From assembly GCF_036880985.1 (NCBI RefSeq), contig NZ_JBAJNO010000009.1, positions 186,001 through 250,000 of the forward strand: a stretch of 64,000 nt of DNA, written 5' to 3'. Shown here one piece after another: positions 1-64,000 of the stretch (positions within the stretch are counted from its first letter, which is position 1; each line of letters opens with the position of its first letter). The stretch comes from Limibacter armeniacum (lineage in GTDB: Bacteria; Bacteroidota; Bacteroidia; Cytophagales; Flammeovirgaceae). Under the pieces are notes generated by a model, which worked only from the letters and a program-made list of their open reading frames with translations, was not told the DNA's origin and ran no database searches. The translations under genes were made by a program, and so were the position numbers.

Positions 1-165
1 CTTCATGGCAAAAACCGTCCACGAAAAGAAAAAACACTCCTCAATTATATCAGTTCACTGATCAGACACGATAATACAGACTGTGAACCTACTGATATTC
101 TCCAACTGCTCGCCGAAAATAAAAAGATTAGTATTGAAAGCGGCAAAGTGACTTACTTTTTCTGA
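1..165 (+). CDS. C-terminal end of a protein, possibly NYN-domain (partial)
   Basis: An open frame runs in from the left edge and stops with TGA at 163-165, leaving 54 residues. It reads as a basic stretch (HGKNRPRKEKTLLNYI) followed by a short winged-helix-like tail ending in KVTYFF. This arrangement resembles, from memory, the C-terminal tails of Bacteroidota NYN/LabA-like nuclease-fold proteins, in which an Arg-Pro-Lys segment leads into a small helical domain. The catalytic domain lies outside the window, so the family is a guess. It converges on the thioredoxin-like gene at 239-1351 and shares a hairpin terminator with it. Confidence 0.45.
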   Translation, partial: LHGKNRPRKEKTLLNYISSLIRHDNTDCEPTDILQLLAENKKISIESGKVTYFF

Positions 166-185
166 GATAGGTTTTTAAATGAAAA

Positions 186-222
186 AAGGTTGCTTACTCA
201 CGTAAACAACCTTAGTTCTTTT
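186..222. terminator. Shared hairpin terminator
   Basis: AAGGTTG (186-192) pairs with CAACCTT (207-213) and TTAC (194-197) pairs with GTAA (202-205), with one C-A mismatch and a four-base loop. An A-run lies to the left and a T-rich run to the right, so it can stop transcription from both convergent genes. Confidence 0.7.
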
Positions 223-238
223 ATTATCAACTAAATGA

Positions 239-1351
239 CTAAAGACTTGCCGTAGCTGAAAGCACTTCTTTCAATTTGTTTTCCAATTCTTCTCCGTGCA
301 GGTTTTTGGCAAGGATTTTACCATCAGGACCTACCAGTACATTATTTGGAATAGCGTTTACATTGTAAAGTTTACCTGCTGCACTTTTCCAACCTTTCAA
401 GTCAGAAACGTGAGGCCAAACCATTTCCTTTTTCTCCACAATTGTTCTCCACTTTTCGCCATCAGTATCAAACGACACACCAAGCATTTCAAAGTTATCC
501 CCCTTGAACTCGGCATATAGTTTCTTGATTTCAGGTAGCTCTCTCATACATGGTCCACACCAAGTAGCCCAGAAGTCAACCAGTACATACTTTCCTCTGA
601 AATCAGACAGTGCGATCTCTGTACTGTCAAGACTTGCCAGTTTGAAGTCAGGTGCCACATTACCAATCTGCAATGCTTTCTCCTTCTCCACATATTCTTT
701 CAGATAAGTGATATACTTAGTTTCTTGCATCTCAGGAGCAAATTGACTTACAAGTTGCTCTATTTCTTCAAATGGAGTGCTGTAAATCATTCTTCTCACA
801 ATATATGCCATCGCATGGCTATTTGGTCTTTCAGCTACTTGTCCTTTGTAATATTCGTTTTTAAGCGCCTCCAGACTATCGTATTCTGCATTCAATTTTG
901 CTATCAATACCGTGTCTTCATTTGAAGCTGCTCTGTATTGAGCAATCACATCATCCATTGCATCTTTTCCTGCAAATCCTGCAACAATAGAATCCAACTC
1001 TGCTTGTGCCACAGATCCTGTAACCTCTTTTTTGGTGCCCATTTCAGATACTGTCACTGTAATCTCACTATTCTCAAGGAAAAGGCTAGTTCCAAACGGC
1101 TTTTCTAAGGAATCAGAAGCAAACTGAATACTTGTCATTGCAGGCGAAGCAACAGACCCAGCAAAAGTAGCTACTCCATTTTCAATAGATACAGTATCGT
1201 TACCTGCTTCATTGAAAAGGATCGCTGTTCCGTTCTGAACATCAGCCAAGTTAACAGTCAAGTTATAAGAAGCTACTCCTTCTTTTGCACCTGGTTTGGT
1301 ACAAGCATACATTGAGAGTGCCGCAAGGGCCATTAAAGATAATTTCTTCAT
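239..1351 (-). CDS. TlpA-like thioredoxin-fold protein with N-terminal DUF4369-like domain, probable lipoprotein
   Basis: 370 residues. An N-terminal signal ends in a Cys (LSMYAC), so the protein is probably lipid-anchored, though the lipobox is not ideal. Residues about 25-130 look like the beta-rich DUF4369 domain found at the front of many Bacteroidota disulfide reductases. A charged helical linker follows, then an AhpC/TSA-type thioredoxin domain from about 230 to the end. The redox motif WCGPC is at about residues 264-268, and the family's cis-proline segment is visible later as NAIPNN. The likely role is thiol-disulfide exchange outside the cytoplasmic membrane. The partner is not known, because no cytochrome c maturation genes sit nearby. 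The gene stands alone, converging on the partial gene to its left. Confidence 0.9.
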   Translation of the reverse strand: MKKLSLMALAALSMYACTKPGAKEGVASYNLTVNLADVQNGTAILFNEAGNDTVSIENGVATFAGSVASPAMTSIQFASDSLEKPFGTSLFLENSEITVTVSEMGTKKEVTGSVAQAELDSIVAGFAGKDAMDDVIAQYRAASNEDTVLIAKLNAEYDSLEALKNEYYKGQVAERPNSHAMAYIVRRMIYSTPFEEIEQLVSQFAPEMQETKYITYLKEYVEKEKALQIGNVAPDFKLASLDSTEIALSDFRGKYVLVDFWATWCGPCMRELPEIKKLYAEFKGDNFEMLGVSFDTDGEKWRTIVEKKEMVWPHVSDLKGWKSAAGKLYNVNAIPNNVLVGPDGKILAKNLHGEELENKLKEVLSATASL

Positions 1352-1512
1352 GAAGATGTTGTTATAAAGAATGATCAGTATAGTTTTTAACTAATAATTA
1401 AAATTTTATACATGAAAATATAATTATACGACAAACATTTTGGATATAAAAAAGGTAGACAAAGAAATATACTTCTAAATCTACCTCACCAAGGTTTCTA
1501 CGAACAACAAGA

Positions 1513-1866
1513 CTATTTTGTATTTGAATAGCCTGCTTCTTTCAAAATAGTTACAATTTTTTGCTTAAAATCCCCTTGTATAATGATTTCTCCATCTTTG
1601 GCTGTCCCTCCTACTCCACACTTTGTTTTCAGGAGTTTTCCAAGCTCTTTCAAATCATCTTCCGACCCCACAAAACCTGCTACAAGTGTTGCCGTTTTAC
1701 CTTTCCTACCTTTTTTCTCCATCTGTACTCTGAGCTGCTGCTGATTTGGAGGCAGGGTTTCTTGCTCATCTTCCTCATCGTAGTCATAAGTAAATTCCTC
1801 ATTGGTGGAGAACACTACACCCAAACGGTCTTTCCAATCGTTTTCTTCCTGTTTTTTCTTTGCCAT
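1513..1866 (-). CDS. yciH: SUI1/eIF1-type translation initiation factor (YciH family)
   Basis: 117 residues from the ATG at 1866. An upstream in-frame ATG at 1887 would add seven residues (MIYKYSV) but is less likely, because MAKKKQ is the usual lysine-rich start. The N-terminal 50 residues are acidic and low in complexity (DYDEEDEQE). The C-terminal half is the SUI1 fold, with the family signatures KKGRKGKTATLVAGF and KCGVGGTAKDGEIIIQGD and the final helix. Bacterial YciH proteins bind the small ribosomal subunit and affect start-site fidelity. This one is of normal length. It is monocistronic and divergent from galE, with 164 bases between the two starts. Confidence 0.92.
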   Translation of the reverse strand: MAKKKQEENDWKDRLGVVFSTNEEFTYDYDEEDEQETLPPNQQQLRVQMEKKGRKGKTATLVAGFVGSEDDLKELGKLLKTKCGVGGTAKDGEIIIQGDFKQKIVTILKEAGYSNTK

Positions 1867-1992
1867 CACGCTATATTTATATATCAAAAGTTGATTTCTG
1901 ATTACAAACTAACCAATACTGTTCTTAACAAGCAATTCCTCCTCGCCTCATTATTTTCTTAACAAAATACTTCCAACAAAAATCTGATAGGT

Positions 1993-2000
1993 TATATTTG
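1993..2000 (+). promoter_or_regulatory. -7 box for galE
   Basis: TATATTTG followed by C matches the Bacteroidota -7 consensus TAnnTTTG exactly. It lies 31 bases before the galE ATG, giving a leader of about 25 bases. I saw no convincing TTTG -33 box. Confidence 0.5.
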
Positions 2001-2030
2001 CTAGCTAACGAATTAAACCCTTCTGAGAAT

Positions 2031-3068
2031 ATGAATAAGAAAATACTGGTAACAGGCGGCACAGGCTATATTGGATCACATACTGTGGTAGAACTGCAAC
2101 AGCAAGGCTATGAAGTGGTTATTGTGGATGACCTTTCCAACTCTGATATTGAGGTTTTGGACAGAATCGAAACAATTACTGGTATCAGACCTACATTTGA
2201 GCAGTTTAACCTGATTGATGCTGAAAAAACGGATGCGCTGTTTGCCAAACACAATGACCTATCTGCTGTAATCCATTTTGCTGCTTCAAAAGCAGTAGGA
2301 GAATCAGTTGAAAAACCATTACTCTATTATCAGAATAATATTTCTTCACTGATCAACCTTCTGAATGCCATGAGAAAGCACAATGTGCAAAACATGGTAT
2401 TTTCATCTTCATGTACAGTATACGGACAGCCTGATGTCTTACCTGTAACTGAAGAGGCTCCTACTAAGCCTGCTGAATCTCCATACGGAAACACAAAACA
2501 AATTTGTGAAGAAATCCTGAGAGACACTGCAAGTGCTTACCCTGAAATCAAGGCAATCGCCCTTAGATACTTCAACCCTGTTGGTGCCCACGATTCAGCA
2601 CTGATTGGTGAATTACCAAAAGGAGTTCCTATGAACTTGGTTCCTTTCATTACGCAAACTGCAATTGGTCTGCGTGAGCAACTGAGTGTATTTGGCAGTG
2701 ATTATGACACGCCTGATGGCACTTGTATCAGAGACTACATCCATGTAGTTGACTTGGCTAAAGCGCACATCATTGCCGCTGAACGTATGCTTGAAGCAAA
2801 AGGTAAAGCTGATTTCGAATTCTTTAACCTTGGTACTGGTACAGGCAGCACTGTACTGCAAGTAATCAAAGCTTTCGAATCAGTGAACGGCATCAAGTTG
2901 AACTACAAGATTGTAGACAGAAGACCTGGCGATATCGAGAAAATCTGGGCAGATACAGACATTGCCAATAAGGAATTGGGATGGAAAACTGAGCGTGACC
3001 TAGACAACATGATGGAAACAGCTTGGAAATGGGAAAAAAACCTGAGAGAAAACCTGATTAAAAACTAA
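2031..3068 (+). CDS. galE: UDP-glucose 4-epimerase
   Basis: 345 residues. The ATG at 2031 was chosen over an in-frame TTG at 1998 because the Rossmann strand begins immediately after it (MNKKILVTGGTGYIGSH) and a -7 box overlaps the TTG. The NAD-binding GGTGYIG motif is at about residues 8-14. The catalytic set is complete: SSSCTVYG supplies the Ser, and YxxxK is Tyr152/Lys156. The GalE-specific segments RYFNPVGAH and DGTCIRDYIHVVDLA are also present. It interconverts UDP-glucose and UDP-galactose in the cytoplasm, for galactose use and for precursors of surface polysaccharide. It would complement the beta-galactosidase at 59.6 kb, although the two are far apart. Confidence 0.97.
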   Translation: MNKKILVTGGTGYIGSHTVVELQQQGYEVVIVDDLSNSDIEVLDRIETITGIRPTFEQFNLIDAEKTDALFAKHNDLSAVIHFAASKAVGESVEKPLLYYQNNISSLINLLNAMRKHNVQNMVFSSSCTVYGQPDVLPVTEEAPTKPAESPYGNTKQICEEILRDTASAYPEIKAIALRYFNPVGAHDSALIGELPKGVPMNLVPFITQTAIGLREQLSVFGSDYDTPDGTCIRDYIHVVDLAKAHIIAAERMLEAKGKADFEFFNLGTGTGSTVLQVIKAFESVNGIKLNYKIVDRRPGDIEKIWADTDIANKELGWKTERDLDNMMETAWKWEKNLRENLIKN

Positions 3069-3093
3069 ATCAGACTTTTCACTCAATACATAT

Positions 3094-3124
3094 AAAAAAA
3101 GGCTGCTCCAAAGGCAGCCTTTTT
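3094..3124. terminator. Bidirectional terminator, galE / acetyltransferase
   Basis: AGGCTGC (3100-3106) and GCAGCCT (3114-3120) form a 7-bp stem with a 7-base loop, flanked by seven A on the left and five T on the right. It serves the convergent genes galE and 3145-3729. Confidence 0.85.
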
Positions 3125-3144
3125 CTATACACTGAAGATATACC

Positions 3145-3729
3145 TTACTTATTCTTAAGCTCATACTTGATTGCGTTGGCAAAAGGAGAATACCAATTTC
3201 CACTTGCTGAAAAACGCTCTATTTCTTCAAAGCCTAACTTTGCCAACATATTCACTGATCTTGTGTTTTTGATAAAACAAGTAGCTGTAATACTTTCCAG
3301 TTCCAGTTTTTCAAAACCAAATTCCAATAGTTTAATTACTACTTCCGTCATAATTCCAACTCCCCAATAGTTCTTATCAAGAGAATAGCCTATTTCGCCT
3401 AACCAGCCACTATTTTCGAAGTGCATAAAACCACCTGTACCTATCAGTTCTGAATTATTGCGATCTGCAATGGCCCACCTGATCTTACTCAGATCCCTGA
3501 AACCTTCCAAACTCTCGTCAATCATCGTGTAAGCATCTTCAGGTAACCTCATTGGCGGTGATGCCCTGTACTTCATTGCTTCCCTATCAGAGTAAATTTC
3601 ATACAATCTATCTGCATCAGGCAGTACCAAAGGACGAAGGTTGGTTCGAAGCGTGTGCATCACAGGAAATGTCCTGATTTTCAAAAGAGACTGATTGGGT
3701 TCCACTACATTAAAGGTTTCATTTTTCAT
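3145..3729 (-). CDS. GNAT-family N-acetyltransferase, RimJ/RimL-like
   Basis: 194 residues from the ATG at 3729. An internal Met at residue 24 (MHTLRTNLRPLVLPDA) fits the usual start of the family better, so the true protein may be about 171 residues. It shows the RimJ/L pattern: an initial LRPLVLPDADRLYEI segment, the core strand WLGEIGYSLDKNYWGVGIMTEVV carrying the acetyl-CoA-binding turn, and the late ENTRSVNMLAKLGFE-type motif (here KNTRSVNMLAKLGFE). It probably acetylates a protein N-terminus or a small amine with acetyl-CoA. The substrate cannot be read from the sequence. Confidence 0.88.
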   Translation of the reverse strand: MKNETFNVVEPNQSLLKIRTFPVMHTLRTNLRPLVLPDADRLYEIYSDREAMKYRASPPMRLPEDAYTMIDESLEGFRDLSKIRWAIADRNNSELIGTGGFMHFENSGWLGEIGYSLDKNYWGVGIMTEVVIKLLEFGFEKLELESITATCFIKNTRSVNMLAKLGFEEIERFSASGNWYSPFANAIKYELKNK

Positions 3730-3950
3730 ATGGCAGGGTTAAAGTCTTTTGGTTCAGTATGGCTTCAAATACTCCTATCTAACGATTCTATTTTGGCTTT
3801 TCAAGTAAGTTCCAAAACATTCATTTCAAATTCCTTGCATTTCTATATAAAACATCTCAAAAGACTATTATTTTCATATTTAAACTTAGATTAGTACGAT
3901 CATAAAACTCAATCTTTCCATATAATCTAAATCAAACTAAACTACCCTAA

Positions 3951-4874
3951 ATGCAACTGCTACTAAAGAAACTATACCCAATACTATCGCTGCTACTGAT
4001 GACTCATTTCAATGTAAATGCGCAAATAAAAATAGACCTGCAAGGCCATCGGGGTGCCAGAGGTTTAGAACCCGAAAATTCTCTTTCTGCTTTCTCAAAG
4101 GCTTTATCTTTAGAGGTTACCACCTTGGAGCTTGATGTTATCATCTCCAAAGACAGTCTTGTCGTGGTTTCACATGAGCCATTTATGAACCATGAGATCA
4201 GCCTAGCCCCTGACGGAAAAGCAATATCAGCTGACCAAGAGAAAAGCTACAACCTATATGAGATGGATTATCAAACAATCAAACAGTTTGATGTAGGTAG
4301 CAAACAACATCCGCGCTTTCCTGATCAACAACAAATGAAAGTCTACAAACCACTACTTTCAGAAGTACTTCGTATGGCTGAAGACTATAAGAGACAGAGA
4401 GGACTTCCGCCCGTTCGCTACAATATTGAAATAAAGAGTTCAGAAAAAAGTGATGGCAAGTATCATCCTAGTCCCGATCGTTTTTCAGAATTGGTTTTGG
4501 CAGTAATTCTTGATGAAAAGATTCCTTATGACAGGTTCACCATTCAATCATTTGACGTCCGTCCATTGAGATACCTCAAGCGGCATCATAAAAATGTGGT
4601 CTTGGCTTTATTGGTAGAGGGTGAAAAGGATTACAAAAAAGCCGTAACAGCCCTAGGCTTCACTCCACAGATTTACAGCCCTGACTTTCACTTGCTAGAC
4701 AAAAAGTCAATCAAGAATCTTCATAAAAAAGGAATGAAGGTGATTCCTTGGACTGTTAATGAAAAAGAAGACATGATCAAGTTATTGGAGTGGGGTGTCG
4801 ATGGTTTTATCACAGACTACCCCGACAGAGGCAATGAAGTACTTGAAAGCTTGAAAATCGAGAAACTGAATTAA
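3951..4874 (+). CDS. Glycerophosphodiester phosphodiesterase, exported
   Basis: 307 residues with a signal peptide of about 24 residues ending NVNAQ. The GDPD barrel starts at once. His33-Arg34 (GHRGARG) and the metal ligands in EPENS and LELDV are present, followed by the second catalytic His in VVSHEP. The late motif is VIPWTVNEKEDMIKLLEWGVDGFITDYPD, and GFITDYPD is a family hallmark. It hydrolyses glycerophosphodiesters released from phospholipids to glycerol 3-phosphate and an alcohol, here outside the cytoplasm. Its length suits the family. It is monocistronic and followed by a short gap without an evident terminator. Confidence 0.93.
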   Translation: MQLLLKKLYPILSLLLMTHFNVNAQIKIDLQGHRGARGLEPENSLSAFSKALSLEVTTLELDVIISKDSLVVVSHEPFMNHEISLAPDGKAISADQEKSYNLYEMDYQTIKQFDVGSKQHPRFPDQQQMKVYKPLLSEVLRMAEDYKRQRGLPPVRYNIEIKSSEKSDGKYHPSPDRFSELVLAVILDEKIPYDRFTIQSFDVRPLRYLKRHHKNVVLALLVEGEKDYKKAVTALGFTPQIYSPDFHLLDKKSIKNLHKKGMKVIPWTVNEKEDMIKLLEWGVDGFITDYPDRGNEVLESLKIEKLN

Positions 4875-5023
4875 TATTCATTCTGTAAGACTCAAGTTGG
4901 GCTATCTCTGAAATAGACAATCACAACTTTTTTTAACACCAGTTGGAGGTTATAAGTAGATGGTCTTTATTATTTTGGCAACCTGTAATTGTAATTTTCA
5001 CAGTAATCTCTGTTTAAACACCT

Positions 5024-5947
5024 ATGAGAAACTCAAAACTAATGAATGCACTTTTGCTGGTTGTTGCAATGGTCTTTGCCAACTTCGCTAATGCACAAGA
5101 ACTTCCTGCTCCTAGCCCTGCTGCAAGTGTAATGGCACGTGTCGGTCTGACAGACATCACAGTTGACTACTCTTCTCCTGCGGTAAAAGGCAGAAAAGTA
5201 TTTGGCGAGTTGGAGCCATATGGAGTTGCATGGAGAGCCGGTGCCAATGGACCAACAAAGATCACTTTTAGCACTGACGTAAAAGTGGGCGGTAAAGACC
5301 TTAAAGCGGGCGCTTACCACATTTTCCTGACACCTATGGCTGAAGGAGATTGGACTTTCCACTTCAATGGCAAAGGTAGCAGTGTTTTCACTTACCTTAA
5401 AGGCGGTAAGCAAGACACTGAAGCGCTTAAAGCTGATGATGTAGCGACTGCTGCTGCAAAACCTGCTGAAGCTCCAATGAAAGAAAGATTGGCTTACCTG
5501 ATTGAACCTGTTTCTGAAACAGAAGGTAAAGTGACGCTTTGGTGGAACAAAACTATGGTTTCTTTCAATGTTACCGTTCCTACTAATGAGGTAGCAATGG
5601 CTAATATTGATCAAACCAAAAAGGAACTGGGTAATGCTTGGAGAAATTACCAAAGAATTGCTCAGTACTATGCTTCTAATGGAGACATGGAAAATGCAAT
5701 GGCCATGATCGACAAATCAATTGCAACAAAAGACTATTTCTGGAACAAGTGGGTAAAAGCTGGTTTCCTTGCTGAGCAAGAAAACTGGGATGCTGCCCTT
5801 GACCTGATGTTGGAAGCACAGGAAGCTGGCAAGGCTAACCCTGACGGTACTTATGAGTACTTCCAGCCACAAATGGAAAAAGATTTTGCTGTTTGGAAAG
5901 AAAATGCTTCCAAAAAATGGCTGAAGGCTTACAGCAAAAAGAACTAA
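5024..5947 (+). CDS. DUF2911 domain protein, exported
   Basis: 307 residues with a signal peptide ending about residue 24 (FANAQE). The DUF2911 domain follows with its typical opening, SPAASVMARVGLTDITVDYSSPAVKGRKVFG in form (conserved Pro-Ser, DYSSP and GRKVFG elements), then PYGVAWRAGAN and a beta-rich core to about residue 190. The last 110 residues are helical, with alternating patterns like tetratricopeptide units (YASNGDMENAMAMIDKSIA, EQENWDAALDLMLEAQEA). The function of DUF2911 is unknown, and the helical tail suggests protein binding. The gene is monocistronic and ends at the palindromic hairpin at 5980. Confidence 0.9.
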   Translation: MRNSKLMNALLLVVAMVFANFANAQELPAPSPAASVMARVGLTDITVDYSSPAVKGRKVFGELEPYGVAWRAGANGPTKITFSTDVKVGGKDLKAGAYHIFLTPMAEGDWTFHFNGKGSSVFTYLKGGKQDTEALKADDVATAAAKPAEAPMKERLAYLIEPVSETEGKVTLWWNKTMVSFNVTVPTNEVAMANIDQTKKELGNAWRNYQRIAQYYASNGDMENAMAMIDKSIATKDYFWNKWVKAGFLAEQENWDAALDLMLEAQEAGKANPDGTYEYFQPQMEKDFAVWKENASKKWLKAYSKKN

Positions 5948-5979
5948 GAATCAGAGAGGTGCAATTCCTTCTGAATACT

Positions 5980-6015
5980 GTAGAGACGCATATAAACTGT
6001 GCGTCTCTACTTTAA
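5980..6015 (+). terminator. Palindromic hairpin GTAGAGACGCA/TGCGTCTCTAC
   Basis: A perfect 11-bp inverted repeat (5980-5990 with 6000-6010) has a 9-base loop and is followed by TTTAAT. It can terminate the DUF2911 gene. The stem sequence is GC-richer than its surroundings and resembles the GTAGAGACG palindromes that I recall as dispersed repeats in Bacteroidota and cyanobacteria. That resemblance is from memory and unchecked. Confidence 0.65.
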
Positions 6016-6096
6016 TATTGAGCCTTATCAAACAAACGGCATTCTCCTCTGGTTCTGAACTCTAAACTTCTGCTTCCAGCATCTAAAATTTCATTC

Positions 6097-8616
6097 ATGA
6101 AACAACTTACACTCTTAACATTACTAATCACTTCATTTTTTACGACCTATGCGCAGGTAAAGCCTACAGAAAGTCTGAATGCTTCCGAAATAAAGGCTGG
6201 CTTGAACAAACTTGGTGTATTGGGCAGCGTGATGTACATGGCTGCACACCCTGATGATGAAAATACCCGCATGATCACCCATTTTTCGAGGGGAATGGGA
6301 ATCCGTACAGCTTACCTGTCGCTTACACGTGGTGATGGCGGACAAAACCTGATAGGCAAGGAAATACGTGAACAGTTAGGAATCATCAGGACTCAGGAAC
6401 TATTGGCTGCCAGACATGTAGATGGAGGTCAACAGTTTTTTTCACGTGCTAATGACTTTGGATACTCCAAAAACCCTGAAGAGACCTTAAATATCTGGGA
6501 CAAGGAACAGGTGCTCGCAGATGCAGTTTGGGCGATCAGAAAATTCAGACCTGACGTAATGGTTACCCGTTTCTCTCCAGATAGAGGAGGCCTCACTCAC
6601 GGACACCACACTACCTCTGCATTGATCGCTGTAGAAGCTTTTGAAGCTGCAGCCGACCCTAAGCGTTTTCCTGAGCAACTGAAGTATGTAGATACTTGGC
6701 AACCTAAAAGAATCTTATGGAACACTTCTTCTTGGTTTTTCAGAACCACAGGAGCTGAGTTCGACCCGTCAAAATACTTATCCATAGACGTTGGCGGTTA
6801 TAATGCATTATTGGGAAAATCCTTGGGTGAAATAGCCTCAACAAGTCGCTCTCAGCATAAAAGCCAAGGTTTTGGAGCTGCCATGCAAAGAGGTATGGAA
6901 ATAGAATACCTTTCACACCTAAAAGGTGACAAAGCTGAAAATGACCTTTTTGAAGGCATCGACCTAACATGGAACCGCATAAAAGGTGGAAAGAAAATCG
7001 CTGAAAAAGTAAAAGCCATCAACAGCAACTTCAGTGTAGAAAACCCTGCTGCTAGTGTCGAGGCACTCACCTCACTTCTGACTGATATCCGTAACTTGAA
7101 AGATGAATCTGCATGGGTACAAATCAAGGAGCAAGAAGTGGAAGAACTGATTCTTCAATGTGCTGGCATCTGGCAAGAAGCAACCAGTGAAGCTTATAGC
7201 ATTGCAAAAGGTGACAGTTTGAGTGTTAGAATCAATTTGATCAGAAGAAGTAACACTGAAGTTAAAGTTGAAAATATCAAGGTGGATGAGCTAGGTACGA
7301 TCAAGCTTGAAGAAGCGACACCAGCATTCAACAAGATGACTTCAGCTGAAGCGACATTTAAAGTGCCTGCTGCCTACCCTATTTCACAGCCTTACTGGTT
7401 AGCTGAAAAGGAAACAAAAGGCATGTTTGTAGTAAGTGACCAAAAAGTAATCGGGCTTCCTCAAAACCCTGCTGCTGTTCCTGTAAAAATCACTTACAAT
7501 ATCAATGGTGTAAATGTCAACCACGAGATTCCTGTACTCTACAAGTGGACAGACCCGGTTGATGGAGAACGATACAGACCACTGGCTGTTACACCGGCTA
7601 TCACTACGAACCTTCAAGACAAAGTCATGATCTTTGCCAACGGAAAAGGCAAAGCGATCAAGGTTTTAGCGAAAGCTCAAAAAGCTAATACTTCTGCTAC
7701 TGTCAGACCGGTAGTTCCTGAAGGGTGGAGCGTGACACCTGCTTCAGTTGAAGTAAAACTGAACGACAAGTTTGATGAGCAGTTACTAACCTTTATGGTG
7801 ACACCTCCTGCCAGTGCCTCTGAAGCAACGCTTAAGATTGAATCTATCGTAGATGGCCACACTACATCTTATGAACTGAATGTCATAGACTATGCACACA
7901 TTCCAATTCAGACTTTATTCCCTTCTGCTGAAGCTAAACTTGTTAAGCTTGATATTGACAGAGGAGGCAAAGAACTAATAGGATACATAGAAGGTGCTGG
8001 TGATGCCATTCCTGAAGCATTGAGGGCTGCAGGATATACAGTAGACATTCTGGAAAATGGAGACATCAATGCAGCCACTTTACAAAAATACGATGCAGTC
8101 ATTACAGGTGTACGTGCTTACAACGTCAACCCGAGAATGAAGTTCCACCAAAAGGAACTGATGAAATACGTAGAAAACGGCGGTAACTTGATTGTCCAAT
8201 ACAATACCTCACACAGACTTGTTACCAATGACTTGGGTCCATACCCACTTCAGCTATCTCGTGACAGAGTTACTGTAGAAGAAGCTGAAGTTACTGTACT
8301 TCAACCTGAGCATCCTTTGGTAAATTCCCCAAACAAGATCACTGCTGCTGACTTCAGCAATTGGGTTCAGGAACGAGGCTTGTACTTCCCAAATGAATGG
8401 GATGAACACTATACGCCACTGTTCTCAATGCACGATCCTGGAGAAGAAGTAAAAACGGGTGCTACACTAGCAACTCAATACGGTAAAGGTACCTACATCT
8501 ACACAGGTATTTCATGGTTCAGGGAGTTACCTGCCGCTGTACCTGGTGCTTTCAGGTTGTTCGCAAACATGATTGCATTTGATGCAGAAGCGAGTCTTGA
8601 CTCAAAAGCCAAATAA
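6097..8616 (+). CDS. Exported PIG-L family deacetylase with C-terminal ThuA/GATase-like domain
   Basis: 839 residues with a signal peptide ending TYAQ. The PIG-L (LmbE-like) domain occupies about residues 38-290, with the zinc motif AAHPDDEN (His51, Asp53, Asp54), the following strand LTRGDGGQN, and the second zinc-ligand segment THGHHTTSA at about 166-175. The family removes N-acetyl groups from GlcNAc-type sugars. The middle, about 300-600, is beta-rich and contains a possible NPCBM-like or Ig-like region. The final 200 residues, from GYIEGAGDAIPEALRAAG onward, look like a Rossmann-type class I glutamine amidotransferase/ThuA fold, including GVRAYNVNPRM and the closing GTYIYTGISWFRELPA. Bacteroidota carry many such large secreted versions, and the natural substrate here is unknown. 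Confidence 0.92.
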   Translation: MKQLTLLTLLITSFFTTYAQVKPTESLNASEIKAGLNKLGVLGSVMYMAAHPDDENTRMITHFSRGMGIRTAYLSLTRGDGGQNLIGKEIREQLGIIRTQELLAARHVDGGQQFFSRANDFGYSKNPEETLNIWDKEQVLADAVWAIRKFRPDVMVTRFSPDRGGLTHGHHTTSALIAVEAFEAAADPKRFPEQLKYVDTWQPKRILWNTSSWFFRTTGAEFDPSKYLSIDVGGYNALLGKSLGEIASTSRSQHKSQGFGAAMQRGMEIEYLSHLKGDKAENDLFEGIDLTWNRIKGGKKIAEKVKAINSNFSVENPAASVEALTSLLTDIRNLKDESAWVQIKEQEVEELILQCAGIWQEATSEAYSIAKGDSLSVRINLIRRSNTEVKVENIKVDELGTIKLEEATPAFNKMTSAEATFKVPAAYPISQPYWLAEKETKGMFVVSDQKVIGLPQNPAAVPVKITYNINGVNVNHEIPVLYKWTDPVDGERYRPLAVTPAITTNLQDKVMIFANGKGKAIKVLAKAQKANTSATVRPVVPEGWSVTPASVEVKLNDKFDEQLLTFMVTPPASASEATLKIESIVDGHTTSYELNVIDYAHIPIQTLFPSAEAKLVKLDIDRGGKELIGYIEGAGDAIPEALRAAGYTVDILENGDINAATLQKYDAVITGVRAYNVNPRMKFHQKELMKYVENGGNLIVQYNTSHRLVTNDLGPYPLQLSRDRVTVEEAEVTVLQPEHPLVNSPNKITAADFSNWVQERGLYFPNEWDEHYTPLFSMHDPGEEVKTGATLATQYGKGTYIYTGISWFRELPAAVPGAFRLFANMIAFDAEASLDSKAK

Positions 8617-8626
8617 CAAAATCACT

Positions 8627-8664
8627 TGCCCGAAGTCTTGAAAACACTTCGGGCATTCCGTTTT
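8627..8664 (+). terminator. Terminator after the PIG-L gene
   Basis: TGCCCGAAGT (8627-8636) and ACTTCGGGCA (8646-8655) make a perfect 10-bp stem with a 9-base loop. The trailing tract TTCCGTTTT is only moderately T-rich. Confidence 0.65.
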
Positions 8665-8666
8665 CA

Positions 8667-8837
8667 CTAGAGAAGGTTCTTATTAAAATACAAAAAGATA
8701 CTGATGAATATGACCGTCAGGACGATTCCACTCATCATGGCGATAGTAGCACCTGGCAAATTGCCCAGTTTCATCAGGATACCCACAGCACTTGTGATAG
8801 CACCAAGGTAGCCCAGCTTGTAAACTTTGTTATTCAT
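8667..8837 (-). CDS. Small two-helix membrane protein, GldL-like N-terminal pattern
   Basis: A 56-residue frame runs from the ATG at 8837 to TAG at 8667. It starts MNNKVYKLGYLGAI and contains two hydrophobic helices, about residues 9-22 and 33-51, separated by KLGNLPGAT. That layout (basic start, helix, Lys near a short Pro-Gly-Ala turn, helix) resembles, from memory, the membrane hairpin at the front of GldL/PorL and many small Bacteroidota membrane proteins, where the turn is usually HWPGA. Codon use is normal for the window. It is divergent from the next small gene and converges on the PIG-L gene. Function unknown, and homology to GldL is only a suggestion. Confidence 0.65.
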   Translation of the reverse strand: MNNKVYKLGYLGAITSAVGILMKLGNLPGATIAMMSGIVLTVIFISIFLYFNKNLL

Positions 8838-8930
8838 GGTAATGAGGATTAAATAGAATTGGGTTTTTCTAATATGTATTTAAGTGAAAATAAGCGAAAT
8901 ATAGTTTTTACACAAAGTATTTATTTGAAA

Positions 8931-9086
8931 ATGAATATTTCTGACTCTAAAAATGAAATGGAGGAGTATGAAAATGAAAGCCTCCCAAAAATCTTTAAAA
9001 GCTGGAAGCAACTTTATGCTGTTGTCATTGGAGAGCTAGCATTGTTGATCCTGCTGTTTTACTGGTTTACAAAATCATTCGAATAA
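8931..9086 (+). CDS. Small single-pass membrane protein upstream of the sodium symporter
   Basis: 51 residues from the ATG at 8931. An in-frame upstream start at 8859 would add 24 residues of poor quality. The first 24 residues are acidic (SKNEMEEYENES), then LPKIFKSWKQLYAVV leads into one hydrophobic helix at about residues 29-47 and a short tail. It sits 78 bases before the symporter gene on the same strand with no terminator between them, so the two are probably co-transcribed. I infer that it may be an accessory subunit or stability factor of the transporter. It belongs to no family I can name. Confidence 0.65.
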   Translation: MNISDSKNEMEEYENESLPKIFKSWKQLYAVVIGELALLILLFYWFTKSFE

Positions 9087-9164
9087 TCATTTCATACATT
9101 GTTACAACGACTTCAGTAATTACAATTTCAGCGATAATACAGATCAACTAACAGACTTAGATAT

Positions 9165-10841
9165 ATGACTTTTTTAGATTGGGCAGTTCTTGGTGGTACC
9201 TTGGCATTTATTGTCATCTATGGTATATGGAAAACACGCCAACAGAACGACATGCAAAGCTACCTACTGGGAAATCGTGAAGCTAAATGGTTTACGGTTG
9301 CGCTCTCCATCATGGCGACACAGGCAAGCGCCATTACGTTTCTCTCAGCGCCTGGACAAGCGTATACTGATGGAATGCGTTTTGTGCAGTTTTACTTTGG
9401 TCTGCCGCTGGCAATGGTAGTCCTTTCCGTTGCTGTTGTACCCATTTATCACAGGCTAAACGTTTACACTGCCTATGAATATCTCGAAAAGCGTTTTGAT
9501 GTAAATACACGAATTCTTGCAGCCTTGCTTTTTCTGACACAAAGAGGTTTAGCTGCCGGATTCACCATCTTTGCCCCTGCCTTAATACTTTCCTCTTTAC
9601 TAGGCTGGAACATTAACTTTACCATTATCGCAATTGGTCTGCTAGTAGTAATGTATACCGTTGTAGGAGGTACAAAAGCCGTTAACCAAACACAGAAACT
9701 CCAAATGGCAGTCATCTTTATCGGGATGCTGATGGCGGGAATTCTCGTAGTATGGTTCTTACCTGAAACGGTTTCTTTTGACAATGCCCTTCATTTGGCA
9801 GGTAAAATGGGTAGGCTGAATGCCGTAGATTTTGAGTTTGACCCAACCAGCAAATACAATATCTGGACAGGTCTGATTGGCGGCTTCTTTCTTGCACTCT
9901 CCTATTTTGGCACCGACCAGTCTCAAGTACAGCGTTATTTATCAGGAAGTTCAATCGGGCAAAGCCGTCTTGGATTACTTTTCAATGGTATGATCAAGAT
10001 TCCAATGCAATTCCTGATTTTGTTTATTGGCGCAATGGTATATGTATTTTACTTCTTCAACACCTCCCCTATTTTCTTTAATAAAGTGTTGTTAGAATCT
10101 GCCCATGAAACAGCATATAAAACAGAGTTGGTAGAGATTGAACAGCAATACCAACTGGCACAAGAAAACAGGAAACAGGAAGCCTTTAATCTAGTAGATG
10201 CGCTGGAAAACCAAGACATCGCCCAACAAGCTGCAGCTACTGAATCTTTGAAAGCTGCCGATGCTCAATCACAGAAATTAAGAAAGCAGGCAATAGCCAC
10301 TATTGAGAAGGCTATGCCGGAAGCTGACACTAACGATACGAATTATATATTCCTGACCTTTGTGAAGGATTTCCTACCTTCTGGTTTGGTGGGGTTACTC
10401 ATTGCCGTTATCCTATCAGCTTCCATGTCTTCTACTTCATCCGAGCTGAATGCATTAGCTTCCACAACAGTTGTCGACCTTTACAAAAGAATTTTCAACT
10501 CGAATGGAACAGACCAGCATTATGTCATGGTTTCAAAACTGGTCACTATCTTTTGGGGTATATATGCCATTATCTTTGCCATGTACGCCAACAGGTTAGG
10601 CACCTTGATTGAAGCTGTAAACATATTAGGCTCACTGGTATACGGTGTAATCCTAGGTATCTTTATGGTGGCCTTCTTCTTCAAGCAGATTGGCAGCAAG
10701 GCAGTATTTATTGCAGGTATCATTTCCGAAATCGTGGTACTCTATTGTTTCTTCTTTACAGAAGTGCCTTTCCTTTGGTACAATGTCATCGGGTGTATGG
10801 CAGTTATCTTAGTCAGTTTTGCCGTAAAAAAGGTCAAGTAA
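9165..10841 (+). CDS. Sodium:solute symporter (SSS family) with coiled-coil insertion
   Basis: 558 residues. The SSS fold is clear from the start (LDWAVLGGTLAFIVIYGIW), with the conserved early segment FTVALSIMATQASAITFLSAPGQAY and a run of hydrophobic helices. The family core includes YFGTDQSQVQRYLSG and the late segment AVILSASMSSTSSELNALAS, which matches the sodium-binding TM8 Ser-Ser-Thr-Ser region. Residues about 314-391 form an inserted hydrophilic helical stretch rich in Glu, Gln and Ala, predicted as a coiled coil between two membrane segments. Transport is driven by sodium, and the solute is unknown (related proteins carry sugars, sialic acid or others). It is probably in an operon with the small membrane protein at 8931 and ends at a strong terminator. 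Confidence 0.93.
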   Translation: MTFLDWAVLGGTLAFIVIYGIWKTRQQNDMQSYLLGNREAKWFTVALSIMATQASAITFLSAPGQAYTDGMRFVQFYFGLPLAMVVLSVAVVPIYHRLNVYTAYEYLEKRFDVNTRILAALLFLTQRGLAAGFTIFAPALILSSLLGWNINFTIIAIGLLVVMYTVVGGTKAVNQTQKLQMAVIFIGMLMAGILVVWFLPETVSFDNALHLAGKMGRLNAVDFEFDPTSKYNIWTGLIGGFFLALSYFGTDQSQVQRYLSGSSIGQSRLGLLFNGMIKIPMQFLILFIGAMVYVFYFFNTSPIFFNKVLLESAHETAYKTELVEIEQQYQLAQENRKQEAFNLVDALENQDIAQQAAATESLKAADAQSQKLRKQAIATIEKAMPEADTNDTNYIFLTFVKDFLPSGLVGLLIAVILSASMSSTSSELNALASTTVVDLYKRIFNSNGTDQHYVMVSKLVTIFWGIYAIIFAMYANRLGTLIEAVNILGSLVYGVILGIFMVAFFFKQIGSKAVFIAGIISEIVVLYCFFFTEVPFLWYNVIGCMAVILVSFAVKKVK

Positions 10842-10866
10842 TAAAGGCTAAAACACTATATCAAAA

Positions 10867-10902
10867 AGGCTTATCGAACACCCATTCGATAAGCCTTTTT
10901 TT
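10867..10902 (+). terminator. Strong terminator after the symporter
   Basis: AGGCTTATCGAA (10867-10878) pairs perfectly with TTCGATAAGCCT (10885-10896) around a 6-base loop and is followed by a run of seven T. Confidence 0.9.
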
Positions 10903-11002
10903 AATCTTTTTCAGCTAACAATTCTTACCATTCATTATCGGTTATTGAGCTTCACAACCGTTATTTTTCTTCTAATAACTTTTCAAACCCATATCCAACA
11001 TC

Positions 11003-12280
11003 ATGAAACGTTTGTTTCTATTCCTAATCCTATCCCATTTTACCCTAATCGCCTGCTTCGCTCAAGAACGAAACCCCAAAGTCAAGAAAGATTTTGAAAC
11101 AGCATTCAGCAATGAAGAGCTTGCCAAAATGCTCAAGTTTGAAATCAGTGAACAGGATACTGTTTCCGTTTATTTCAATGGAGATTTCAGGGCTAGATAT
11201 GATGCCATCTACGGAAATAGTGAGCAGCAATTAGGTGCTAAAAACAGAAGAAGACTGAGGTACAGAGTACGTATCGCTTTTATCATAGAACTGCCCAAAA
11301 ACTTTGAGGTAGGTATCAAACTTACTTCCAGTGATCTTGTAGGACCTGAATACGGTGGTGATCCCATCTCTGGAAATACCAGCTTTACCTCCAACGGCTC
11401 CAAAAAATATATTTTTGCCGATTGGGCTTACGCATCTTGGACACCATCTATTGGCAGTAAAATCAAAACAAGGCTCTCGGTAGGCAAATTCAAAAACCCT
11501 AATGAGTTTTCTGATATTGTTTTTGACAATGACTATACCCCTGAGGGAATTGCTAACAAGTGGTATTTCAATATTGACAAAAGACAGAACATTGTTTTAA
11601 ACTGTGCTTATCTGGTACTGGATGAGAACGCTGATAGTTCAGAAGACCCTCACCTTGTAGGTGCCTATTTAGGGCACGATTATCACAATGAGAATATCCA
11701 CCTTCTTTTTGGGGGAGCTTATGCTGAAATCAGGGACGCCAAAGCATTGACAAACGAAGCTGTCCCCAATAGCAATATTGGCAACACTCGAGACGAAGAC
11801 GGAGCTCCTATCTATGCTTTCAAGAACTTGATTCTGGATGGGGCTATCGGTTATAACTTTGGGAAGTTTGGAGGATTTGATCGATTCTCAATTCAATTGG
11901 CTGCAGAGTATTTATATAACTTTGACCCTGAACAGGATAATAAGGCTTGGACAATTGCAGTACGTTTTGGTGAAGATGGAAAGAAAAACACTTGGTCATT
12001 TACGTACCGATATAAGTACCTAGAAAAGGACTCATGGTATGAAGAAATAGTGGACTCTGACTTTGGGGCATACTATCAGAATCCATTACCCAACTCAGGT
12101 GAAGAGTCAGGGTACAGACCCGGTACCAACATCAAGGGTCACCGGCTGACAGGCAGGTATAGCTTAACCAATAATGTCCGATTTTCTGGTATTCTTTATT
12201 TAGGAAAACTTATTCAACCGCTAGGTGATCTTAAAACCAATATGGAACGCCTTCAGGTCAATGTTGAGTTCAGTTTTTGA
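11003..12280 (+). CDS. Outer-membrane beta-barrel protein, putative porin
   Basis: 425 residues with a signal peptide ending ACFAQE. After a short polar region the sequence becomes a barrel: amphipathic strands alternating with acidic and Gly-rich loops (VYFNGDFRARYD, FSIQLAAEYLYNF, WTIAVRFGEDGKKNTWSFTY), closing with LQVNVEFSF. The terminal Phe is typical of barrels inserted by BAM. The opening strand and the stretch about an IELPKNFEVGIKLTSSD-type wall resemble the putative porin family common in Bacteroidota. It probably forms a substrate pore in the outer membrane. The substrate is unknown, and the neighbouring sodium symporter is one possible functional partner, by position only. Confidence 0.85.
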   Translation: MKRLFLFLILSHFTLIACFAQERNPKVKKDFETAFSNEELAKMLKFEISEQDTVSVYFNGDFRARYDAIYGNSEQQLGAKNRRRLRYRVRIAFIIELPKNFEVGIKLTSSDLVGPEYGGDPISGNTSFTSNGSKKYIFADWAYASWTPSIGSKIKTRLSVGKFKNPNEFSDIVFDNDYTPEGIANKWYFNIDKRQNIVLNCAYLVLDENADSSEDPHLVGAYLGHDYHNENIHLLFGGAYAEIRDAKALTNEAVPNSNIGNTRDEDGAPIYAFKNLILDGAIGYNFGKFGGFDRFSIQLAAEYLYNFDPEQDNKAWTIAVRFGEDGKKNTWSFTYRYKYLEKDSWYEEIVDSDFGAYYQNPLPNSGEESGYRPGTNIKGHRLTGRYSLTNNVRFSGILYLGKLIQPLGDLKTNMERLQVNVEFSF

Positions 12281-12405
12281 AATAACCCCTCCTATCTTAT
12301 AGCAAGTCAACCTGTTATCAACTCCGTTGATTTATCCCTGCCCAAACGAACATTCCGCATTAGATTTCCTCACTTCATAGAAGTCCTTCTCACAGTACAG
12401 TAAAG

Positions 12406-12436
12406 TTTATTACGAAGATAAAATTCACTACCTTCG
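12406..12436 (+). promoter_or_regulatory. Probable gltX promoter
   Basis: TACCTTCG (12429-12436) differs from the -7 consensus TAnnTTTG at one base. TTTA (12406-12409) lies 19 bases upstream as a near match to TTTG. The start codon is about 98 bases downstream. An 8-base inverted repeat-like segment CTTGCAAACTGCAAGG follows in the leader. Confidence 0.4.
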
Positions 12437-12533
12437 CACTTGCAAACTGCAAGGGAGGAATTGGACTATTTTGTCACAAATCCTTCTTAAATAAAGAGAT
12501 ACTAAGTTTTTAAGTAATAAATATCGCTGAATA

Positions 12534-14060
12534 ATGGATAAAGTAAGGGTAAGATTTGCTCCAAGCCCAACAGGTCCTCTGCATATTGGTGGGGTTAGGA
12601 CCGCACTTTTCAACTACCTTTTTGCCAAACACCACGGTGGTGATTTCCTTTTGAGAATTGAGGATACTGACCGTACCCGTTTTGTTCCGGGTGCTGAAGA
12701 GTACATCAAAGAATCATTGGAATGGGCTGGTATTTTCACTGATGAGTCTCCTTGGAACCCAGGCGAGTGCGGACCATACCGTCAGTCTGAACGCAAGGAC
12801 ATCTATATGCAGTATGCTCAGCGATTGATTGACGAAGGCAATGCGTACTATGCATTTGACACTTCTGAAGAACTTGAAGAAATGCGTGAGCGCCTTAAGG
12901 CTGCCAACGTTGCCAACCAGCAGTACAACTCTATCACAAGAATGCAGATGAAAAACTCTCTGACACTTTCAGAAGAGGAAGTAAAAGAGCGCATCGCATC
13001 TGGTGAACCTTATGTAATCCGTCTGAAAGTTCCTCGCAAAGAGGAAATCCGCCTGAACGACATGGTTCGTGGTTGGGTGATGGTACACGCACATACCATT
13101 GATGATAAAATCCTGATGAAATCAGATGGTATGCCTACATACCACTTGGCTAACGTGGTAGATGACCACCTTATGAAAATCACACACGTAATCCGTGGTG
13201 AGGAGTGGCTTCCTTCAGCACCCCTTCACGTATTGCTATATAGATTCTTAGGCTGGGAAGATACAATGCCTCAATTCGCACACCTTCCGCTTCTCCTGAA
13301 GCCTGATGGCAATGGAAAACTGAGCAAGCGTGACGGCGACAGACTGGGCTTCTCTGTATTCCCACTTGAGTGGACTGACCCTACTACAGGAGACAAGTCT
13401 TCTGGTTACAAGCAGGATGGCTTCCTTCCAGATGCCTTTATCAACTTCTTGGCATTCCTTGGATGGGCACCTGGTACAACTGAAGAGATTTTCTCTATGG
13501 ATGAACTGATCGAAAGATTCACCATTGAGCGTGTTGGAAAAGCAGGTACTAAGTTTGACTTCGACAAAGCAAAATGGTACAACCAACAATACCTGAAAGA
13601 GAAAGATGACAATGAGTTGGCTCAATACCTATTGGAGGACTTGAAAGCCGAAGGTATTGAATGCTCACAGGAGAAAGCTGCCAAAGTAGCAAACCAACTG
13701 AAAGAGCGTGTAACTTTCCCTAATGAATTCTGGCCAAAAGGCAAATTCTACTTTGTAGCTCCTGACAGCTATGATGAAAAAGTAGTCAGAAAGAAGTGGA
13801 AACCTGAAGTAGCTGCGGCACTTGGCGACTATGCCAATGCAATCCGTGGTATTGAGGAGTTCAATGCTGAAAATGCACACACGCAACTGAATGACACTTT
13901 GGCTGCTCATGATATGAAGATCGGCCAAGTGATGCAAGCACTTCGTGTTGCTGTATCAGGCGTAGGCAATGGCCCTGACCTGATGATTATGCAGGAGATT
14001 TTAGGCAAGGAAGAAGTTGCCAGCCGAATTGAAACAGCTATTGAAAAACTGAACGCTTAA
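12534..14060 (+). CDS. gltX: Glutamyl-tRNA synthetase
   Basis: 508 residues, the normal length. The class I signatures are intact: RFAPSPTGPLHIGGVRTALF with the HIGH-type motif at residues 17-20, and KLSKRDG (the KMSKS loop) at about 262-268. The segment RIEDTDRTR and the C-terminal anticodon-binding region are also present. It charges tRNA-Glu with glutamate in the cytoplasm. GltX of this phylum may also serve tRNA-Gln if GatCAB is present, which cannot be judged here. It is transcribed alone, with a strong terminator behind it. Confidence 0.97.
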   Translation: MDKVRVRFAPSPTGPLHIGGVRTALFNYLFAKHHGGDFLLRIEDTDRTRFVPGAEEYIKESLEWAGIFTDESPWNPGECGPYRQSERKDIYMQYAQRLIDEGNAYYAFDTSEELEEMRERLKAANVANQQYNSITRMQMKNSLTLSEEEVKERIASGEPYVIRLKVPRKEEIRLNDMVRGWVMVHAHTIDDKILMKSDGMPTYHLANVVDDHLMKITHVIRGEEWLPSAPLHVLLYRFLGWEDTMPQFAHLPLLLKPDGNGKLSKRDGDRLGFSVFPLEWTDPTTGDKSSGYKQDGFLPDAFINFLAFLGWAPGTTEEIFSMDELIERFTIERVGKAGTKFDFDKAKWYNQQYLKEKDDNELAQYLLEDLKAEGIECSQEKAAKVANQLKERVTFPNEFWPKGKFYFVAPDSYDEKVVRKKWKPEVAAALGDYANAIRGIEEFNAENAHTQLNDTLAAHDMKIGQVMQALRVAVSGVGNGPDLMIMQEILGKEEVASRIETAIEKLNA

Positions 14061-14086
14061 TCTATATCAGGTTAGGTTAATATTTT

Positions 14087-14120
14087 ACTGACCGAAGTGA
14101 AGACTTCGGTCAGTTTTTTT
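14087..14120 (+). terminator. Strong terminator after gltX
   Basis: ACTGACCGAAGT (14087-14098) and ACTTCGGTCAGT (14103-14114) form a perfect 12-bp stem closed by GAAG and followed by seven T. Confidence 0.92.
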
Positions 14121-14143
14121 ATTTCCAAAAGACTCTCAACTTC

Positions 14144-15358
14144 ATGAACTACTGGCAACTTGTACGCAAACATCCTCATGATACCATTTTTGGGCTTTTA
14201 CACTACCTTTTTTCCTGTTGTGGGCAATCGTTCTTCATTAGCCTGTTTGTCCCTGCTTGGATCACTTCAGTAAATCTGGATAATGCTGAATTTGCAAAGT
14301 TGTATGGTATGGCAACATTAGGTGGAGCAGTGGCATTGTCTGTTGTAGGCCCTTTAATTGATAGAGTCAGGATCAAGACTTTCACGCTTGCCAATGGAGT
14401 CCTTTTGGCTGTATGCTGCTTTTTACTCTCCCAATCTCAAAACTGGATTATGCTGGGGCTTTCCCTTACTGGTATTCGCCTGTCAGCTCAAGGTCTGATG
14501 CCACTTACGGGAGCAACAGCCATGGGTAGGTACTTTGAAGCAAACAGAGGCAAAGCACTTTCCTTTGCAACATTAGGTATGTCTATAGGAGAACTGATGG
14601 CTCCTACCCTAATTGTCATCTTGCTGAAACAATACGATTGGAGTACAGTATGGATATTTATCTCACTTGCCATTATCACGCTGTTTCCTATTAGCATTAT
14701 GGCATTTGGCAGAAAAGAAGCCAAGCCAAACATTGAGGAAAAGCAGACCAACAAACAAAACTTCAAGGACAATAAAGCTTTCATCAAAAGACTACGTACC
14801 TCACCCAGCTTTTTGATATTGGCATTTATGATTGTCTATACGCCATTTATCACTGCTGGCTTTTTGATTAACCAGAACTTGATTGTTGATGCCATGGGAT
14901 TAGACCTAATGTGGTTCGCCGCCGCAATCAGTTCATTCGGAACATGCCGAATCGTTACGACCATCTTTACAGGGCCTTTGGTTGACAGGTTTACAGCCCA
15001 AAGAATTATCCCTTTCACCTTGCTTCCTCTTGTAATTGGAATGCTGGCTGTATTGTTTTCTAATCATGCTTACACATTGATCTTTTTTATGGGGATGGTT
15101 GGTGTCAGTATCAGCTTTGGAAGTGTGGCTGGGAGCGCTCTATGGGCAGAGTTGTATGGTGTAGATAAAATGGGTACAGTCAAAAGCCAAGTCTCAACCT
15201 TTATGGTATTCCTCACGGCTTTAGCTCCCGTTCTATTTGCCTACATGTTTGAAATCTGGTTTCAGACTACTTTTGTGCTACTGATTTCAATAGCAATTAT
15301 CCTGATGTTTGCCTCTCATCAAGTCATCAGCCAAAAAAGTAAATTACAATCCATATAA
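14144..15358 (+). CDS. MFS transporter
   Basis: 404 residues with about 12 hydrophobic helices in two halves, joined by a basic central loop (residues about 190-215, KEAKPNIEEKQTNKQN). The MFS motif A equivalent after helix 2 is GPLIDRVRIK, and its counterpart in the second half is GPLVDRFTAQR. The segment GATAMGRYFEANRGKALSFATLG, with its Arg-Gly-Lys-Ala core, resembles oxalate/monocarboxylate-type MFS proteins. It exports or imports a small solute with a proton. The substrate is unknown. The gene begins only 24 bases after the gltX terminator. A weaker hairpin follows at 15365. Confidence 0.88.
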   Translation: MNYWQLVRKHPHDTIFGLLHYLFSCCGQSFFISLFVPAWITSVNLDNAEFAKLYGMATLGGAVALSVVGPLIDRVRIKTFTLANGVLLAVCCFLLSQSQNWIMLGLSLTGIRLSAQGLMPLTGATAMGRYFEANRGKALSFATLGMSIGELMAPTLIVILLKQYDWSTVWIFISLAIITLFPISIMAFGRKEAKPNIEEKQTNKQNFKDNKAFIKRLRTSPSFLILAFMIVYTPFITAGFLINQNLIVDAMGLDLMWFAAAISSFGTCRIVTTIFTGPLVDRFTAQRIIPFTLLPLVIGMLAVLFSNHAYTLIFFMGMVGVSISFGSVAGSALWAELYGVDKMGTVKSQVSTFMVFLTALAPVLFAYMFEIWFQTTFVLLISIAIILMFASHQVISQKSKLQSI

Positions 15359-15364
15359 ACAGAA

Positions 15365-15399
15365 AAAGCGATACAGTATAACTATTACTGCATCGCTTT
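15365..15399 (+). terminator. Possible terminator after the MFS gene
   Basis: AAAGCGAT/ATCGCTTT plus CAGTA/TACTG make a 13-bp stem with one A-C mismatch and a 7-base loop. The T-run is short and sits inside the stem, so it may also work on the opposite strand for the gene at 15471. Confidence 0.5.
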
Positions 15400-15470
15400 C
15401 AAATCAGATCTCCATTATGGAACCTGCCCTGACATTGCTTCAATTGTACCATTTATAGTTGATTTAAACT

Positions 15471-15713
15471 TTAGAACTCTACCCTTACGTCAAACTCTTC
15501 CAAAGCAATCATTGGTACTACAAAAGCATGTTGGTACTGACTGCGAAGACCCTGCTCTGTAGCATTATTAGGGTGTCTCATTTTTTGTTGCAATTGATAC
15601 ACATCTTCTCTGCTCATGTTATTATCAAGCATTTCCAATGTATGAACTGGCTTACTGTCCAAAGTGCTACTGTGAGCACGCCATCTAACGATCGAATATT
15701 TATGGTCAAACAT
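15471..15713 (-). CDS. Small hypothetical protein
   Basis: 80 residues from the ATG at 15713. A longer frame to 15743 is possible, but MFDHKYSIVRWRAHSS is the better start. The sequence is hydrophilic, with a central SREDVYQLQQKMRHPNNATEQ helix and a hydrophobic strand AFVVPMIALEEFDVRVEF at the end. I do not recognise the family. The residue mix and codon use look like a real cytoplasmic protein. It is isolated between the MFS gene, on which it converges, and the long leader of the lipoprotein gene. Confidence 0.5.
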   Translation of the reverse strand: MFDHKYSIVRWRAHSSTLDSKPVHTLEMLDNNMSREDVYQLQQKMRHPNNATEQGLRSQYQHAFVVPMIALEEFDVRVEF

Positions 15714-15743
15714 AGTAGTAAAGTAAATAAGAAAACATGCCAC

Positions 15744-16337
15744 TTTTAGTAGCGATACCTCTCTGATATCAACTTTAAATTCGTCTATTTACTACTAAAA
15801 AACATTGATCTATCACCTCTACAAAACAATGATAATTATCACTACTACAATTGATTACCCCTCAATAATCTTTTTGTCGCTTTTTTACAAAACTTACATC
15901 TATAATTCTCCCTACTTTTGATTCAACAAGCTGAACATTCTCATAAATCATCACTTTTTAAACATCACAATCAAACAATTGAAAAGCTGCCTTTAAGGCA
16001 AATTCCATGATAATTAATCTATGTTTAACCATTAATGAAAGTGCTATGATTCGTTAAAAAACCCCAACCTATCCAATTCCCCAATAACCCTTCTTATCCT
16101 AATTTTCTAAAAAGCAGACAACCTGCTTTTGATTCACATTTCTATGAATACCTGTCAACCTGCCAGTTGACACCTTGAATTCTTATGCCCTCTAGTTTGA
16201 CCAAAAACAAATTGGAAGGATACCGGCTGCTTACACCCTTCTGATTTATTTCCAAAGGGGTTAGCGCCAAATCAAAATCTAGACTTACTGGGGAAAAACC
16301 ATGATAATTTCTAATGTATTATTAACCTTTTTGAAAG
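15744..16337 (+). other. 594-base gap: probable long structured leader of the lipoprotein gene
   Basis: No gene is visible. A perfect -7 box TACTTTTG sits at 15913-15920. Downstream of it lie three inverted repeats: TGCCTTTAAGGCA (15988-16000), AAAAGCAG/CTGCTTTT with a 5-base loop (16110-16130) and TGTCAAC/GTTGACA with a 6-base spacer (16153-16172). An 11-base sequence CCATGATAATT occurs at 16005 and again at 16299 just before the gene, each copy followed by a TTAACC element and TGAAAG. If 15913 is the true promoter, the leader is about 410 bases long. Confidence 0.4.
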
Positions 16338-18311
16338 ATGAAAAAGAATGTAAAACTCATGGCTTTATGCGCCATGCTTATCACCCTATTGTTTTCATGT
16401 ACCAAACATGAAGATGATATAGTTGAATCTCCGAATGAATCCGTTGAGCTTCAGTTTGACATTCAGTCTATGGGAAATCCTCCTGCAAATGGTAGAGTTT
16501 CTGAAGAGGAAATCAACTCTTGTGACATGCTCGATGAGGCGACTAAAATCTGTATCAAGATTTACAATGAAACAGATGGTGTGTATGCCTACAACAGTGT
16601 AGATGGTGGAGACCCTGACATCTTCCTAACCCCTGACGGGCAAGGCAATACATCACAATTCACACAACCTATCAAATTGATCCCAGGCAAGACTTATAGC
16701 CTCGAAAGGTTTGAAGTAAAAAACCAAGCTGATGAGTTCTTGGCAGCTGCTCCTCTAACAGGATCTCCTTATGCTTCATATGTAGAAGAAGGCAAAACAC
16801 TTAGCTTCCAATTTGAAGTAGAGAAATTTGAAAAGAAAAGAATCGATGTACAGGTACTTTGTATCGAAGAAGAAGGTGTATTGCCTAATTTCGGTTATGC
16901 GTACTTTAATTTCACTCAAGTTTCTGTAAACGTAAACAGAGTGTATTTCTTCTCAAACATCTGTTCGTATGAAGGAGAACATAAAGTAGCACAGATCAGT
17001 GGCAAACTTTACAAGATGATTGATAATGTATATGTTGAAGCATATGCTGATTCGAATGAACCTGGAAGTGAAGTAGAGGACAATAGAATCCTGTGCTTAC
17101 CAATCCCTGCCAGAAACAATGAGAATGGTAATGAAATGTACAAGCTTGAGTTCACAAGAGAAGACGGTGTTATTGTGAAGTATGAGTTTACTTTGGACCA
17201 GTTTTATGGTTCAGGTGGTCTGCACGAAGCAATGTCTGACTCAGATGGCTCATACTGGTATCACCTATTCCCAGAAGCTTGTTTCCAACCTTGTCAAATT
17301 AACCCAACTGGTTACGACTTCTTCTCTTTTGAAGATGATGGTAGCTTTGACTGTGAAGGATTCATGCCTCCAGGCGGCTCTGAATGTGACGTTTGTAATA
17401 TTTCACCAAGTGGTGCTCCTGTTATTGATTTTGAAATCCTTGAAGCGGCACTTGAGCTAGATTTGGCATCATTGACAGATGACACCCCTATTGCTAAAAT
17501 CACAATCTGTGCAGACCCTTCAGTTACGACAAATATCACAGTTCCACTAGAAGGATTAGGTCTAATCAATGTGATTGATGCAAAAATCTTCGGTTGTACA
17601 GGAACTGAGGTACTGCTTCTTGACCAAGGTGAGTTGAATGACAATGATATTGATATTGACCTGTCATCAGAGAATGAAATTGTAAGAATCGAAATCGAGA
17701 TTGGAGGCGAAAACCTAATCAACCTACTAACCTCTCTGAACCTTGGGGAAATCAATGTAGACTTGTTGGATGACCTTCTTGATATCGTTGTAGAGAATGA
17801 TGTGATCAGTTTACTTCTAGATGAAGAAGGACTTAATATTGCAGGTATCAATGATGTAAATGTACTTGTTGATCTTCTGGAAATGTTAGGTGAAGACGCT
17901 GAGCTATTTGAAGCACTTAATGAATTGCTAGGAGGTAATGACAGCCTTGCAAATACAATTCAAGAAATATTGAATGGACTTTCAGATAGTGAACTGAATG
18001 ACTTGATTGAAGAGCTGAATAACTTAGAGTTCCTAAATGATGGTATTCTAACTACAATCGACGATTTACTTAATAATGTTTTAAGTGATACAATCGAAAG
18101 TCTAATTTTGGCTCTTGATGAAAGTGCTTTAGAAGACCTACTTGAAGTCCTTGACTTACTTGATGACTTACAGCTTGCCGATACAGATACTTCACTTCTT
18201 GATGCAATAGAAGATGGAATATTGGGCAACCCTAATACTCCTGAAAGTGGTGGAGGGTTATTAGGATTCCTATTTGGATTGGTGAGTGACGTACTTGATG
18301 TACTAGATTAA
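16338..18311 (+). CDS. Large acidic lipoprotein of unknown function with Leu/Asp-rich tail
   Basis: 657 residues. A lipoprotein signal (TLLFSC, Cys at about residue 21) is followed by an acidic segment. Residues about 40-370 are mixed beta and contain regularly spaced cysteines (such as SCDMLDEATKIC, QPCQ, ECDVC), suggesting disulfides and a folded extracytoplasmic domain. Residues about 370-440 look like a further beta domain. The last 210 residues are almost only Leu, Asp, Glu, Asn, Ile and Ser in an amphipathic helical pattern (LLDDLLDIVVEND, LNDLIEELNNLEFLND), without a strict repeat unit, and end GGGLLGFLFGLVSDVLDVLD. I recognise no family. It is probably displayed on the cell surface or in the periplasm, and acidic metal or calcium binding is possible. 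The gene has a long leader and a strong terminator. Confidence 0.8.
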   Translation: MKKNVKLMALCAMLITLLFSCTKHEDDIVESPNESVELQFDIQSMGNPPANGRVSEEEINSCDMLDEATKICIKIYNETDGVYAYNSVDGGDPDIFLTPDGQGNTSQFTQPIKLIPGKTYSLERFEVKNQADEFLAAAPLTGSPYASYVEEGKTLSFQFEVEKFEKKRIDVQVLCIEEEGVLPNFGYAYFNFTQVSVNVNRVYFFSNICSYEGEHKVAQISGKLYKMIDNVYVEAYADSNEPGSEVEDNRILCLPIPARNNENGNEMYKLEFTREDGVIVKYEFTLDQFYGSGGLHEAMSDSDGSYWYHLFPEACFQPCQINPTGYDFFSFEDDGSFDCEGFMPPGGSECDVCNISPSGAPVIDFEILEAALELDLASLTDDTPIAKITICADPSVTTNITVPLEGLGLINVIDAKIFGCTGTEVLLLDQGELNDNDIDIDLSSENEIVRIEIEIGGENLINLLTSLNLGEINVDLLDDLLDIVVENDVISLLLDEEGLNIAGINDVNVLVDLLEMLGEDAELFEALNELLGGNDSLANTIQEILNGLSDSELNDLIEELNNLEFLNDGILTTIDDLLNNVLSDTIESLILALDESALEDLLEVLDLLDDLQLADTDTSLLDAIEDGILGNPNTPESGGGLLGFLFGLVSDVLDVLD

Positions 18312-18325
18312 TCAATACTTACCAC

Positions 18326-18360
18326 AACCCGCTTAGAGTGATCTAAGCGGGTTTTCTTTT
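18326..18360 (+). terminator. Strong terminator after the acidic lipoprotein
   Basis: AACCCGCTTAGA (18326-18337) and TCTAAGCGGGTT (18342-18353) form a perfect 12-bp stem with a GTGA loop, then TTCTTTT. Confidence 0.9.
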
Positions 18361-18368
18361 TATCTCAA

Positions 18369-18401
18369 TTTGGTAGCCAAAGCAATTCTTTTGTAGTTTT
18401 G
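18369..18401 (+). promoter_or_regulatory. Promoter of the truA-like gene, predicted leaderless
   Basis: TTTG (18369-18372) and TAGTTTTG (18394-18401) match both halves of the Bacteroidota promoter, with a 21-base spacer. The ATG at 18408 is only 7 bases after the -7 box, so the transcript should begin at or next to the start codon. Confidence 0.6.
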
Positions 18402-18407
18402 CGCCCC

Positions 18408-19202
18408 ATGAAAAAGAAGCGTTACTACTACCTCGTACAATTTCAATATCTAGGCTACCGCTACCACGGCTGGATGAAACAGCCCAATGCTAAGACTGTT
18501 CAGGAAATGGTGGACAAAACCTTCAATTATATCTTTGGAGGAGAAGTTAAGTTTACCACGTTAGCTGCCAGCAGAACAGATGCATTGGTTTCTGCCAATC
18601 ATGCTGCGTTTGAACTTTTCGTTTGGCAGGAACAAAATCCTGAAACGCTAAAAGAAGCACTGAATATCAATTTGCCTAGTGATATCAGGGTATTGAGTGT
18701 AGAGGAAGTCGATGATAAGTTCAACGTTATTCAAGACTCCAAGCAAAAAGAGTATATCTACCTTTTCTCCTATGGTGAAAAGATACATCCCTTTTGTGCT
18801 CCATACATGTCCAACTTTCCTGAGGAGTTGGATATCGAACTGATGAAAAAAGGCGCCAAGCGCTATGAAGGGCTTAATAACTTCCAACGATTTTGCGTAA
18901 AGCCAGCCAAGGATGCTGTTTTTGAGCGTGAAATTGACTTTTGTGAAATTGTCGACAATGACTTATATACTGCCAGCTTCTTTCCTGAAAAGAGTTACTT
19001 ATTTAGGATAAAAGGAAAGGGATTTTTAAGGCATCAGGTACGTGTAATGATGGGTGCACTATGCAGTCTTGGAAGAGGGTCACTAACTTGGGAAGAATTT
19101 GATACAGCCCTCAAAAGTGGAGGAGACGGTCCGATCAGTTTTATGGCTCAAGCTTCAGGACTACAGCTTCACGCTTTGCAATATAATGAGGAGAATAGCT
19201 AG
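18408..19202 (+). CDS. truA: TruA-family tRNA pseudouridine synthase, divergent
   Basis: 264 residues from the ATG at 18408. An in-frame TTG at 18399 lies inside the promoter. The fold is TruA: YLGYRYHGWMKQPNAKTVQ at the start, the catalytic Asp in the segment ASRTDALVSANHAAFEL (canonical GRTDxGVHA), the KEYIY segment with the active-site Tyr, and FLRHQVRVMMGAL near the end. Several normally invariant positions differ: the Gly before Arg-Thr-Asp is Ser, GVHA is LVSA, and the late RA.G.TAPA.GL region reads ISFMAQASGLQL. The catalytic Asp is kept, so it is probably active, but it may be a paralogue with its own tRNA target and not the position 38-40 enzyme. It overlaps the convergent porin gene by 4 bases. 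Confidence 0.85.
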   Translation: MKKKRYYYLVQFQYLGYRYHGWMKQPNAKTVQEMVDKTFNYIFGGEVKFTTLAASRTDALVSANHAAFELFVWQEQNPETLKEALNINLPSDIRVLSVEEVDDKFNVIQDSKQKEYIYLFSYGEKIHPFCAPYMSNFPEELDIELMKKGAKRYEGLNNFQRFCVKPAKDAVFEREIDFCEIVDNDLYTASFFPEKSYLFRIKGKGFLRHQVRVMMGALCSLGRGSLTWEEFDTALKSGGDGPISFMAQASGLQLHALQYNEENS

Positions 19203-20401
19203 AATGATATTTCCCATTGAACCCTGAACCTAGCACCTCCAACTTCATCGAATTCATTTTCACTGATCTTGAAGTAAGAGCACTCGGCAGTCAGTTTATT
19301 ACGATGTTCTACAAAAAACCAGTTGAAGGCAAGTCCGTATTCATCCTGCTTGTCTTCACCTCTTAGATAGATTGGTCTGTAATAAGCAAACCTTCCTGCC
19401 AGCTCTAATGGCATTGGAAACCAATCCCAAATATTTCCAAAAAAGTATCCTGCCTGAAAGTAACTTCCTTCTAAATCTGACACTGTACCATTTAACCGAT
19501 CGTCAATTCTTTTCCAATGGGTTTCATGTTGCCAAGAAAAGCCTTTCCATTTGAAGGCAGTCTCTACCAAATACTGCTTTAATTTATACTGCCCTGCCTC
19601 TCCGGATTCAAACCCTTCCAACTGACCTCCACCTGCTGAGGAAAAGCGGGTATACCTACTTTGGTTAGTAGCTGCTCCCAGTGCGATAATTCCAGCTGGA
19701 GATTCGTGTACGGGTATATCTGAACCCGACATATCGACTTCTTTTCCGAAGATGTTCCATTGTAAACGCCCTACATACATCAAGTTTCGGTCGTCGTTCT
19801 CCAATACTGCCCTACCCGTCCCTGTCAATACAGACAAGTAATAACTAAAATCCACTATAGTCTCAACTCTCCCACTTATCTCAACACCTTGTTGCCTATC
19901 CAGCGTAAATGGCCTGTTGACGATAGAACGGTCTACCATCTGTTGCTTACCAGAAGAAATCACCCTTTCTCGGGTATAATAAGTCTTCCATTGCCCTACC
20001 TTAACCCGAAAGAAATCCCACTTTTCAATCATGATCCTAAAATCGAGCAGGTTGCCTCGTGCCAGTTCATACTCCCAGTAGTATTTCAACCAAGACTTGT
20101 AAGCATGCCCTCCTACTTTAAGCCGCGCCCTATTAATCTTAAATACAACCTGAGGAACCTCCCTAAAATCATCAAAACTTAAGGGGTCTTGATCTCTAGG
20201 CGTGGCAAACCGAAACTGGAGTCTGGACTGAAATTGAAGGCTAAATAGGTCATTGCCCGATTTGAACTCAAACCCTTTAGATCCATATGAAATATTAGGA
20301 GAAAATGTACTGGCTTCTTTTTCTTGAGCAAAGGTTGAATGAGTAAGGCACACCATAATCAGCCACAGCAGGAGGTAGCTGTTCTTCCATAATGATGTCA
20401 T
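19199..20401 (-). CDS. Outer-membrane porin, OprP/OprO-like
   Basis: 400 residues with a signal peptide ending TFAQE. The mature part has the layout of phosphate-selective porin O/P proteins: a first strand FSLQFQSRLQFRFA, the segment VVFKINRARLKVGGHAYKSWLKYYWEYE with its RARLKVGG motif, then LLDFRIMIEKWDFFRVKVGQWKTYY, and a final strand FRVQWEISF ending in Phe. It should form an outer-membrane channel, possibly for anions, although the selectivity cannot be read here. Length and end are normal. Its stop overlaps the end of the truA-like gene by 4 bases on the opposite strand, leaving no room for a terminator between them. Confidence 0.88.
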   Translation of the reverse strand: MTSLWKNSYLLLWLIMVCLTHSTFAQEKEASTFSPNISYGSKGFEFKSGNDLFSLQFQSRLQFRFATPRDQDPLSFDDFREVPQVVFKINRARLKVGGHAYKSWLKYYWEYELARGNLLDFRIMIEKWDFFRVKVGQWKTYYTRERVISSGKQQMVDRSIVNRPFTLDRQQGVEISGRVETIVDFSYYLSVLTGTGRAVLENDDRNLMYVGRLQWNIFGKEVDMSGSDIPVHESPAGIIALGAATNQSRYTRFSSAGGGQLEGFESGEAGQYKLKQYLVETAFKWKGFSWQHETHWKRIDDRLNGTVSDLEGSYFQAGYFFGNIWDWFPMPLELAGRFAYYRPIYLRGEDKQDEYGLAFNWFFVEHRNKLTAECSYFKISENEFDEVGGARFRVQWEISF

Positions 20402-20706
20402 AAAGTGGTGGGTTATTATCTCGTGACTTAGCAGAATGCTATTTACTGAATGTATCCATATTTTATCAAACCGACATATTTCTTTTTCATATTTCTTCGA
20501 CTCCGTACTTCTATTACGTTCTGAATCATTCTATTTGAATAAGCCCAATGAAAGTTCAAAAAATTAACACTGATATAAATTATGTCAATTTTATGGTAAT
20601 TATTTTGACATTTACACTTTATGTTATTTATATTAGCATTATCAAATCAAACAAACACAATCATTTAACTAAATAATGACAAATAACTAATCAAAATAAT
20701 AAAATC
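20402..20706 (+). other. 305-base AT-rich gap with a candidate promoter
   Basis: This divergent region lies between the porin and the small exported protein. TTG (20605-20607) and TATATTAG (20629-20636, one base off TAnnTTTG) with a 21-base spacer would start a transcript about 64 bases before the ATG at 20707. Nothing else is apparent. Confidence 0.35.
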
Positions 20707-21078
20707 ATGAAACTACTATTTCACGTCTCTGCTAAACTTTTATTACTGATTGGATTACTAATTTTCACTCATTGCGAATCCCAAGCTCGTGCCCACGAAT
20801 ATCCTAATAAAGCTTCTGTCACTTATATCGTTCAGGAAGGTGATAATTGGACAAGGCTTACCGTGAATTTCCTGAAAGATGCAGGCGTTGATGCTCCTAT
20901 TCCATACTTTGAAGTAGTCGAATGGCTTCAGCTGCATATTGGTGGGGGTGATGACACCTTATATGTGCTGGAAAAAGTTACCATCAACCTAAATGAGCTA
21001 TTATCAAAATACAGATATACACAACTTGAAAGGGCTGAAAAAATCCGAAAACTAAGGTCTCGATACCGACATGAGTAA
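20707..21078 (+). CDS. Small exported protein with a LysM-like segment
   Basis: 123 residues. A signal-type N-terminus (KLLLLIGLLIFTHCES) could be either a cleaved signal or a weak lipobox with Cys at about residue 24. Residues about 38-95 begin VTYIVQEGDNWTRLTVNF, which resembles the opening of a LysM domain (YxVqxGDxxxxIa), but the following part, with GGGDDTLYVLEKVTINL, is not a good LysM end. The last 28 residues are a charged helix (ERAEKIRKLRSRYRHE). A role at the cell wall is possible, but I cannot place it in a family. It converges on nadE across a shared terminator. Confidence 0.6.
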   Translation: MKLLFHVSAKLLLLIGLLIFTHCESQARAHEYPNKASVTYIVQEGDNWTRLTVNFLKDAGVDAPIPYFEVVEWLQLHIGGGDDTLYVLEKVTINLNELLSKYRYTQLERAEKIRKLRSRYRHE

Positions 21079-21132
21079 ATATTGAACATGTATAAACTGC
21101 CATTATTTATACTAAATTTGCGAGTAAATAAG

Positions 21133-21162
21133 AAAAGCCCCGTCTATTGACGAGGCTTTTTT
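21133..21162. terminator. Shared terminator, small exported protein / nadE
   Basis: AAAAGCC-CGTC (21133-21144) pairs with GACG-GGCTTTT (21149-21160) with one C-A mismatch and a TATT loop. T-runs are available on both strands. Confidence 0.8.
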
Positions 21163-21182
21163 CTTTTGCCAACTTATGGCTT

Positions 21183-23195
21183 TTAGTCTTTCAGTTCTTC
21201 CAACATTCTCAGCTCACGGTTAAAACCTCCTGAAAGAATTGGGAATCGACACCAAGTTTTCGGATCAAGGTTTTTGTCATCCAAATGGAATGACGGAGCG
21301 TACCTTTCACGTTTCCATTGGTTACGGCTCCACAACCTGAAAAACTTCGTAATCCAACCTTTCAGTTGCTCACTGCTATACTGAGGAAATTTGTAACGCA
21401 TAATGCTGTAGCACTCAACTGGCATCTTCTTATCACGAATGGCCGCACCTTCTATCTCATCGAGCAGGTCATATGGCATCAGGTCTCCTTCATCAGTTTG
21501 TTTGGAGTCCTGTGGGCGAAGTTCAGCAGTAGGCTGTTGGTCATTTACAAACTTCAATGCAGGAATCGTCAAATTCCTGTCAACACCTTCTTTCTCCAAC
21601 CAAACCAGCCATTGACGCAAAAATGCCTTGTCAATACCAGCAATCGGGCTTAGTCCTCCACTTGTATCACCATCCATAGTGGCATACCCAACAGCAGCCT
21701 CTGAACGGTTACTTGTTGACAACAACAGTGCTCCATTGATATTTGCCAACATCCAAACTGAAGGAGCCCTTACCCTAGCCTGAATGTTTTGGAGTGCCAA
21801 ATCATCCTGCTCCCAAGTCAACGGTCTTTCGATACTCTCCTCTACAATTCGAATATATTCCTTGAAAACGTTGTTGACATCCAATCTATAAAACTTGGCA
21901 TTGACTGCTTCTGCCAAAGACTTGGCTGCATTCCACGTCACATCACCACTGTTCTCTGTCGGCTGGTAAGCAGTGGTCAGTAAGGCATTCACTATTTCAG
22001 CTTCAGTTGAAGCTTCTTGTATCTCTTTGAAATAAAACAGCTTCTTTTTAAAACCGTCCATTCCCAGTTGCTTGATTCCCATTTGAACCATCAACCATAT
22101 CAAGGAAACAATTGCAGAAGAATCAGCACCTCCACTCAAGGAAACAACAAAGCCTTTTGAGTAGCTTTTTCTCATATAGTCAAACAGTCCAAGAACTTCA
22201 GCTCTCGCAAACTCCTCCTCTTGTAAAGTTTCACTAAACTCCCAAGAAGCTTCATCCCGTTCATACGCTTCCAGTTTTGCTTCCGGAAACTTATAGTCCT
22301 TGATACAAATATGATGACCTGATTCCTTTGTGATATGTTCAAATGAACTACTCTGGAATTTTTCTAACCTTCCAAGGTCTACATCTACCACTGCTGAAGT
22401 CACCTTATAATCATGGAATGTCAATCGCTCACTAATTGCTCTAAGCTGCCCAACTGATGCGATTACAACACCTCCATCGTAAATTGCCCTACCTGCTTCA
22501 TTTCCCAGAAGGTTCGCATATACATAAACAGTTCCGTAAGCTCTTGAACCTTCCATCACAAAACGCTTTCTAACTTCCAGTTTACCGAAAGCGAAATGGC
22601 TGGCACTTGGATTCAAAATCACATCCACACCATAAGCATAGAGGTTCCGTCCCGGGCGGTTAGCGACCCATGCATCCTCACATATTTCAAAGCCTATTCT
22701 TACGCCATCAACTTCAAAAAACAGCTCCCCTATCGGATAAACTTTCTTCTGGAACTTTTCTGGTAAATCATAGTATTCAAAACTCACCTCACCAACAGCT
22801 CCTTCTGTCCACGGAGTAAACCATCTTGGCTCATAATGAATCCCATTGCCTGCCAGATATCTTTTGGCTACAAAACCTGCTATCTCGCCATCCACTAATA
22901 ATGCAGCTGCATTGAATACTCGATTCTGGTATACCAATGGCAGACCTACAGAAACCACAATCCCTTTTGTAGCAGGAAGCAACTCATGTAGTACTTCCAA
23001 TGCCATCTGGTGAACCCCTGTAGAATAGAAAGCATCCTCACATCCATAGCCTGTTATACAGAGTTCTGGCAGGCACAACATAGAGACTTGCTGTTTCTTA
23101 GCATCTTCAATGCTGTCGAGGATATTCTGCTTATTATGATCCCAATCCAACGGAATCTGATTCAGTTCACCTCCAGCTACTTTTATTAGTTTCAT
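21183..23195 (-). CDS. nadE: Glutamine-dependent NAD+ synthase
   Basis: 670 residues, the two-domain form. The N-terminal nitrilase-like glutaminase spans about residues 1-290: its catalytic Glu lies in CLPELCITGYGCED, its Lys in VAKRYLAGNGI, and its Cys in FEICEDAW. The synthetase domain follows, with the ATP-pyrophosphatase P-loop SLSGGADSSA at about residues 350-359 and the later segment SEAAVGYATMDGDTSGGLSPI. It makes NAD+ from nicotinic acid adenine dinucleotide, ATP and glutamine-derived ammonia in the cytoplasm. The C-terminal part, DRNLTIPALKF through a Pro-Thr-Ala-Glu-Leu-Arg-Pro segment, is normal. It lies downstream of cdaA on the same strand but is separated from it by a terminator. 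Confidence 0.96.
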   Translation of the reverse strand: MKLIKVAGGELNQIPLDWDHNKQNILDSIEDAKKQQVSMLCLPELCITGYGCEDAFYSTGVHQMALEVLHELLPATKGIVVSVGLPLVYQNRVFNAAALLVDGEIAGFVAKRYLAGNGIHYEPRWFTPWTEGAVGEVSFEYYDLPEKFQKKVYPIGELFFEVDGVRIGFEICEDAWVANRPGRNLYAYGVDVILNPSASHFAFGKLEVRKRFVMEGSRAYGTVYVYANLLGNEAGRAIYDGGVVIASVGQLRAISERLTFHDYKVTSAVVDVDLGRLEKFQSSSFEHITKESGHHICIKDYKFPEAKLEAYERDEASWEFSETLQEEEFARAEVLGLFDYMRKSYSKGFVVSLSGGADSSAIVSLIWLMVQMGIKQLGMDGFKKKLFYFKEIQEASTEAEIVNALLTTAYQPTENSGDVTWNAAKSLAEAVNAKFYRLDVNNVFKEYIRIVEESIERPLTWEQDDLALQNIQARVRAPSVWMLANINGALLLSTSNRSEAAVGYATMDGDTSGGLSPIAGIDKAFLRQWLVWLEKEGVDRNLTIPALKFVNDQQPTAELRPQDSKQTDEGDLMPYDLLDEIEGAAIRDKKMPVECYSIMRYKFPQYSSEQLKGWITKFFRLWSRNQWKRERYAPSFHLDDKNLDPKTWCRFPILSGGFNRELRMLEELKD

Positions 23196-23264
23196 GTTAT
23201 TTGATTTTAAAAGGGAGCTTTCATACCCAAATGAGGAAAAATGGGTACTTTTTCATCCCAATAT

Positions 23265-23300
23265 AAAAAAATAAGCCCTTGAGAAATCGTCTCAACGGCT
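23265..23300 (-). terminator. Terminator after cdaA
   Basis: AGCC/GGCT (23274-23277 with 23297-23300) and TTGAGA/TCTCAA (23279-23284 with 23290-23295) form a 10-bp stem with one C-C mismatch and a 5-base loop. On the minus strand it is followed by seven T (23265-23271). Confidence 0.75.
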
Positions 23301-23331
23301 GCATTTTAATCATTCTGTATAATGACTCAAT

Positions 23332-24186
23332 TCAAGAGTCTACTTCTACAGTCTCATCAGGCTGCTTTTTAAGCGAGATTTTACTCTCATCTTTAAAATC
23401 ATCCGAGAAGTAATCTCTTACTTTCTGCCTGATTTCCATTGAGGAAAGGTTATGATAGATTTTACCTGCATGGATAAAAGACATCTGACCTGTTTCTTCC
23501 GAAACTACCAGCACCACTGTATTGGTTGATTCTGTCATACCAATACCAGCCCTGTGCCTAAGTCCCATAGTTGCAGGAATATTCTGCTTATCTGTTACAG
23601 GTAAGATACAACGGGCAGCCTTGATCCTGTTGTTGTGAATTATGGCAGCACCATCATGCAAAGGGCTATTTTTATAAAAAATTGACAACAGAATCCTTTT
23701 CGAGATTTCTGCGTCAATCCTGTCGCCTGTATCAGCGAAGAAGTCCAATGGGTCATCCTTAGACAAAACAATCAAAGCTCCTGTGCTAGTAGCACCCATT
23801 TCCTTCATTGCCTCAATGATAGGTGCCAACTTCAAGGTGTTTTCTCCCGTACGGCGACTTCTGAAATAGCGGTATAAAGGAAAGTTTTTAAAGTCTGTGG
23901 AATTACCTACCAATATCAAAAACTTTCGGATTTCAGGTTGGAAAAGTATGATTGCGGCAAGGACACCTACTTCCATAAACTGTCCCAAAATAGCCGAAAG
24001 CAGTTCCATTTCTGTTGCCTTCACCACTTGGTAAGTGAGATATAGCGCCAAAATCCCCACAAAAATCTTCAGGGCTACACCACCCCGAATCAGCTTGTAG
24101 AGGTTAAATAGCAGTATAGATACCATTAAGATATCCACTACATCCACCAGTTTTATTTCCAGAAACCCAATTTCAAATAATAACAT
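23332..24186 (-). CDS. cdaA: Diadenylate cyclase, CdaA type (c-di-AMP synthase)
   Basis: 284 residues. Three hydrophobic helices fill residues about 8-85 (VDVVDILMVSILLFNLYKL, FVGILALYLTYQVV, GVLAAIILFQPEIRKFL), and a DisA_N cyclase domain follows. The catalytic motifs are present: DGAAIIHNNRI at about 175-185 and LRHRAGIGMTE at about 209-219. The enzyme joins two ATP into cyclic di-AMP at the membrane. The signal controls potassium and osmotic balance and wall stress in other bacteria. The gene follows folP by 111 bases, an arrangement I recall as common in Bacteroidota. A CdaR-type regulator is not next to it. The C-terminus is Lys/Asp-rich. Confidence 0.95.
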   Translation of the reverse strand: MLLFEIGFLEIKLVDVVDILMVSILLFNLYKLIRGGVALKIFVGILALYLTYQVVKATEMELLSAILGQFMEVGVLAAIILFQPEIRKFLILVGNSTDFKNFPLYRYFRSRRTGENTLKLAPIIEAMKEMGATSTGALIVLSKDDPLDFFADTGDRIDAEISKRILLSIFYKNSPLHDGAAIIHNNRIKAARCILPVTDKQNIPATMGLRHRAGIGMTESTNTVVLVVSEETGQMSFIHAGKIYHNLSSMEIRQKVRDYFSDDFKDESKISLKKQPDETVEVDS

Positions 24187-24297
24187 TCGCTAACGGCTGT
24201 ATTGTTTTTCTAAGTGAGAATAAAGATAATTAAGCTTGGACTTTTTTTAGTTTTAAATAATCATAAAGTGTTTGGCACCACATTAATTAGCCGTCTA

Positions 24298-25152
24298 TTA
24301 TGCTGTATGATAGCCTAAAAGCTTGACAACTTCTACAGCTTCTTTTACATCATGTACCCTTAATATATCAGCACCTTTCATTACTGCTTTCGTATTGAGC
24401 ACTGTTGTTCCATTAAGTGCCTCTTGAGGAATAATCCCTAACTTCTTATAGATCATTGATTTTCTTGAAATCCCTACTAGCAACGGTAAATTCAAGACTT
24501 TTAGTTCAGGCAAATGATCCATCAATTCATAATTCTGCTCCGTTGTTTTGGCAAAACCAAAACCTGGATCCAAAATCAAATCCTTCCCCCCTAGCTCATA
24601 AAACTTGTTTGACTGCTCCACAAAGAAATCCAGCACTTCCTCTACCAGATTCTTGTAAGCAGTATCTTGTTGCATTGTTTCAGGAGTGCCCCGCATATGC
24701 ATTAGTATATAAGGCACCTGCAAATCTGCTACCGTCTTTAGCATGTTTGCATCCAAAGTACCTCCTGAAATATCATTGATGATGTCTGCACCTGCCCCAA
24801 TAGACTTTTTGGCTACCTCTGCCCTGAATGTATCTATAGAAATGATAGCGTTGGGGTGTTTTTTCTTGATGGCAGCGACAACTGGTAAAATACGTTCCAG
24901 CTCCTCAGCCTCACTTACATTTTCTGCTCCTGGTCTAGAAGAGTACCCTCCAATATCCAATATGTCAGCACCCGCTTCAAGCATACTCTCCGCCTTGAGC
25001 ATTGCTTTGTCTTCGTGATTGTGTTGACCTCCATCATAGAATGAATCAGGTGTTAAATTCAAAATACCCATCACTTGTGGACGATCAATCTCCCAAAGCC
25101 GACCTCTAAGATTAAAAGTCTTCTTAACTGTAAATTCAGTAAAATTACCCAA
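24298..25152 (-). CDS. folP: Dihydropteroate synthase
   Basis: 284 residues. The signatures are in order: GILNLTPDSFYDGG, DIGGYSSRPGA, DTFRAEVAKKSI, DISGGTLDAN, LILDPGFGFAKTTEQNYELM, and GISRKSMIYK. The enzyme condenses p-aminobenzoate with the pterin diphosphate in folate synthesis, and it is the sulfonamide target. The start is unusual: no ATG precedes the core in frame, so the best choice is a TTG at 25152 behind a purine-rich GGGAG, giving a normal 27-residue lead-in. The reading frame is open for only seven codons further upstream. It is probably co-transcribed with cdaA, 111 bases downstream. Confidence 0.94.
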   Translation of the reverse strand: MGNFTEFTVKKTFNLRGRLWEIDRPQVMGILNLTPDSFYDGGQHNHEDKAMLKAESMLEAGADILDIGGYSSRPGAENVSEAEELERILPVVAAIKKKHPNAIISIDTFRAEVAKKSIGAGADIINDISGGTLDANMLKTVADLQVPYILMHMRGTPETMQQDTAYKNLVEEVLDFFVEQSNKFYELGGKDLILDPGFGFAKTTEQNYELMDHLPELKVLNLPLLVGISRKSMIYKKLGIIPQEALNGTTVLNTKAVMKGADILRVHDVKEAVEVVKLLGYHTA

Positions 25153-25838
25153 AGTCTCCCGCTGTAAATATTTAACTTATAAAACCTCTGTTTACTAAGC
25201 TCCAAGCACAATTCTCACCCTTCTTTCTTCTCGCTAGTCACTCTTTCAAAAGGTTTTCAACCTTTCTTCTAAAAGAACATTTCAGATACTGAAGCAATAT
25301 AATTCTGATTGCGCATTTCATTTCCGAATCTGAATGTAAAAATACAATTTTTCATTCAATACCCCACCCTAGATTTGAAAATGCTTACTACTTCCAGAAA
25401 ATAAAGAATATGCCCTCTATGATATAAAGAACCTACATAATAATTAACAATTCAAGGAATAGGATGTTTGAAATTATCACAAACAAGTACAGTTCCGTCT
25501 TATTATTTTTCAAATTCACCTATTTCTCTTCGATATAGGTCGTTGATGAAAGAGGAAAAATCACTATTCTTAAAAATGATTAAAGTGCATCTTAAAATAT
25601 TACAACCAAACTTTCTCTTACATTCTACAACATTTTGATAACCTGTTTATTACATTTACCCCTTATTAATAATGTAAAACCAAGTGTCTTCAAGGCTAGT
25701 TTCAGATGCATAATTTTCTTTCCCTTGAAAAAACATTCTGTTAAATTCGCTACTCAAAAAATACAATCTTAATTTGAAAGCAGCATTCGGATTTTACCAT
25801 ATCAGCCAAACCCGAATGTTTGTTACCTGAGTATAAAT
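25153..25838. other. 686-base AT-rich gap between folP and the DUF1599 gene
   Basis: This is a divergent intergenic region. I see no convincing frame and no clean TAnnTTTG promoter for either side. The only structure noted is the inverted repeat CATTCGG (25784-25790) / CCGAATG (25812-25818), spaced by 21 bases and ending 20 bases before the ATG at 25839. It could form a leader hairpin. Confidence 0.3.
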
Positions 25839-26390
25839 ATGGAACAGACAACGAATACAGAACAGGAGTACAAAGCCGTTATCCGTAAGTGTAGAGAGCT
25901 ATTTGAGAAGAAAACAAAAGACTATGGTACAGCATGGCGTATCCTGCGATTGCCGTCCATTACTGACCAGATCTATATCAAGGCGCAGCGTATAAGGTCC
26001 ATTCAGGAGAAAGGTGAACAAAAGGTTTCTGATGATATCAGTGGTGAATTTATTGGCATTATCAATTATTGCCTGATGGCACTGACACAAATTGAGCTGG
26101 CAAATGACAAAAGGATGGAACTTCCTGTGGAAGTTGTCATGGAACAATATGACAAGCATGCACAGCAAACCATGGAACTGATGTTTGACAAAAACCATGA
26201 CTATGGGGAGGCTTGGAGACAAATGCGTATCAGCAGCATTACAGATATTATTCTGATGAAACTACTGAGGGTAAAACAGATTGAGGAGAATCAAGGTCAT
26301 ACATTGATATCAGAAGGCATTGATGCTAATTACCAGGACATGATCAACTATGCTGTATTCTGCCTCATCCTTTCCGGCTTTGCCGAATAA
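25839..26390 (+). CDS. DUF1599 protein with two tandem repeats
   Basis: 183 residues, cytoplasmic, no signal. The protein is built from two copies of one unit. The first, at about residues 10-85, carries KKTKDYGTAWRILRLPSITD, and the second, at about 105-180, carries KNHDYGEAWRQMRISSITD. Each copy is followed by a QRIRSIQE- or LRVKQIEE-type helix and an Ile-Asn-Tyr helix (IGIINYCLMAL, QDMINYAVFCL). This matches the DUF1599 family, which is linked in the literature to nucleotide-modification-type domains and has no settled function. The gene is 32 bases ahead of the DoxX gene and probably co-transcribed with it. Confidence 0.88.
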   Translation: MEQTTNTEQEYKAVIRKCRELFEKKTKDYGTAWRILRLPSITDQIYIKAQRIRSIQEKGEQKVSDDISGEFIGIINYCLMALTQIELANDKRMELPVEVVMEQYDKHAQQTMELMFDKNHDYGEAWRQMRISSITDIILMKLLRVKQIEENQGHTLISEGIDANYQDMINYAVFCLILSGFAE

Positions 26391-26422
26391 GACTTTTAGA
26401 ACATAAGCTGAAGAGACAAACC

Positions 26423-27541
26423 ATGAAGACACTCAACAAGTTACTGACCTTTTTTGTAGGAGCTACTTTCATCTTTTCTGGAGCGGTCAAAATTATTGAC
26501 CCAAAGGGAACTGCCATTAAGCTAGAGGAATACTTCTATGTATTTGCAGCTGATGTTGCTGACTCTTTTCCAGCACTGGAAAGCCTGTTTACAGAACTAA
26601 TGCCTTACGCATTGGTTATTTCGGTAGTACTTTCCACAATGGAGGTTGTATTGGGCGCTGCCCTACTGACCAACTTCTACAAAAAGGTAACTTTAAGGTT
26701 GCTATTGCTGCTGCTTGCCTTCTTCGGTTTCCTAACGTTCTATTCAGCCTATTTCAATCGTGTAACTGACTGTGGATGTTTTGGGGACTTTATCAAATTT
26801 TCACCATGGGGTTCATTCACCAAGGACATGATCTTGTTGACCGCTTCATTGCTGTTACTGATCCATCCTTCATCCAAAGATAACTTCAAGACTCCACTTG
26901 GGGGTATCTTCACATTCTTGGCTACTGCAGCATCTTTGAGTGTGGGTATTTATGCCATTCGCCACTTACCTCCAATTGATTTTAGAGTATATGCAGTTGG
27001 TGCTAATATTCCTGAGCTTATGCAACCTGCTGAGCAATGTGAGTATTTGTATATCATGGAAAAGGATGGAGAAACGGTTGAGATGAAACAGTACCCTACT
27101 GACCCTTCATACAAATACAAGGAAATGAGAATTCTGAATGAGGAAGCTTGTAAACCAAAAATCACGGATTATGCTGTTTCATCCTTGGAAGGTGATGATG
27201 TTACGCAGGCAACCTTAACAGGCAAGTCACTCCTTATTATCATTCATGATACCAAGAAAGCAGACAAGACCATCTGGGCAGGAATCAACGAGCTGTGTCA
27301 GGATGCTAAAGAAGCAGGCATTCACCCTATGATTCTTACATCTGATGCATCTGGTATCACTAACTTTGCTCAACAGCATAACCTGACAGAGGACATTTAT
27401 TTGTCAGATGCTACTGTACTAAAAACAATGATTCGTTCCAATCCAGGTATTATTCTAATGGAAGATGGCGTTGTAAAAGGTAAGTGGCACTATAACGATA
27501 CTCCTCAAATTGAAGAGGTAGGACAACTGCTCATAAAATAG
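26423..27541 (+). CDS. DoxX/MauE-like membrane protein with C-terminal thioredoxin-like domain (BT_3928 type)
   Basis: 372 residues. The first 180 residues hold about five hydrophobic helices with the DoxX-type start LTFFVGATFIFSGAVKIIDPKG and the motif TDCGCFGDFIKFSPW, whose paired cysteines occur in MauE-like proteins. Residues about 190-372 are extramembrane and look like a thioredoxin-like fold (SLLIIIHDTKKADKTIW, PGIILMEDGVVKGKWH) but without a CxxC motif. It is probably involved in redox or electron-transfer maturation at the membrane, but the exact role is not known. Bacteroidota often place such a gene beside DUF1599, triosephosphate isomerase or shikimate kinase genes. The neighbourhood here (DUF1599 before, aroK two genes later) fits. 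Confidence 0.88.
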   Translation: MKTLNKLLTFFVGATFIFSGAVKIIDPKGTAIKLEEYFYVFAADVADSFPALESLFTELMPYALVISVVLSTMEVVLGAALLTNFYKKVTLRLLLLLLAFFGFLTFYSAYFNRVTDCGCFGDFIKFSPWGSFTKDMILLTASLLLLIHPSSKDNFKTPLGGIFTFLATAASLSVGIYAIRHLPPIDFRVYAVGANIPELMQPAEQCEYLYIMEKDGETVEMKQYPTDPSYKYKEMRILNEEACKPKITDYAVSSLEGDDVTQATLTGKSLLIIIHDTKKADKTIWAGINELCQDAKEAGIHPMILTSDASGITNFAQQHNLTEDIYLSDATVLKTMIRSNPGIILMEDGVVKGKWHYNDTPQIEEVGQLLIK

Positions 27542-27605
27542 TTACTGATGTAGAGTTCTTACTTTAGCCTTGAACTTTTTACATTTGACTGATAAAACTA
27601 AAACT

Positions 27606-27639
27606 GCTGAAAATGTTGGCTTAGCCGCCACTTTTCAGC
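27606..27639 (+). terminator. Hairpin after the DoxX gene
   Basis: GCTGAAAA (27606-27613) pairs with TTTTCAGC (27632-27639), and an inner GGC/GCC helix closes the loop. There is no T-run after it, so it may be an attenuator or an RNA-stabilising structure and not a terminator. Confidence 0.4.
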
Positions 27640-27700
27640 CAATCTCCAATCGTTGTTGATCTAACGATTCTTGGTAGCTGAATCTAAAACCTAATGCAGG

Positions 27701-28756
27701 ATGCTAAAATACATTGCTAAAAGGCTGGTAAATGGCTTTTTTGTTCTTCAGGGGGTAATCCTGATTACATTTTTTCTGTTTCACACCCTACCAGGTGACC
27801 CAGTTGAACTGATGGCTGGGCAAAATGCTGACATCCAAACCAGGGAGATGATCAGGCAAGACCTTGGTTTGGATAAGCCGCTGCATGTACAATATGCATA
27901 TTACTTGAATGACCTTTCGCCAATCAGTGTTTACAACAACACTCCTGCTAATCAAGCCAAGTATGATTATCACATCTTGATAGGATTAGGTGACAAGGTT
28001 TTGACAGCAAAGATGCCCTATCTCAGAAGGTCTTTCCAGTCAAACAGAAGAGTTGATGAAATCCTGATAGACAGCTTACCGGGTACACTTTGGCTGGCAC
28101 TGGCTTCTATGCTGTTTGCTACCGTTGTAGGAATTATATTAGGACTTATTGCTGCCTTGAAATACAATACGTTTTGGGACAACTTTTTTGTCACAACTTC
28201 TGTATTCGGTATCTCAACACCTTCATTTGTTTCAGCGATCCTTATTTCGATCACATTTGGCTATTACCTGTCTGACTTCACACATTTAAGTATGACAGGC
28301 TCACTATGGGAAAACCACCCCATATACGGAAGAGAACTACACCTTGAAAATATCATATTACCTGCATTTACCCTTGGTATCAGACCCTTGGCTATCATTA
28401 TGCAGCTTACAAGAAGCTCAATGCTTGACGTGCTTTCTCAGGACTATATCCTAACGGCAAAAGCCAAAGGACTTGCTCCAATTGCCGTTATCCTGAAGCA
28501 TGCACTTAAAAATGCACTAAACCCTGTTATTACAACTGTATCAGGATGGCTTGCCTCCTTAACGACAGGTGCTTTCTTTGTTGAATATATCTTTAAGTGG
28601 AAAGGCATTGGTCTGAAAACGATTCAGGCAATTGAGTTTTTGGATCTTCCAATTATCATTGGTTCTACCTTGATGATTGCATCTATTTTTATTCTAATCA
28701 ATATCATCGTAGACATATTATATGCGGTCATTGACCCAAGGGTAAGACTCTATTAA
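27701..28756 (+). CDS. ABC transporter permease, DppB/OppB type
   Basis: 351 residues. It begins like OppB (LKYIAKRLVNGFFVLQGVILITFFLFHTLPGDPVELMAG, with conserved Pro-Gly-Asp-Pro) and has about six helices. The ATPase-contact EAA-type loop is DYILTAKAKGLAPIAVILKH. A soluble stretch of about 55 residues after the first helix (SVYNNTPANQAKYDYHILIG) is longer than in the Escherichia coli protein, as in other Bacteroidota. It should pair with a DppC-type permease, ATPases and a binding protein for peptide uptake, but none of these is in the window, so the rest of the transporter is encoded elsewhere. The function is therefore inferred from family only. Confidence 0.92.
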   Translation: MLKYIAKRLVNGFFVLQGVILITFFLFHTLPGDPVELMAGQNADIQTREMIRQDLGLDKPLHVQYAYYLNDLSPISVYNNTPANQAKYDYHILIGLGDKVLTAKMPYLRRSFQSNRRVDEILIDSLPGTLWLALASMLFATVVGIILGLIAALKYNTFWDNFFVTTSVFGISTPSFVSAILISITFGYYLSDFTHLSMTGSLWENHPIYGRELHLENIILPAFTLGIRPLAIIMQLTRSSMLDVLSQDYILTAKAKGLAPIAVILKHALKNALNPVITTVSGWLASLTTGAFFVEYIFKWKGIGLKTIQAIEFLDLPIIIGSTLMIASIFILINIIVDILYAVIDPRVRLY

Positions 28757-28889
28757 TATTTCAAGCATTTGAAGGACTAAGAAGAAATCATTTCACTAAA
28801 ATATCTTCTTCGGCAACTATATTGGCTTGGAATAAGTTAGTAGTGAATAGAAGGCTAATTATTCTGTAAAAAGCAATCGAAACTAATAC

Positions 28890-29417
28890 ATGCGTGTTTA
28901 TCTGATCGGAATGCCAGGGTCCGGAAAATCAACCTTGGGAAAGAAACTAGCTGAAGCAATGCAATATGCTTTCGTGGATCTTGACACTGAAATCGAGTCA
29001 AGCGAAGGAAAGTCTATTCCTGATATTTTTGAACATGATGGAGAAGACTATTTCAGAAAGATTGAAAAGTATATTCTTCAAAAAACCACCCCTGACAATA
29101 CCATTATTGCTACTGGTGGAGGGGCTCCATGCTTTTATGACAACATGGATTTCATCAACAACAATGGTGTCTCCATTTTCATTGACACACCGGTCAAAGA
29201 GCTTGCCTCAAGAGTGATGAAGCAGATTGGAGACAGACCACTTTTGGACGGAATTGAGAATCTTGAAGATATGACACGCCTGCTGGCAGGTAAGCGGGAA
29301 AAGAGAATTGGCTTCTATGAGCAAGCCGATATTGTACTAGAGGATGATCAGGAAATTGATATTACTTCATTGGTTCAGCAGGTCTACAATTTTGACAAGC
29401 AAACAGCTCAAGAATAA
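28890..29417 (+). CDS. aroK: Shikimate kinase
   Basis: 175 residues, normal length. The P-loop GMPGSGKST is at residues 7-15. The shikimate-binding Asp pair lies in FVDLDTEIE at about 31-38. FRKIEKYIL contributes the conserved Arg, and ATGGGAPCF at about 77-85 is the GGG substrate loop. The lid Arg is in RPLLDG. It phosphorylates shikimate in the route to aromatic amino acids, in the cytoplasm. It is transcribed after the permease gene with a 133-base gap and ends at a very strong terminator shared with the DUF445 gene. Confidence 0.96.
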   Translation: MRVYLIGMPGSGKSTLGKKLAEAMQYAFVDLDTEIESSEGKSIPDIFEHDGEDYFRKIEKYILQKTTPDNTIIATGGGAPCFYDNMDFINNNGVSIFIDTPVKELASRVMKQIGDRPLLDGIENLEDMTRLLAGKREKRIGFYEQADIVLEDDQEIDITSLVQQVYNFDKQTAQE

Positions 29418-29434
29418 TTGAAATATATCAGCAC

Positions 29435-29471
29435 AAAAAATCCCTTCATTTATAGAATGAAGGGATTTTTT
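29435..29471. terminator. Very strong bidirectional terminator, aroK / DUF445
   Basis: AAAAAATCCCTTCATT (29435-29450) pairs with AATGAAGGGATTTTTT (29456-29471). This is a perfect 16-bp stem with a 5-base loop and A/T runs at both ends. Confidence 0.95.
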
Positions 29472-29490
29472 ATGTTTTATGAAATTAAAA

Positions 29491-30084
29491 TTATGACATC
29501 AAAACCAAACCTACCTGAAGCAAGCCAATCAAGAAACCTAAGATTGCACCCATAACTTCGATAAAGGTAAGCTCTTTCTTGATCACGGACATGAGTAGGT
29601 CTTCAAACTTCTCATCCGAGAATGCCATTACCTTGTCTGTCACCATTTGTTCAATATCTACATTCTCAATCTTCTCTGAGATCTTGAGCGTCATCTGTGG
29701 TACCATATCATCTACCATGCCTTCCACTTTGCCACGAATCTGGACCACGACCTGATCTCCACCGAACAGGCTTAACATCGCCTCAGCCCCTTTCAGTTTC
29801 TCTTCCAGATACTCATCCAGTTTCTCCATCACTGCCGACTTAATCTGATCATGGCTATCATTTGATTGGAGCTTGGTCGAGATCATATCTGGTGTAAAAA
29901 GGTCTTTTGCCACAATCTTGCCTAACCTTTTAGCCAAAGTAGGCTTTCGTTTTGGGAAAATACCCTGAAGCTTAAAGATGATAAGGTCCATTTCCTTACG
30001 AGGATGGAAAAGCATCTTGATCGCCACGTAGTTAGTAAACCAGCCAATCGCAGCCGAGATGACTGGTAAAAAGTAAACCATCAT
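29491..30084 (-). CDS. DUF445 family membrane protein
   Basis: 197 residues. The N-terminal helix (MVYFLPVISAAIGWFTNYVAIKMLFHP) carries the family signature GWFTNYVAIKMLFHPR. The soluble middle is helical and charged (MEKLDEYLEEKLKGAEAML). The protein ends in a second hydrophobic helix (VMGAILGFLIGLLQVGLVLM). Function unknown, and the family is widespread in bacteria at the cytoplasmic membrane. It is the second gene of a maf-DUF445 operon, 30 bases after maf. Confidence 0.9.
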   Translation of the reverse strand: MMVYFLPVISAAIGWFTNYVAIKMLFHPRKEMDLIIFKLQGIFPKRKPTLAKRLGKIVAKDLFTPDMISTKLQSNDSHDQIKSAVMEKLDEYLEEKLKGAEAMLSLFGGDQVVVQIRGKVEGMVDDMVPQMTLKISEKIENVDIEQMVTDKVMAFSDEKFEDLLMSVIKKELTFIEVMGAILGFLIGLLQVGLVLMS

Positions 30085-30114
30085 ATTATTTGATAATTAG
30101 TTTTTAAAATCAGT

Positions 30115-30687
30115 TTAGAATGTTTTCAGTTGCTGGTAGAGCTTATCAGTTGGCAATCCCATCACGTTAAAGTAGGTACCTTCAATCGCACTAATTCCAA
30201 TCAATCCAATCCACTCCTGAATACCATAAGCGCCAGCCTTGTCAAAAGGTTTATATTGGTCAATATAATAATCGATTTCTGAAGCTGTCAGCTGATGAAA
30301 GCGAACCTTTGTAACATCAGAAAAAGTCACTTTCTTCTCATTCCCCATCAAGCAAACCCCTGTATAAACCTCATGCTCTTTTCCTGACATTGCCTCAATC
30401 ATCTCATATGCCTCATCCCTGTCAGCAGGTTTTCCCAACACTTGACCATTATTGACAACAACCGTATCAGAAGTAATCAGTAATTCATCATCTCCCAATG
30501 TTCCTGCAAAAGCATCCGCCTTTAAAGCAGCTAAATAAGTAGCCACCTGATCCACAGGAATGGATGAAGGAAATATTTCTTCAACATCTTTGGTTCTCAC
30601 CTCAAACTCAAACCCCATTTCTTGAAGCAATTGCTGCCTTCTTGGTGACTTTGAAGCTAGTACAAGTCGTTTTCTTAACGGAAACAT
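30115..30687 (-). CDS. maf: Maf-type nucleoside triphosphate pyrophosphatase
   Basis: 190 residues, normal length. Signatures are LVLASKSPRRQQLLQEMGF (the conserved Ser-x-x-Arg-Arg substrate loop), LITSDTVVVNNGQVLGKPADRDEA with the catalytic Asp, and DKAGAYGIQEW near the end. The SDTVV and KAGAYGIQ pattern fits the dTTP/UTP-preferring YhdE group, which removes non-canonical pyrimidine nucleotides. Overexpression in other bacteria affects division. It is the first gene of a two-gene unit with DUF445. Confidence 0.94.
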   Translation of the reverse strand: MFPLRKRLVLASKSPRRQQLLQEMGFEFEVRTKDVEEIFPSSIPVDQVATYLAALKADAFAGTLGDDELLITSDTVVVNNGQVLGKPADRDEAYEMIEAMSGKEHEVYTGVCLMGNEKKVTFSDVTKVRFHQLTASEIDYYIDQYKPFDKAGAYGIQEWIGLIGISAIEGTYFNVMGLPTDKLYQQLKTF

Positions 30688-30794
30688 ATATTTGATTTAG
30701 AATATGAAAATACATTTTCAGATGCAAAAATAACCATTCATTCCAAAAATTTATCCTTATAACCTTTTCATAACCTATTTAGATATACTAAAAC

Positions 30795-30829
30795 AAAAAA
30801 CACCCACCAGCTAGGCTGACAGGTGTTTT
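30795..30829 (-). terminator. Terminator after the Lrp-family gene
   Basis: AAAACACC (30797-30804) pairs with GGTGTTTT (30822-30829). An inner CAGC/GCTG helix (30808-30811 with 30815-30818) makes a bipartite hairpin. The minus strand runs into six T. Confidence 0.7.
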
Positions 30830-30858
30830 CCAAAAGCTTTAGTTTAAATAGCACTTAA

Positions 30859-31338
30859 TTAAATGCCATAATCATTTGCAAAAGAGATAGGTCTATTGAA
30901 CTTTTCCTCCAATGAAATAAAGGTTTCTGTTCTTGATATGCCCGCTACTTTCTGAATCTTGTCGTGCAACACTTCACGTAAGTGCTTTGTGTCTTTACAA
31001 GCAATCCTGACAAAAATACTCCAATCACCTGTAGTGTAGTGGAGGTTCAGAATTTCAGGAATCTTAGCCAACTCTTGGCTCACCTGTTCATAAAGGGAGC
31101 TTTTCTCAAGAAAAATACCTAGAAATGCCGTAATGTCGTAGCCCAATCTTCCAAAGTCGATATCGAGCGTTGCACCTTTAACGATTCCCATTTTCTCCAT
31201 CTTCTTCATACGTACATGCACTGTACCTCCGGAGACAGGAATTCGTTCAGCTATTTCAGTGTAAGGAGTTTTTGCGTCTTTGAGTAGTTCGGTTAGTATT
31301 TTGACGTCTATCTCATCAATTTCCAAATTTCTCTCCAT
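30859..31338 (-). CDS. Lrp/AsnC-family transcriptional regulator
   Basis: 159 residues. The N-terminal winged helix-turn-helix is at about residues 8-60: IDVKILTELLKDAKTPYTEIAERI opens it and VSGGTVHVRMKKMEKMGIVKGATLDID carries the recognition helix. The ligand-sensing RAM domain fills the rest (ILNLHYTTGDWSIFVRIACKDTKHLREVL). Such proteins form octameric feast/famine regulators that bind amino acids. The regulon here is unknown. A perfect -7 box lies 39 bases before the ATG. Confidence 0.93.
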   Translation of the reverse strand: MERNLEIDEIDVKILTELLKDAKTPYTEIAERIPVSGGTVHVRMKKMEKMGIVKGATLDIDFGRLGYDITAFLGIFLEKSSLYEQVSQELAKIPEILNLHYTTGDWSIFVRIACKDTKHLREVLHDKIQKVAGISRTETFISLEEKFNRPISFANDYGI

Positions 31339-31376
31339 CTCGTTGAAATTATTGTAATATATGTGCCGTTTCGGAG

Positions 31377-31384
31377 CAAATATA
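31377..31384 (-). promoter_or_regulatory. -7 box for the Lrp-family gene
   Basis: Read on the minus strand, TATATTTG followed by C matches the -7 consensus. Predicted start about 31370, leader about 30 bases. Confidence 0.5.
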
Positions 31385-31714
31385 TCAGTAAAATAGAAAT
31401 AAACCCTTTATTTATTGTAAAATTTACCGTTAATAAGTAGCAATTATCAATTTAGTTCCTCCTTTCTGAAGAAATTTCTAAATATCCAACCATACACTAT
31501 TCTTACTTTCCACCATCATAACAAACATTACATCTGTTTTTGAATATTTAAGAAGAAATACCCTCACATTTTGATGATTTATCAAAATTTCAGCCAATAA
31601 TATTAATTTTTAATAGAGACATTAGGTAGGTAAGATATTTTGTTCTAGATTATTGGCTATTACTAAAGCTGACTAAGAATTGTACTGAAATTTTACTTAA
31701 TAAGTCTAAAAAGC
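31385..31714. other. 330-base AT-rich stretch without a gene
   Basis: This is the left part of the 665-base gap between the Lrp gene and yidC. I see no frame and no strong hairpin in it. It separates the Lrp promoter from the promoter of the candidate RNA. Confidence 0.3.
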
Positions 31715-31745
31715 TTTCATTTAATAGATTTCAGCTTTAAATTTG
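31715..31745 (+). promoter_or_regulatory. Promoter of the candidate ncRNA
   Basis: TAAATTTG (31738-31745) is a perfect -7 box. TTTC (31715-31718) stands 19 bases upstream as a near match to the TTTG -33 box. The start would be about 31752. Confidence 0.55.
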
Positions 31746-31751
31746 CAGCAT

Positions 31752-31912
31752 GTTATTGAGAAAGGATTGTAACAGATCCTAAAGTCAGTTCCGATCTGAG
31801 CGGAAAAATGACCTGAGGTGCAATTCCTCACTGACTACAAGCATGTGTTTATTTTATGTGTTGTTTATTGGTTAAGGTTAAAGGTATGTGAATATTTCGC
31901 ATACCTTTTTTT
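31752..31912 (+). ncRNA. Candidate structured small RNA, about 160 nt
   Basis: No protein frame explains this stretch. Reading from the predicted start, a first hairpin is AGGAT (31763-31767) with ATCCT (31776-31780). A three-way junction follows: the closing stem is AGTCAG (31783-31788) with CTGACT (31831-31836), enclosing hairpins TTCCG/CGGAA (31789-31793 with 31801-31805) and TGAGG/CCTCA (31814-31818 with 31826-31830). A less structured T-rich region leads to a strong terminator. CAGAT (31773-31777) can pair instead with ATCTG (31794-31798), which allows an alternative fold. The unit converges on yidC and has no + strand gene after it, so it is free-standing and not a leader. I could not match it to SRP RNA, 6S RNA, tmRNA or RNase P. 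Confidence 0.55.
31880..31912 (+). terminator. Terminator of the candidate ncRNA
   Basis: AAAGGTATGTG (31880-31890) pairs with CGCATACCTTT (31898-31908), giving 11 pairs including one G-T wobble, with loop AATATTT. A run of seven T ends at 31912. No + strand gene precedes it within 2 kb other than the candidate RNA. Confidence 0.88.
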
Positions 31913-31940
31913 GTTTCCATACATCAGTACATTTCAGCAC

Positions 31941-31979
31941 AAAAAAAATCCCCGAAAATAGTCGTAACCATTTTCGGGG
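31941..31979 (-). terminator. Terminator after yidC
   Basis: CCCCGAAAAT (31950-31959) and ATTTTCGGGG (31970-31979) form a 10-bp stem with a 10-base loop. The minus strand then has eight T (31941-31948). Confidence 0.9.
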
Positions 31980-32003
31980 GATTATATATAGAAAAGCTAA
32001 ATA

Positions 32004-33782
32004 TTACTTCTTGCCTTTTCTTTGTTTTGCCACATCTTCCTGAGCTTTCATAGCATCTTCAAGACGCTTCTGGAAGCCAGATTTCTTCTTGTTAACATTT
32101 TTCTTCTTGTTCTCCTCCATCATACGCTTCAGCTTGTCCTCATCAATGAAGTTACGGCTAAATACCTGCTGAGCGATTGTGATCAGGTTAGAGATAAAGT
32201 AGTAGTACGTCAGACCTGAAGAGTAGCTGTTAAAGAATACCAGGAAGAAAATTGGTGTGATGTAAGACACCATTTTCATTTGGTTGTTCTGCATACCACT
32301 GCTCATCTGGTTGTTGTAGTATGTAAACACAATCGTAGACGCTGCCCAAAGCAATGTGAACAGTGATACGTGGTCACCGTACATTGGAATCTCAAACGGC
32401 AGGTTCAGGATAGAGTCATAAGATGAAAGGTCATCTGCCCACAGGAATGACTGTTGACGCAATTGAATCGCATTCGGGAAGAAGTTGAACAGCGCTAGGA
32501 AAACAGGCATCTGAGCCAACATTGGAATACAACCACTGATTGGGTTTACACCTGCCTGCTGATAAAGCTTCATTTGCTCTGGTTGAGCCTTAGCCATATC
32601 GTCACCATGCTTCTCCTTGATCGCATCCAGTTCAGGCTTCAATACTCTCATCTTAGCCATTGACAGGTAAGACTTGTAAGTAAGCGGGAACAACAATCCT
32701 TTCACGATCAATACCATGATCAGGATAATGACCCCATAGTTTGAGATGAAACCATCTAGGAAGTCAAACAATGGAAGGATAATATACTTACTTAGCGGAG
32801 CAAACAGAGACCAACCCAAATAAACGTTTTTCTCAAAACCTGGAGTGATTGTCTCACAAATATGATATTCGTTCGGACCGAAGTAATAACGCAGGTTCGC
32901 ATCTTTGGATAATCCGTCAGCTGGAATCGCTAGAGCGATCTTAGTAGACTTCACAACCTGATCGTTGTCATCATTTACTTGAGAAGTGATGTTCAGGTCT
33001 GTGAATTTTTTGTCTGTAATCAGTGCAGAGTTAAAGAACTTCTGTTTTGAAGATACCCATCTGATAGGCTCTTCTACAGTTTCTTCCTGCAAGCTGTTAC
33101 TCATTGACAGGTAATCGAAGTCTTCCTCTGTAGTGTAGTAGTTCACTGTTGATCTCTGGCGAGACTCTGTAAGTCCTTTCTCAAGGCGCTTCATGTCATT
33201 TTGCCAATAGAAATCTACTTGAGGTACTTTCAGGTTTACGCCTGAAAGGTCTGCACTATAGTTCAGAACGAAACCTTCATCAGCCAAGCTATAAGTACGG
33301 CTCACCATCTTGTTGCTGCTGTCAGCCAACGTAAAGGTAATGCTGTTACCATTCTTGCTAGCCTGATAGTAAAGGCTGTTCAAGTCAATTTTTCCTTTGT
33401 CTGTAGCAACTTCCTCAATTACCTTACTTGAAGTCTCATCAAGCAATACAAGAGGTTCTTTTGTATAAGTCACATAATTCTTCAGTAAGACTTGTTTCAC
33501 CTTACCGCCGAATGTATCAAAAGTGATCTTTACGTCTTTGTTTTCCAGTACTACTTCCTTTGACTCTCCCTTCATGCCAGCAGCAAAGCTGCCAAACTTT
33601 TGTGTCAGTACTGAATCGCTTAGGGTAACTTCTTTTTTAGGAGTAGAGTTTGCTGAGTCTGCCAACTGCTCTGTCTTTACCTGATTGTCTGCCAGCTGTG
33701 CAGGATCAGGGCTGAAGAAGAACATGTAAGCAATCAGTAACCCAGATAGCAATACAAGTCCAATCGTCTGATTCTTGTCCAT
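32004..33782 (-). CDS. yidC: Membrane protein insertase YidC
   Basis: 592 residues from the ATG at 33782. A longer frame to 33830 adds 16 implausible residues before MDKNQTIGLVLLSG. The first helix (residues 6-22) anchors the large periplasmic beta domain (about 60-350). The conserved insertase core follows with five helices, about 355-555, including YGVIILIMVLIVKGLLFPLTYKSYLSMAKM, NPISGCIPMLAQMPVFLALF and the C-terminal TYYYFISNLITIAQQ. The tail is Lys-rich (KKKNVNKKKSGFQKR). It inserts and folds inner-membrane proteins with or without Sec. The conserved positive residue of the hydrophilic groove is expected in the VIVKGLLFPLTYK stretch. Confidence 0.96.
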   Translation of the reverse strand: MDKNQTIGLVLLSGLLIAYMFFFSPDPAQLADNQVKTEQLADSANSTPKKEVTLSDSVLTQKFGSFAAGMKGESKEVVLENKDVKITFDTFGGKVKQVLLKNYVTYTKEPLVLLDETSSKVIEEVATDKGKIDLNSLYYQASKNGNSITFTLADSSNKMVSRTYSLADEGFVLNYSADLSGVNLKVPQVDFYWQNDMKRLEKGLTESRQRSTVNYYTTEEDFDYLSMSNSLQEETVEEPIRWVSSKQKFFNSALITDKKFTDLNITSQVNDDNDQVVKSTKIALAIPADGLSKDANLRYYFGPNEYHICETITPGFEKNVYLGWSLFAPLSKYIILPLFDFLDGFISNYGVIILIMVLIVKGLLFPLTYKSYLSMAKMRVLKPELDAIKEKHGDDMAKAQPEQMKLYQQAGVNPISGCIPMLAQMPVFLALFNFFPNAIQLRQQSFLWADDLSSYDSILNLPFEIPMYGDHVSLFTLLWAASTIVFTYYNNQMSSGMQNNQMKMVSYITPIFFLVFFNSYSSGLTYYYFISNLITIAQQVFSRNFIDEDKLKRMMEENKKKNVNKKKSGFQKRLEDAMKAQEDVAKQRKGKK

Positions 33783-33925
33783 TCTAATGTTTGTTTCAAT
33801 TTGTTGAGAAAACACACCACTCTTCAGCAAGTCAGGCCAACTAGCCCTACCTAGCTTATTATGTGCTGCTTTCTACACCAATGCTTTCTTCAATCCAAAA
33901 AATACAATTGTCTATAAAATGACTG

Positions 33926-33933
33926 CAAATTTA
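33926..33933 (-). promoter_or_regulatory. -7 box for yidC
   Basis: On the minus strand this reads TAAATTTG followed by C, a perfect -7 match. It implies a leader of about 135 bases before the ATG at 33782, or another start nearer the gene. Confidence 0.4.
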
Positions 33934-34075
33934 AGAACAATTTGAAATTAATCAGTCCACAAACCAAATATTGCTTATTACATTATGAAGAATAGTAATA
34001 AAAGTCGATGACTATAGGCATTGGAAGGTCTGATTCCCCAACTTTCACTTTATCTTTTACCTGTCAATTTATCAA

Positions 34076-34107
34076 TAAAAAACCCGAAGGTTTGGTTCCT
34101 TCGGGTT
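34076..34107 (-). terminator. Terminator after pyrG
   Basis: AACCCGAAGG (34081-34090) and CCTTCGGGTT (34098-34107) make a perfect 10-bp stem with a 7-base loop. The minus strand continues into six T. Confidence 0.9.
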
Positions 34108-34122
34108 CAGGACCCTACACCC

Positions 34123-35736
34123 TTATTTTTTATTTTCAACCACCGCTTTGATGAAGTTGACAAAAAGTGGATGAGGGTTTTCTACAGTACTCTTATATTC
34201 CGGATGGAATTGGGCTGCGATATAGTAAGGATGCTCAGGAATCTCAACGATTTCCACCAAACCAGTCTCAGGGTTGATACCTGAAGCAATCATACCTTTC
34301 TTCTCAAATTCTTCCAGGTATTTGTTGTTGAACTCGTATCTGTGACGGTGTCTTTCACTGATCAATCCTTTGCCATAGATTCTATAAGCCAAAGTTCCTT
34401 TTTTCAGTTCACAAGGGTAAGCACCCAAACGCATAGTTCCTCCCATTTGAGAGATTGACTTCTGCTCTTCCATAATATCAATTACAGGATCTGGCGTGTC
34501 AGCCATCTCTGCAGAGTTTGCGCCTGGTAGGTTAAGCATGTCTCTTGCAAATGCAATCACACTTGCCTGCATACCCAAACAGATACCGAAGAAAGGCACA
34601 TTATTTTTTCTTGCAAAGCTAGCTGCATTGACCTTACCTTCCATTCCTCTTTCACCGAAACCTGGTGCTACCAGAATCCCGTCAAGACCTTGCAGGCGAA
34701 CTTCAGCATTGTCATTATCTTCCAGCTCTTCAGCCTTAATCCACTCCAGGTCTACCTTACATTCGTTGATAGCTCCAGCATGAATAAATCCTTCCGTAAT
34801 TGACTTATAAGCGTCAGGAAGCTCTACATATTTACCAATCAAACCTACTTTTACAGTCTGAGTTGGATTTTTCAGCTTCTGAAGGAACGCATTCCAATTT
34901 GTAAGATTTGGCTCATTGTAAGCAGGAAGATTCAGCTTCATCAAAGCAATCTCATCCAACTTCTCTTTGCGCATCATCAGTGGCACATCATAAATCGTAG
35001 ATGCATCACGTGATTCGATTACAGCATTCAGGTCTACGTTACAGAACTGTGCGATCTTACGACGCATGTCCATCGGCAACTCATGCTCTGTACGGCAAAC
35101 CAGAATATTAGGTTGGATACCTGCTTCCAGCAGCTGTTTTACAGAGTGTTGTGTTGGCTTGGTTTTCAATTCTCCAGCAGCACTCAAATAAGGCACCAAC
35201 GTCAGGTGGATGTTAAGTGCATTTGACGACCCCAGGTCAAACCTAGCCTGACGAACTGCCTCAATAAATGGCAGGGCTTCGATATCACCTACACAACCAC
35301 CAATCTCTGTAATTACAATATCATATTTACTGTCTTCAGAAACTTTGTAGAAGTTGTTTTTGATCTCGTCTGTAATGTGTGGTACTACCTGAACCGTCTT
35401 ACCCAAATACTCGCCATCTCTTTCTTTCTTGATGACATTGTAATAGATACGTCCGGTAGTTACATTGTTTGCTTGAGAAGTTGGGATGTTCAGGAAACGC
35501 TCATAGTGACCCAAATCAAGGTCTGTTTCTGCACCATCATCGGTCACATAGCACTCACCATGCTCATACGGGTTCATTGTACCCGGATCAATGTTGATAT
35601 ATGGATCGAATTTTTGGATGGTGACAGAATAGCCTCTTGCTTGAAGAAGCTTTGCCAATGATGCGGAGATAATACCTTTACCCAATGAGGAGGTCACACC
35701 CCCTGTTACGAAGATATACTTAGTTTGCGAAGACAT
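34123..35736 (-). CDS. pyrG: CTP synthase
   Basis: 537 residues, normal length. The synthetase domain opens TKYIFVTGGVTSSLGKGI with its P-loop and covers about residues 1-268. DPYINIDPGTMNPYEHGE and ITEIGGCVGDIE are its nucleotide and regulatory signatures. The glutaminase domain has GICLGMQASVIAF, with the nucleophile Cys at about 388, and the His-Glu pair in QFHPEYKST near 515. It converts UTP to CTP using glutamine and ATP in the cytoplasm. A perfect -7 box lies 26 bases before the start. Confidence 0.98.
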   Translation of the reverse strand: MSSQTKYIFVTGGVTSSLGKGIISASLAKLLQARGYSVTIQKFDPYINIDPGTMNPYEHGECYVTDDGAETDLDLGHYERFLNIPTSQANNVTTGRIYYNVIKKERDGEYLGKTVQVVPHITDEIKNNFYKVSEDSKYDIVITEIGGCVGDIEALPFIEAVRQARFDLGSSNALNIHLTLVPYLSAAGELKTKPTQHSVKQLLEAGIQPNILVCRTEHELPMDMRRKIAQFCNVDLNAVIESRDASTIYDVPLMMRKEKLDEIALMKLNLPAYNEPNLTNWNAFLQKLKNPTQTVKVGLIGKYVELPDAYKSITEGFIHAGAINECKVDLEWIKAEELEDNDNAEVRLQGLDGILVAPGFGERGMEGKVNAASFARKNNVPFFGICLGMQASVIAFARDMLNLPGANSAEMADTPDPVIDIMEEQKSISQMGGTMRLGAYPCELKKGTLAYRIYGKGLISERHRHRYEFNNKYLEEFEKKGMIASGINPETGLVEIVEIPEHPYYIAAQFHPEYKSTVENPHPLFVNFIKAVVENKK

Positions 35737-35761
35737 TTTAACTGTTTACTCTTGGTTTGCG

Positions 35762-35769
35762 CAAAGCTA
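35762..35769 (-). promoter_or_regulatory. -7 box for pyrG
   Basis: On the minus strand TAGCTTTG followed by C is a perfect -7 match. Predicted start about 35755, leaving a short leader of about 19 bases. No clear -33 box. Confidence 0.5.
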
Positions 35770-35873
35770 GGAAAAAAATTATTTCAATTTTTATCCGCTA
35801 TAATGCAATTATCATTTATTTGACAAAAGAAGTTATTTTGTTACCTATTGGCAGCCAATTTTGGCTTCTTCTA

Positions 35874-36935
35874 TCATTCTTCTTCATGAAAATACACGAT
35901 GTAGTAATTCATGTTCTTATCGTTATCAAATCCTTTCTCGATATACTGCTCATTTCCTTTGACAGCAATCTGAACTTTACCACCGTCTAACTTGATCAGG
36001 CTCTTAAAGTCTTTTTTCGATTTCTTAACTGCTTGTGAGGAAATATTGAACTCATCATATACCGGAATCTCATATTTCTCCTTGAAGTCCTTCTTGTAGT
36101 CCGAGAATGCATCAATCACCTGTGGCTCTTCAATCACTTCGTTTTCGAACTCCACCACGTTGAACTCATCCTTTTCAGAGAAATATTTCAGAGAACGGTT
36201 CAACAGGTCAATCTGCTGAGGTTTCTCCACATTATGGTCCTCATTAAAGACATCCTCCACAAAACCTCTACAAAGCTGCAAATAGTTCTGTGTATGGTAA
36301 TAACTGTCTTCACGGGCCATCAAACGCAAGAAACTCTCTTTCCAGTATTGGGCTTCCACTGACTTTTGAGGACTGTCTTTAAGAATTACCTTAAAACCTT
36401 TATCCTCTTCAGATTTCACAATCAGACAACCTTTATCAAGTTTCTTGATATTAACCCCTTCCTCTTGCTTCAACTCAAACTGACCATTTTCCGAATCGCT
36501 TACCTTCAGGAACCTTTCCTTGTTCTCAGATTTGAAAAGTCCGATCGCATCCACTACATCACCATCCACGATGCAGTCTTCCAAGTAAGCAACATAAAAT
36601 TCACCACCTTTGATACGTGGGTGTGTCGAGTTTCCATAAAGGTGCTTCGCCATATTTTGGGACTGAAGCATAAACTCATCAAAAGGGTTGGCAAAAAGCC
36701 TACGGGCAAACCCAAACATTTCATTCAGGTTCAAATCACCTGACTCATCCCAGAAATGGTACATAGCCCCTTCCTTTATAGGCTTCAGGAAATATTCCAT
36801 CACTCCTTTTTGAAGGTTGCTACCCTCTTCAAGAGCCAATTCAAACTCCCCTAAAACAAGATCTTCTTCCTGTACCTTGTTGCCCACTTTGTGAAGGGCG
36901 ATATGCTTCAGCTTTACACTGTTGAAATCGAGCAT
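35874..36935 (-). CDS. Nucleoid-associated protein (NdpA/NA37 family)
   Basis: 353 residues, no signal or membrane segment. It opens with SVKLKHIALHKVGNKVQEEDLVLGE and continues with MFGFARRLFANPFDEFMLQSQNMAKHLY and GGEFYVAYLEDCIVDGDVVDAIGLFKSENKERFLKV, the layout of the 37-kDa nucleoid-associated family. The C-terminal half includes SQAVKKSKKDFKSLIKLDGGKVQI and a closing MNYYIVYFHEEE. Family members bind double-stranded DNA. Bacteroidota often carry one such gene on the chromosome. The gene is monocistronic and divergent from the nitroreductase gene. Its promoter region contains a dyad (37033-37055) that could be an operator. Confidence 0.87.
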   Translation of the reverse strand: MLDFNSVKLKHIALHKVGNKVQEEDLVLGEFELALEEGSNLQKGVMEYFLKPIKEGAMYHFWDESGDLNLNEMFGFARRLFANPFDEFMLQSQNMAKHLYGNSTHPRIKGGEFYVAYLEDCIVDGDVVDAIGLFKSENKERFLKVSDSENGQFELKQEEGVNIKKLDKGCLIVKSEEDKGFKVILKDSPQKSVEAQYWKESFLRLMAREDSYYHTQNYLQLCRGFVEDVFNEDHNVEKPQQIDLLNRSLKYFSEKDEFNVVEFENEVIEEPQVIDAFSDYKKDFKEKYEIPVYDEFNISSQAVKKSKKDFKSLIKLDGGKVQIAVKGNEQYIEKGFDNDKNMNYYIVYFHEEE

Positions 36936-37340
36936 TGTCTTCGTATGGTTTAATGGTTCGGATGGTGAAATAGCAATGATTCACTTCTACCGGAAATGTA
37001 CATTTCGCTATTCAAAAGCTGCAAAAATAAGAAAGCCTTTCGTAAAAAAAGGCTTCTTTGTAAAAATTAAATACTATTGTGATCTATTCAGCTCTGATTA
37101 CAGACATTATATTTTTTTGGGGAACTTTTATCGAGTATCTTCTTTAAATATTTCGTCCAATTAAACTGAACGTTTAACCTTTCACTTACTGGAGTTCGAA
37201 ATATCGTACACCTAATAATACGCTTTGGACACAAACTAGAATGAGCACATTAAAGAATGTACCTGAGATATTTAATTATTTTTAATTTTCTTTAATTTAA
37301 GTACACTATAACCCACTTTAAACAATAAACCCAATACGTG
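36936..37340. other. 405-base divergent promoter region with a dyad
   Basis: For the minus-strand gene at 35874, TATTTTTG followed by C (37022-37029 on the minus strand) is a perfect -7 box. Just upstream of it, AAGCCTTT (37033-37040) and AAAGGCTT (37048-37055) form a perfect 8-bp dyad with a 7-base spacer centred at about -29, where a regulator could sit. For the + strand nitroreductase I see no clear promoter. Confidence 0.4.
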
Positions 37341-37913
37341 ATGAACGAAAAAGAACTTTCTATCAATAGTCTGATTGAAAGAAGATGGAGTCCGAGAGCA
37401 TTTTCAGACCGTCTGATTGAACCCAATAAAATCCACCAACTATTTAAAGCTGCCAGCTGGGCTGCCTCAAGCTTTAATGAGCAACCTTGGCGTTTTATTT
37501 ATGCGACAAAAGACCAACCGGAAGGATATAAAAACCTGCTAGATTGTTTGGTCGAATTCAACCAGCAGTGGGCCACCTCTGCTCCTTTGCTAATCCTTTC
37601 AGTTGCAAGCAAAAAATTCCAACATAATGACACCGTCAACCGTCATGCTTGGCACGATGTAGGACAAGCAGCAGCAACTATGGCTATCCAAGCCACGGAA
37701 CTAGGATTATATATGCACCAAATGGCAGGGTTTGACTCAGAAAAAGCACAAAAAACACTGGGCATACCTGATGAGTTCGAACCTGTAGCCATGATTGCTG
37801 TAGGATATATAGGCGATCCCAACTCATTACCTGATGGTCTTAGAGAAAAAGAGACAGCACCAAGAAGCAGAAAATCACTTGAGGATTTCACCTTTCAGGG
37901 AAAGTGGAAATAA
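37341..37913 (+). CDS. Nitroreductase-family flavoprotein
   Basis: 190 residues. A GTG directly before the ATG at 37341 is also in frame, but the ATG is preferred. The FMN-binding signatures are RRWSPRAFSDRLIE (Arg-Arg-x-x-x-Arg) at the front, AASWAASSFNEQPWRFIYAT, and the later GQAAATMAIQATELGLYMHQMAGFD and PVAMIAVGYIGD. The enzyme is cytoplasmic and reduces quinones, nitro groups or related compounds with NAD(P)H. The natural substrate is unknown. It is 57 bases ahead of the unknown gene at 37971 on the same strand, and the two may be co-transcribed. Confidence 0.93.
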   Translation: MNEKELSINSLIERRWSPRAFSDRLIEPNKIHQLFKAASWAASSFNEQPWRFIYATKDQPEGYKNLLDCLVEFNQQWATSAPLLILSVASKKFQHNDTVNRHAWHDVGQAAATMAIQATELGLYMHQMAGFDSEKAQKTLGIPDEFEPVAMIAVGYIGDPNSLPDGLREKETAPRSRKSLEDFTFQGKWK

Positions 37914-37970
37914 TCTCAGCACAAACATCCTATTAGCTTTACTTTACTACTATCAATACCTAATTATTAT

Positions 37971-38417
37971 ATGAGACATACCAAACAAGTACTGAAAGAT
38001 GTATTTGGAAGCAAAGAAAATGGCTTCGAGTATCTAAAAAAATGGAGAACGGGAGACAAAAAAACGCCTGTACTGTTTGTATATACAGAACAGGACCCCA
38101 CTACTGTCAATGATTTTGCTAATTGGCTTACCTCAATGGTACATGATGCGGATGTATTTAGTGGTTCACAGTTTACAGCCAATAAAGTTTCCAAAAACAC
38201 AGTCATTGTCAAAGACATTGGAAAGGTTTCTGAGGATATGTTAGATGAGGTAATCAAGGCGATGAAAAATGATAAAAGGATTGTGGTAGCTGCATCTCAG
38301 CGCCCCACTATTCTTGATTTTATACATGATGCCTCATTACGTGTCGCTAAACTAGAAGCATTTGATATGGATAAAGCTAATGAAGAGATACAGGATTTGT
38401 TAAAGGAAATAAGCTAG
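37971..38417 (+). CDS. Hypothetical 148-residue cytoplasmic protein
   Basis: There is no signal and no membrane segment. The pattern is alternating strands and helices: TPVLFVYTEQDPTTVNDFANWL, NTVIVKDIGKVSEDMLDEVIKAM, KRIVVAASQRPTILDFIHD, and a terminal helix MDKANEEIQDLLKEIS. The order of strand, Asp-containing strand and a strand with polar end (VAASQRP) is faintly like the core of an AAA+ or DnaA-type module whose P-loop has been lost, but this is a weak impression. I do not recognise the family. It follows the nitroreductase by 57 bases and precedes the ATE-like gene by 90 bases, all on one strand. Confidence 0.7.
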   Translation: MRHTKQVLKDVFGSKENGFEYLKKWRTGDKKTPVLFVYTEQDPTTVNDFANWLTSMVHDADVFSGSQFTANKVSKNTVIVKDIGKVSEDMLDEVIKAMKNDKRIVVAASQRPTILDFIHDASLRVAKLEAFDMDKANEEIQDLLKEIS

Positions 38418-38507
38418 CAACCACCATATCAGTGTTTTGAAAGTGCCGATGCCATTTATTGGCGGTCGGCTTGTTAGGATTAGGAATCTGAAAATACCTT
38501 ATTCGTT

Positions 38508-39839
38508 ATGATTTTCGGTGTAATCACCCCACATCAGGAACCCGTAGGCAGAAAGAGCCTTGACAGGCTATTGGCTCAAGGCTACTTCAGGCATGGATAC
38601 ATTGTAGCCGCCTATGAAATGATGTACTTTGATGAAAAGATACAAGGGGTTGTCCCGTTAAGAAGCAGGCTTCAAGGCTATGAGTTTTCCAAAAGACAGC
38701 GTAAGCTAATTAGAAAAAACCGGGACAGGTTCAGGAAAGAGGTTCGCCCACTAAAAATAACAGCAGAAAAAGACCGCTTATACAGGCAATATAAAAGCTA
38801 CCGCTTTAAAGAGCAGGTAGAACGGTCTCTCAGTGACTTCTTTGGCTTGACTGGAAACCCTTATGCTAAAAAAGCCTATGATACATGGGAAATAGCATTC
38901 TATGACGGAAATAAGTTAGCGGCCATCAGCTTTGTTGATATAGGTGAAAAAGCGATGGCAAGTCTCTTGTGTGCTTTTGACCCTGACTACACTTCCTACA
39001 GTCTAGGTTTCTATTCTATGCTGGAAGAAACAACTTTAGCCATGGAGTTGGGACTCGACTACTATTATCCGGGGTATACACTTGATGGTCCTTCCTGTTT
39101 CGATTACAAACTGAGAGGAAACAACCTAGAGTTTTATGATTGGAAAGCTAACTGGAAATCCTGGAATGAATTTAAAGCAGAATCCACATTATGCTTCCAA
39201 CAAAGAAAAGTATTGCTTCAGGGCATTCAGGATATCAACCGTCAGTTAGAGATAGAAGGTAAGATCGTTGAACACACAGAGTATTTTAGCCATATATGGC
39301 ATGACACATTTGAGTTAGCCAATGTAGTCAAAGCGCCATTTTACTTGTCATTCAAACTTAGTCCTTATCATGAGATTGTGGTTCGGTACCTAAATCAGGA
39401 AGGTACTTTTGTAGCCGAGACCTGTAATTACCAGACACATAACCAACTACAGGATTATATAGAGACAAAAGACACCAAGCAAATCTCTAGTTTGATCAAA
39501 ACACATTACCTTAAGATCAACCACCTGTATCAGAATCTTTTCGCCAAACTGAAAGAGCTGGAAGAGAGCCTTTACAATGAGGATGAAACCTATCAGGAGA
39601 TCTCATTACAAGGAAGTTCAAGGATTTTCCCTGAATTTATGTGGCTTTCTTTTACGTCAAGAGACTACAACTGGGCTGTTGGCCTTCGTTTCAATGACGG
39701 TATTCCTCACTACATCCCTTCCTATTACTCTTATAGAGAAGGACAATGGAAAAACTGTGGATGGGCAACCACTACTAATGAGGTTAAAGAGTTGATCAAC
39801 AGAAAAATTGAAGAATTAGGTTGTGAAGAATTTACCTAA
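38508..39839 (+). CDS. ATE-family aminoacyl-tRNA-protein transferase, atypical
   Basis: 443 residues. Residues about 20-215 follow the ATE/Bpt pattern. LDRLLAQGYFRHGY and VPLRSRLQGYEFSKRQRKLIRKNRD match the region around the Cys motif and the Ser-Lys-x-Gln-Arg segment. The acyltransferase (GNAT-like) fold follows with KLAAISFVDIGEKAMASLLCAFDPDYTSYSLGFYSMLEETTLAMELGLDYYYPGY (only the general match is meant). The cysteines that normally precede PLR are absent (YEMMYFDEKIQGVVPLR). Residues about 220-443 are an extra region, largely helical then beta, of no family I know. ATE proteins move Arg or Leu from tRNA onto protein N-termini to make degradation signals. Whether this one does so is uncertain. 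Confidence 0.75.
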   Translation: MIFGVITPHQEPVGRKSLDRLLAQGYFRHGYIVAAYEMMYFDEKIQGVVPLRSRLQGYEFSKRQRKLIRKNRDRFRKEVRPLKITAEKDRLYRQYKSYRFKEQVERSLSDFFGLTGNPYAKKAYDTWEIAFYDGNKLAAISFVDIGEKAMASLLCAFDPDYTSYSLGFYSMLEETTLAMELGLDYYYPGYTLDGPSCFDYKLRGNNLEFYDWKANWKSWNEFKAESTLCFQQRKVLLQGIQDINRQLEIEGKIVEHTEYFSHIWHDTFELANVVKAPFYLSFKLSPYHEIVVRYLNQEGTFVAETCNYQTHNQLQDYIETKDTKQISSLIKTHYLKINHLYQNLFAKLKELEESLYNEDETYQEISLQGSSRIFPEFMWLSFTSRDYNWAVGLRFNDGIPHYIPSYYSYREGQWKNCGWATTTNEVKELINRKIEELGCEEFT

Positions 39840-39861
39840 TCGCTTTTCTTCTAATAAATAA

Positions 39862-39905
39862 AAGCGCCACTTTCCATAACTGGAAAGTGGCGCTTCTTTA
39901 TTTTT
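39862..39905. terminator. Bidirectional terminator, ATE-like gene / TonB receptor
   Basis: AAGCGCCACTTTCCA (39862-39876) and TGGAAAGTGGCGCTT (39881-39895) form a perfect 15-bp stem with a TAAC loop, flanked by T-rich sequence on both strands. Confidence 0.93.
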
Positions 39906-39921
39906 AAAGTCAGTGTACCAA

Positions 39922-42900
39922 TTAGAAGATCCAACGAGCACCAACTTGCATTTGCCATTTAGACAGGATTGACACATCCTCTGTGAAAGATTCAGCCAAT
40001 TCAGTATCAAATGAGAATGTAGGAACGTTTGTACCATCCTCGTAACCTTCGAAAGTGATAGGTCTTGTAGTTGTTGGCAATTGTCTTACACCCCAATCAG
40101 AGTTCAGCATGTTACCAAAGTTCAGGATATCAAGTGAAAGTTGCAGCGTGTTCTTTCTACCTGCAAACTCAAAGTTGTAGTCCTGCAATACTCTAATATC
40201 AAATTGAGAATACCAAGGCAGCATAGCACCGTTACGGTCAACGTAGTCACCTCTTCTTTCGCTCAGGTAAGGATCCTGCTCAATAAATGCGTTCAACGCA
40301 GTCCACTGATCAGCAGCCGAAGCCTGAGGTGTGTCTACCAGTTTGATATCGCTTGAAGTAGCTGGCACAAAGATCAGGTCGTTGTTAGCAATCGCATCTC
40401 TGTTCATATCACCTGAGTAAGTATAAGAGTATCTGTTACCTTTTGCGATTTCTCCAAACATTGCTATTGAAGTAGCCATCTTACCACCCAAGTACTCTTT
40501 TCTGTAGCTTACAGAAGTGATAAACCTGTGACGCAAACCGTATCTTGAGTGCGCGAACTGAGAGTTGTTCGGACCCATTACCTGAGGGTTACGTTGGAAT
40601 GCATCCGCAGCAATCTCCGCAGGAATTGATGTAAAGTCCTTAGACTCCTGGAAAGTATAAGCAGCCATAACGTTCAGTCCTGAAAGGAATGCTTTCTTCA
40701 CTGTACCAGTAAGTGAGTATTGGTAACCTTTGTCTACGTTTTCCAATACAATTGCACCTGCCTCAAGGAAACCAACTGCATCAGCAGAACTTGAGTAGAT
40801 ATTTGTTTCGTTAAAACCTCCGTAGATTGGTCTGTTGTCTGTACCTGTTGCATTTTGTGAAGGAGCTGTCATGTTGTAGTTTCTGTGTACTACAGCATTC
40901 AAGTCCTTAGAGTAGATACCTTCAACTGAAGCGAACCATCCTTGACCGAATGAGTGATCATATGCCAAGTTAGTTTTCCAAACTTGAGGGAATTTAAAAT
41001 CATCTTCTGTATCATTTACCTGGAACTCATAACCTGGGTCAATTCTAGGGTTAGAAGATTGGTTACCTAACCATACAAATGGAATACGACCTGTAAAGAT
41101 ACCTGAACCACCTCTCAATTGACGTGATTGATCACCTTTCATATCCCAGTTAAAACCAACTCTTGGAGACCACAATGGCGTTGCGTCAGGGAATGTAGAA
41201 GGATCAACTGTTGCTTTGTTTCCGTCTGTATCAACCCATCCGTCAAATTCAGCAGTAGTAGCATCATAAGCAATTTTGTTCAAGTAGATCGGCATATCCA
41301 TTCTCAAACCTACTGTCAATTTGAAGTTGTCTGTTGCCTGCCACTCATCCTGCGCGTAGAACGCTAGCTGAGCTACATCTACTTCAGCCATAGCATAAGG
41401 ATTTTGCTGTGATGCAGCAATGTCTGCACTAGGGTTTGGCGTATAATATGCACCTACACCATCGTTAGCATTTGAATCCCAAGCCTGATTTATCTTAAAA
41501 TCCTCTACATTATTGTAAACATATTGAGGATAGTAGAACAAATTGAAAGAGTTGTTAAACTTGAAGATTTCCAAGTTAGTACCCACCGTGATTGTATGCT
41601 TGTCCATATAGTATGTAAAGTCATCACGGAACTGAAAGATATCTTGATCCAGTAAGTTATTAGTTGAGAACATCTCTGAACCAGCAGTGATTGCAGTCTG
41701 ACCTTGTGCATTCAGAATGTCAATTACTGGGAATGGCTCAGACCAAGGCTCTCTGAAATCACGGAATGCTGAATAACCTACTTGTAACTTGTTAGAAGCT
41801 TTGTTACCGAAACGTGAGTTCAACTCAGCCATCAACGAGTTGATGTTGTTGTTCATTCTGTAAGATGAGTTCGAGAATGGCAGACGGTAAGGTTGTGGAC
41901 CTCTACCACCAATCGCTTCAGGGTGAGGAAGGATGTCTTTCCATGCTTTCAGGTAGTTATAACGAATCGAGAAGTTATGATCATCATTGATGTTCCAGTC
42001 AAGTTTCACCAAGATCTTGTCATTGTATTTCTCATGGTTATAATTTTCAAAGTCGCCAGCGTCATATCCCCATCTCTCCATCATGATGTTTTTCACATCC
42101 ATCACGTCATCATATCTCACTGAAGTAATGTTACCACCTACTTCTTCGCCTTCACGCTGAGCCACGAATCCGTGCGCTCTTTCATTTGCTCTTTCAATCT
42201 CTCCGTTTACGAAGAAGAACAATTTATTCTTGATAATCGGACCTCCCAAAGAGAAGCCTGACTGTACATTTCTATAGTCAAGGTTTTCAACAGTTGAACC
42301 CGCAACCTTGCTACCAATCATACCTTCATTTCTACCGAAGCCGTAGATTGTTCCGTGGAATTCGTTTGTACCTGACTTGGTTACAGCGTTCACACCTGCT
42401 CCAGTAAAACCTCCCTCTCTTACATCGAACGGAGCCAATGATACTTGCACCTGCTCAATCGCATCCAATGAAACTGGCTGTGCACCTGTTTGTCCACCTG
42501 GCGTTGACACATCAAGACCAAATGAGTTATTGAATACCGAACCGTCAAGGGAGAAGTTGTTGTAAAGGTTGTTTCTACCACCGAAGCTGTTACCATCAGA
42601 CTGAGGAGTCAGACGAGTAAAGTCTGAAGCTGAACGGCTGATTGTCGGAAGTGTTTTCAGTTGCTCACTACTAACACTTGTAGCAGCTCCTGTTCTGTCA
42701 CTGTTAATGTCTCCACCTTTATTAGCCGAGACTTCAACTTCCGCAAGGCTGATAGCATCTTCTTGCAGTGTGATGTTTAATTTCTTAGTTGTACCAAGTT
42801 TCAGGTAAACATCTGTCATTTCCTGATTTTGGTAACCAATAAAAGATACTGTAATTGTGTAAGGACCACCTACTCTCATACCTCTTAGTGTATAGTTTCC

Positions 42901-43113
42901 ATCAAAAAGAGTGGAAATACCATACTGAGTACCTGATGGAGTGTGTACAGCTATTACGGCTGCGCCTGGAAGAGGCTCTCCATTGTTGTCGGTTACTACA
43001 CCGCTAATAGAGGCGGTCGTATTCTGTGCGATAGCTGTGCCGGTGAAAAACACAAAGCCCAGCACTAGTGCGAATAATTGATGAAGTTTAATCTGCATTT
43101 TTTTGTTTATCAA
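39922..43113 (-). CDS. TonB-dependent receptor, Oar-like, with carboxypeptidase-regulatory domain
   Basis: 1063 residues (a second ATG five codons in is possible). A signal peptide ends TAIAQ. A carboxypeptidase-regulatory Ig-like domain at about 33-115 opens SISGVVTDNNGEPLPGAAVIAV. A plug domain follows, with SEQLKTLPTISRSASDFTRLTP and an Oar-type plug core (SLDGSVFNNSFGLD, AVTKSGTNEFHGTIYGFGRNE). The rest is a 22-strand barrel ending SKWQMQVGARWIF with terminal Phe. There is no SusD partner, so it belongs to the Oar-like group and not to a polysaccharide-utilisation pair. It imports or exports an unknown large substrate across the outer membrane with TonB. Expression starts from a good promoter at 43147. 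Confidence 0.95.
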   Translation of the reverse strand: MINKKMQIKLHQLFALVLGFVFFTGTAIAQNTTASISGVVTDNNGEPLPGAAVIAVHTPSGTQYGISTLFDGNYTLRGMRVGGPYTITVSFIGYQNQEMTDVYLKLGTTKKLNITLQEDAISLAEVEVSANKGGDINSDRTGAATSVSSEQLKTLPTISRSASDFTRLTPQSDGNSFGGRNNLYNNFSLDGSVFNNSFGLDVSTPGGQTGAQPVSLDAIEQVQVSLAPFDVREGGFTGAGVNAVTKSGTNEFHGTIYGFGRNEGMIGSKVAGSTVENLDYRNVQSGFSLGGPIIKNKLFFFVNGEIERANERAHGFVAQREGEEVGGNITSVRYDDVMDVKNIMMERWGYDAGDFENYNHEKYNDKILVKLDWNINDDHNFSIRYNYLKAWKDILPHPEAIGGRGPQPYRLPFSNSSYRMNNNINSLMAELNSRFGNKASNKLQVGYSAFRDFREPWSEPFPVIDILNAQGQTAITAGSEMFSTNNLLDQDIFQFRDDFTYYMDKHTITVGTNLEIFKFNNSFNLFYYPQYVYNNVEDFKINQAWDSNANDGVGAYYTPNPSADIAASQQNPYAMAEVDVAQLAFYAQDEWQATDNFKLTVGLRMDMPIYLNKIAYDATTAEFDGWVDTDGNKATVDPSTFPDATPLWSPRVGFNWDMKGDQSRQLRGGSGIFTGRIPFVWLGNQSSNPRIDPGYEFQVNDTEDDFKFPQVWKTNLAYDHSFGQGWFASVEGIYSKDLNAVVHRNYNMTAPSQNATGTDNRPIYGGFNETNIYSSSADAVGFLEAGAIVLENVDKGYQYSLTGTVKKAFLSGLNVMAAYTFQESKDFTSIPAEIAADAFQRNPQVMGPNNSQFAHSRYGLRHRFITSVSYRKEYLGGKMATSIAMFGEIAKGNRYSYTYSGDMNRDAIANNDLIFVPATSSDIKLVDTPQASAADQWTALNAFIEQDPYLSERRGDYVDRNGAMLPWYSQFDIRVLQDYNFEFAGRKNTLQLSLDILNFGNMLNSDWGVRQLPTTTRPITFEGYEDGTNVPTFSFDTELAESFTEDVSILSKWQMQVGARWIF

Positions 43114-43146
43114 AGTTGAAGTTTTTGTGAACTTTGAATTTCAATG

Positions 43147-43175
43147 CAAAGGTAACTGTTAATTCATCTCGTCAA
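43147..43175 (-). promoter_or_regulatory. Promoter of the TonB receptor
   Basis: On the minus strand TTTTGAC (TTG at 43173-43175) and TACCTTTG followed by C (43147-43154) match both promoter halves. The spacer is 18 bases and the leader is about 27 bases. Confidence 0.65.
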
Positions 43176-44059
43176 AACGTTAATCCAAGTTAAAACATTG
43201 ACGAAAGTTATGCACTTCACTAATAAACCCTTGAATAATTCTATAATAAATGAATATAAATCAGTGCCTTAACACAAAGTTCAAACAAGCGTAAATATTG
43301 TACTATTCAAAGGACGCGTTTTCAACCCCTCTGTTTTATTTCAATCTGATTTAAAGAATAAACATACGATTTTTAACAAATCAGGAGAATTTTACAGCAC
43401 TTTCCCACCCTTTAATCAGCATATATAAATGAATGAACATACACTTTACCTGAGATTCAATTTTGTACTTATCATAAATGCTCCCCTTCTCCATTAACAA
43501 CTTATTCATCTTTAATTCATACTAGAAAATTACCATTTCTATTGAAGGGTAAAAAACTTATATTTTTTTTAATTTTTTTCAGACTCAAATGTTAATAGCA
43601 GTGCATTTATCCGTTTTTGAACGAATTTCAGTGAATCGACCCTCTAATTTTAACTTATAATAGAAAAAGTTCCTTCATTAATAATAATTATGAGTTACTC
43701 TCAATAAAGTCATATATGAGAAGCATTTATTAAATATGTACAATTCACAATAGCATGAAAGAATATTCCCTAAAAGGGGTATTTACATTTTCGTATTTAA
43801 ACTATACAAAATTTCTCCCTTTATAATTCCATCCTTTGAAAGCCTTGAGAATATGGGTAAAACACAATGCCAACTCAGTATTTTGAAGAAAAAACTATAA
43901 AAAATCACATATTTCATTACATTTGAATGACTTACATACATATTTAGCTGATAAGAAATGTGTTTTATCACTGTCAGTATAGACTTTTTACTAGCTGATA
44001 ATAAATACTCTTACAGCTGATTTTGCAATAAACCGTTAAAACAAAACCAAGCTGTTGAC
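43176..44059. other. 884-base AT-rich gap between divergent genes
   Basis: This is very AT-rich with no credible gene. The short word AGCTGAT occurs three times close together (43946, 43993 and 44015), the last 39 bases before the LysM gene. No TAnnTTTG box stands out for that gene. Confidence 0.3.
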
Positions 44060-45472
44060 ATGACCTATCAGGAATTGGTTGAACTATATCCTTTTGACGC
44101 CAATTTACCACTGGCGGCCGGAGACCTATGCTGGCTTTATATCTCTGATAATGACCCTGAAAACAAAGCGCTTATCAAGGTTATTGAAAACGAACGCCTA
44201 ATCACTACACAGACATCGTCAGGCTTCCAAGTAGGGCAACGCCTTGTACTGGAAGACACCCCTTCTGTTCCTAAACAAGCATCCTTTGGCTTAAAGTCTT
44301 ATAGCATATATACTTTTGAGATGCTCTCTGAGGATATAATCCAACTAATTGAACAGTTACAATCCACTAAAGATGAAGATAAGCAGCTCGAACTGGAGGC
44401 CGCTTTACTGGAGTCTATGGAAATGTTACCAGTCAATCCTGATGAAAAACTCAAGTCAATAAAAGCCTGTTTTTATGCCAAGCAATATGAAGACGCTTTC
44501 AAAGGGTTGGTATATAATTACAAGGACCAACTTCTATTGGATGGGGAAACATTATATATGTTAGGCTGGATGTGTTTTCATGGGTTAGGTACCTTTAAAA
44601 ACAGGACTCAAGCAAAGGTTTTTCTTAATGAGGCAGTCAAACTTGGAAGAACTGATGCTATAAGTCTGATAGAGAAAATATCTGAAGAAGAAAAGGTCAA
44701 CACATTCACACCACCTGAAAGCGAAGAACATAAGGAAAGAACTCAACCAAAGGGTGTAGAAAAGTATTACCCTTCCGTTAAGTTACAGCTCACCCGATAT
44801 GGTATAGTAGCAGCCGTTGCATGTATCCTTACACTTTCTTTGAACGGTTTGTTTAGGTTAGCATTTTCTTCTGGCAGCAATAACGACAGCACAGAAATAG
44901 CTCAAGCCAATTCAGGTAATACTGAAAACTCCAGCAATGACAAGCTCTATGAAAGCACAATGCAAAAGGCACGAGACCTTGTCTACCACTTTAGCAACTA
45001 CCATCAGGGCATCCCACAAATAAGGAAAGCCAAAGCTATACTGGATGAAGCTTTGGTAGACTATGACTTTTCAGAAGCTCAAAAGGAATCCATCAAAAAG
45101 TACAATACCAAGCTGGAGGAGTTGAAAGACAATCTTGCAGATTACAAAAAAGGACTGTTCTGGAAATTCTATACATCTCAGAGTGGAGAAACCGCTGAAG
45201 ATATTGCTGCAAGATTCAATATTATCTCGGACAATATTCTATATGCTTCCAACGGAAAAGAAGTACCAGAGGAAAAGGTGATAAAAAATGCTACAAAGCT
45301 TAAGATAGGTTTACCGGTTATGTACTTTGACCACAAAGTACAGCAGGGAGAAAACCTTGGACTGATATCTTACAAGTACAATATAGAGATAGAGGATATT
45401 CGAAAACTGAACAAGTTAAGCAGTGATATCATCCATCCTGGCGGCACATTAAGAGTCTATATGCGCTATTAA
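44060..45472 (+). CDS. Single-pass membrane protein with Sel1-like segment and two LysM-like domains
   Basis: 470 residues, no signal peptide. The cytoplasmic N-terminal half (1-245) contains acidic helices and one Sel1/TPR-like unit (LYMLGWMCFHGLGTFKNRTQAKVFLNEAVKLG). A single hydrophobic helix at about 248-270 (YGIVAAVACILTLSLNGLFRLAF) follows a basic stretch, so the C-terminal half should be periplasmic. That half has a helical region (about 290-370) and two LysM-like units (FYTSQSGETAEDIAARFNI and VQQGENLGLISYKYNI), closing GGTLRVYMRY. It probably touches peptidoglycan and signals or scaffolds across the membrane. It is divergent from the TonB receptor across a long gap. Confidence 0.8.
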   Translation: MTYQELVELYPFDANLPLAAGDLCWLYISDNDPENKALIKVIENERLITTQTSSGFQVGQRLVLEDTPSVPKQASFGLKSYSIYTFEMLSEDIIQLIEQLQSTKDEDKQLELEAALLESMEMLPVNPDEKLKSIKACFYAKQYEDAFKGLVYNYKDQLLLDGETLYMLGWMCFHGLGTFKNRTQAKVFLNEAVKLGRTDAISLIEKISEEEKVNTFTPPESEEHKERTQPKGVEKYYPSVKLQLTRYGIVAAVACILTLSLNGLFRLAFSSGSNNDSTEIAQANSGNTENSSNDKLYESTMQKARDLVYHFSNYHQGIPQIRKAKAILDEALVDYDFSEAQKESIKKYNTKLEELKDNLADYKKGLFWKFYTSQSGETAEDIAARFNIISDNILYASNGKEVPEEKVIKNATKLKIGLPVMYFDHKVQQGENLGLISYKYNIEIEDIRKLNKLSSDIIHPGGTLRVYMRY

Positions 45473-45503
45473 TCTACTATAGGAATGACAATCACCTTTC
45501 ATG

Positions 45504-45519
45504 GTTGACTAAAGTCAAC
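45504..45519 (+). promoter_or_regulatory. FNR/CRP-like palindrome before the usp gene
   Basis: GTTGACT-AA-AGTCAAC is a perfect 7-bp inverted repeat. It contains TTGAC-N4-GTCAA, the half-site spacing used by CRP/FNR-type regulators. Its centre (45511.5) is about 42 bases before the start predicted from the -7 box at 45541, the position of a class II activator site. Confidence 0.6.
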
Positions 45520-45540
45520 ATTTTAGGAGAAGAGACCCTG

Positions 45541-45548
45541 TACATTTG
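45541..45548 (+). promoter_or_regulatory. -7 box for the usp gene
   Basis: TACATTTG is a perfect -7 match. No TTG lies at the proper -33 distance, which fits a promoter that depends on an activator. The leader would be about 58 bases. Confidence 0.6.
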
Positions 45549-45611
45549 TTATACAATCAAGGAATAACACAAAAATTTTACTCTTTTCTCTGACTTAAAC
45601 AGATCATAACC

Positions 45612-46472
45612 ATGAAACTCAAACGAATACTCGTTCCGACCGATTTCTCTGAAGAAGCGAACAATGCTTTAGATGTTGCTGTAGAAATCGCAGATATTGC
45701 GAATGCTGAAATCTCTCTACTTCATGTGGTAGATGTACCTTCTGTTACACACTACGACAGTGTAACCGCCATTGGAGGTGTAGATGAATCCCCTGAACTT
45801 TACAATGTATATACTGGCTCACTACAAAAAGTAGTTGAGGCAAAAATGAAGCAAATCAGCGAGCAGTACCCTAATGTACTGATCCACGAACATATTGTAT
45901 TTGACTCCCTTCAACGTCATATTGCCTCTTTTGTAACAAAAGATGAGACTGACCTGATCGTGATGGGATCAAGTGGCATCCACGGAATCGATGAGCTGTT
46001 CATTGGCTCAAACACAGAAAAAGTGATCCGTCTGGCTAAAGCTCCAGTACTTACTATCAAACAGAAAGAAGACAGCTTCTACCCTCGTGAAATGGTATTC
46101 GCTTCTACTTTTGATAAAGTATCTGATAAGACAGCACTTTCACTGAAAGTATTCCAAGAGTTGTTCAATGCGACACTTCACCTTGTAAAGGTGATTACAC
46201 CAAACACTTTTGAAGCAACTACTTATACCATCGAAACAATCGAGGAGTTTGCGAAGAAGTACGGTTTTGAAAACTACAAGATCCATACTTTCAACTTCTT
46301 CTCTGAAGAAGAAGGTATCAGGGTGTTTGCTGATCAGATCAATGCAGATATGATCGCAATGTCAACTCACGGTAGAAAGGGAATTTCTCACATGCTTTTG
46401 GGTAGCATCGCTGAAGAGGTAGCAAACCACTCTCACAAATCAGTATTGACTTTCAATGAGCATTACAAATAA
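45612..46472 (+). CDS. Tandem-domain universal stress protein
   Basis: 286 residues made of two Usp domains (about 1-150 and 155-286). The first opens KRILVPTDFSEEANNALDVAVEIAD and holds the ATP-binding loop VMGSSGIHGIDELFIGSNTEKVI (Gly-x2-Gly-x9-Gly-Ser pattern). The second ends AMSTHGRKGISHMLLGSIAEEVA with the same loop. Both domains therefore look able to bind nucleotide. The protein is cytoplasmic and acts in stress or oxygen-limitation responses in other bacteria. The FNR/CRP-like palindrome upstream supports control by a global regulator. It is transcribed alone and closed by a strong terminator. Confidence 0.93.
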   Translation: MKLKRILVPTDFSEEANNALDVAVEIADIANAEISLLHVVDVPSVTHYDSVTAIGGVDESPELYNVYTGSLQKVVEAKMKQISEQYPNVLIHEHIVFDSLQRHIASFVTKDETDLIVMGSSGIHGIDELFIGSNTEKVIRLAKAPVLTIKQKEDSFYPREMVFASTFDKVSDKTALSLKVFQELFNATLHLVKVITPNTFEATTYTIETIEEFAKKYGFENYKIHTFNFFSEEEGIRVFADQINADMIAMSTHGRKGISHMLLGSIAEEVANHSHKSVLTFNEHYK

Positions 46473-46515
46473 GAAAAGTCTCCAGTAGGTAAGTTAAGTT
46501 CATATAGTTTGTTTG

Positions 46516-46545
46516 AAAGCCCACCACTCGGTGGGCTTTTTTATT
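46516..46545 (+). terminator. Terminator after the usp gene
   Basis: AAAGCCCACC (46516-46525) and GGTGGGCTTT (46530-46539) form a perfect 10-bp stem with an ACTC loop, followed by T. Confidence 0.9.
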
Positions 46546-46631
46546 GATTCCCATTGAACATCTGTCCTTGAGATGGTTTCAACGCATTTGTTATCTTGCA
46601 AGCATATTTCAAATTCAAAAACAGACTTACC

Positions 46632-47732
46632 ATGAAGGTTAATGATATTATCAGGTTTCTGGAAGCCGAAGCCCCTGCCAGCTATCAGGAAAGCTATGAC
46701 AATGCAGGGCTAATTACAGGAACAGGTCAAGAAAGTGTAACTGGTGTATTATTCTCTCTTGACTGCACTGAGGAAGTCGTTGCTGAAGCCGCAGCAAAAG
46801 GATGTAATTTGATCGTTGCACACCACCCTATAGTATTCAAAGGGCTCAAAAGGTTCAATGGAAAAAACTATGTGGAACGTACCATTATCAGCGCTATCAA
46901 GCTAGACATCTGTATTTATGCCATTCATACCAACCTTGATAATGTACATACAGGGGTAAATGCAAAAATTGCATCCAAGTTAGGGCTTAGCAATACCAGA
47001 ATAATGGTTCCAAAACAGGATACACTCCTGAAGCTGACTGTCTTTGTCCCTAATGAGAATGAGCAAGAACTGCTAAATGCTTTAGCTGAAGCTGGTGCTG
47101 GCAACATTGGCAACTACAAAAAATGTAGTTTCCAACTGGAAGGCAAAGGTACTTTTATGCCAAATGAAGTTGCCCAACCTCATATAGGAGAAGCTAATAA
47201 ACTGGAGACAGTTGCTGAAACAAGAATAGAAGTGCTATTCCCTGCACACTTGAAAGGTCAAGTACTGGCAGCCATGAACCATGCCCACCCATACGAAGAG
47301 GTAGCCTATTACTTACATAAACTGGAAAATACCAATCAGGAAGTTGGTTCGGGTATGGTAGGTGAATTGGATGCACCAATGGATCCAAAAGCATTCCTTC
47401 ATCACCTAAAAAATGCGATGAACCTAAATGTTATCAAGCATACAAACTTGAATGTTAAGGATCAGATCAAAAAGGTAGCGATTTGTGGGGGTGCAGGAAG
47501 TTTTCTATTGGGAGCAGCCAAAGCATCAGGAGCTGATATTTTCATAACAGCTGACTATAAATACCATGAGTTTTTTGATGCTGAAGAGCGTATCATCATT
47601 GCGGACATCGGTCATTATGAAAGTGAAGTATTTACCAAAAACCTATTGCATGATTGGGTTAGTAAAAGGTTCCCTGAATTAAATACCGTATTGTGCGAAA
47701 CGAACACCAACCCTGTTTCCTATTTTGTATAA
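46632..47732 (+). CDS. NIF3/DUF34 dinuclear-metal protein with CutA-like insert
   Basis: 366 residues from the ATG at 46632. An in-frame TTG at 46596 is rejected because MKVNDIIRFLEAEAPASYQESYDNAGL is the normal start. Metal ligands are visible in VAHHPIVFKGLKRF, YAIHTNLDNVHTGVN and, at the end, IADIGHYESEVFT. A PII/CutA-like insert occupies about residues 125-235 (LKLTVFVPNENEQELLNALAEAGAGNIGNY, NHAHPYEEVAYYL), as in the long form of the family. The family forms hexameric toroids. The function has long been unclear, with GTP cyclohydrolase-like or stress roles proposed. The gene ends at a hairpin shared with the convergent gene. Confidence 0.93.
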   Translation: MKVNDIIRFLEAEAPASYQESYDNAGLITGTGQESVTGVLFSLDCTEEVVAEAAAKGCNLIVAHHPIVFKGLKRFNGKNYVERTIISAIKLDICIYAIHTNLDNVHTGVNAKIASKLGLSNTRIMVPKQDTLLKLTVFVPNENEQELLNALAEAGAGNIGNYKKCSFQLEGKGTFMPNEVAQPHIGEANKLETVAETRIEVLFPAHLKGQVLAAMNHAHPYEEVAYYLHKLENTNQEVGSGMVGELDAPMDPKAFLHHLKNAMNLNVIKHTNLNVKDQIKKVAICGGAGSFLLGAAKASGADIFITADYKYHEFFDAEERIIIADIGHYESEVFTKNLLHDWVSKRFPELNTVLCETNTNPVSYFV

Positions 47733-47738
47733 AACATA

Positions 47739-47770
47739 AAAGCCGGAGGGAGAAAACTCCTTCCGGCTTT
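47739..47770. terminator. Bidirectional terminator after the NIF3 gene
   Basis: AAAGCCGGAGGGAG (47739-47752) pairs with CTCCTTCCGGCTTT (47757-47770), 14 pairs with one G-T wobble and an AAAA loop. Confidence 0.85.
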
Positions 47771-47794
47771 ATATATCCAACAAAATCTAACCCC

Positions 47795-48460
47795 CTATTT
47801 CAGGTCCAGCAGTCCGTCGATTTCTTCCTGCTGAAGGTTAGCCTTATCTCTCAGCTCCTGACGAAGGTCATTTCTGACCATTTCCTCAGCAGAAGCCACA
47901 TCATATTTCATCGTCATCACCATATAGGTATACTTGCCTTCCTTCTTCTTCAAAACTACAACCGGCTCTGTTCTACCTAATCTTGCTGCTACCCTGTTTT
48001 GGTAAGCACCAATTACTTCTGTTACCGAAACAGCATCCTCCAAGCCTTCTGAATTGGCAACATTTGACTTAATCTTACCTACAATTTCACTACCTATTTG
48101 GTTAGCAAAATCTGCCAGACAAAGTTGATAAACCTGCTGCTTGGCGGCTGCATAGTTTTCTGCCATTGCCTCCTGAGTAGTCAGGAAGTATTTTTTCTGA
48201 CCTCTGTCATTGGTTACATAATGTAGGGCATAAGAGTCTTCTAACTGCTTGTGAATTGGAGGATCACCAAGAATAGCAGAGAACCCTTTCTTTTCATATT
48301 GCTTTGCTTCTTTTCTTGCAATCTTAATAGATCGCTTATTGGCAAGTTTTAGCGCTTCCTTTCTCTCCTCTTTGGTTTGAGCCTGTGCCGAACCAATTGA
48401 ACCAGCTGTAACAATTGCAGCTACTAGGAACAAGGATAAAATTGTGTTGATTAACTTCAT
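47795..48460 (-). CDS. Exported protein of unknown function
   Basis: 221 residues with a signal peptide ending GSAQAQ. The mature part begins with a highly charged helix (KEERKEALKLANKRSIKIARKEAKQYEKKG), then IHKQLEDSYALHYV and a long helical stretch rich in Ala, Gln and Asn. Near the end there is one beta segment with a VVVLKKKEGKYTYMVMTMKYD pattern (strand-turn-strand). This order (charged helix, partner-binding middle, VxVxK.....YxVxV strand pair) resembles small periplasmic proteins of the LPP20 type, but I cannot assign the family. It is divergent from the DUF4384 gene across about 400 bases, so the two may be regulated together. Confidence 0.75.
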   Translation of the reverse strand: MKLINTILSLFLVAAIVTAGSIGSAQAQTKEERKEALKLANKRSIKIARKEAKQYEKKGFSAILGDPPIHKQLEDSYALHYVTNDRGQKKYFLTTQEAMAENYAAAKQQVYQLCLADFANQIGSEIVGKIKSNVANSEGLEDAVSVTEVIGAYQNRVAARLGRTEPVVVLKKKEGKYTYMVMTMKYDVASAEEMVRNDLRQELRDKANLQQEEIDGLLDLK

Positions 48461-48862
48461 ATAATATTAATTTTGGTAGTCGTAACCTTTTGCTTTATGA
48501 TTAGACACTTACTAAAGACTTTTGGACAGACAATCCTATAAACTTTTAGTGCTATCTAATCACTTTTCTTCATAGAAAACCTTCTCTGTTAGCCATTTAT
48601 CTCATTTGAAATAAATCGATCACCTCTAATTTACTTCGTTTCCTTTATATTATACCGCTTGAAATAGCCATCATGTGTTGAATTTAGATATAAGCTTCAA
48701 AAAGAAAAAGTACATCCCCTTCTTTATATAAATCAATCCAACTGTTAGTATATTAGTTTCAGTTAATCTGAGAAAAGAAAAAGTACTATTTGTAATTATA
48801 TCCATTTTCTTCTGTCAAATTGGGGTACTGAATGGTCTTTGTTAATAAAGAATATCCTAAAA
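48461..48862. other. 402-base AT-rich divergent gap
   Basis: No gene, strong hairpin or clear TAnnTTTG box is visible. Both flanking genes encode exported proteins and read outward from here. Confidence 0.3.
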
Positions 48863-49774
48863 ATGAGAACACACCCTTACTTTATCATATTACTTGTACT
48901 GACCATTTTCGGTAGTACCAACACATTTGCACAACGTACAAAGAAAGTTGCGGCAACGATGACTTTACCTTTGGAAGACAGCCATTGTGTAGGATCCTTT
49001 AAGCAGGACCTTCTAAGACAAACACAAATTAAGGCATTGGCAAAAGAGTTTGGAACCATTGTACAGCAAGGAAACGACTTAACCGTTACCAATAAAGAAA
49101 ATGGATTTGAAGCAAGCAGTGGAACTGAGTTAACTACACTTACATCATCTGAAGTAAAAGGTGAATGGATTTCCACAACTGAATCCTCTTTTGAGTGGAT
49201 TCTAAAACAGGAAGGTGGCAAGCAGGTAGTATACCTAAAATGCAGTGTAGAAGGAAAAGCCAGAGCAATTGATGACACACCAATCGGGTTTACAGCATCT
49301 ACCCTCTCGTGTAATCAAACAGGAAATTGTGAAACAACCACCTTTCAGGATATGCAAAGCCTTTATGTAGGTTTCCAGTCTCCTGTAAATGGCTATATGA
49401 GTATTTTTATGAGAGAAAAGGATAAAGTCTATCGCCTTTTCCCCTACTCAAGTACCAATGGTGAAAAGGGAAATGCGGCTGAAGTAAAAGCAGATCAGGA
49501 GTATATTGTTTTCTCACCAGAGCATGCCACTGAAATGGGAATAAGTCCAAGAATAGTGGATGAATTGCAACTGACTACCATGGGAGAAGACAGGCTTTTC
49601 AATCGGGTATATGTTGTGTTCTCACCTAAACCTTATAAGAAACCTATACTTGATGAGGAAAATGGGGGACTCAAGACACTTTCTCCTGAAGATTTTGAGA
49701 AATGGCTCAGTAAAAATAAGGGAATGAATAAAGAGTTTCAGGACAAAATCATTTATATCAGTGTAGCCAAATAA
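48863..49774 (+). CDS. Exported DUF4384 domain protein
   Basis: 303 residues from the ATG at 48863. A TTG at 48839 is also in frame, but the residues it adds do not improve the signal. The signal peptide ends TNTFAQ. The N-terminal domain has two Cys pairs that could be oxidised (DSHCVGSFK, YLKCSVEGK, LSCNQTGNCE). The DUF4384 domain follows, with LYVGFQSPVNGYMSIFMREKDKVYRLFPY and the later EYIVFSPEHATEMG, FNRVYVVFSP. The closing helical part reads LSPEDFEKWLSKNKGMN. DUF4384 is found in proteins linked to stress or secretion, without a defined reaction. The region resembles a periplasmic binding or sensing protein. It ends at a hairpin. Confidence 0.82.
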   Translation: MRTHPYFIILLVLTIFGSTNTFAQRTKKVAATMTLPLEDSHCVGSFKQDLLRQTQIKALAKEFGTIVQQGNDLTVTNKENGFEASSGTELTTLTSSEVKGEWISTTESSFEWILKQEGGKQVVYLKCSVEGKARAIDDTPIGFTASTLSCNQTGNCETTTFQDMQSLYVGFQSPVNGYMSIFMREKDKVYRLFPYSSTNGEKGNAAEVKADQEYIVFSPEHATEMGISPRIVDELQLTTMGEDRLFNRVYVVFSPKPYKKPILDEENGGLKTLSPEDFEKWLSKNKGMNKEFQDKIIYISVAK

Positions 49775-49795
49775 GTAGCTATACAATACTATAAG

Positions 49796-49830
49796 GAGCT
49801 GGCAGCAATCACTGTCGGCTCTTTTTATTT
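49796..49830 (+). terminator. Terminator after the DUF4384 gene
   Basis: GAGCTGGCA (49796-49804) pairs with TGTCGGCTC (49813-49821), nine pairs with two G-T wobbles, followed by TTTTTATTTT. Confidence 0.8.
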
Positions 49831-49917
49831 TAAATTAATCCAGCTTTCACCTCACATTTTTGGCATATTTTAAGTTTAATTCATACCGGATTACACGGAA
49901 ACATACATCAGTTATAT

Positions 49918-49925
49918 TAAATTTG
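49918..49925 (+). promoter_or_regulatory. -7 box for ispG
   Basis: TAAATTTG followed by C is a perfect -7 match. The start would be about 49932 and the leader about 120 bases. Confidence 0.5.
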
Positions 49926-50052
49926 CATCGTATATGCGATCACTTAAGGCTACATAAGTCACTAAGTCACATATTTTCAATCTGATAACAATCAATGACT
50001 GAAGAAACAAAACAGTCTTTCTTCATTGCATTTTGATCATACTAAACTTTTT

Positions 50053-52053
50053 ATGGATTCGAAGACCATTATTCACCCTTACACATACTGTAACAGTCTG
50101 ACGGAATATTCGAGAAGGAAAACCATTGAGGTAAACATTGGAGGTGTACCACTTGGAGGAGACAATCCTATCCGCATCCAATCCATGACTACCGTTGACA
50201 CAATGGACACAATTGGTTCTGTTGAAGAGTCAATCCGAATGATTGAGGCAGGGTGTGAGTACATACGTATTACAGCACCAAGTATCAAGGAAGCAGAGAA
50301 CCTTGGGGAAATTCGTAAGGAATTACGTGCAAGAGGTTACGAAACTCCGCTTGTGGCTGATATCCACTTTACCCCAAATGCCGCTGAAATGGCAGCCAGA
50401 CTGGTTGAGAAAGTGCGTATCAACCCAGGAAACTATGCTGACAAGAAACGATTCGAAATCATTGAATATGATGATTATACGTATGAGGCTGAACTGGAAC
50501 GAATCCGTGAAAAATTCACTCCTCTGGTAGATATCTGTAAGGAATATGGTACTGCCATGCGTATCGGCACCAACCATGGCTCTTTGTCAGACAGAATTCT
50601 TAGCCGATATGGTGATACACCTATCGGTATGGTTGAGTCTGCACTAGAGTTCCTGCGTATCTGCGAAGACCTGAATTACCACAATATTGTCCTTTCGATG
50701 AAAGCCAGCAATACACAGGTGATGGTTCAGGCTTATAGGTTGCTTGTACAAAAAATGGCAGAGGAAGGACTCAAGCCATACCCACTCCACTTGGGAGTAA
50801 CAGAAGCAGGAGAAGGAGAGGACGGCAGAATCAAGTCTGCTGTAGGTATCGGAACACTGCTTGAAGATGGCTTAGGTGACACTGTTCGTGTATCCCTAAC
50901 AGAAGCTCCTGAGGCTGAAGCACCAGTGGCAGCAGCACTTATCAACCGTTACAACGATCGTGCTGCCAAGTCCAAGGAGATTCCTACCAAACTGGAAGTT
51001 ACGCCAAAAGACCCTTTTAAGTATGAAAGACGTGTTACCAAGGAAGTAGAAAACTTTGGTGACCATAACGTGCCAAGGGTCATTGCAGACTTAAGCCATT
51101 TGTCACAGATAGAGATGAAAGACCTGAAAGCTGTCGGTCATTTCTATTTGCCAGCTACAGACAAATGGGCGATGAATGACCACGGTTGTGACTATATCTA
51201 TACAGGCAACAACAAACTGGATTTTATGTTGCCTAATGGGGTTAAGGAAGTTTTGGACTATTCTGCTTGGGTCAATTCAGCTGACAAATCCAATGATATT
51301 CCAATGCTCACAGCCAAGGAGTTGAAAGAAGGTGTAACTCTTCACCCTACCTTGAATTTTGTCAAAGCTTCCATTCAGGATATGGATAGTTCCATGAATG
51401 AATTGCTTCAATCAAAAAATAATATAGTACTGGTAATCGCCACAGACAATGCACATGCAATGCCTGAGTTGAGAGCACTTCTTCTGGAGCTTTATAAGCA
51501 GGAAATCAAAACGCCTGTTGTTGCCTGGAGAACCTACTCTTCTGATTTGGACAATGATCAGCTTCAGCTTTACAGTGCTACAGATGTTGGTGGGTTACTG
51601 ATTGATGGCTTGGGTGACGGTATTATGCTGACGCCTGCATTAGATCAGGAGACCAATAGAGAGCGCACAATTGAACTATTAAAAACATATAACAGTACGG
51701 CATTCAATATTCTGCAAGCAGCACGTACAAGAATGACCAAGGCTGAATACATTTCTTGCCCTTCTTGTGGAAGAACGCTGTTTGATCTCCAAGAAACTAC
51801 CGCCATGATCCGTAAAAGAACAGACCATCTGAAAGGTGTGAAAATAGGCATCATGGGATGTATTGTAAATGGCCCTGGAGAAATGGCAGATGCGGATTAC
51901 GGTTACGTAGGCTCAGGTAAAGGTAAGATCACGCTTTACCGAGGTCAAGAAGTCGTGAAGCGAAGCGTTCCTTCTGAAAAGGCCGTAGATGAACTGATTG
52001 AAATTATTCGGGAAGATGGCAACTGGCTAGAACCTGAATCGATAGAAGCATAA
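50053..52053 (+). CDS. ispG: 4-hydroxy-3-methylbut-2-enyl diphosphate synthase, long form
   Basis: 666 residues from the ATG at 50053. An in-frame TTG at 50026 is less likely. The TIM-barrel domain opens RRKTIEVNIGGVPLGGDNPIRIQSMT. A large inserted domain, about residues 300-560, distinguishes the long form found in Bacteroidota, Chlamydiae and plants. The C-terminal [4Fe-4S] domain has SCPSCGRTLFDLQ and GIMGCIVNGPGEMADADYG, giving the Cys ligands and a conserved Glu. It performs the penultimate step of the MEP isoprenoid route: reductive ring-opening of the cyclic diphosphate. It acts in the cytoplasm. A -7 box lies about 130 bases upstream. Confidence 0.97.
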   Translation: MDSKTIIHPYTYCNSLTEYSRRKTIEVNIGGVPLGGDNPIRIQSMTTVDTMDTIGSVEESIRMIEAGCEYIRITAPSIKEAENLGEIRKELRARGYETPLVADIHFTPNAAEMAARLVEKVRINPGNYADKKRFEIIEYDDYTYEAELERIREKFTPLVDICKEYGTAMRIGTNHGSLSDRILSRYGDTPIGMVESALEFLRICEDLNYHNIVLSMKASNTQVMVQAYRLLVQKMAEEGLKPYPLHLGVTEAGEGEDGRIKSAVGIGTLLEDGLGDTVRVSLTEAPEAEAPVAAALINRYNDRAAKSKEIPTKLEVTPKDPFKYERRVTKEVENFGDHNVPRVIADLSHLSQIEMKDLKAVGHFYLPATDKWAMNDHGCDYIYTGNNKLDFMLPNGVKEVLDYSAWVNSADKSNDIPMLTAKELKEGVTLHPTLNFVKASIQDMDSSMNELLQSKNNIVLVIATDNAHAMPELRALLLELYKQEIKTPVVAWRTYSSDLDNDQLQLYSATDVGGLLIDGLGDGIMLTPALDQETNRERTIELLKTYNSTAFNILQAARTRMTKAEYISCPSCGRTLFDLQETTAMIRKRTDHLKGVKIGIMGCIVNGPGEMADADYGYVGSGKGKITLYRGQEVVKRSVPSEKAVDELIEIIREDGNWLEPESIEA

Positions 52054-52062
52054 ATCAACATT

Positions 52063-52103
52063 AAACCGATGGATCACTTATTAGAGTGGCACATCGGTTT
52101 TTT
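52063..52103 (+). terminator. Terminator after ispG
   Basis: AAACCGATG (52063-52071) pairs with CATCGGTTT (52092-52100), with an inner CACT/AGTG helix (52075-52078 with 52085-52088), followed by TTTG. Confidence 0.75.
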
Positions 52104-52130
52104 GTTATAGAACACTAACCCAAACTAACT

Positions 52131-53045
52131 ATGTATTACCTGAAAACGCTATGCATGATGCTTCTGCTGATTGCATGCACTTCCTCCACTTCTGCCCCTG
52201 AAGGCGCTCCTTTTTCTCATTACGAAGGCTTTGGTAAATACTGGTACAAGGGAGAGGCTGAAATTACTACCTATGAATTGCAACAGCCCCGATATGGGCA
52301 GATGCGAAAAGGACATGCTATATTGGTAATGGTGACTGAGCCTTTCAACAAAACGAAATATGTAAAATCCGATGACCCTGAAGCTAAAGATGCCGTAACT
52401 GTCTTGAAATACAACCTGATTAAACGCTTTACAACAGGTATCTATGATTACTCTCAAATGGAGTCCGTATTCACTCCAGTTAGTAAAGCCTCTTTACCGG
52501 CATCCCTCAAAGTAACCTATTCGAATCAAGACTGGTGCGGTCAGTACTTCAGCTCCATGACACACACAGGGAAAGGGCTTTATATTCAACACCATTCCTA
52601 TTTTGAGGGAGCTGAAACCAAAAAAGAAACATTAGCAGTAGACCTTCTGGAAGATGAGCTTTTTAATGTCATCAGAATCAATCCTGAAATCCTGCCAACA
52701 GGGGAACTTACCATAATCCCCAACTTGCTTACTACAGAAATGCTGCATCAGGATCATGCTGCCCATAGTGCAGAAGCATCTTTAAAGAAAAATGAAAATG
52801 GCCTGATGACCTATACATTATCCTACACTGACTTGCCTAGAAAACTTGTCATTAACTTTGAAGGTGAGGCACCATATGCCATTGAAAGTTGGGAAGAGTC
52901 ATTCAAGAGCAGCATGAATGGACAGGAACTAACCTTGAAAGCTACCAAGAAAAAAAGAATCTGGTCTCCGTACTGGAACCAGAACAGCCATCAGTTTGAC
53001 AGCCTCAGAAATGTGCTTGGACTCTCACAGGAAATGAATGATTAG
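52131..53045 (+). CDS. Conserved lipoprotein of unknown function
   Basis: 304 residues. The lipoprotein signal is LLLIAC, with Cys at about residue 16. The mature protein has FGKYWYKGEAEITTYELQQPRYGQMRKGHAILVMVTEPF near the front, then VLKYNLIKRFTTGIYDYSQMESVFTPV in the middle, and DWCGQYFSSM. It ends with KRIWSPYWNQNSHQFDSLRN. I recall this pattern as a conserved Bacteroidota family that databases have sometimes mislabelled as septum formation inhibitor Maf. There is no resemblance to true Maf (see 30115-30687). It probably sits in the periplasm or outer membrane. It lies between ispG and the 2-oxoglutarate oxygenase. Confidence 0.8.
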   Translation: MYYLKTLCMMLLLIACTSSTSAPEGAPFSHYEGFGKYWYKGEAEITTYELQQPRYGQMRKGHAILVMVTEPFNKTKYVKSDDPEAKDAVTVLKYNLIKRFTTGIYDYSQMESVFTPVSKASLPASLKVTYSNQDWCGQYFSSMTHTGKGLYIQHHSYFEGAETKKETLAVDLLEDELFNVIRINPEILPTGELTIIPNLLTTEMLHQDHAAHSAEASLKKNENGLMTYTLSYTDLPRKLVINFEGEAPYAIESWEESFKSSMNGQELTLKATKKKRIWSPYWNQNSHQFDSLRNVLGLSQEMND

Positions 53046-53078
53046 TTCTCTAATTAATAGCTATTCAAAGTGAAGTGT

Positions 53079-53086
53079 TATATTTG
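53079..53086 (+). promoter_or_regulatory. -7 box for the 2-oxoglutarate oxygenase
   Basis: TATATTTG followed by C is a perfect -7 match, giving a leader of about 40 bases before the ATG at 53133. Confidence 0.55.
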
Positions 53087-53132
53087 CACCACTAACATAC
53101 ATATTAAATCATAACACATTTATACGTTCTTT

Positions 53133-54095
53133 ATGGATATTAACAAGATTGCAACCGTTGACTTTAATGATTTAATGTCTGGCGATGCACAGAAAAAAGC
53201 AGCGTTTGTAAAAGAAATGGGAGACTCATTCTCCAATATGGGGTTTGTTATTGTCTCTAACCACGGTGTGACTGAAGATTTAAGACAAGAACTTTTCAGA
53301 GTATCCAAAAAATACTTTGAGCTTCCTGAAGATGTAAAAGCCAAATACGAAATCGAAGGGCTTGGTGGCCAACGTGGACATACAGGCAGAAACAAGGAAA
53401 GCGCAAAAGGTAGTGACCTTCCAGACCTTAAGGAGTTTTACCACGTAGGTCAGGAAGTTGAGGACAACGATCCGATCAAAGATAACTATCCTGACAATGT
53501 TTGGCCTGAAGAAGTGCCCGAACTTGAGGAAATCTCCCTAAAGATTTACAAGACTTTCGAACAGACAGGAAAGAACCTGCTTCGTGCAATTGCCTTGTAC
53601 CTTGGACTGGATGAATTCTATTTTGATGATAAAATCCATAACGGTAACAGTATCCTACGCATGCTTCACTACTACCCTCAGGAAAATGTCGACAACATTC
53701 CTGACGGTGCTATCAGGGCTGCCGCACATGGTGATATCAACCTGATTACTTTGCTGATGGGTGGAAGCGCTGAAGGACTTCAGGCACAAGCTTTAAGTGG
53801 CGAGTGGATTAATGTTCAGCCTAATCCAAATGAGATTGTTATCAACATTGGAGACATGCTGGCAAGGCTAACCAACAATAAGCTTAGATCAACGATCCAT
53901 AGGGTAATCAACCCATCGAAAGAGAACCTCAAAACTTCTCGTTACTCGATGCCATTCTTTATGCACCCTAGAGCGGAAATGGATCTTACTTGCCTTGAAA
54001 GCTGTGTTAGTGATAAAAATCCTAAACAGTATACTGATATGACAGCTGGAGAATTTTTGACTGAAAGACTAAGAGAACTTGGTCTGTTGAAATAA
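53133..54095 (+). CDS. 2-oxoglutarate/Fe(II)-dependent oxygenase, isopenicillin N synthase-like
   Basis: 320 residues. The N-terminal DIOX_N region opens KIATVDFNDLMSG and contains GDSFSNMGFVIVSNHGV, the usual Gly-Phe-Phe/Val-x-x-x-x-His-Gly-type segment. The double-stranded beta-helix domain contains the iron triad His199-x-Asp201 (AAHGDINLITLL) and His256 (RSTIHRVI), and Arg270 (SRYSMPFF) would hold 2-oxoglutarate. The enzyme is cytoplasmic and of family length. Such proteins hydroxylate or desaturate small molecules. The substrate is unknown, and no biosynthetic cluster surrounds it. The gene has its own -7 box and terminator. Confidence 0.92.
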   Translation: MDINKIATVDFNDLMSGDAQKKAAFVKEMGDSFSNMGFVIVSNHGVTEDLRQELFRVSKKYFELPEDVKAKYEIEGLGGQRGHTGRNKESAKGSDLPDLKEFYHVGQEVEDNDPIKDNYPDNVWPEEVPELEEISLKIYKTFEQTGKNLLRAIALYLGLDEFYFDDKIHNGNSILRMLHYYPQENVDNIPDGAIRAAAHGDINLITLLMGGSAEGLQAQALSGEWINVQPNPNEIVINIGDMLARLTNNKLRSTIHRVINPSKENLKTSRYSMPFFMHPRAEMDLTCLESCVSDKNPKQYTDMTAGEFLTERLRELGLLK

Positions 54096-54116
54096 TCAGC
54101 ATAATATAATAATATC

Positions 54117-54153
54117 AAAGCGGTATAGAATTCACATTCTGTACCGCTTTTTT
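54117..54153 (+). terminator. Terminator after the oxygenase gene
   Basis: AAAGCGGTA (54117-54125) pairs with TACCGCTTT (54142-54150), and AGAAT/ATTCT continues it past one T-G wobble, with a TCAC loop. A run of T follows. Confidence 0.88.
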
Positions 54154-54392
54154 GCTTTAGAAACATATGCTATCAGATAAAAAAAACTTCTTCCAATCCA
54201 TTTTTCTCTATAAAATCAGTTATGATAAATAGAATTACTGATAATAATACTATATTCTATATCAATTAAAATCTCATGTTTAAACACTTAATTTTCAACA
54301 CTTTTTAAGGTTAAAACAACCAATATTCATCTTAAAATTTAGAACGGTTTTAATTGGTAGCTCATTTTTATTTTCAAGACCTAATTATAGTC

Positions 54393-54782
54393 ATGGGACC
54401 AAAAATTAATAGCATACTTCTTATTGACGACAATGACTCCACTAACTTTCTCAATGAACTAATCATAGAGCGAGCTGCATTTGCAAAATCTGTCGTGACT
54501 TTACAAAGTGGACCACAAGCGCTGAACTATCTCAAGCAAGAAATACCTGACCTAATTTTATTGGATGCCAATATGCCTGGAATGAGTGGCTGGAAGTTTA
54601 TGGAAGAGTATCGAAAACTGGACACTTCCAAGCAAAACAAAATCGTGGTCATCATGCTAACCACTTCCATTAACCCCGATGATAAGGAAAAAGCTAACAG
54701 TATACCGGAAATCAATGGATTCAAAAACAAACCATTATCACCTGAGATCCTGTTCCAGATATACCAAGAACATTTTGTCTAA
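54393..54782 (+). CDS. Single-domain response regulator (CheY-like)
   Basis: 129 residues from the ATG at 54393. An in-frame TTG at 54354 would add 13 residues and is less likely. It is a complete receiver domain and nothing else: acidic pair Asp12-Asp13 (LLIDDND), phospho-acceptor Asp58 (ILLDANMPGMSG), switch Thr90/91 (MLTTS) and Lys113 before Pro (FKNKPL). With no output domain it should act by protein binding, in a phosphorelay or with a sensor kinase. No kinase gene is nearby. The region before it is a 240-base AT-rich gap. Confidence 0.94.
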   Translation: MGPKINSILLIDDNDSTNFLNELIIERAAFAKSVVTLQSGPQALNYLKQEIPDLILLDANMPGMSGWKFMEEYRKLDTSKQNKIVVIMLTTSINPDDKEKANSIPEINGFKNKPLSPEILFQIYQEHFV

Positions 54783-54792
54783 ATAAGCCATT

Positions 54793-54836
54793 GTCTTGCC
54801 GAAAGCTATTCTGCAAGACTCTTTTTATGATAAACA
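54793..54836 (+). terminator. Terminator after the response regulator
   Basis: GTCTTGC (54793-54799) pairs with GCAAGAC (54823-54829) across a 23-base loop, then TCTTTTT. The right arm lies inside the end of the convergent acetyltransferase gene. Confidence 0.55.
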
Positions 54837-55333
54837 TACAAGTACTCATCCATCAGCTTTCCGTTCTTTATCACAGCCTTCCTATGGATCGCTTCCAGTT
54901 GAAATCCCACTTTTTCTAATACCCTCATGGAAGCTTTATTATGCTCAAAAACTCCTGCAAAAATCCTGACTACCTCAAAAGTTTCAAAAGCATAATCTAC
55001 CATAGCCTTGACTGCTTGTGTGACGATACCCTTCCCCCAATACGGCTCTCCTATAAAATAGCCAATCTCAAGGTTTAGCCTATATACATCAGTCATTTTC
55101 ATAATGCCAATGCTGCCTATTGCCTCACCATCCACAACTATGGCAAAATTCTCTAACGGGTCTGCCAGATTCGCCAGTTTTATCCATACTTCTGCATCAT
55201 CCAATGTATAAGGATGAGGAAACCGATCCCTCACATTATTGAATATCTTCGGGTTGTTGGCATATTTCAGCAGTGCAGGAATATCCTCGTTGCGCCATTC
55301 TCTTAGTACTCCTTTCTCAAAATTGATTTCCAT
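54806..55333 (-). CDS. GNAT-family N-acetyltransferase, RimJ/RimL-like
   Basis: 175 residues from the ATG at 55333. A longer frame to 55372 adds 13 hydrophobic residues and overlaps the terminator of the upstream MFS gene, so the shorter form is chosen. It has the family pattern: LREWRNEDIPALLKYANNPKIFNNVRDRFPHPYT, the core RLNLEIGYFIGEPYWGKGIVTQAVKAMVDYAFE with the acetyl-CoA loop, and EHNKASMRVLEKVGF near the end. The substrate is unknown. It is distinct from the enzyme at 3145-3729 in sequence but belongs to the same superfamily. It converges on the response regulator gene. Confidence 0.9.
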   Translation of the reverse strand: MEINFEKGVLREWRNEDIPALLKYANNPKIFNNVRDRFPHPYTLDDAEVWIKLANLADPLENFAIVVDGEAIGSIGIMKMTDVYRLNLEIGYFIGEPYWGKGIVTQAVKAMVDYAFETFEVVRIFAGVFEHNKASMRVLEKVGFQLEAIHRKAVIKNGKLMDEYLYVYHKKSLAE

Positions 55334-55360
55334 ATATCTCAGCCATATTATGGTAAATAA

Positions 55361-55391
55361 AAAAGCCACCATAAACTTAATTATGATGGCT
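55361..55391 (-). terminator. Terminator after the first FucP-like gene
   Basis: AGCCA/TGGCT (55364-55368 with 55387-55391) and CATAA/TTATG (55370-55374 with 55381-55385) form a stem with one C-A mismatch and a 6-base loop. The minus strand continues into TTTT. Confidence 0.7.
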
Positions 55392-55419
55392 CCAAGATAT
55401 CTATATTTTCAGAATTTGA

Positions 55420-56640
55420 TTACCTGACTTTATGACCTTTGATCGCATAGAATAGAATAAACAGGTATGCAGGTACTGTTACCCAATAAGCAGACTGAAT
55501 ATCACCCAGCTCATCTTTTACAAAACCAAATACCAATGGCAGCACAGCACCACCTACAATACCCATTACAAGTAGAGAAGCACCCGTCTTGGTAAACTTG
55601 CCAAGGTCAGCAATTGCCAACGGCCAAATTGCAGGCCACATCAGTGAGTTTGCCAGACCAAGTACTGCAACGAACCAAATTGAAGTTGCTGCAGGTGAGA
55701 AAATAACAAGCGCTGAACTAACTACACCCAACCATGCACAAAGGTTAAGTGCCAAGTTTTGAGAGATTACTTTAGGAATAAAGAATACCCCTACAAGGTA
55801 ACCTACCACCATAAAGATCACCGTATAAGTCGTGTAAGTCGCTGGGTTTTCAAGTCCAACACTGTCAGCATAGTCTACAATTGTAGCCAAAGCAATCGTC
55901 TCAACACCTACATAAGCAAACAAGGCTACAACCCCCAAGATAAGGTGAGGAAACTGCATGATACTCGTCTTGCTGCTAGCATATGAAGAAGCCGGTGTCT
56001 CACTGTCTTCCTCATCTTCTCCTGCTGCCTTCACTTCTGGAAGTGGCGCAAAATTGGAGAAGATACCCAAGATCACAAAAATGCCGATGATCAGGTAGAA
56101 AGGAAAGTTGATAGATTCCAGTGATGGAGACTCAAGGTTCATAAACAAGCTCAAGAAGATTGGAGCAATTGCCCATGCCGCCTTATTGATAATCCCCATA
56201 ATACTGATTCTCATTGCAGCACTTTCCTGTGGACCCAAAATAGTGATATAAGGGTTTACTGAAGCTTGAAGCAAAGTATTACCCAAACCACTGATAAAAG
56301 AGGCTAACAAGAACAATGGCAAGCTTTCAAGTCTTGCGGAAGGAACAAAAAGAGCCAATCCTATAGCAAAAAAGAAAAAGGACAGCATCATCCCTTTCTT
56401 ATACCCTACCTTTTTAATGATCAGACCTGATGGATAACCAAATACTATAAATGCTGAAAAAGTAGCAGCCAATACAAGGTAAGATTGTGTTGAAGAAAGG
56501 TCCAGCGCCTTCTTCAGAAATGGAATAAGGTAACCATTGATTCCCAGAGCGAAACCGATTACAAAAAACATCACTCCAATGATGGTAATCGGTAATAAAA
56601 AGCTCTTTTCCTGTGTGGTTTTTACAGTTTGTGTAGCCAT
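55420..56640 (-). CDS. FucP-type sugar MFS permease
   Basis: 406 residues with 12 predicted helices. It opens with a short basic tail and LLPITIIGVMFFVIGFALGINGYLIPFLKKALDL, the FucP-family layout. The first-half signature is SGLIIKKVGYKKGMMLSF. GNTLLQASVNPYITILGP is the conserved Asn-Pro-Tyr loop after helix 4 that is characteristic of fucose/glucose/galactose:proton symporters. The central loop (KAAGEDEEDSETPASS) is acidic. It should carry a hexose or a related sugar inward with protons across the inner membrane. It is a paralogue of the gene at 56907-58172 and lies in the same direction with a terminator between the two. Confidence 0.93.
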   Translation of the reverse strand: MATQTVKTTQEKSFLLPITIIGVMFFVIGFALGINGYLIPFLKKALDLSSTQSYLVLAATFSAFIVFGYPSGLIIKKVGYKKGMMLSFFFFAIGLALFVPSARLESLPLFLLASFISGLGNTLLQASVNPYITILGPQESAAMRISIMGIINKAAWAIAPIFLSLFMNLESPSLESINFPFYLIIGIFVILGIFSNFAPLPEVKAAGEDEEDSETPASSYASSKTSIMQFPHLILGVVALFAYVGVETIALATIVDYADSVGLENPATYTTYTVIFMVVGYLVGVFFIPKVISQNLALNLCAWLGVVSSALVIFSPAATSIWFVAVLGLANSLMWPAIWPLAIADLGKFTKTGASLLVMGIVGGAVLPLVFGFVKDELGDIQSAYWVTVPAYLFILFYAIKGHKVR

Positions 56641-56845
56641 TAACGTGTTATTTATTTAGTTGAAATATTAAGCAAATACTAAGAACGAATATAATTTTTT
56701 ATCCTAATTATCCTATGCTAGCCCAAACTAATGTTGACTTTATACCAGTTTTCAGAATTTTATACGGCTCAATTTTCACCATAAATGGGGATTGACATAT
56801 TCAAATCACAGGCATTTTCATTTTCAATTATTAATTAATGGATAC

Positions 56846-56877
56846 AAAAAAACCTTCTGGTTTTCTATACCAGAAGG
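56846..56877 (-). terminator. Terminator after the second FucP-like gene
   Basis: CCTTCTGGT (56853-56861) and ACCAGAAGG (56869-56877) make a perfect 9-bp stem with a 7-base loop, and the minus strand then has seven T. Confidence 0.9.
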
Positions 56878-56906
56878 CTTCATATAAACTGTATTTTATT
56901 TAACTA

Positions 56907-58172
56907 TTAAGCTTTCTTATGTCCGTTGATAGCAAAATATGCCAAGTAAGCATAACATAGCAATGGGATGATGTAAGCCAGCTTAATACCAACTGCGTCA
57001 CTAAGCAACCCTTGTATGTATGGCATAATCGCACCACCAGCTACAGCCATCATCATAAAGCCTGATGCTCTAGTCGTATGGATACCAAGCCCATCAACAC
57101 CCAAGGCAAAGATACAACCCCACATTACCGAGTTGAACAAACCAACAAGAATCAGCATCAGGATAATTACAGGTACATTCATACCGAACATAGAAACTGT
57201 AATATCATTGCTAATCAGAATACTACCGGCAATCAACCCAATATTGATCACTGCAGCCACCAACAATGCTTTTTCGGAAGCTACCGTCTTCAGGATTGGC
57301 ACACCTACAAACCTACCAATCATTGCCATTAACCAGTAGTATGCCGCAAACTTGGCACCTATTTCTGCTGAAAATCCTCCGATCGTCTCTGTCATATAGA
57401 ATACGATAAAGGATGCAACCCCTACTTCAGCACCTACATAACAGAAAATACCCAATACGCCAAAGCGAAGGTTTCTGAATGAGAAAGGGCCTTTTACTGA
57501 CTTAGCCTCTGCTTCCTTCACCTCTTCTGTTGTCTCATCTACGATTTCAGGAAGTTTGGAAAAGAAAATGATCACGGTAATCAGTGCGACCAAAATTGTA
57601 AGGAAAATGTACGTCAGTCTAAGGTTTTCACCTTGTTGAGTCGTATTCAATGCAGCATTCAAAATAAAAGCACCTCCCAAGGTTGGTGCAATATAAGTTG
57701 CCAACGAGTTAAGTGCTCCGGCAATGGTAATACGCATAGAGGCACCACTAGGGTCTCCAAGCTTTGCCAGATACGGGTTGGCTGCTGTCTGAAGAATTGC
57801 AATTCCTGCTGCCACAATAAATGTCGCTATCAGGAAAACTGACGTAGAGGCCATATTTACCGCCAGCAAGTAACTCAACGACCCTGCGGCCACTACAGCC
57901 AAACCTACCACTACTGATAGCTTATATCCTATTTTAGATATCAAGGTTGAGGCTGGCAATGACATTACAAAGTAAGCGATGAAAAAGGCAAAGTTGACAA
58001 TTTGGGATTGTCCTGGTGTCAGACCGAAAGTGTTTTTAGCATAAGGTGTCAGAACGTTACTGTTCAAGGCAGTCAATCCTCCAAAAATAAAGAAGATGAT
58101 CACCATTGCCACCAATGGAATAGTATAATTGGGTCTGGCAGCTGTCTGTTGATTTTTTAATGATTTTTCCAT
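56907..58172 (-). CDS. FucP-type sugar MFS permease
   Basis: 421 residues, 12 helices. The start, YTIPLVAMVIIFFIFGGLTALNSNVLTPYAKNTF, follows FucP. ASTLISKIGYKLSVVVGL is its motif A equivalent. GIAILQTAANPYLAKLGDPSGASMRITIAGALNS carries the Asn-Pro-Tyr loop and the following Ser-x-x-x-Arg segment. The central loop is charged (PEIVDETTEEVKEAEAKSVKG). It should import a hexose such as galactose or fucose with protons. The two paralogues differ enough to have different substrates. This one has a perfect -7 box (58253-58260) and lies between the first permease and glycerate kinase, all on the minus strand, so the cluster may be induced together. Confidence 0.93.
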   Translation of the reverse strand: MEKSLKNQQTAARPNYTIPLVAMVIIFFIFGGLTALNSNVLTPYAKNTFGLTPGQSQIVNFAFFIAYFVMSLPASTLISKIGYKLSVVVGLAVVAAGSLSYLLAVNMASTSVFLIATFIVAAGIAILQTAANPYLAKLGDPSGASMRITIAGALNSLATYIAPTLGGAFILNAALNTTQQGENLRLTYIFLTILVALITVIIFFSKLPEIVDETTEEVKEAEAKSVKGPFSFRNLRFGVLGIFCYVGAEVGVASFIVFYMTETIGGFSAEIGAKFAAYYWLMAMIGRFVGVPILKTVASEKALLVAAVINIGLIAGSILISNDITVSMFGMNVPVIILMLILVGLFNSVMWGCIFALGVDGLGIHTTRASGFMMMAVAGGAIMPYIQGLLSDAVGIKLAYIIPLLCYAYLAYFAINGHKKA

Positions 58173-58252
58173 TATCTGATCTCTGTCAATCGTTGTTCAA
58201 AAATTATAGGTGGTTGATTAGTTCACCAGTAAGTGTTTGGCTTACGGTTTCG

Positions 58253-58260
58253 CAAATTTA
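58253..58260 (-). promoter_or_regulatory. -7 box for the second FucP-like gene
   Basis: On the minus strand TAAATTTG followed by C is a perfect -7 match, about 80 bases before the ATG at 58172. It shows that this gene can be transcribed apart from glycerate kinase. Confidence 0.5.
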
Positions 58261-58322
58261 AGTGTAATTGATCCAATAAAAAGATAACAAAAACTACCAA
58301 CTAATGAACAGTGTGATCAGCA

Positions 58323-59456
58323 TTAACAATTATTTATAATATTTATCACCTTTATTACCTCTCTGACAGCATTGAAAAGTAATTTTTCAGAATGTTGGAC
58401 AGCTTTTTTTAATGACATTGGTTCATTTAAAATAGAATATACTCCAGCAAAAATATCCAAAGAAGTATTGTTCTCGACAGGAATACTTCCCGCAAAAACC
58501 AAAACCGGTTTTCTGTATTTGGCACACCTCTCAGCAATGGCAAAGGTCCCTTTCCCTGAAGCTGATTGCATATCCAAACTCCCCTCTCCTGTCAATACCA
58601 GGTCAGCATTTCTTACAGCCTCATCAAAACCTGTGGCATCCATAACCAGTTCAGCACCTCGCTTAAGCTCTGCCCCTAATAAAGCATAAAGCCCTGTCGA
58701 TATCCCTCCTGCGGCACCACCTCCTTTCAGTGAACTTATGTTCTTAGCTGTTTTCTTTTCCAATACTCCACAAAAATGCTTCAGGTTGTTATCCAGTTCA
58801 ATGATTTGATTGTTATTGGCACCTTTCTGGGGCGCATATACGTAAGCCGCACCATTCTTACCAAAAAGTGGATTTTCTACATCACAAGCCAACTCGATCT
58901 TTACAGTCTGAAGTTCTCTTCTCAATCCACTCAAATCAATGGTTGTAATACTTCCCAAACTCCCTCCTCCTCCTGTTACTTCATTCCCGTTTTCATCCAA
59001 AAACTTAGCTCCTAAAGCCCTCAAAATACCAGTTCCGGCATCAGTTGTCGCACTGCCTCCTAATCCAAGTATCACTTTTTCACAACCCAAGTCCAATGCT
59101 TTGGCGATTAAAAGCCCTGTACCAAAAGTACTCGCCTCCATTGGTTGTAACGCACCCTCATCCAGTCTAGCAATACCTGAAGCCGTCGCTACATCTACAA
59201 TTGCCAAATCCTGTCCTACAACCCCGATCTTACCTTTTATTGCCTTGTTATTGGCGTCAACTGTATCACATTCCAGCAATTCTCCACCAAGTGTTTCCAC
59301 CATTACCTCTGTAAAGCCATCTCCACCGTCAGCAATAGGTATTTTTGTTACAACCGCATCATGCGCTACATCTTTCACTGCTGCTGACATGATATCAGCA
59401 GTCTGTTTAGCAGAAAGGCTTCCTTTAAAAGCATTGGGGGCAATCAGTATATTCAT
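58323..59456 (-). CDS. Glycerate kinase (type 1, GarK/GlxK-like)
   Basis: 377 residues. The signatures are at the ends and centre: ILIAPNAFKGSLSAKQTADIMSAAV at the front, IPIADGGDGFTEVMVETLGG, ASGIARLDEG, VILGLGGSATTDAGTGILRALGA with its Gly-rich nucleotide loop, and DLVLTGEGSLDMQSASGKGTFAI late in the protein. It phosphorylates glycerate to 2- or 3-phosphoglycerate with ATP in the cytoplasm. The same family works in glucarate/galactarate and glycolate use. Its place next to two sugar permeases suggests a role in the sugar-acid or glycerate branch of that uptake system, which is inference. Confidence 0.95.
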   Translation of the reverse strand: MNILIAPNAFKGSLSAKQTADIMSAAVKDVAHDAVVTKIPIADGGDGFTEVMVETLGGELLECDTVDANNKAIKGKIGVVGQDLAIVDVATASGIARLDEGALQPMEASTFGTGLLIAKALDLGCEKVILGLGGSATTDAGTGILRALGAKFLDENGNEVTGGGGSLGSITTIDLSGLRRELQTVKIELACDVENPLFGKNGAAYVYAPQKGANNNQIIELDNNLKHFCGVLEKKTAKNISSLKGGGAAGGISTGLYALLGAELKRGAELVMDATGFDEAVRNADLVLTGEGSLDMQSASGKGTFAIAERCAKYRKPVLVFAGSIPVENNTSLDIFAGVYSILNEPMSLKKAVQHSEKLLFNAVREVIKVINIINNC

Positions 59457-59581
59457 TGGTCTGGTTATTTTTTTATACTTCCAATATTAAATCTTGAAAG
59501 AATTCTTTCAACAGTCTTGAATTAACTTATCCTGAGAATTAATTTCTATCATCTTTTCAATTTTATTGTATTATTCAGTGA

Positions 59582-62911
<3,330 letters not shown>

Positions 62912-62972
62912 AATCAGGTTGGGTTGATATCAAAAGTTCAACAATTATTATTTTAATTTGAATCCCATTATA

Positions 62973-63017
62973 AACGACTTGTACTTGGCTTCACAAACAA
63001 TGTACAGGTCGTTTTTT
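62973..63017 (+). terminator. Terminator after the beta-galactosidase gene
   Basis: AACGACTTGTAC (62973-62984) pairs with GTACAGGTCGTT (63002-63013), 12 pairs with one T-G wobble and a 17-base loop, followed by a T-run. Confidence 0.8.
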
Positions 63018-63506
63018 CATTTCTGTTCTTTAACTGAACAATAACAACACACAAAACATCACAGAACTGTACAGTGTATGCTTTAGCAAGCATCAAAAAT
63101 CGTTTACTTTTTACATGTTGTTATTGCATAATAAGTATTTTACGGTTTTATTTATATCATAATTTCCATCTTGAATATTGTTTTCAAGAGACTTTCTCTA
63201 TAAAATCTGTACGCTTGCTGTTACAACGTAAAAATTCCAATATGTACTAATCTATTCATTGTTTACAATATCATTTTGTCAGTGGATGTAACAAATGACC
63301 GATACAGGTCATGGATTACTGATACTATATTATCCTTTAGCTATTAACTAAGATTATTTTCACAAGCAAGTGATGTCTTGTGAATTGCAACAACTTGAGT
63401 ACATGTACCCTATACAGCAACAGCACACCTGATGATTACTATTCAGGCTGCTGTAAGTCTCATAATGGCTTTAAACTAATTAGACTTCTGAATAACCCAA
63501 ATCAAT
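63018..63506 (+). other. 489-base gap before the MBOAT gene
   Basis: This is AT-rich without a frame. One imperfect hairpin is noted: TACAGCA (63413-63419) with TGCTGTA (63449-63455) and an inner CCTGA/TCAGG (63428-63432 with 63443-63447), ending about 52 bases before the ATG. It could be a leader element. I see no convincing promoter. Confidence 0.3.
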
Positions 63507-64000
63507 ATGTTATTTAACTCAATAGACTTTGCTTTTTTTTTACCCATCGTCTTTATACTGTACTGGTTCGTCTTCAATAAAAGCCTGAAAGCCCAGAATG
63601 CTTTCCTGCTGCTATGCAGCTACATTTTTTACGGATGGTGGGACGTTCGTTTTCTTTCCTTGATTGCCTTCAGCTCACTTGTTGATTACAGTATCGGACG
63701 AAAACTGTCCCATACAGAAGCGGAAGGAAAAAGAAAAATACTACTCTTTTTAAGCCTAGCCATCAATCTTGGTTTTTTAGGTGTATTCAAATATTACAAT
63801 TTCTTTGCAGAAAGCTTTGCTGATGCATTCTCATTAATGGGTAAAAATATAGATGCGGCCCGACTTAATATTATTCTTCCTGTCGGAATCAGCTTCTATA
63901 CATTTCAGACACTAAGCTACTCCATTGATGTATACCGAAGAAAACTCCAGCCATCCTCTGACATCATTTCCTTTTTCACTTTTGTAAGTTTCTTTCCTCA
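63507..64000 (+). CDS. MBOAT-family O-acyltransferase, AlgI-like (partial, runs off the right edge)
   Basis: The first 164 codons are present from the ATG at 63507. The start MLFNSIDFAFFLPIVFILYW and the segment AQNAFLLLCSYIFYGWWDVRFLSLIAFSSL are the typical opening helices of AlgI-type membrane-bound O-acyltransferases. These are followed by LVDYSIGRKL and by LNIILPVGISFYTFQTLSY, the most conserved stretch of this part of the family. The catalytic His would lie beyond the window. Such enzymes add acetyl or other acyl groups to exported polysaccharides, with a partner hydrolase usually encoded next to them. Confidence 0.92.
   Translation, partial: MLFNSIDFAFFLPIVFILYWFVFNKSLKAQNAFLLLCSYIFYGWWDVRFLSLIAFSSLVDYSIGRKLSHTEAEGKRKILLFLSLAINLGFLGVFKYYNFFAESFADAFSLMGKNIDAARLNIILPVGISFYTFQTLSYSIDVYRRKLQPSSDIISFFTFVSFFP

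Follow-up and report, generated by a model that had tools for sequence, protein, structure and literature searches.

A Cys-free ATE_C protein of Limibacter armeniacum with a two-module C-terminal extension, a putative tRNA-dependent protein aminoacyltransferase

The window analyzed here, a stretch of 64,000 nucleotides from contig NZ_JBAJNO010000009.1 of Limibacter armeniacum, encodes on its plus strand (38508..39839) an ATE_C protein of 443 aa plus stop, with ATG as start codon, that lacks the cysteine cluster of known relatives and carries a C-terminal extension. The protein is no isolated oddity or artefact but a member of a Cys-free ATE_C branch found mostly in Bacteroidota. We consider it probable that it is a tRNA-dependent protein aminoacyltransferase of the ATE_C superfamily, which folds without a metal site and recruits its substrate through the extension.

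The first-pass annotation of this DNA had assigned the protein to the aminoacyl-tRNA-protein transferase family from three sequence segments, and had named PF04376 and PF04377 as the profiles for comparison. The three segments are present, and the family placement stands: PF04377 (ATE_C) scored 65.3 bits over residues 88-205 (E 1.1e-17), against a cut-off of 25 bits. At E up to 1, PF04376 (ATE_N) did not match the window protein; a 222-aa paralogue from the same genome matches it from model position 16 (36.9 bits). Sequence matches in the PDB were to yeast and human ATE1 only (six different sequences with E no higher than 1, the best at 9.7e-9). Seven NCBIfam arginyltransferase models matched the protein, all of them below cut-off (best 102.2 vs 170); the same seven also stayed below cut-off for four other relatives, and the Bpt control proteins L183 and L207 each passed three of the seven. 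There was no match in PADLOC at E up to 0.1, and the best PHROGs match had an E of 0.078.

The core, residues 1-218 (38508..39161, plus strand), is predicted to have a GNAT-like fold, as judged from superposition of the model on human ATE1. AlphaFold2, given the whole protein and an alignment of 18 sequences, returned a model with a mean pLDDT of 89.4 and a pTM of 0.81. Comparison of such a model with ATE1, proposed earlier, identified ATE1 as the nearest fold. In VIA, human ATE1 scored Z 18.4 (rmsd 4.2 Å, 226 aligned, model range 1-266) and the yeast ATE1s Z 14.0-17.2, against 13.2 for the best non-ATE1 chains, which were the acetyltransferase VipF and MprF. In Foldseek, ATE1 filled ranks 1-32 (E 1.9e-9 to 2.2e-6). 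In the predicted model the ATE1 kinship of the core is clear. Below VipF and MprF came FemX, A-PGS and the streptothricin-type Sba18/Sbb17 at about 12-13; FemX and MprF spanned Z 12.5-13.2, level with the CoA acetyltransferase VipF. Since these ranks mix tRNA-using and CoA-using enzymes, the fold below ATE1 cannot separate tRNA from CoA.

Two other readings draw on these lower ranks. FemX, MprF/A-PGS and Sba18/Sbb17 combine a GNAT-like fold with a tRNA-borne donor, as their entry titles and PMC10115844 indicate, and their place next in the fold list would suit an enzyme that uses charged tRNA with an acceptor other than a protein N-terminus, such as a side chain, a small molecule, a lipid or a peptidoglycan precursor. 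The altered acceptor-side motif described below and the variation of C-terminal domains from branch to branch point the same way. However, none of these enzymes was matched in sequence at E up to 1, the best ATE1 chain lies about 5 Z units higher, and no biosynthetic neighbourhood is held in common with other loci, so that we judge this reading distinctly improbable. An acyl-CoA-dependent GNAT acyltransferase appears very improbable. Acetyltransf_6 gave a weak score of 15.1 bits with the window protein (cut-off 22) and was above cut-off in five of the eight full-length relatives scanned, and VipF scores Z 13.2 in the fold comparison. Against this, ATE1 is clearly best in both sequence and fold, and a basic helix of the kind that would bind tRNA is retained. 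The CoA loop has the motif R/Q-x-x-G-x-G/A, and by eye none is apparent at Y-S-L-G-F-Y-S.

The cysteine site was judged against eight Bpt-type proteins taken from plasmid and phage records. Four alignment columns hold Cys in all eight, one of them in C-x-Y-L and three in C-x2-C-x2-C. The claim that the cysteines expected just before the PLR-type segment are missing was borne out, for the window protein has no Cys in any of the four columns and lacks the upstream C-x-Y-L segment. The sequence YEMMYFDEKIQGVVPLR (residues 36-52; 38613..38663, plus strand) aligns to Bpt Y-R-P-x-C-x2-C-x2-C ahead of a conserved Arg, which is its last residue, R52. Strands 32-36, 38-40 and 45-54 of the model form a beta hairpin at the Bpt cysteine position.

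Loss of the cluster is not peculiar to the window protein but is common to many relatives. Among 156 relatives, the window protein included and the divergent L070 (hmmsearch E 6e-8) left out, the Bpt columns contain no Cys in 144, one in 12 and more than one in none, and a Cys cluster, which would have spoken against the annotation, was accordingly not found in these columns. For 10 of the 12, the single Cys sits in a column that is gapped in 145 of the 156 rows; moreover, the relatives' frames run from stop to stop, and some of these 12 residues may precede the true start. Eight rows have a CxxC somewhere within the frame's first 140 aa; in all five that were inspected, its place is upstream of either the likely start or the aligned core. 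In yeast ATE1, the cysteine site is reported in PMC10115844 to bind zinc and to support stability, the acceptor cleft and tRNA binding; as the site aids stability and tRNA binding there, its loss could mean an altered use of tRNA. PMC9884297 reports the ATE1 site as an Fe-S cluster that is sensitive to oxygen and has a link to activity.

By alignment there is a second change, at the active site, absent from the first-pass annotation. A K-M-x-Y-K criterion was derived in the present analysis from an alignment of the eight Bpt proteins and ATE1: the site reads K-M-N-Y-K in yeast ATE1, K-[ML]-x-Y-K in seven of the eight Bpt proteins and R-M-A-Y-K in the eighth. The window protein has C-F-D-Y-K instead, at the end of a segment Y-Y-Y-P-G-Y ... 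F-D-Y-K (residues 185-201; 39060..39110, plus strand). [FY]-D-Y-K is found in 149 of the 156 relatives and in none of the eight Bpt proteins; K-[ML]-x-Y-K is found in two of the relatives. The replacement would make another acceptor or donor, as had been suggested, more plausible.

Other parts of the core are strongly conserved. In an alignment of 159 rows, which includes two Bpt proteins and the divergent L070, R52, G167, G189 and W216 are present in all rows, Y187, Y190 and K201 in 158 and Y200 in 157. A predicted basic helix spans residues 62-74 (38691..38729, plus strand; model and alignment), with K or R, as in Bpt, at positions 62, 65, 66, 69 and 70; among the 156 relatives these positions are basic in 85, 92, 88, 73 and 78%, respectively. 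According to PMC10115844, helix alpha-f of yeast ATE1 enters the major groove of the acceptor stem in the complex with tRNA. The kept core and a basic helix matching alpha-f point to tRNA as the donor. The further suggestion of a different chemistry found no support, given the retained core residues and basic helix and the nearness of the ATE1 fold. Near-invariance in the 159 rows of the core residues shared with Bpt, together with orthologous forms in three genera (g1, g3 and g7), also makes it highly unlikely that this is a non-catalytic or degenerate paralogue serving as a binding protein, a role that the three genome copies, and an extension for which no relative is known beyond the family, might otherwise suggest.

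How the protein stands to its characterized relatives can be stated feature by feature. Bpt, the bacterial leucyl-tRNA-protein transferase, shares with it the PF04377 core, core length, basic helix and core residues, but has no extension, and the window protein falls below the NCBIfam cut-offs. ATE1, the eukaryotic arginyl-tRNA-protein transferase (PDB 8tzv, 7wfx and 8e3s), is nearest in PDB sequence and in fold and has the Y-x-G-Y...Y-K core in common; however, it possesses the CxxC...CC metal site described in PMC10115844 and PMC9884297 as well as K-M-x-Y-K, neither of which the window protein has, and its C-terminal part differs from the extension of the window protein within the compared model range 1-278. 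Because the metal site, K-M motif and ATE_N domain are absent and the scores lie below the curated cut-offs, the protein is not classed with either: by the features tested it is neither Bpt nor ATE1. Even so, it most likely works like them.

The C-terminal half had been described as extra. The extension in fact comprises about 220 aa, residues 221-443 (39168..39836, plus strand), for which Pfam gave no match up to E 5, and a one-module version of it is common to many relatives. Modelled alone it gave a mean pLDDT of 84.2 and a pTM of 0.79, and is predicted to form two alpha-beta modules. Module 1, about residues 226-320 (39183..39467, plus strand), has boundaries taken from the model and contains a near-invariant F-F-x3-W-H-x2-F stretch. 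Module 2, about residues 323-437 (39474..39818, plus strand), is modelled as a long helix, strands and a helix. With hhalign, the first half of the extension matched the ~140-aa extension of other Bacteroidota ATEs at a probability of 92.9 (E 3.8e-7), in a profile of 59 rows that includes two DUF952 fusions (L058 and L102), a different domain. The second half matched this one-module extension only weakly (probability 28, E 6e-4), and a comparison of both halves with each other gave almost no match (probability 2, E 0.024). Duplication of one module into two was rejected on these values; the similar order of helices and strands in the two predicted modules is only suggestive of it.

An HMM built from 23 such extensions was used to search for the extension alone in 194 genomes. 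Eleven genomes were matched. Ten belong to the window's family and contain 21 matches, every one directly behind an ATE_C match; the weak match in the eleventh genome, outside the family (E 0.001), was taken as chance. Among the 194 genomes the two-module form is therefore found in the window's family only and always behind an ATE core. Foldseek with the extension alone gave no PDB match at E up to 0.001. The best VIA score was Z 8.8 (rmsd 4.1, 97 aligned, second module only), in a range that the tool calls a common arrangement. The VIA rows include the Med17 C-terminal region, Ctf19-Mcm21 and Knl1, which we take to represent an RWD-like fold; with scores of Z 8.8 or lower in the common-arrangement range, we make no claim of such a fold for the extension. 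Viral structures were dismissed as relatives of the extension, the best Foldseek match having an E of 7.8e-4 but an rmsd of 14. Elsewhere, L102:5956-7014 (a Bernardetia plasmid) and L058:7472-8530 join a Cys-free ATE core to DUF952 (62.8 and 62.2 bits). The variation of C-terminal additions between branches would fit a targeting role.

PF04377 was detected in 100 of the 194 sampled genomes of the order (98 above cut-off) and in 18 of the 296 genomes of the phylum sample. Scanning named genomes gave 139 relatives, from which 80 loci were kept; these are chiefly from Bacteroidota, with others in MAGs labelled Acidobacteriota, Verrucomicrobiia and a few other groups. There are three paralogues in the window genome and in all eight genomes of genus g3, and four in genome G172. 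A profile search of the window genome placed its two further ATE_C genes on contig C8 (the window gene is on C9); one encodes 433 aa with a related extension and the other is the 222-aa single-domain protein. Among the matches listed from open-licence papers, neither titles nor abstracts dealt with ATE_C proteins that are Cys-free or from Bacteroidota.

Weak ATE_C matches of other small genomes (E 1e-8 to 4e-4) were left out of the phylogenetic set, except L070, and the set was reduced from 163 rows to 111 by removal of L070, L072 and rows more than 72% identical to a retained row. An earlier tree of 159 rows had long branches meeting at the join of Bpt and L070; the 111-row tree was made without L070 and with all eight Bpt proteins. 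In this tree of cores the Cys-free proteins and the eight Bpt proteins are split at 100/100. The other Cys-free Bacteroidota proteins, which carry a family annotation but no name of their own, lie on the same side of that branch as the window protein, also lack the Cys cluster and have [FY]-D-Y-K, but many have no extension, or one module as against two. One clade (support 100/97) takes in 62 of the 111 rows, among them 35 of the 36 rows with a 100-190 aa extension, all ten two-module rows and 17 rows without an extension. The sole 100-190 aa extension outside it is a DUF952 fusion. Two of the extension-less rows (L124 and L162) are cut by contig ends, and the remaining 15 are read as probable losses of the extension. 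Five other two-module rows group with the window protein at 100/100, whereas its 433-aa paralogue sits in another group, and no join of both groups is supported. The tree does not support a single origin of the two-module form, for the label requires two changes on it, with L051 apart, and one change in 24% of the bootstrap trees.

A viral origin was also rejected, as the IMG/VR scan (alignment A1) yielded no relative. The phages collection yielded two records only, labelled Acinetobacter phage, and the one fetched contains a Cys-bearing Bpt-like transferase gene. In L183:643-2208, labelled Acinetobacter phage, aat adjoins an arginyl-tRNA-protein transferase gene with a trxB-like gene beside it; this record may be bacterial DNA instead of phage. 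Two MAGs labelled Thalassovita and Thalassobius (L136 and L175) carry Cys-free ATE genes. In the tree L136 is joined at 100/98 to a genome from the family of the window, and its bin label may therefore be wrong.

Upstream of the window gene are a nitroreductase gene and a 148-aa ORF (37971-38414), the latter immediately 5' to the window gene on the same strand and unmatched in Pfam up to E 0.01; downstream, on the opposite strand, is a 1063-aa ORF. None of these neighbours clustered with genes of other loci, and assigning a function from them was abandoned. In Flammeovirga, the orthologue was flanked in all nine loci compared (L036, L039, L042, L045, L047 and L103-L106) by a phosphoribosyltransferase-domain gene, by our reading PyrE, and an Abi_alpha-like gene downstream of the ATE gene. 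In L103-L106 the Abi_alpha-like gene begins directly after the stop codon of the ATE gene; in four others it starts about 15 bases further along. Four Flammeovirga copies were scanned and scored 20.6-24.9 with the Abi_alpha Pfam model, below the cut-off of 29; the homologue of the window genome (65.8 bits) is distant from the window gene, on contig C8. No defence role was assigned on this basis.

The window genome contains one ClpS and one Aat. No ClpA was found in it above cut-off, and it has two further frames for Clp-type ATPases (854 and 882 aa); a ClpS route would thus need one of these two. The putative tag might feed degradation that depends on ClpS. Of the 100 genomes with ATE, 92 have ClpS and 67 have Aat, vs 68 and 36 of the 94 without (n=194), but these counts ignore kinship and cannot carry an argument. 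Seven listed genomes of g28 with ATE have two ClpS matches apiece. ClpS and Aat, along with the shared superfamily and conserved core, are what would be expected if the protein had the function of Bpt, the transfer of Leu to peptides beginning with Asp or Glu. We think this unlikely, in view of the empty Cys columns, the K-M replacement, the absence of a PF04376 match, the NCBIfam scores, the fully supported split from Bpt and the lack of ClpA above cut-off; three paralogues per cell would also suggest different jobs.

For the preferred reading, a tRNA-dependent protein aminoacyltransferase, the following mechanism may be proposed. The basic helix (62-74) would grip the acceptor stem of a charged tRNA, and the GNAT-like core (R52, G167, Y187, G189, Y190, Y200, K201 and W216) would hold its CCA-aminoacyl end. 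The amino acid would be passed to a protein amine, most likely the N-terminus. The Cys-free hairpin and F-D-Y-K motif would give the acceptor side another shape, and the two C-terminal modules may dock or recruit the substrate. We infer the use of tRNA, the N-terminal acceptor and the role of the extension from the features described above.

A broader proposal is possible but doubtful: the Cys-free branch may consist of distinct Bacteroidota tRNA-dependent protein modifiers that have no metal or redox sensor, in which Asp in place of K-M moves the acceptor or donor off the Asp/Glu rule, swappable C-terminal domains bring in targets, and the three or four enzymes of a Flammeovirga-type cell make up an unrecognised set of protein tags.

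The extension adds a domain that is uncharacterised and had no clear fold match in any library searched. In two papers on ATE1 (PMC10115844, PMC9884297) the cysteine metal site is treated as conserved and important. A natural branch without it would reveal the purpose of the site and separate the truly catalytic parts of the transferase from the rest. If active, these proteins would widen bacterial amino-acid tagging of proteins past Aat and Bpt, and their single-domain members, about 220 aa long, might act as small metal-free labelling enzymes.
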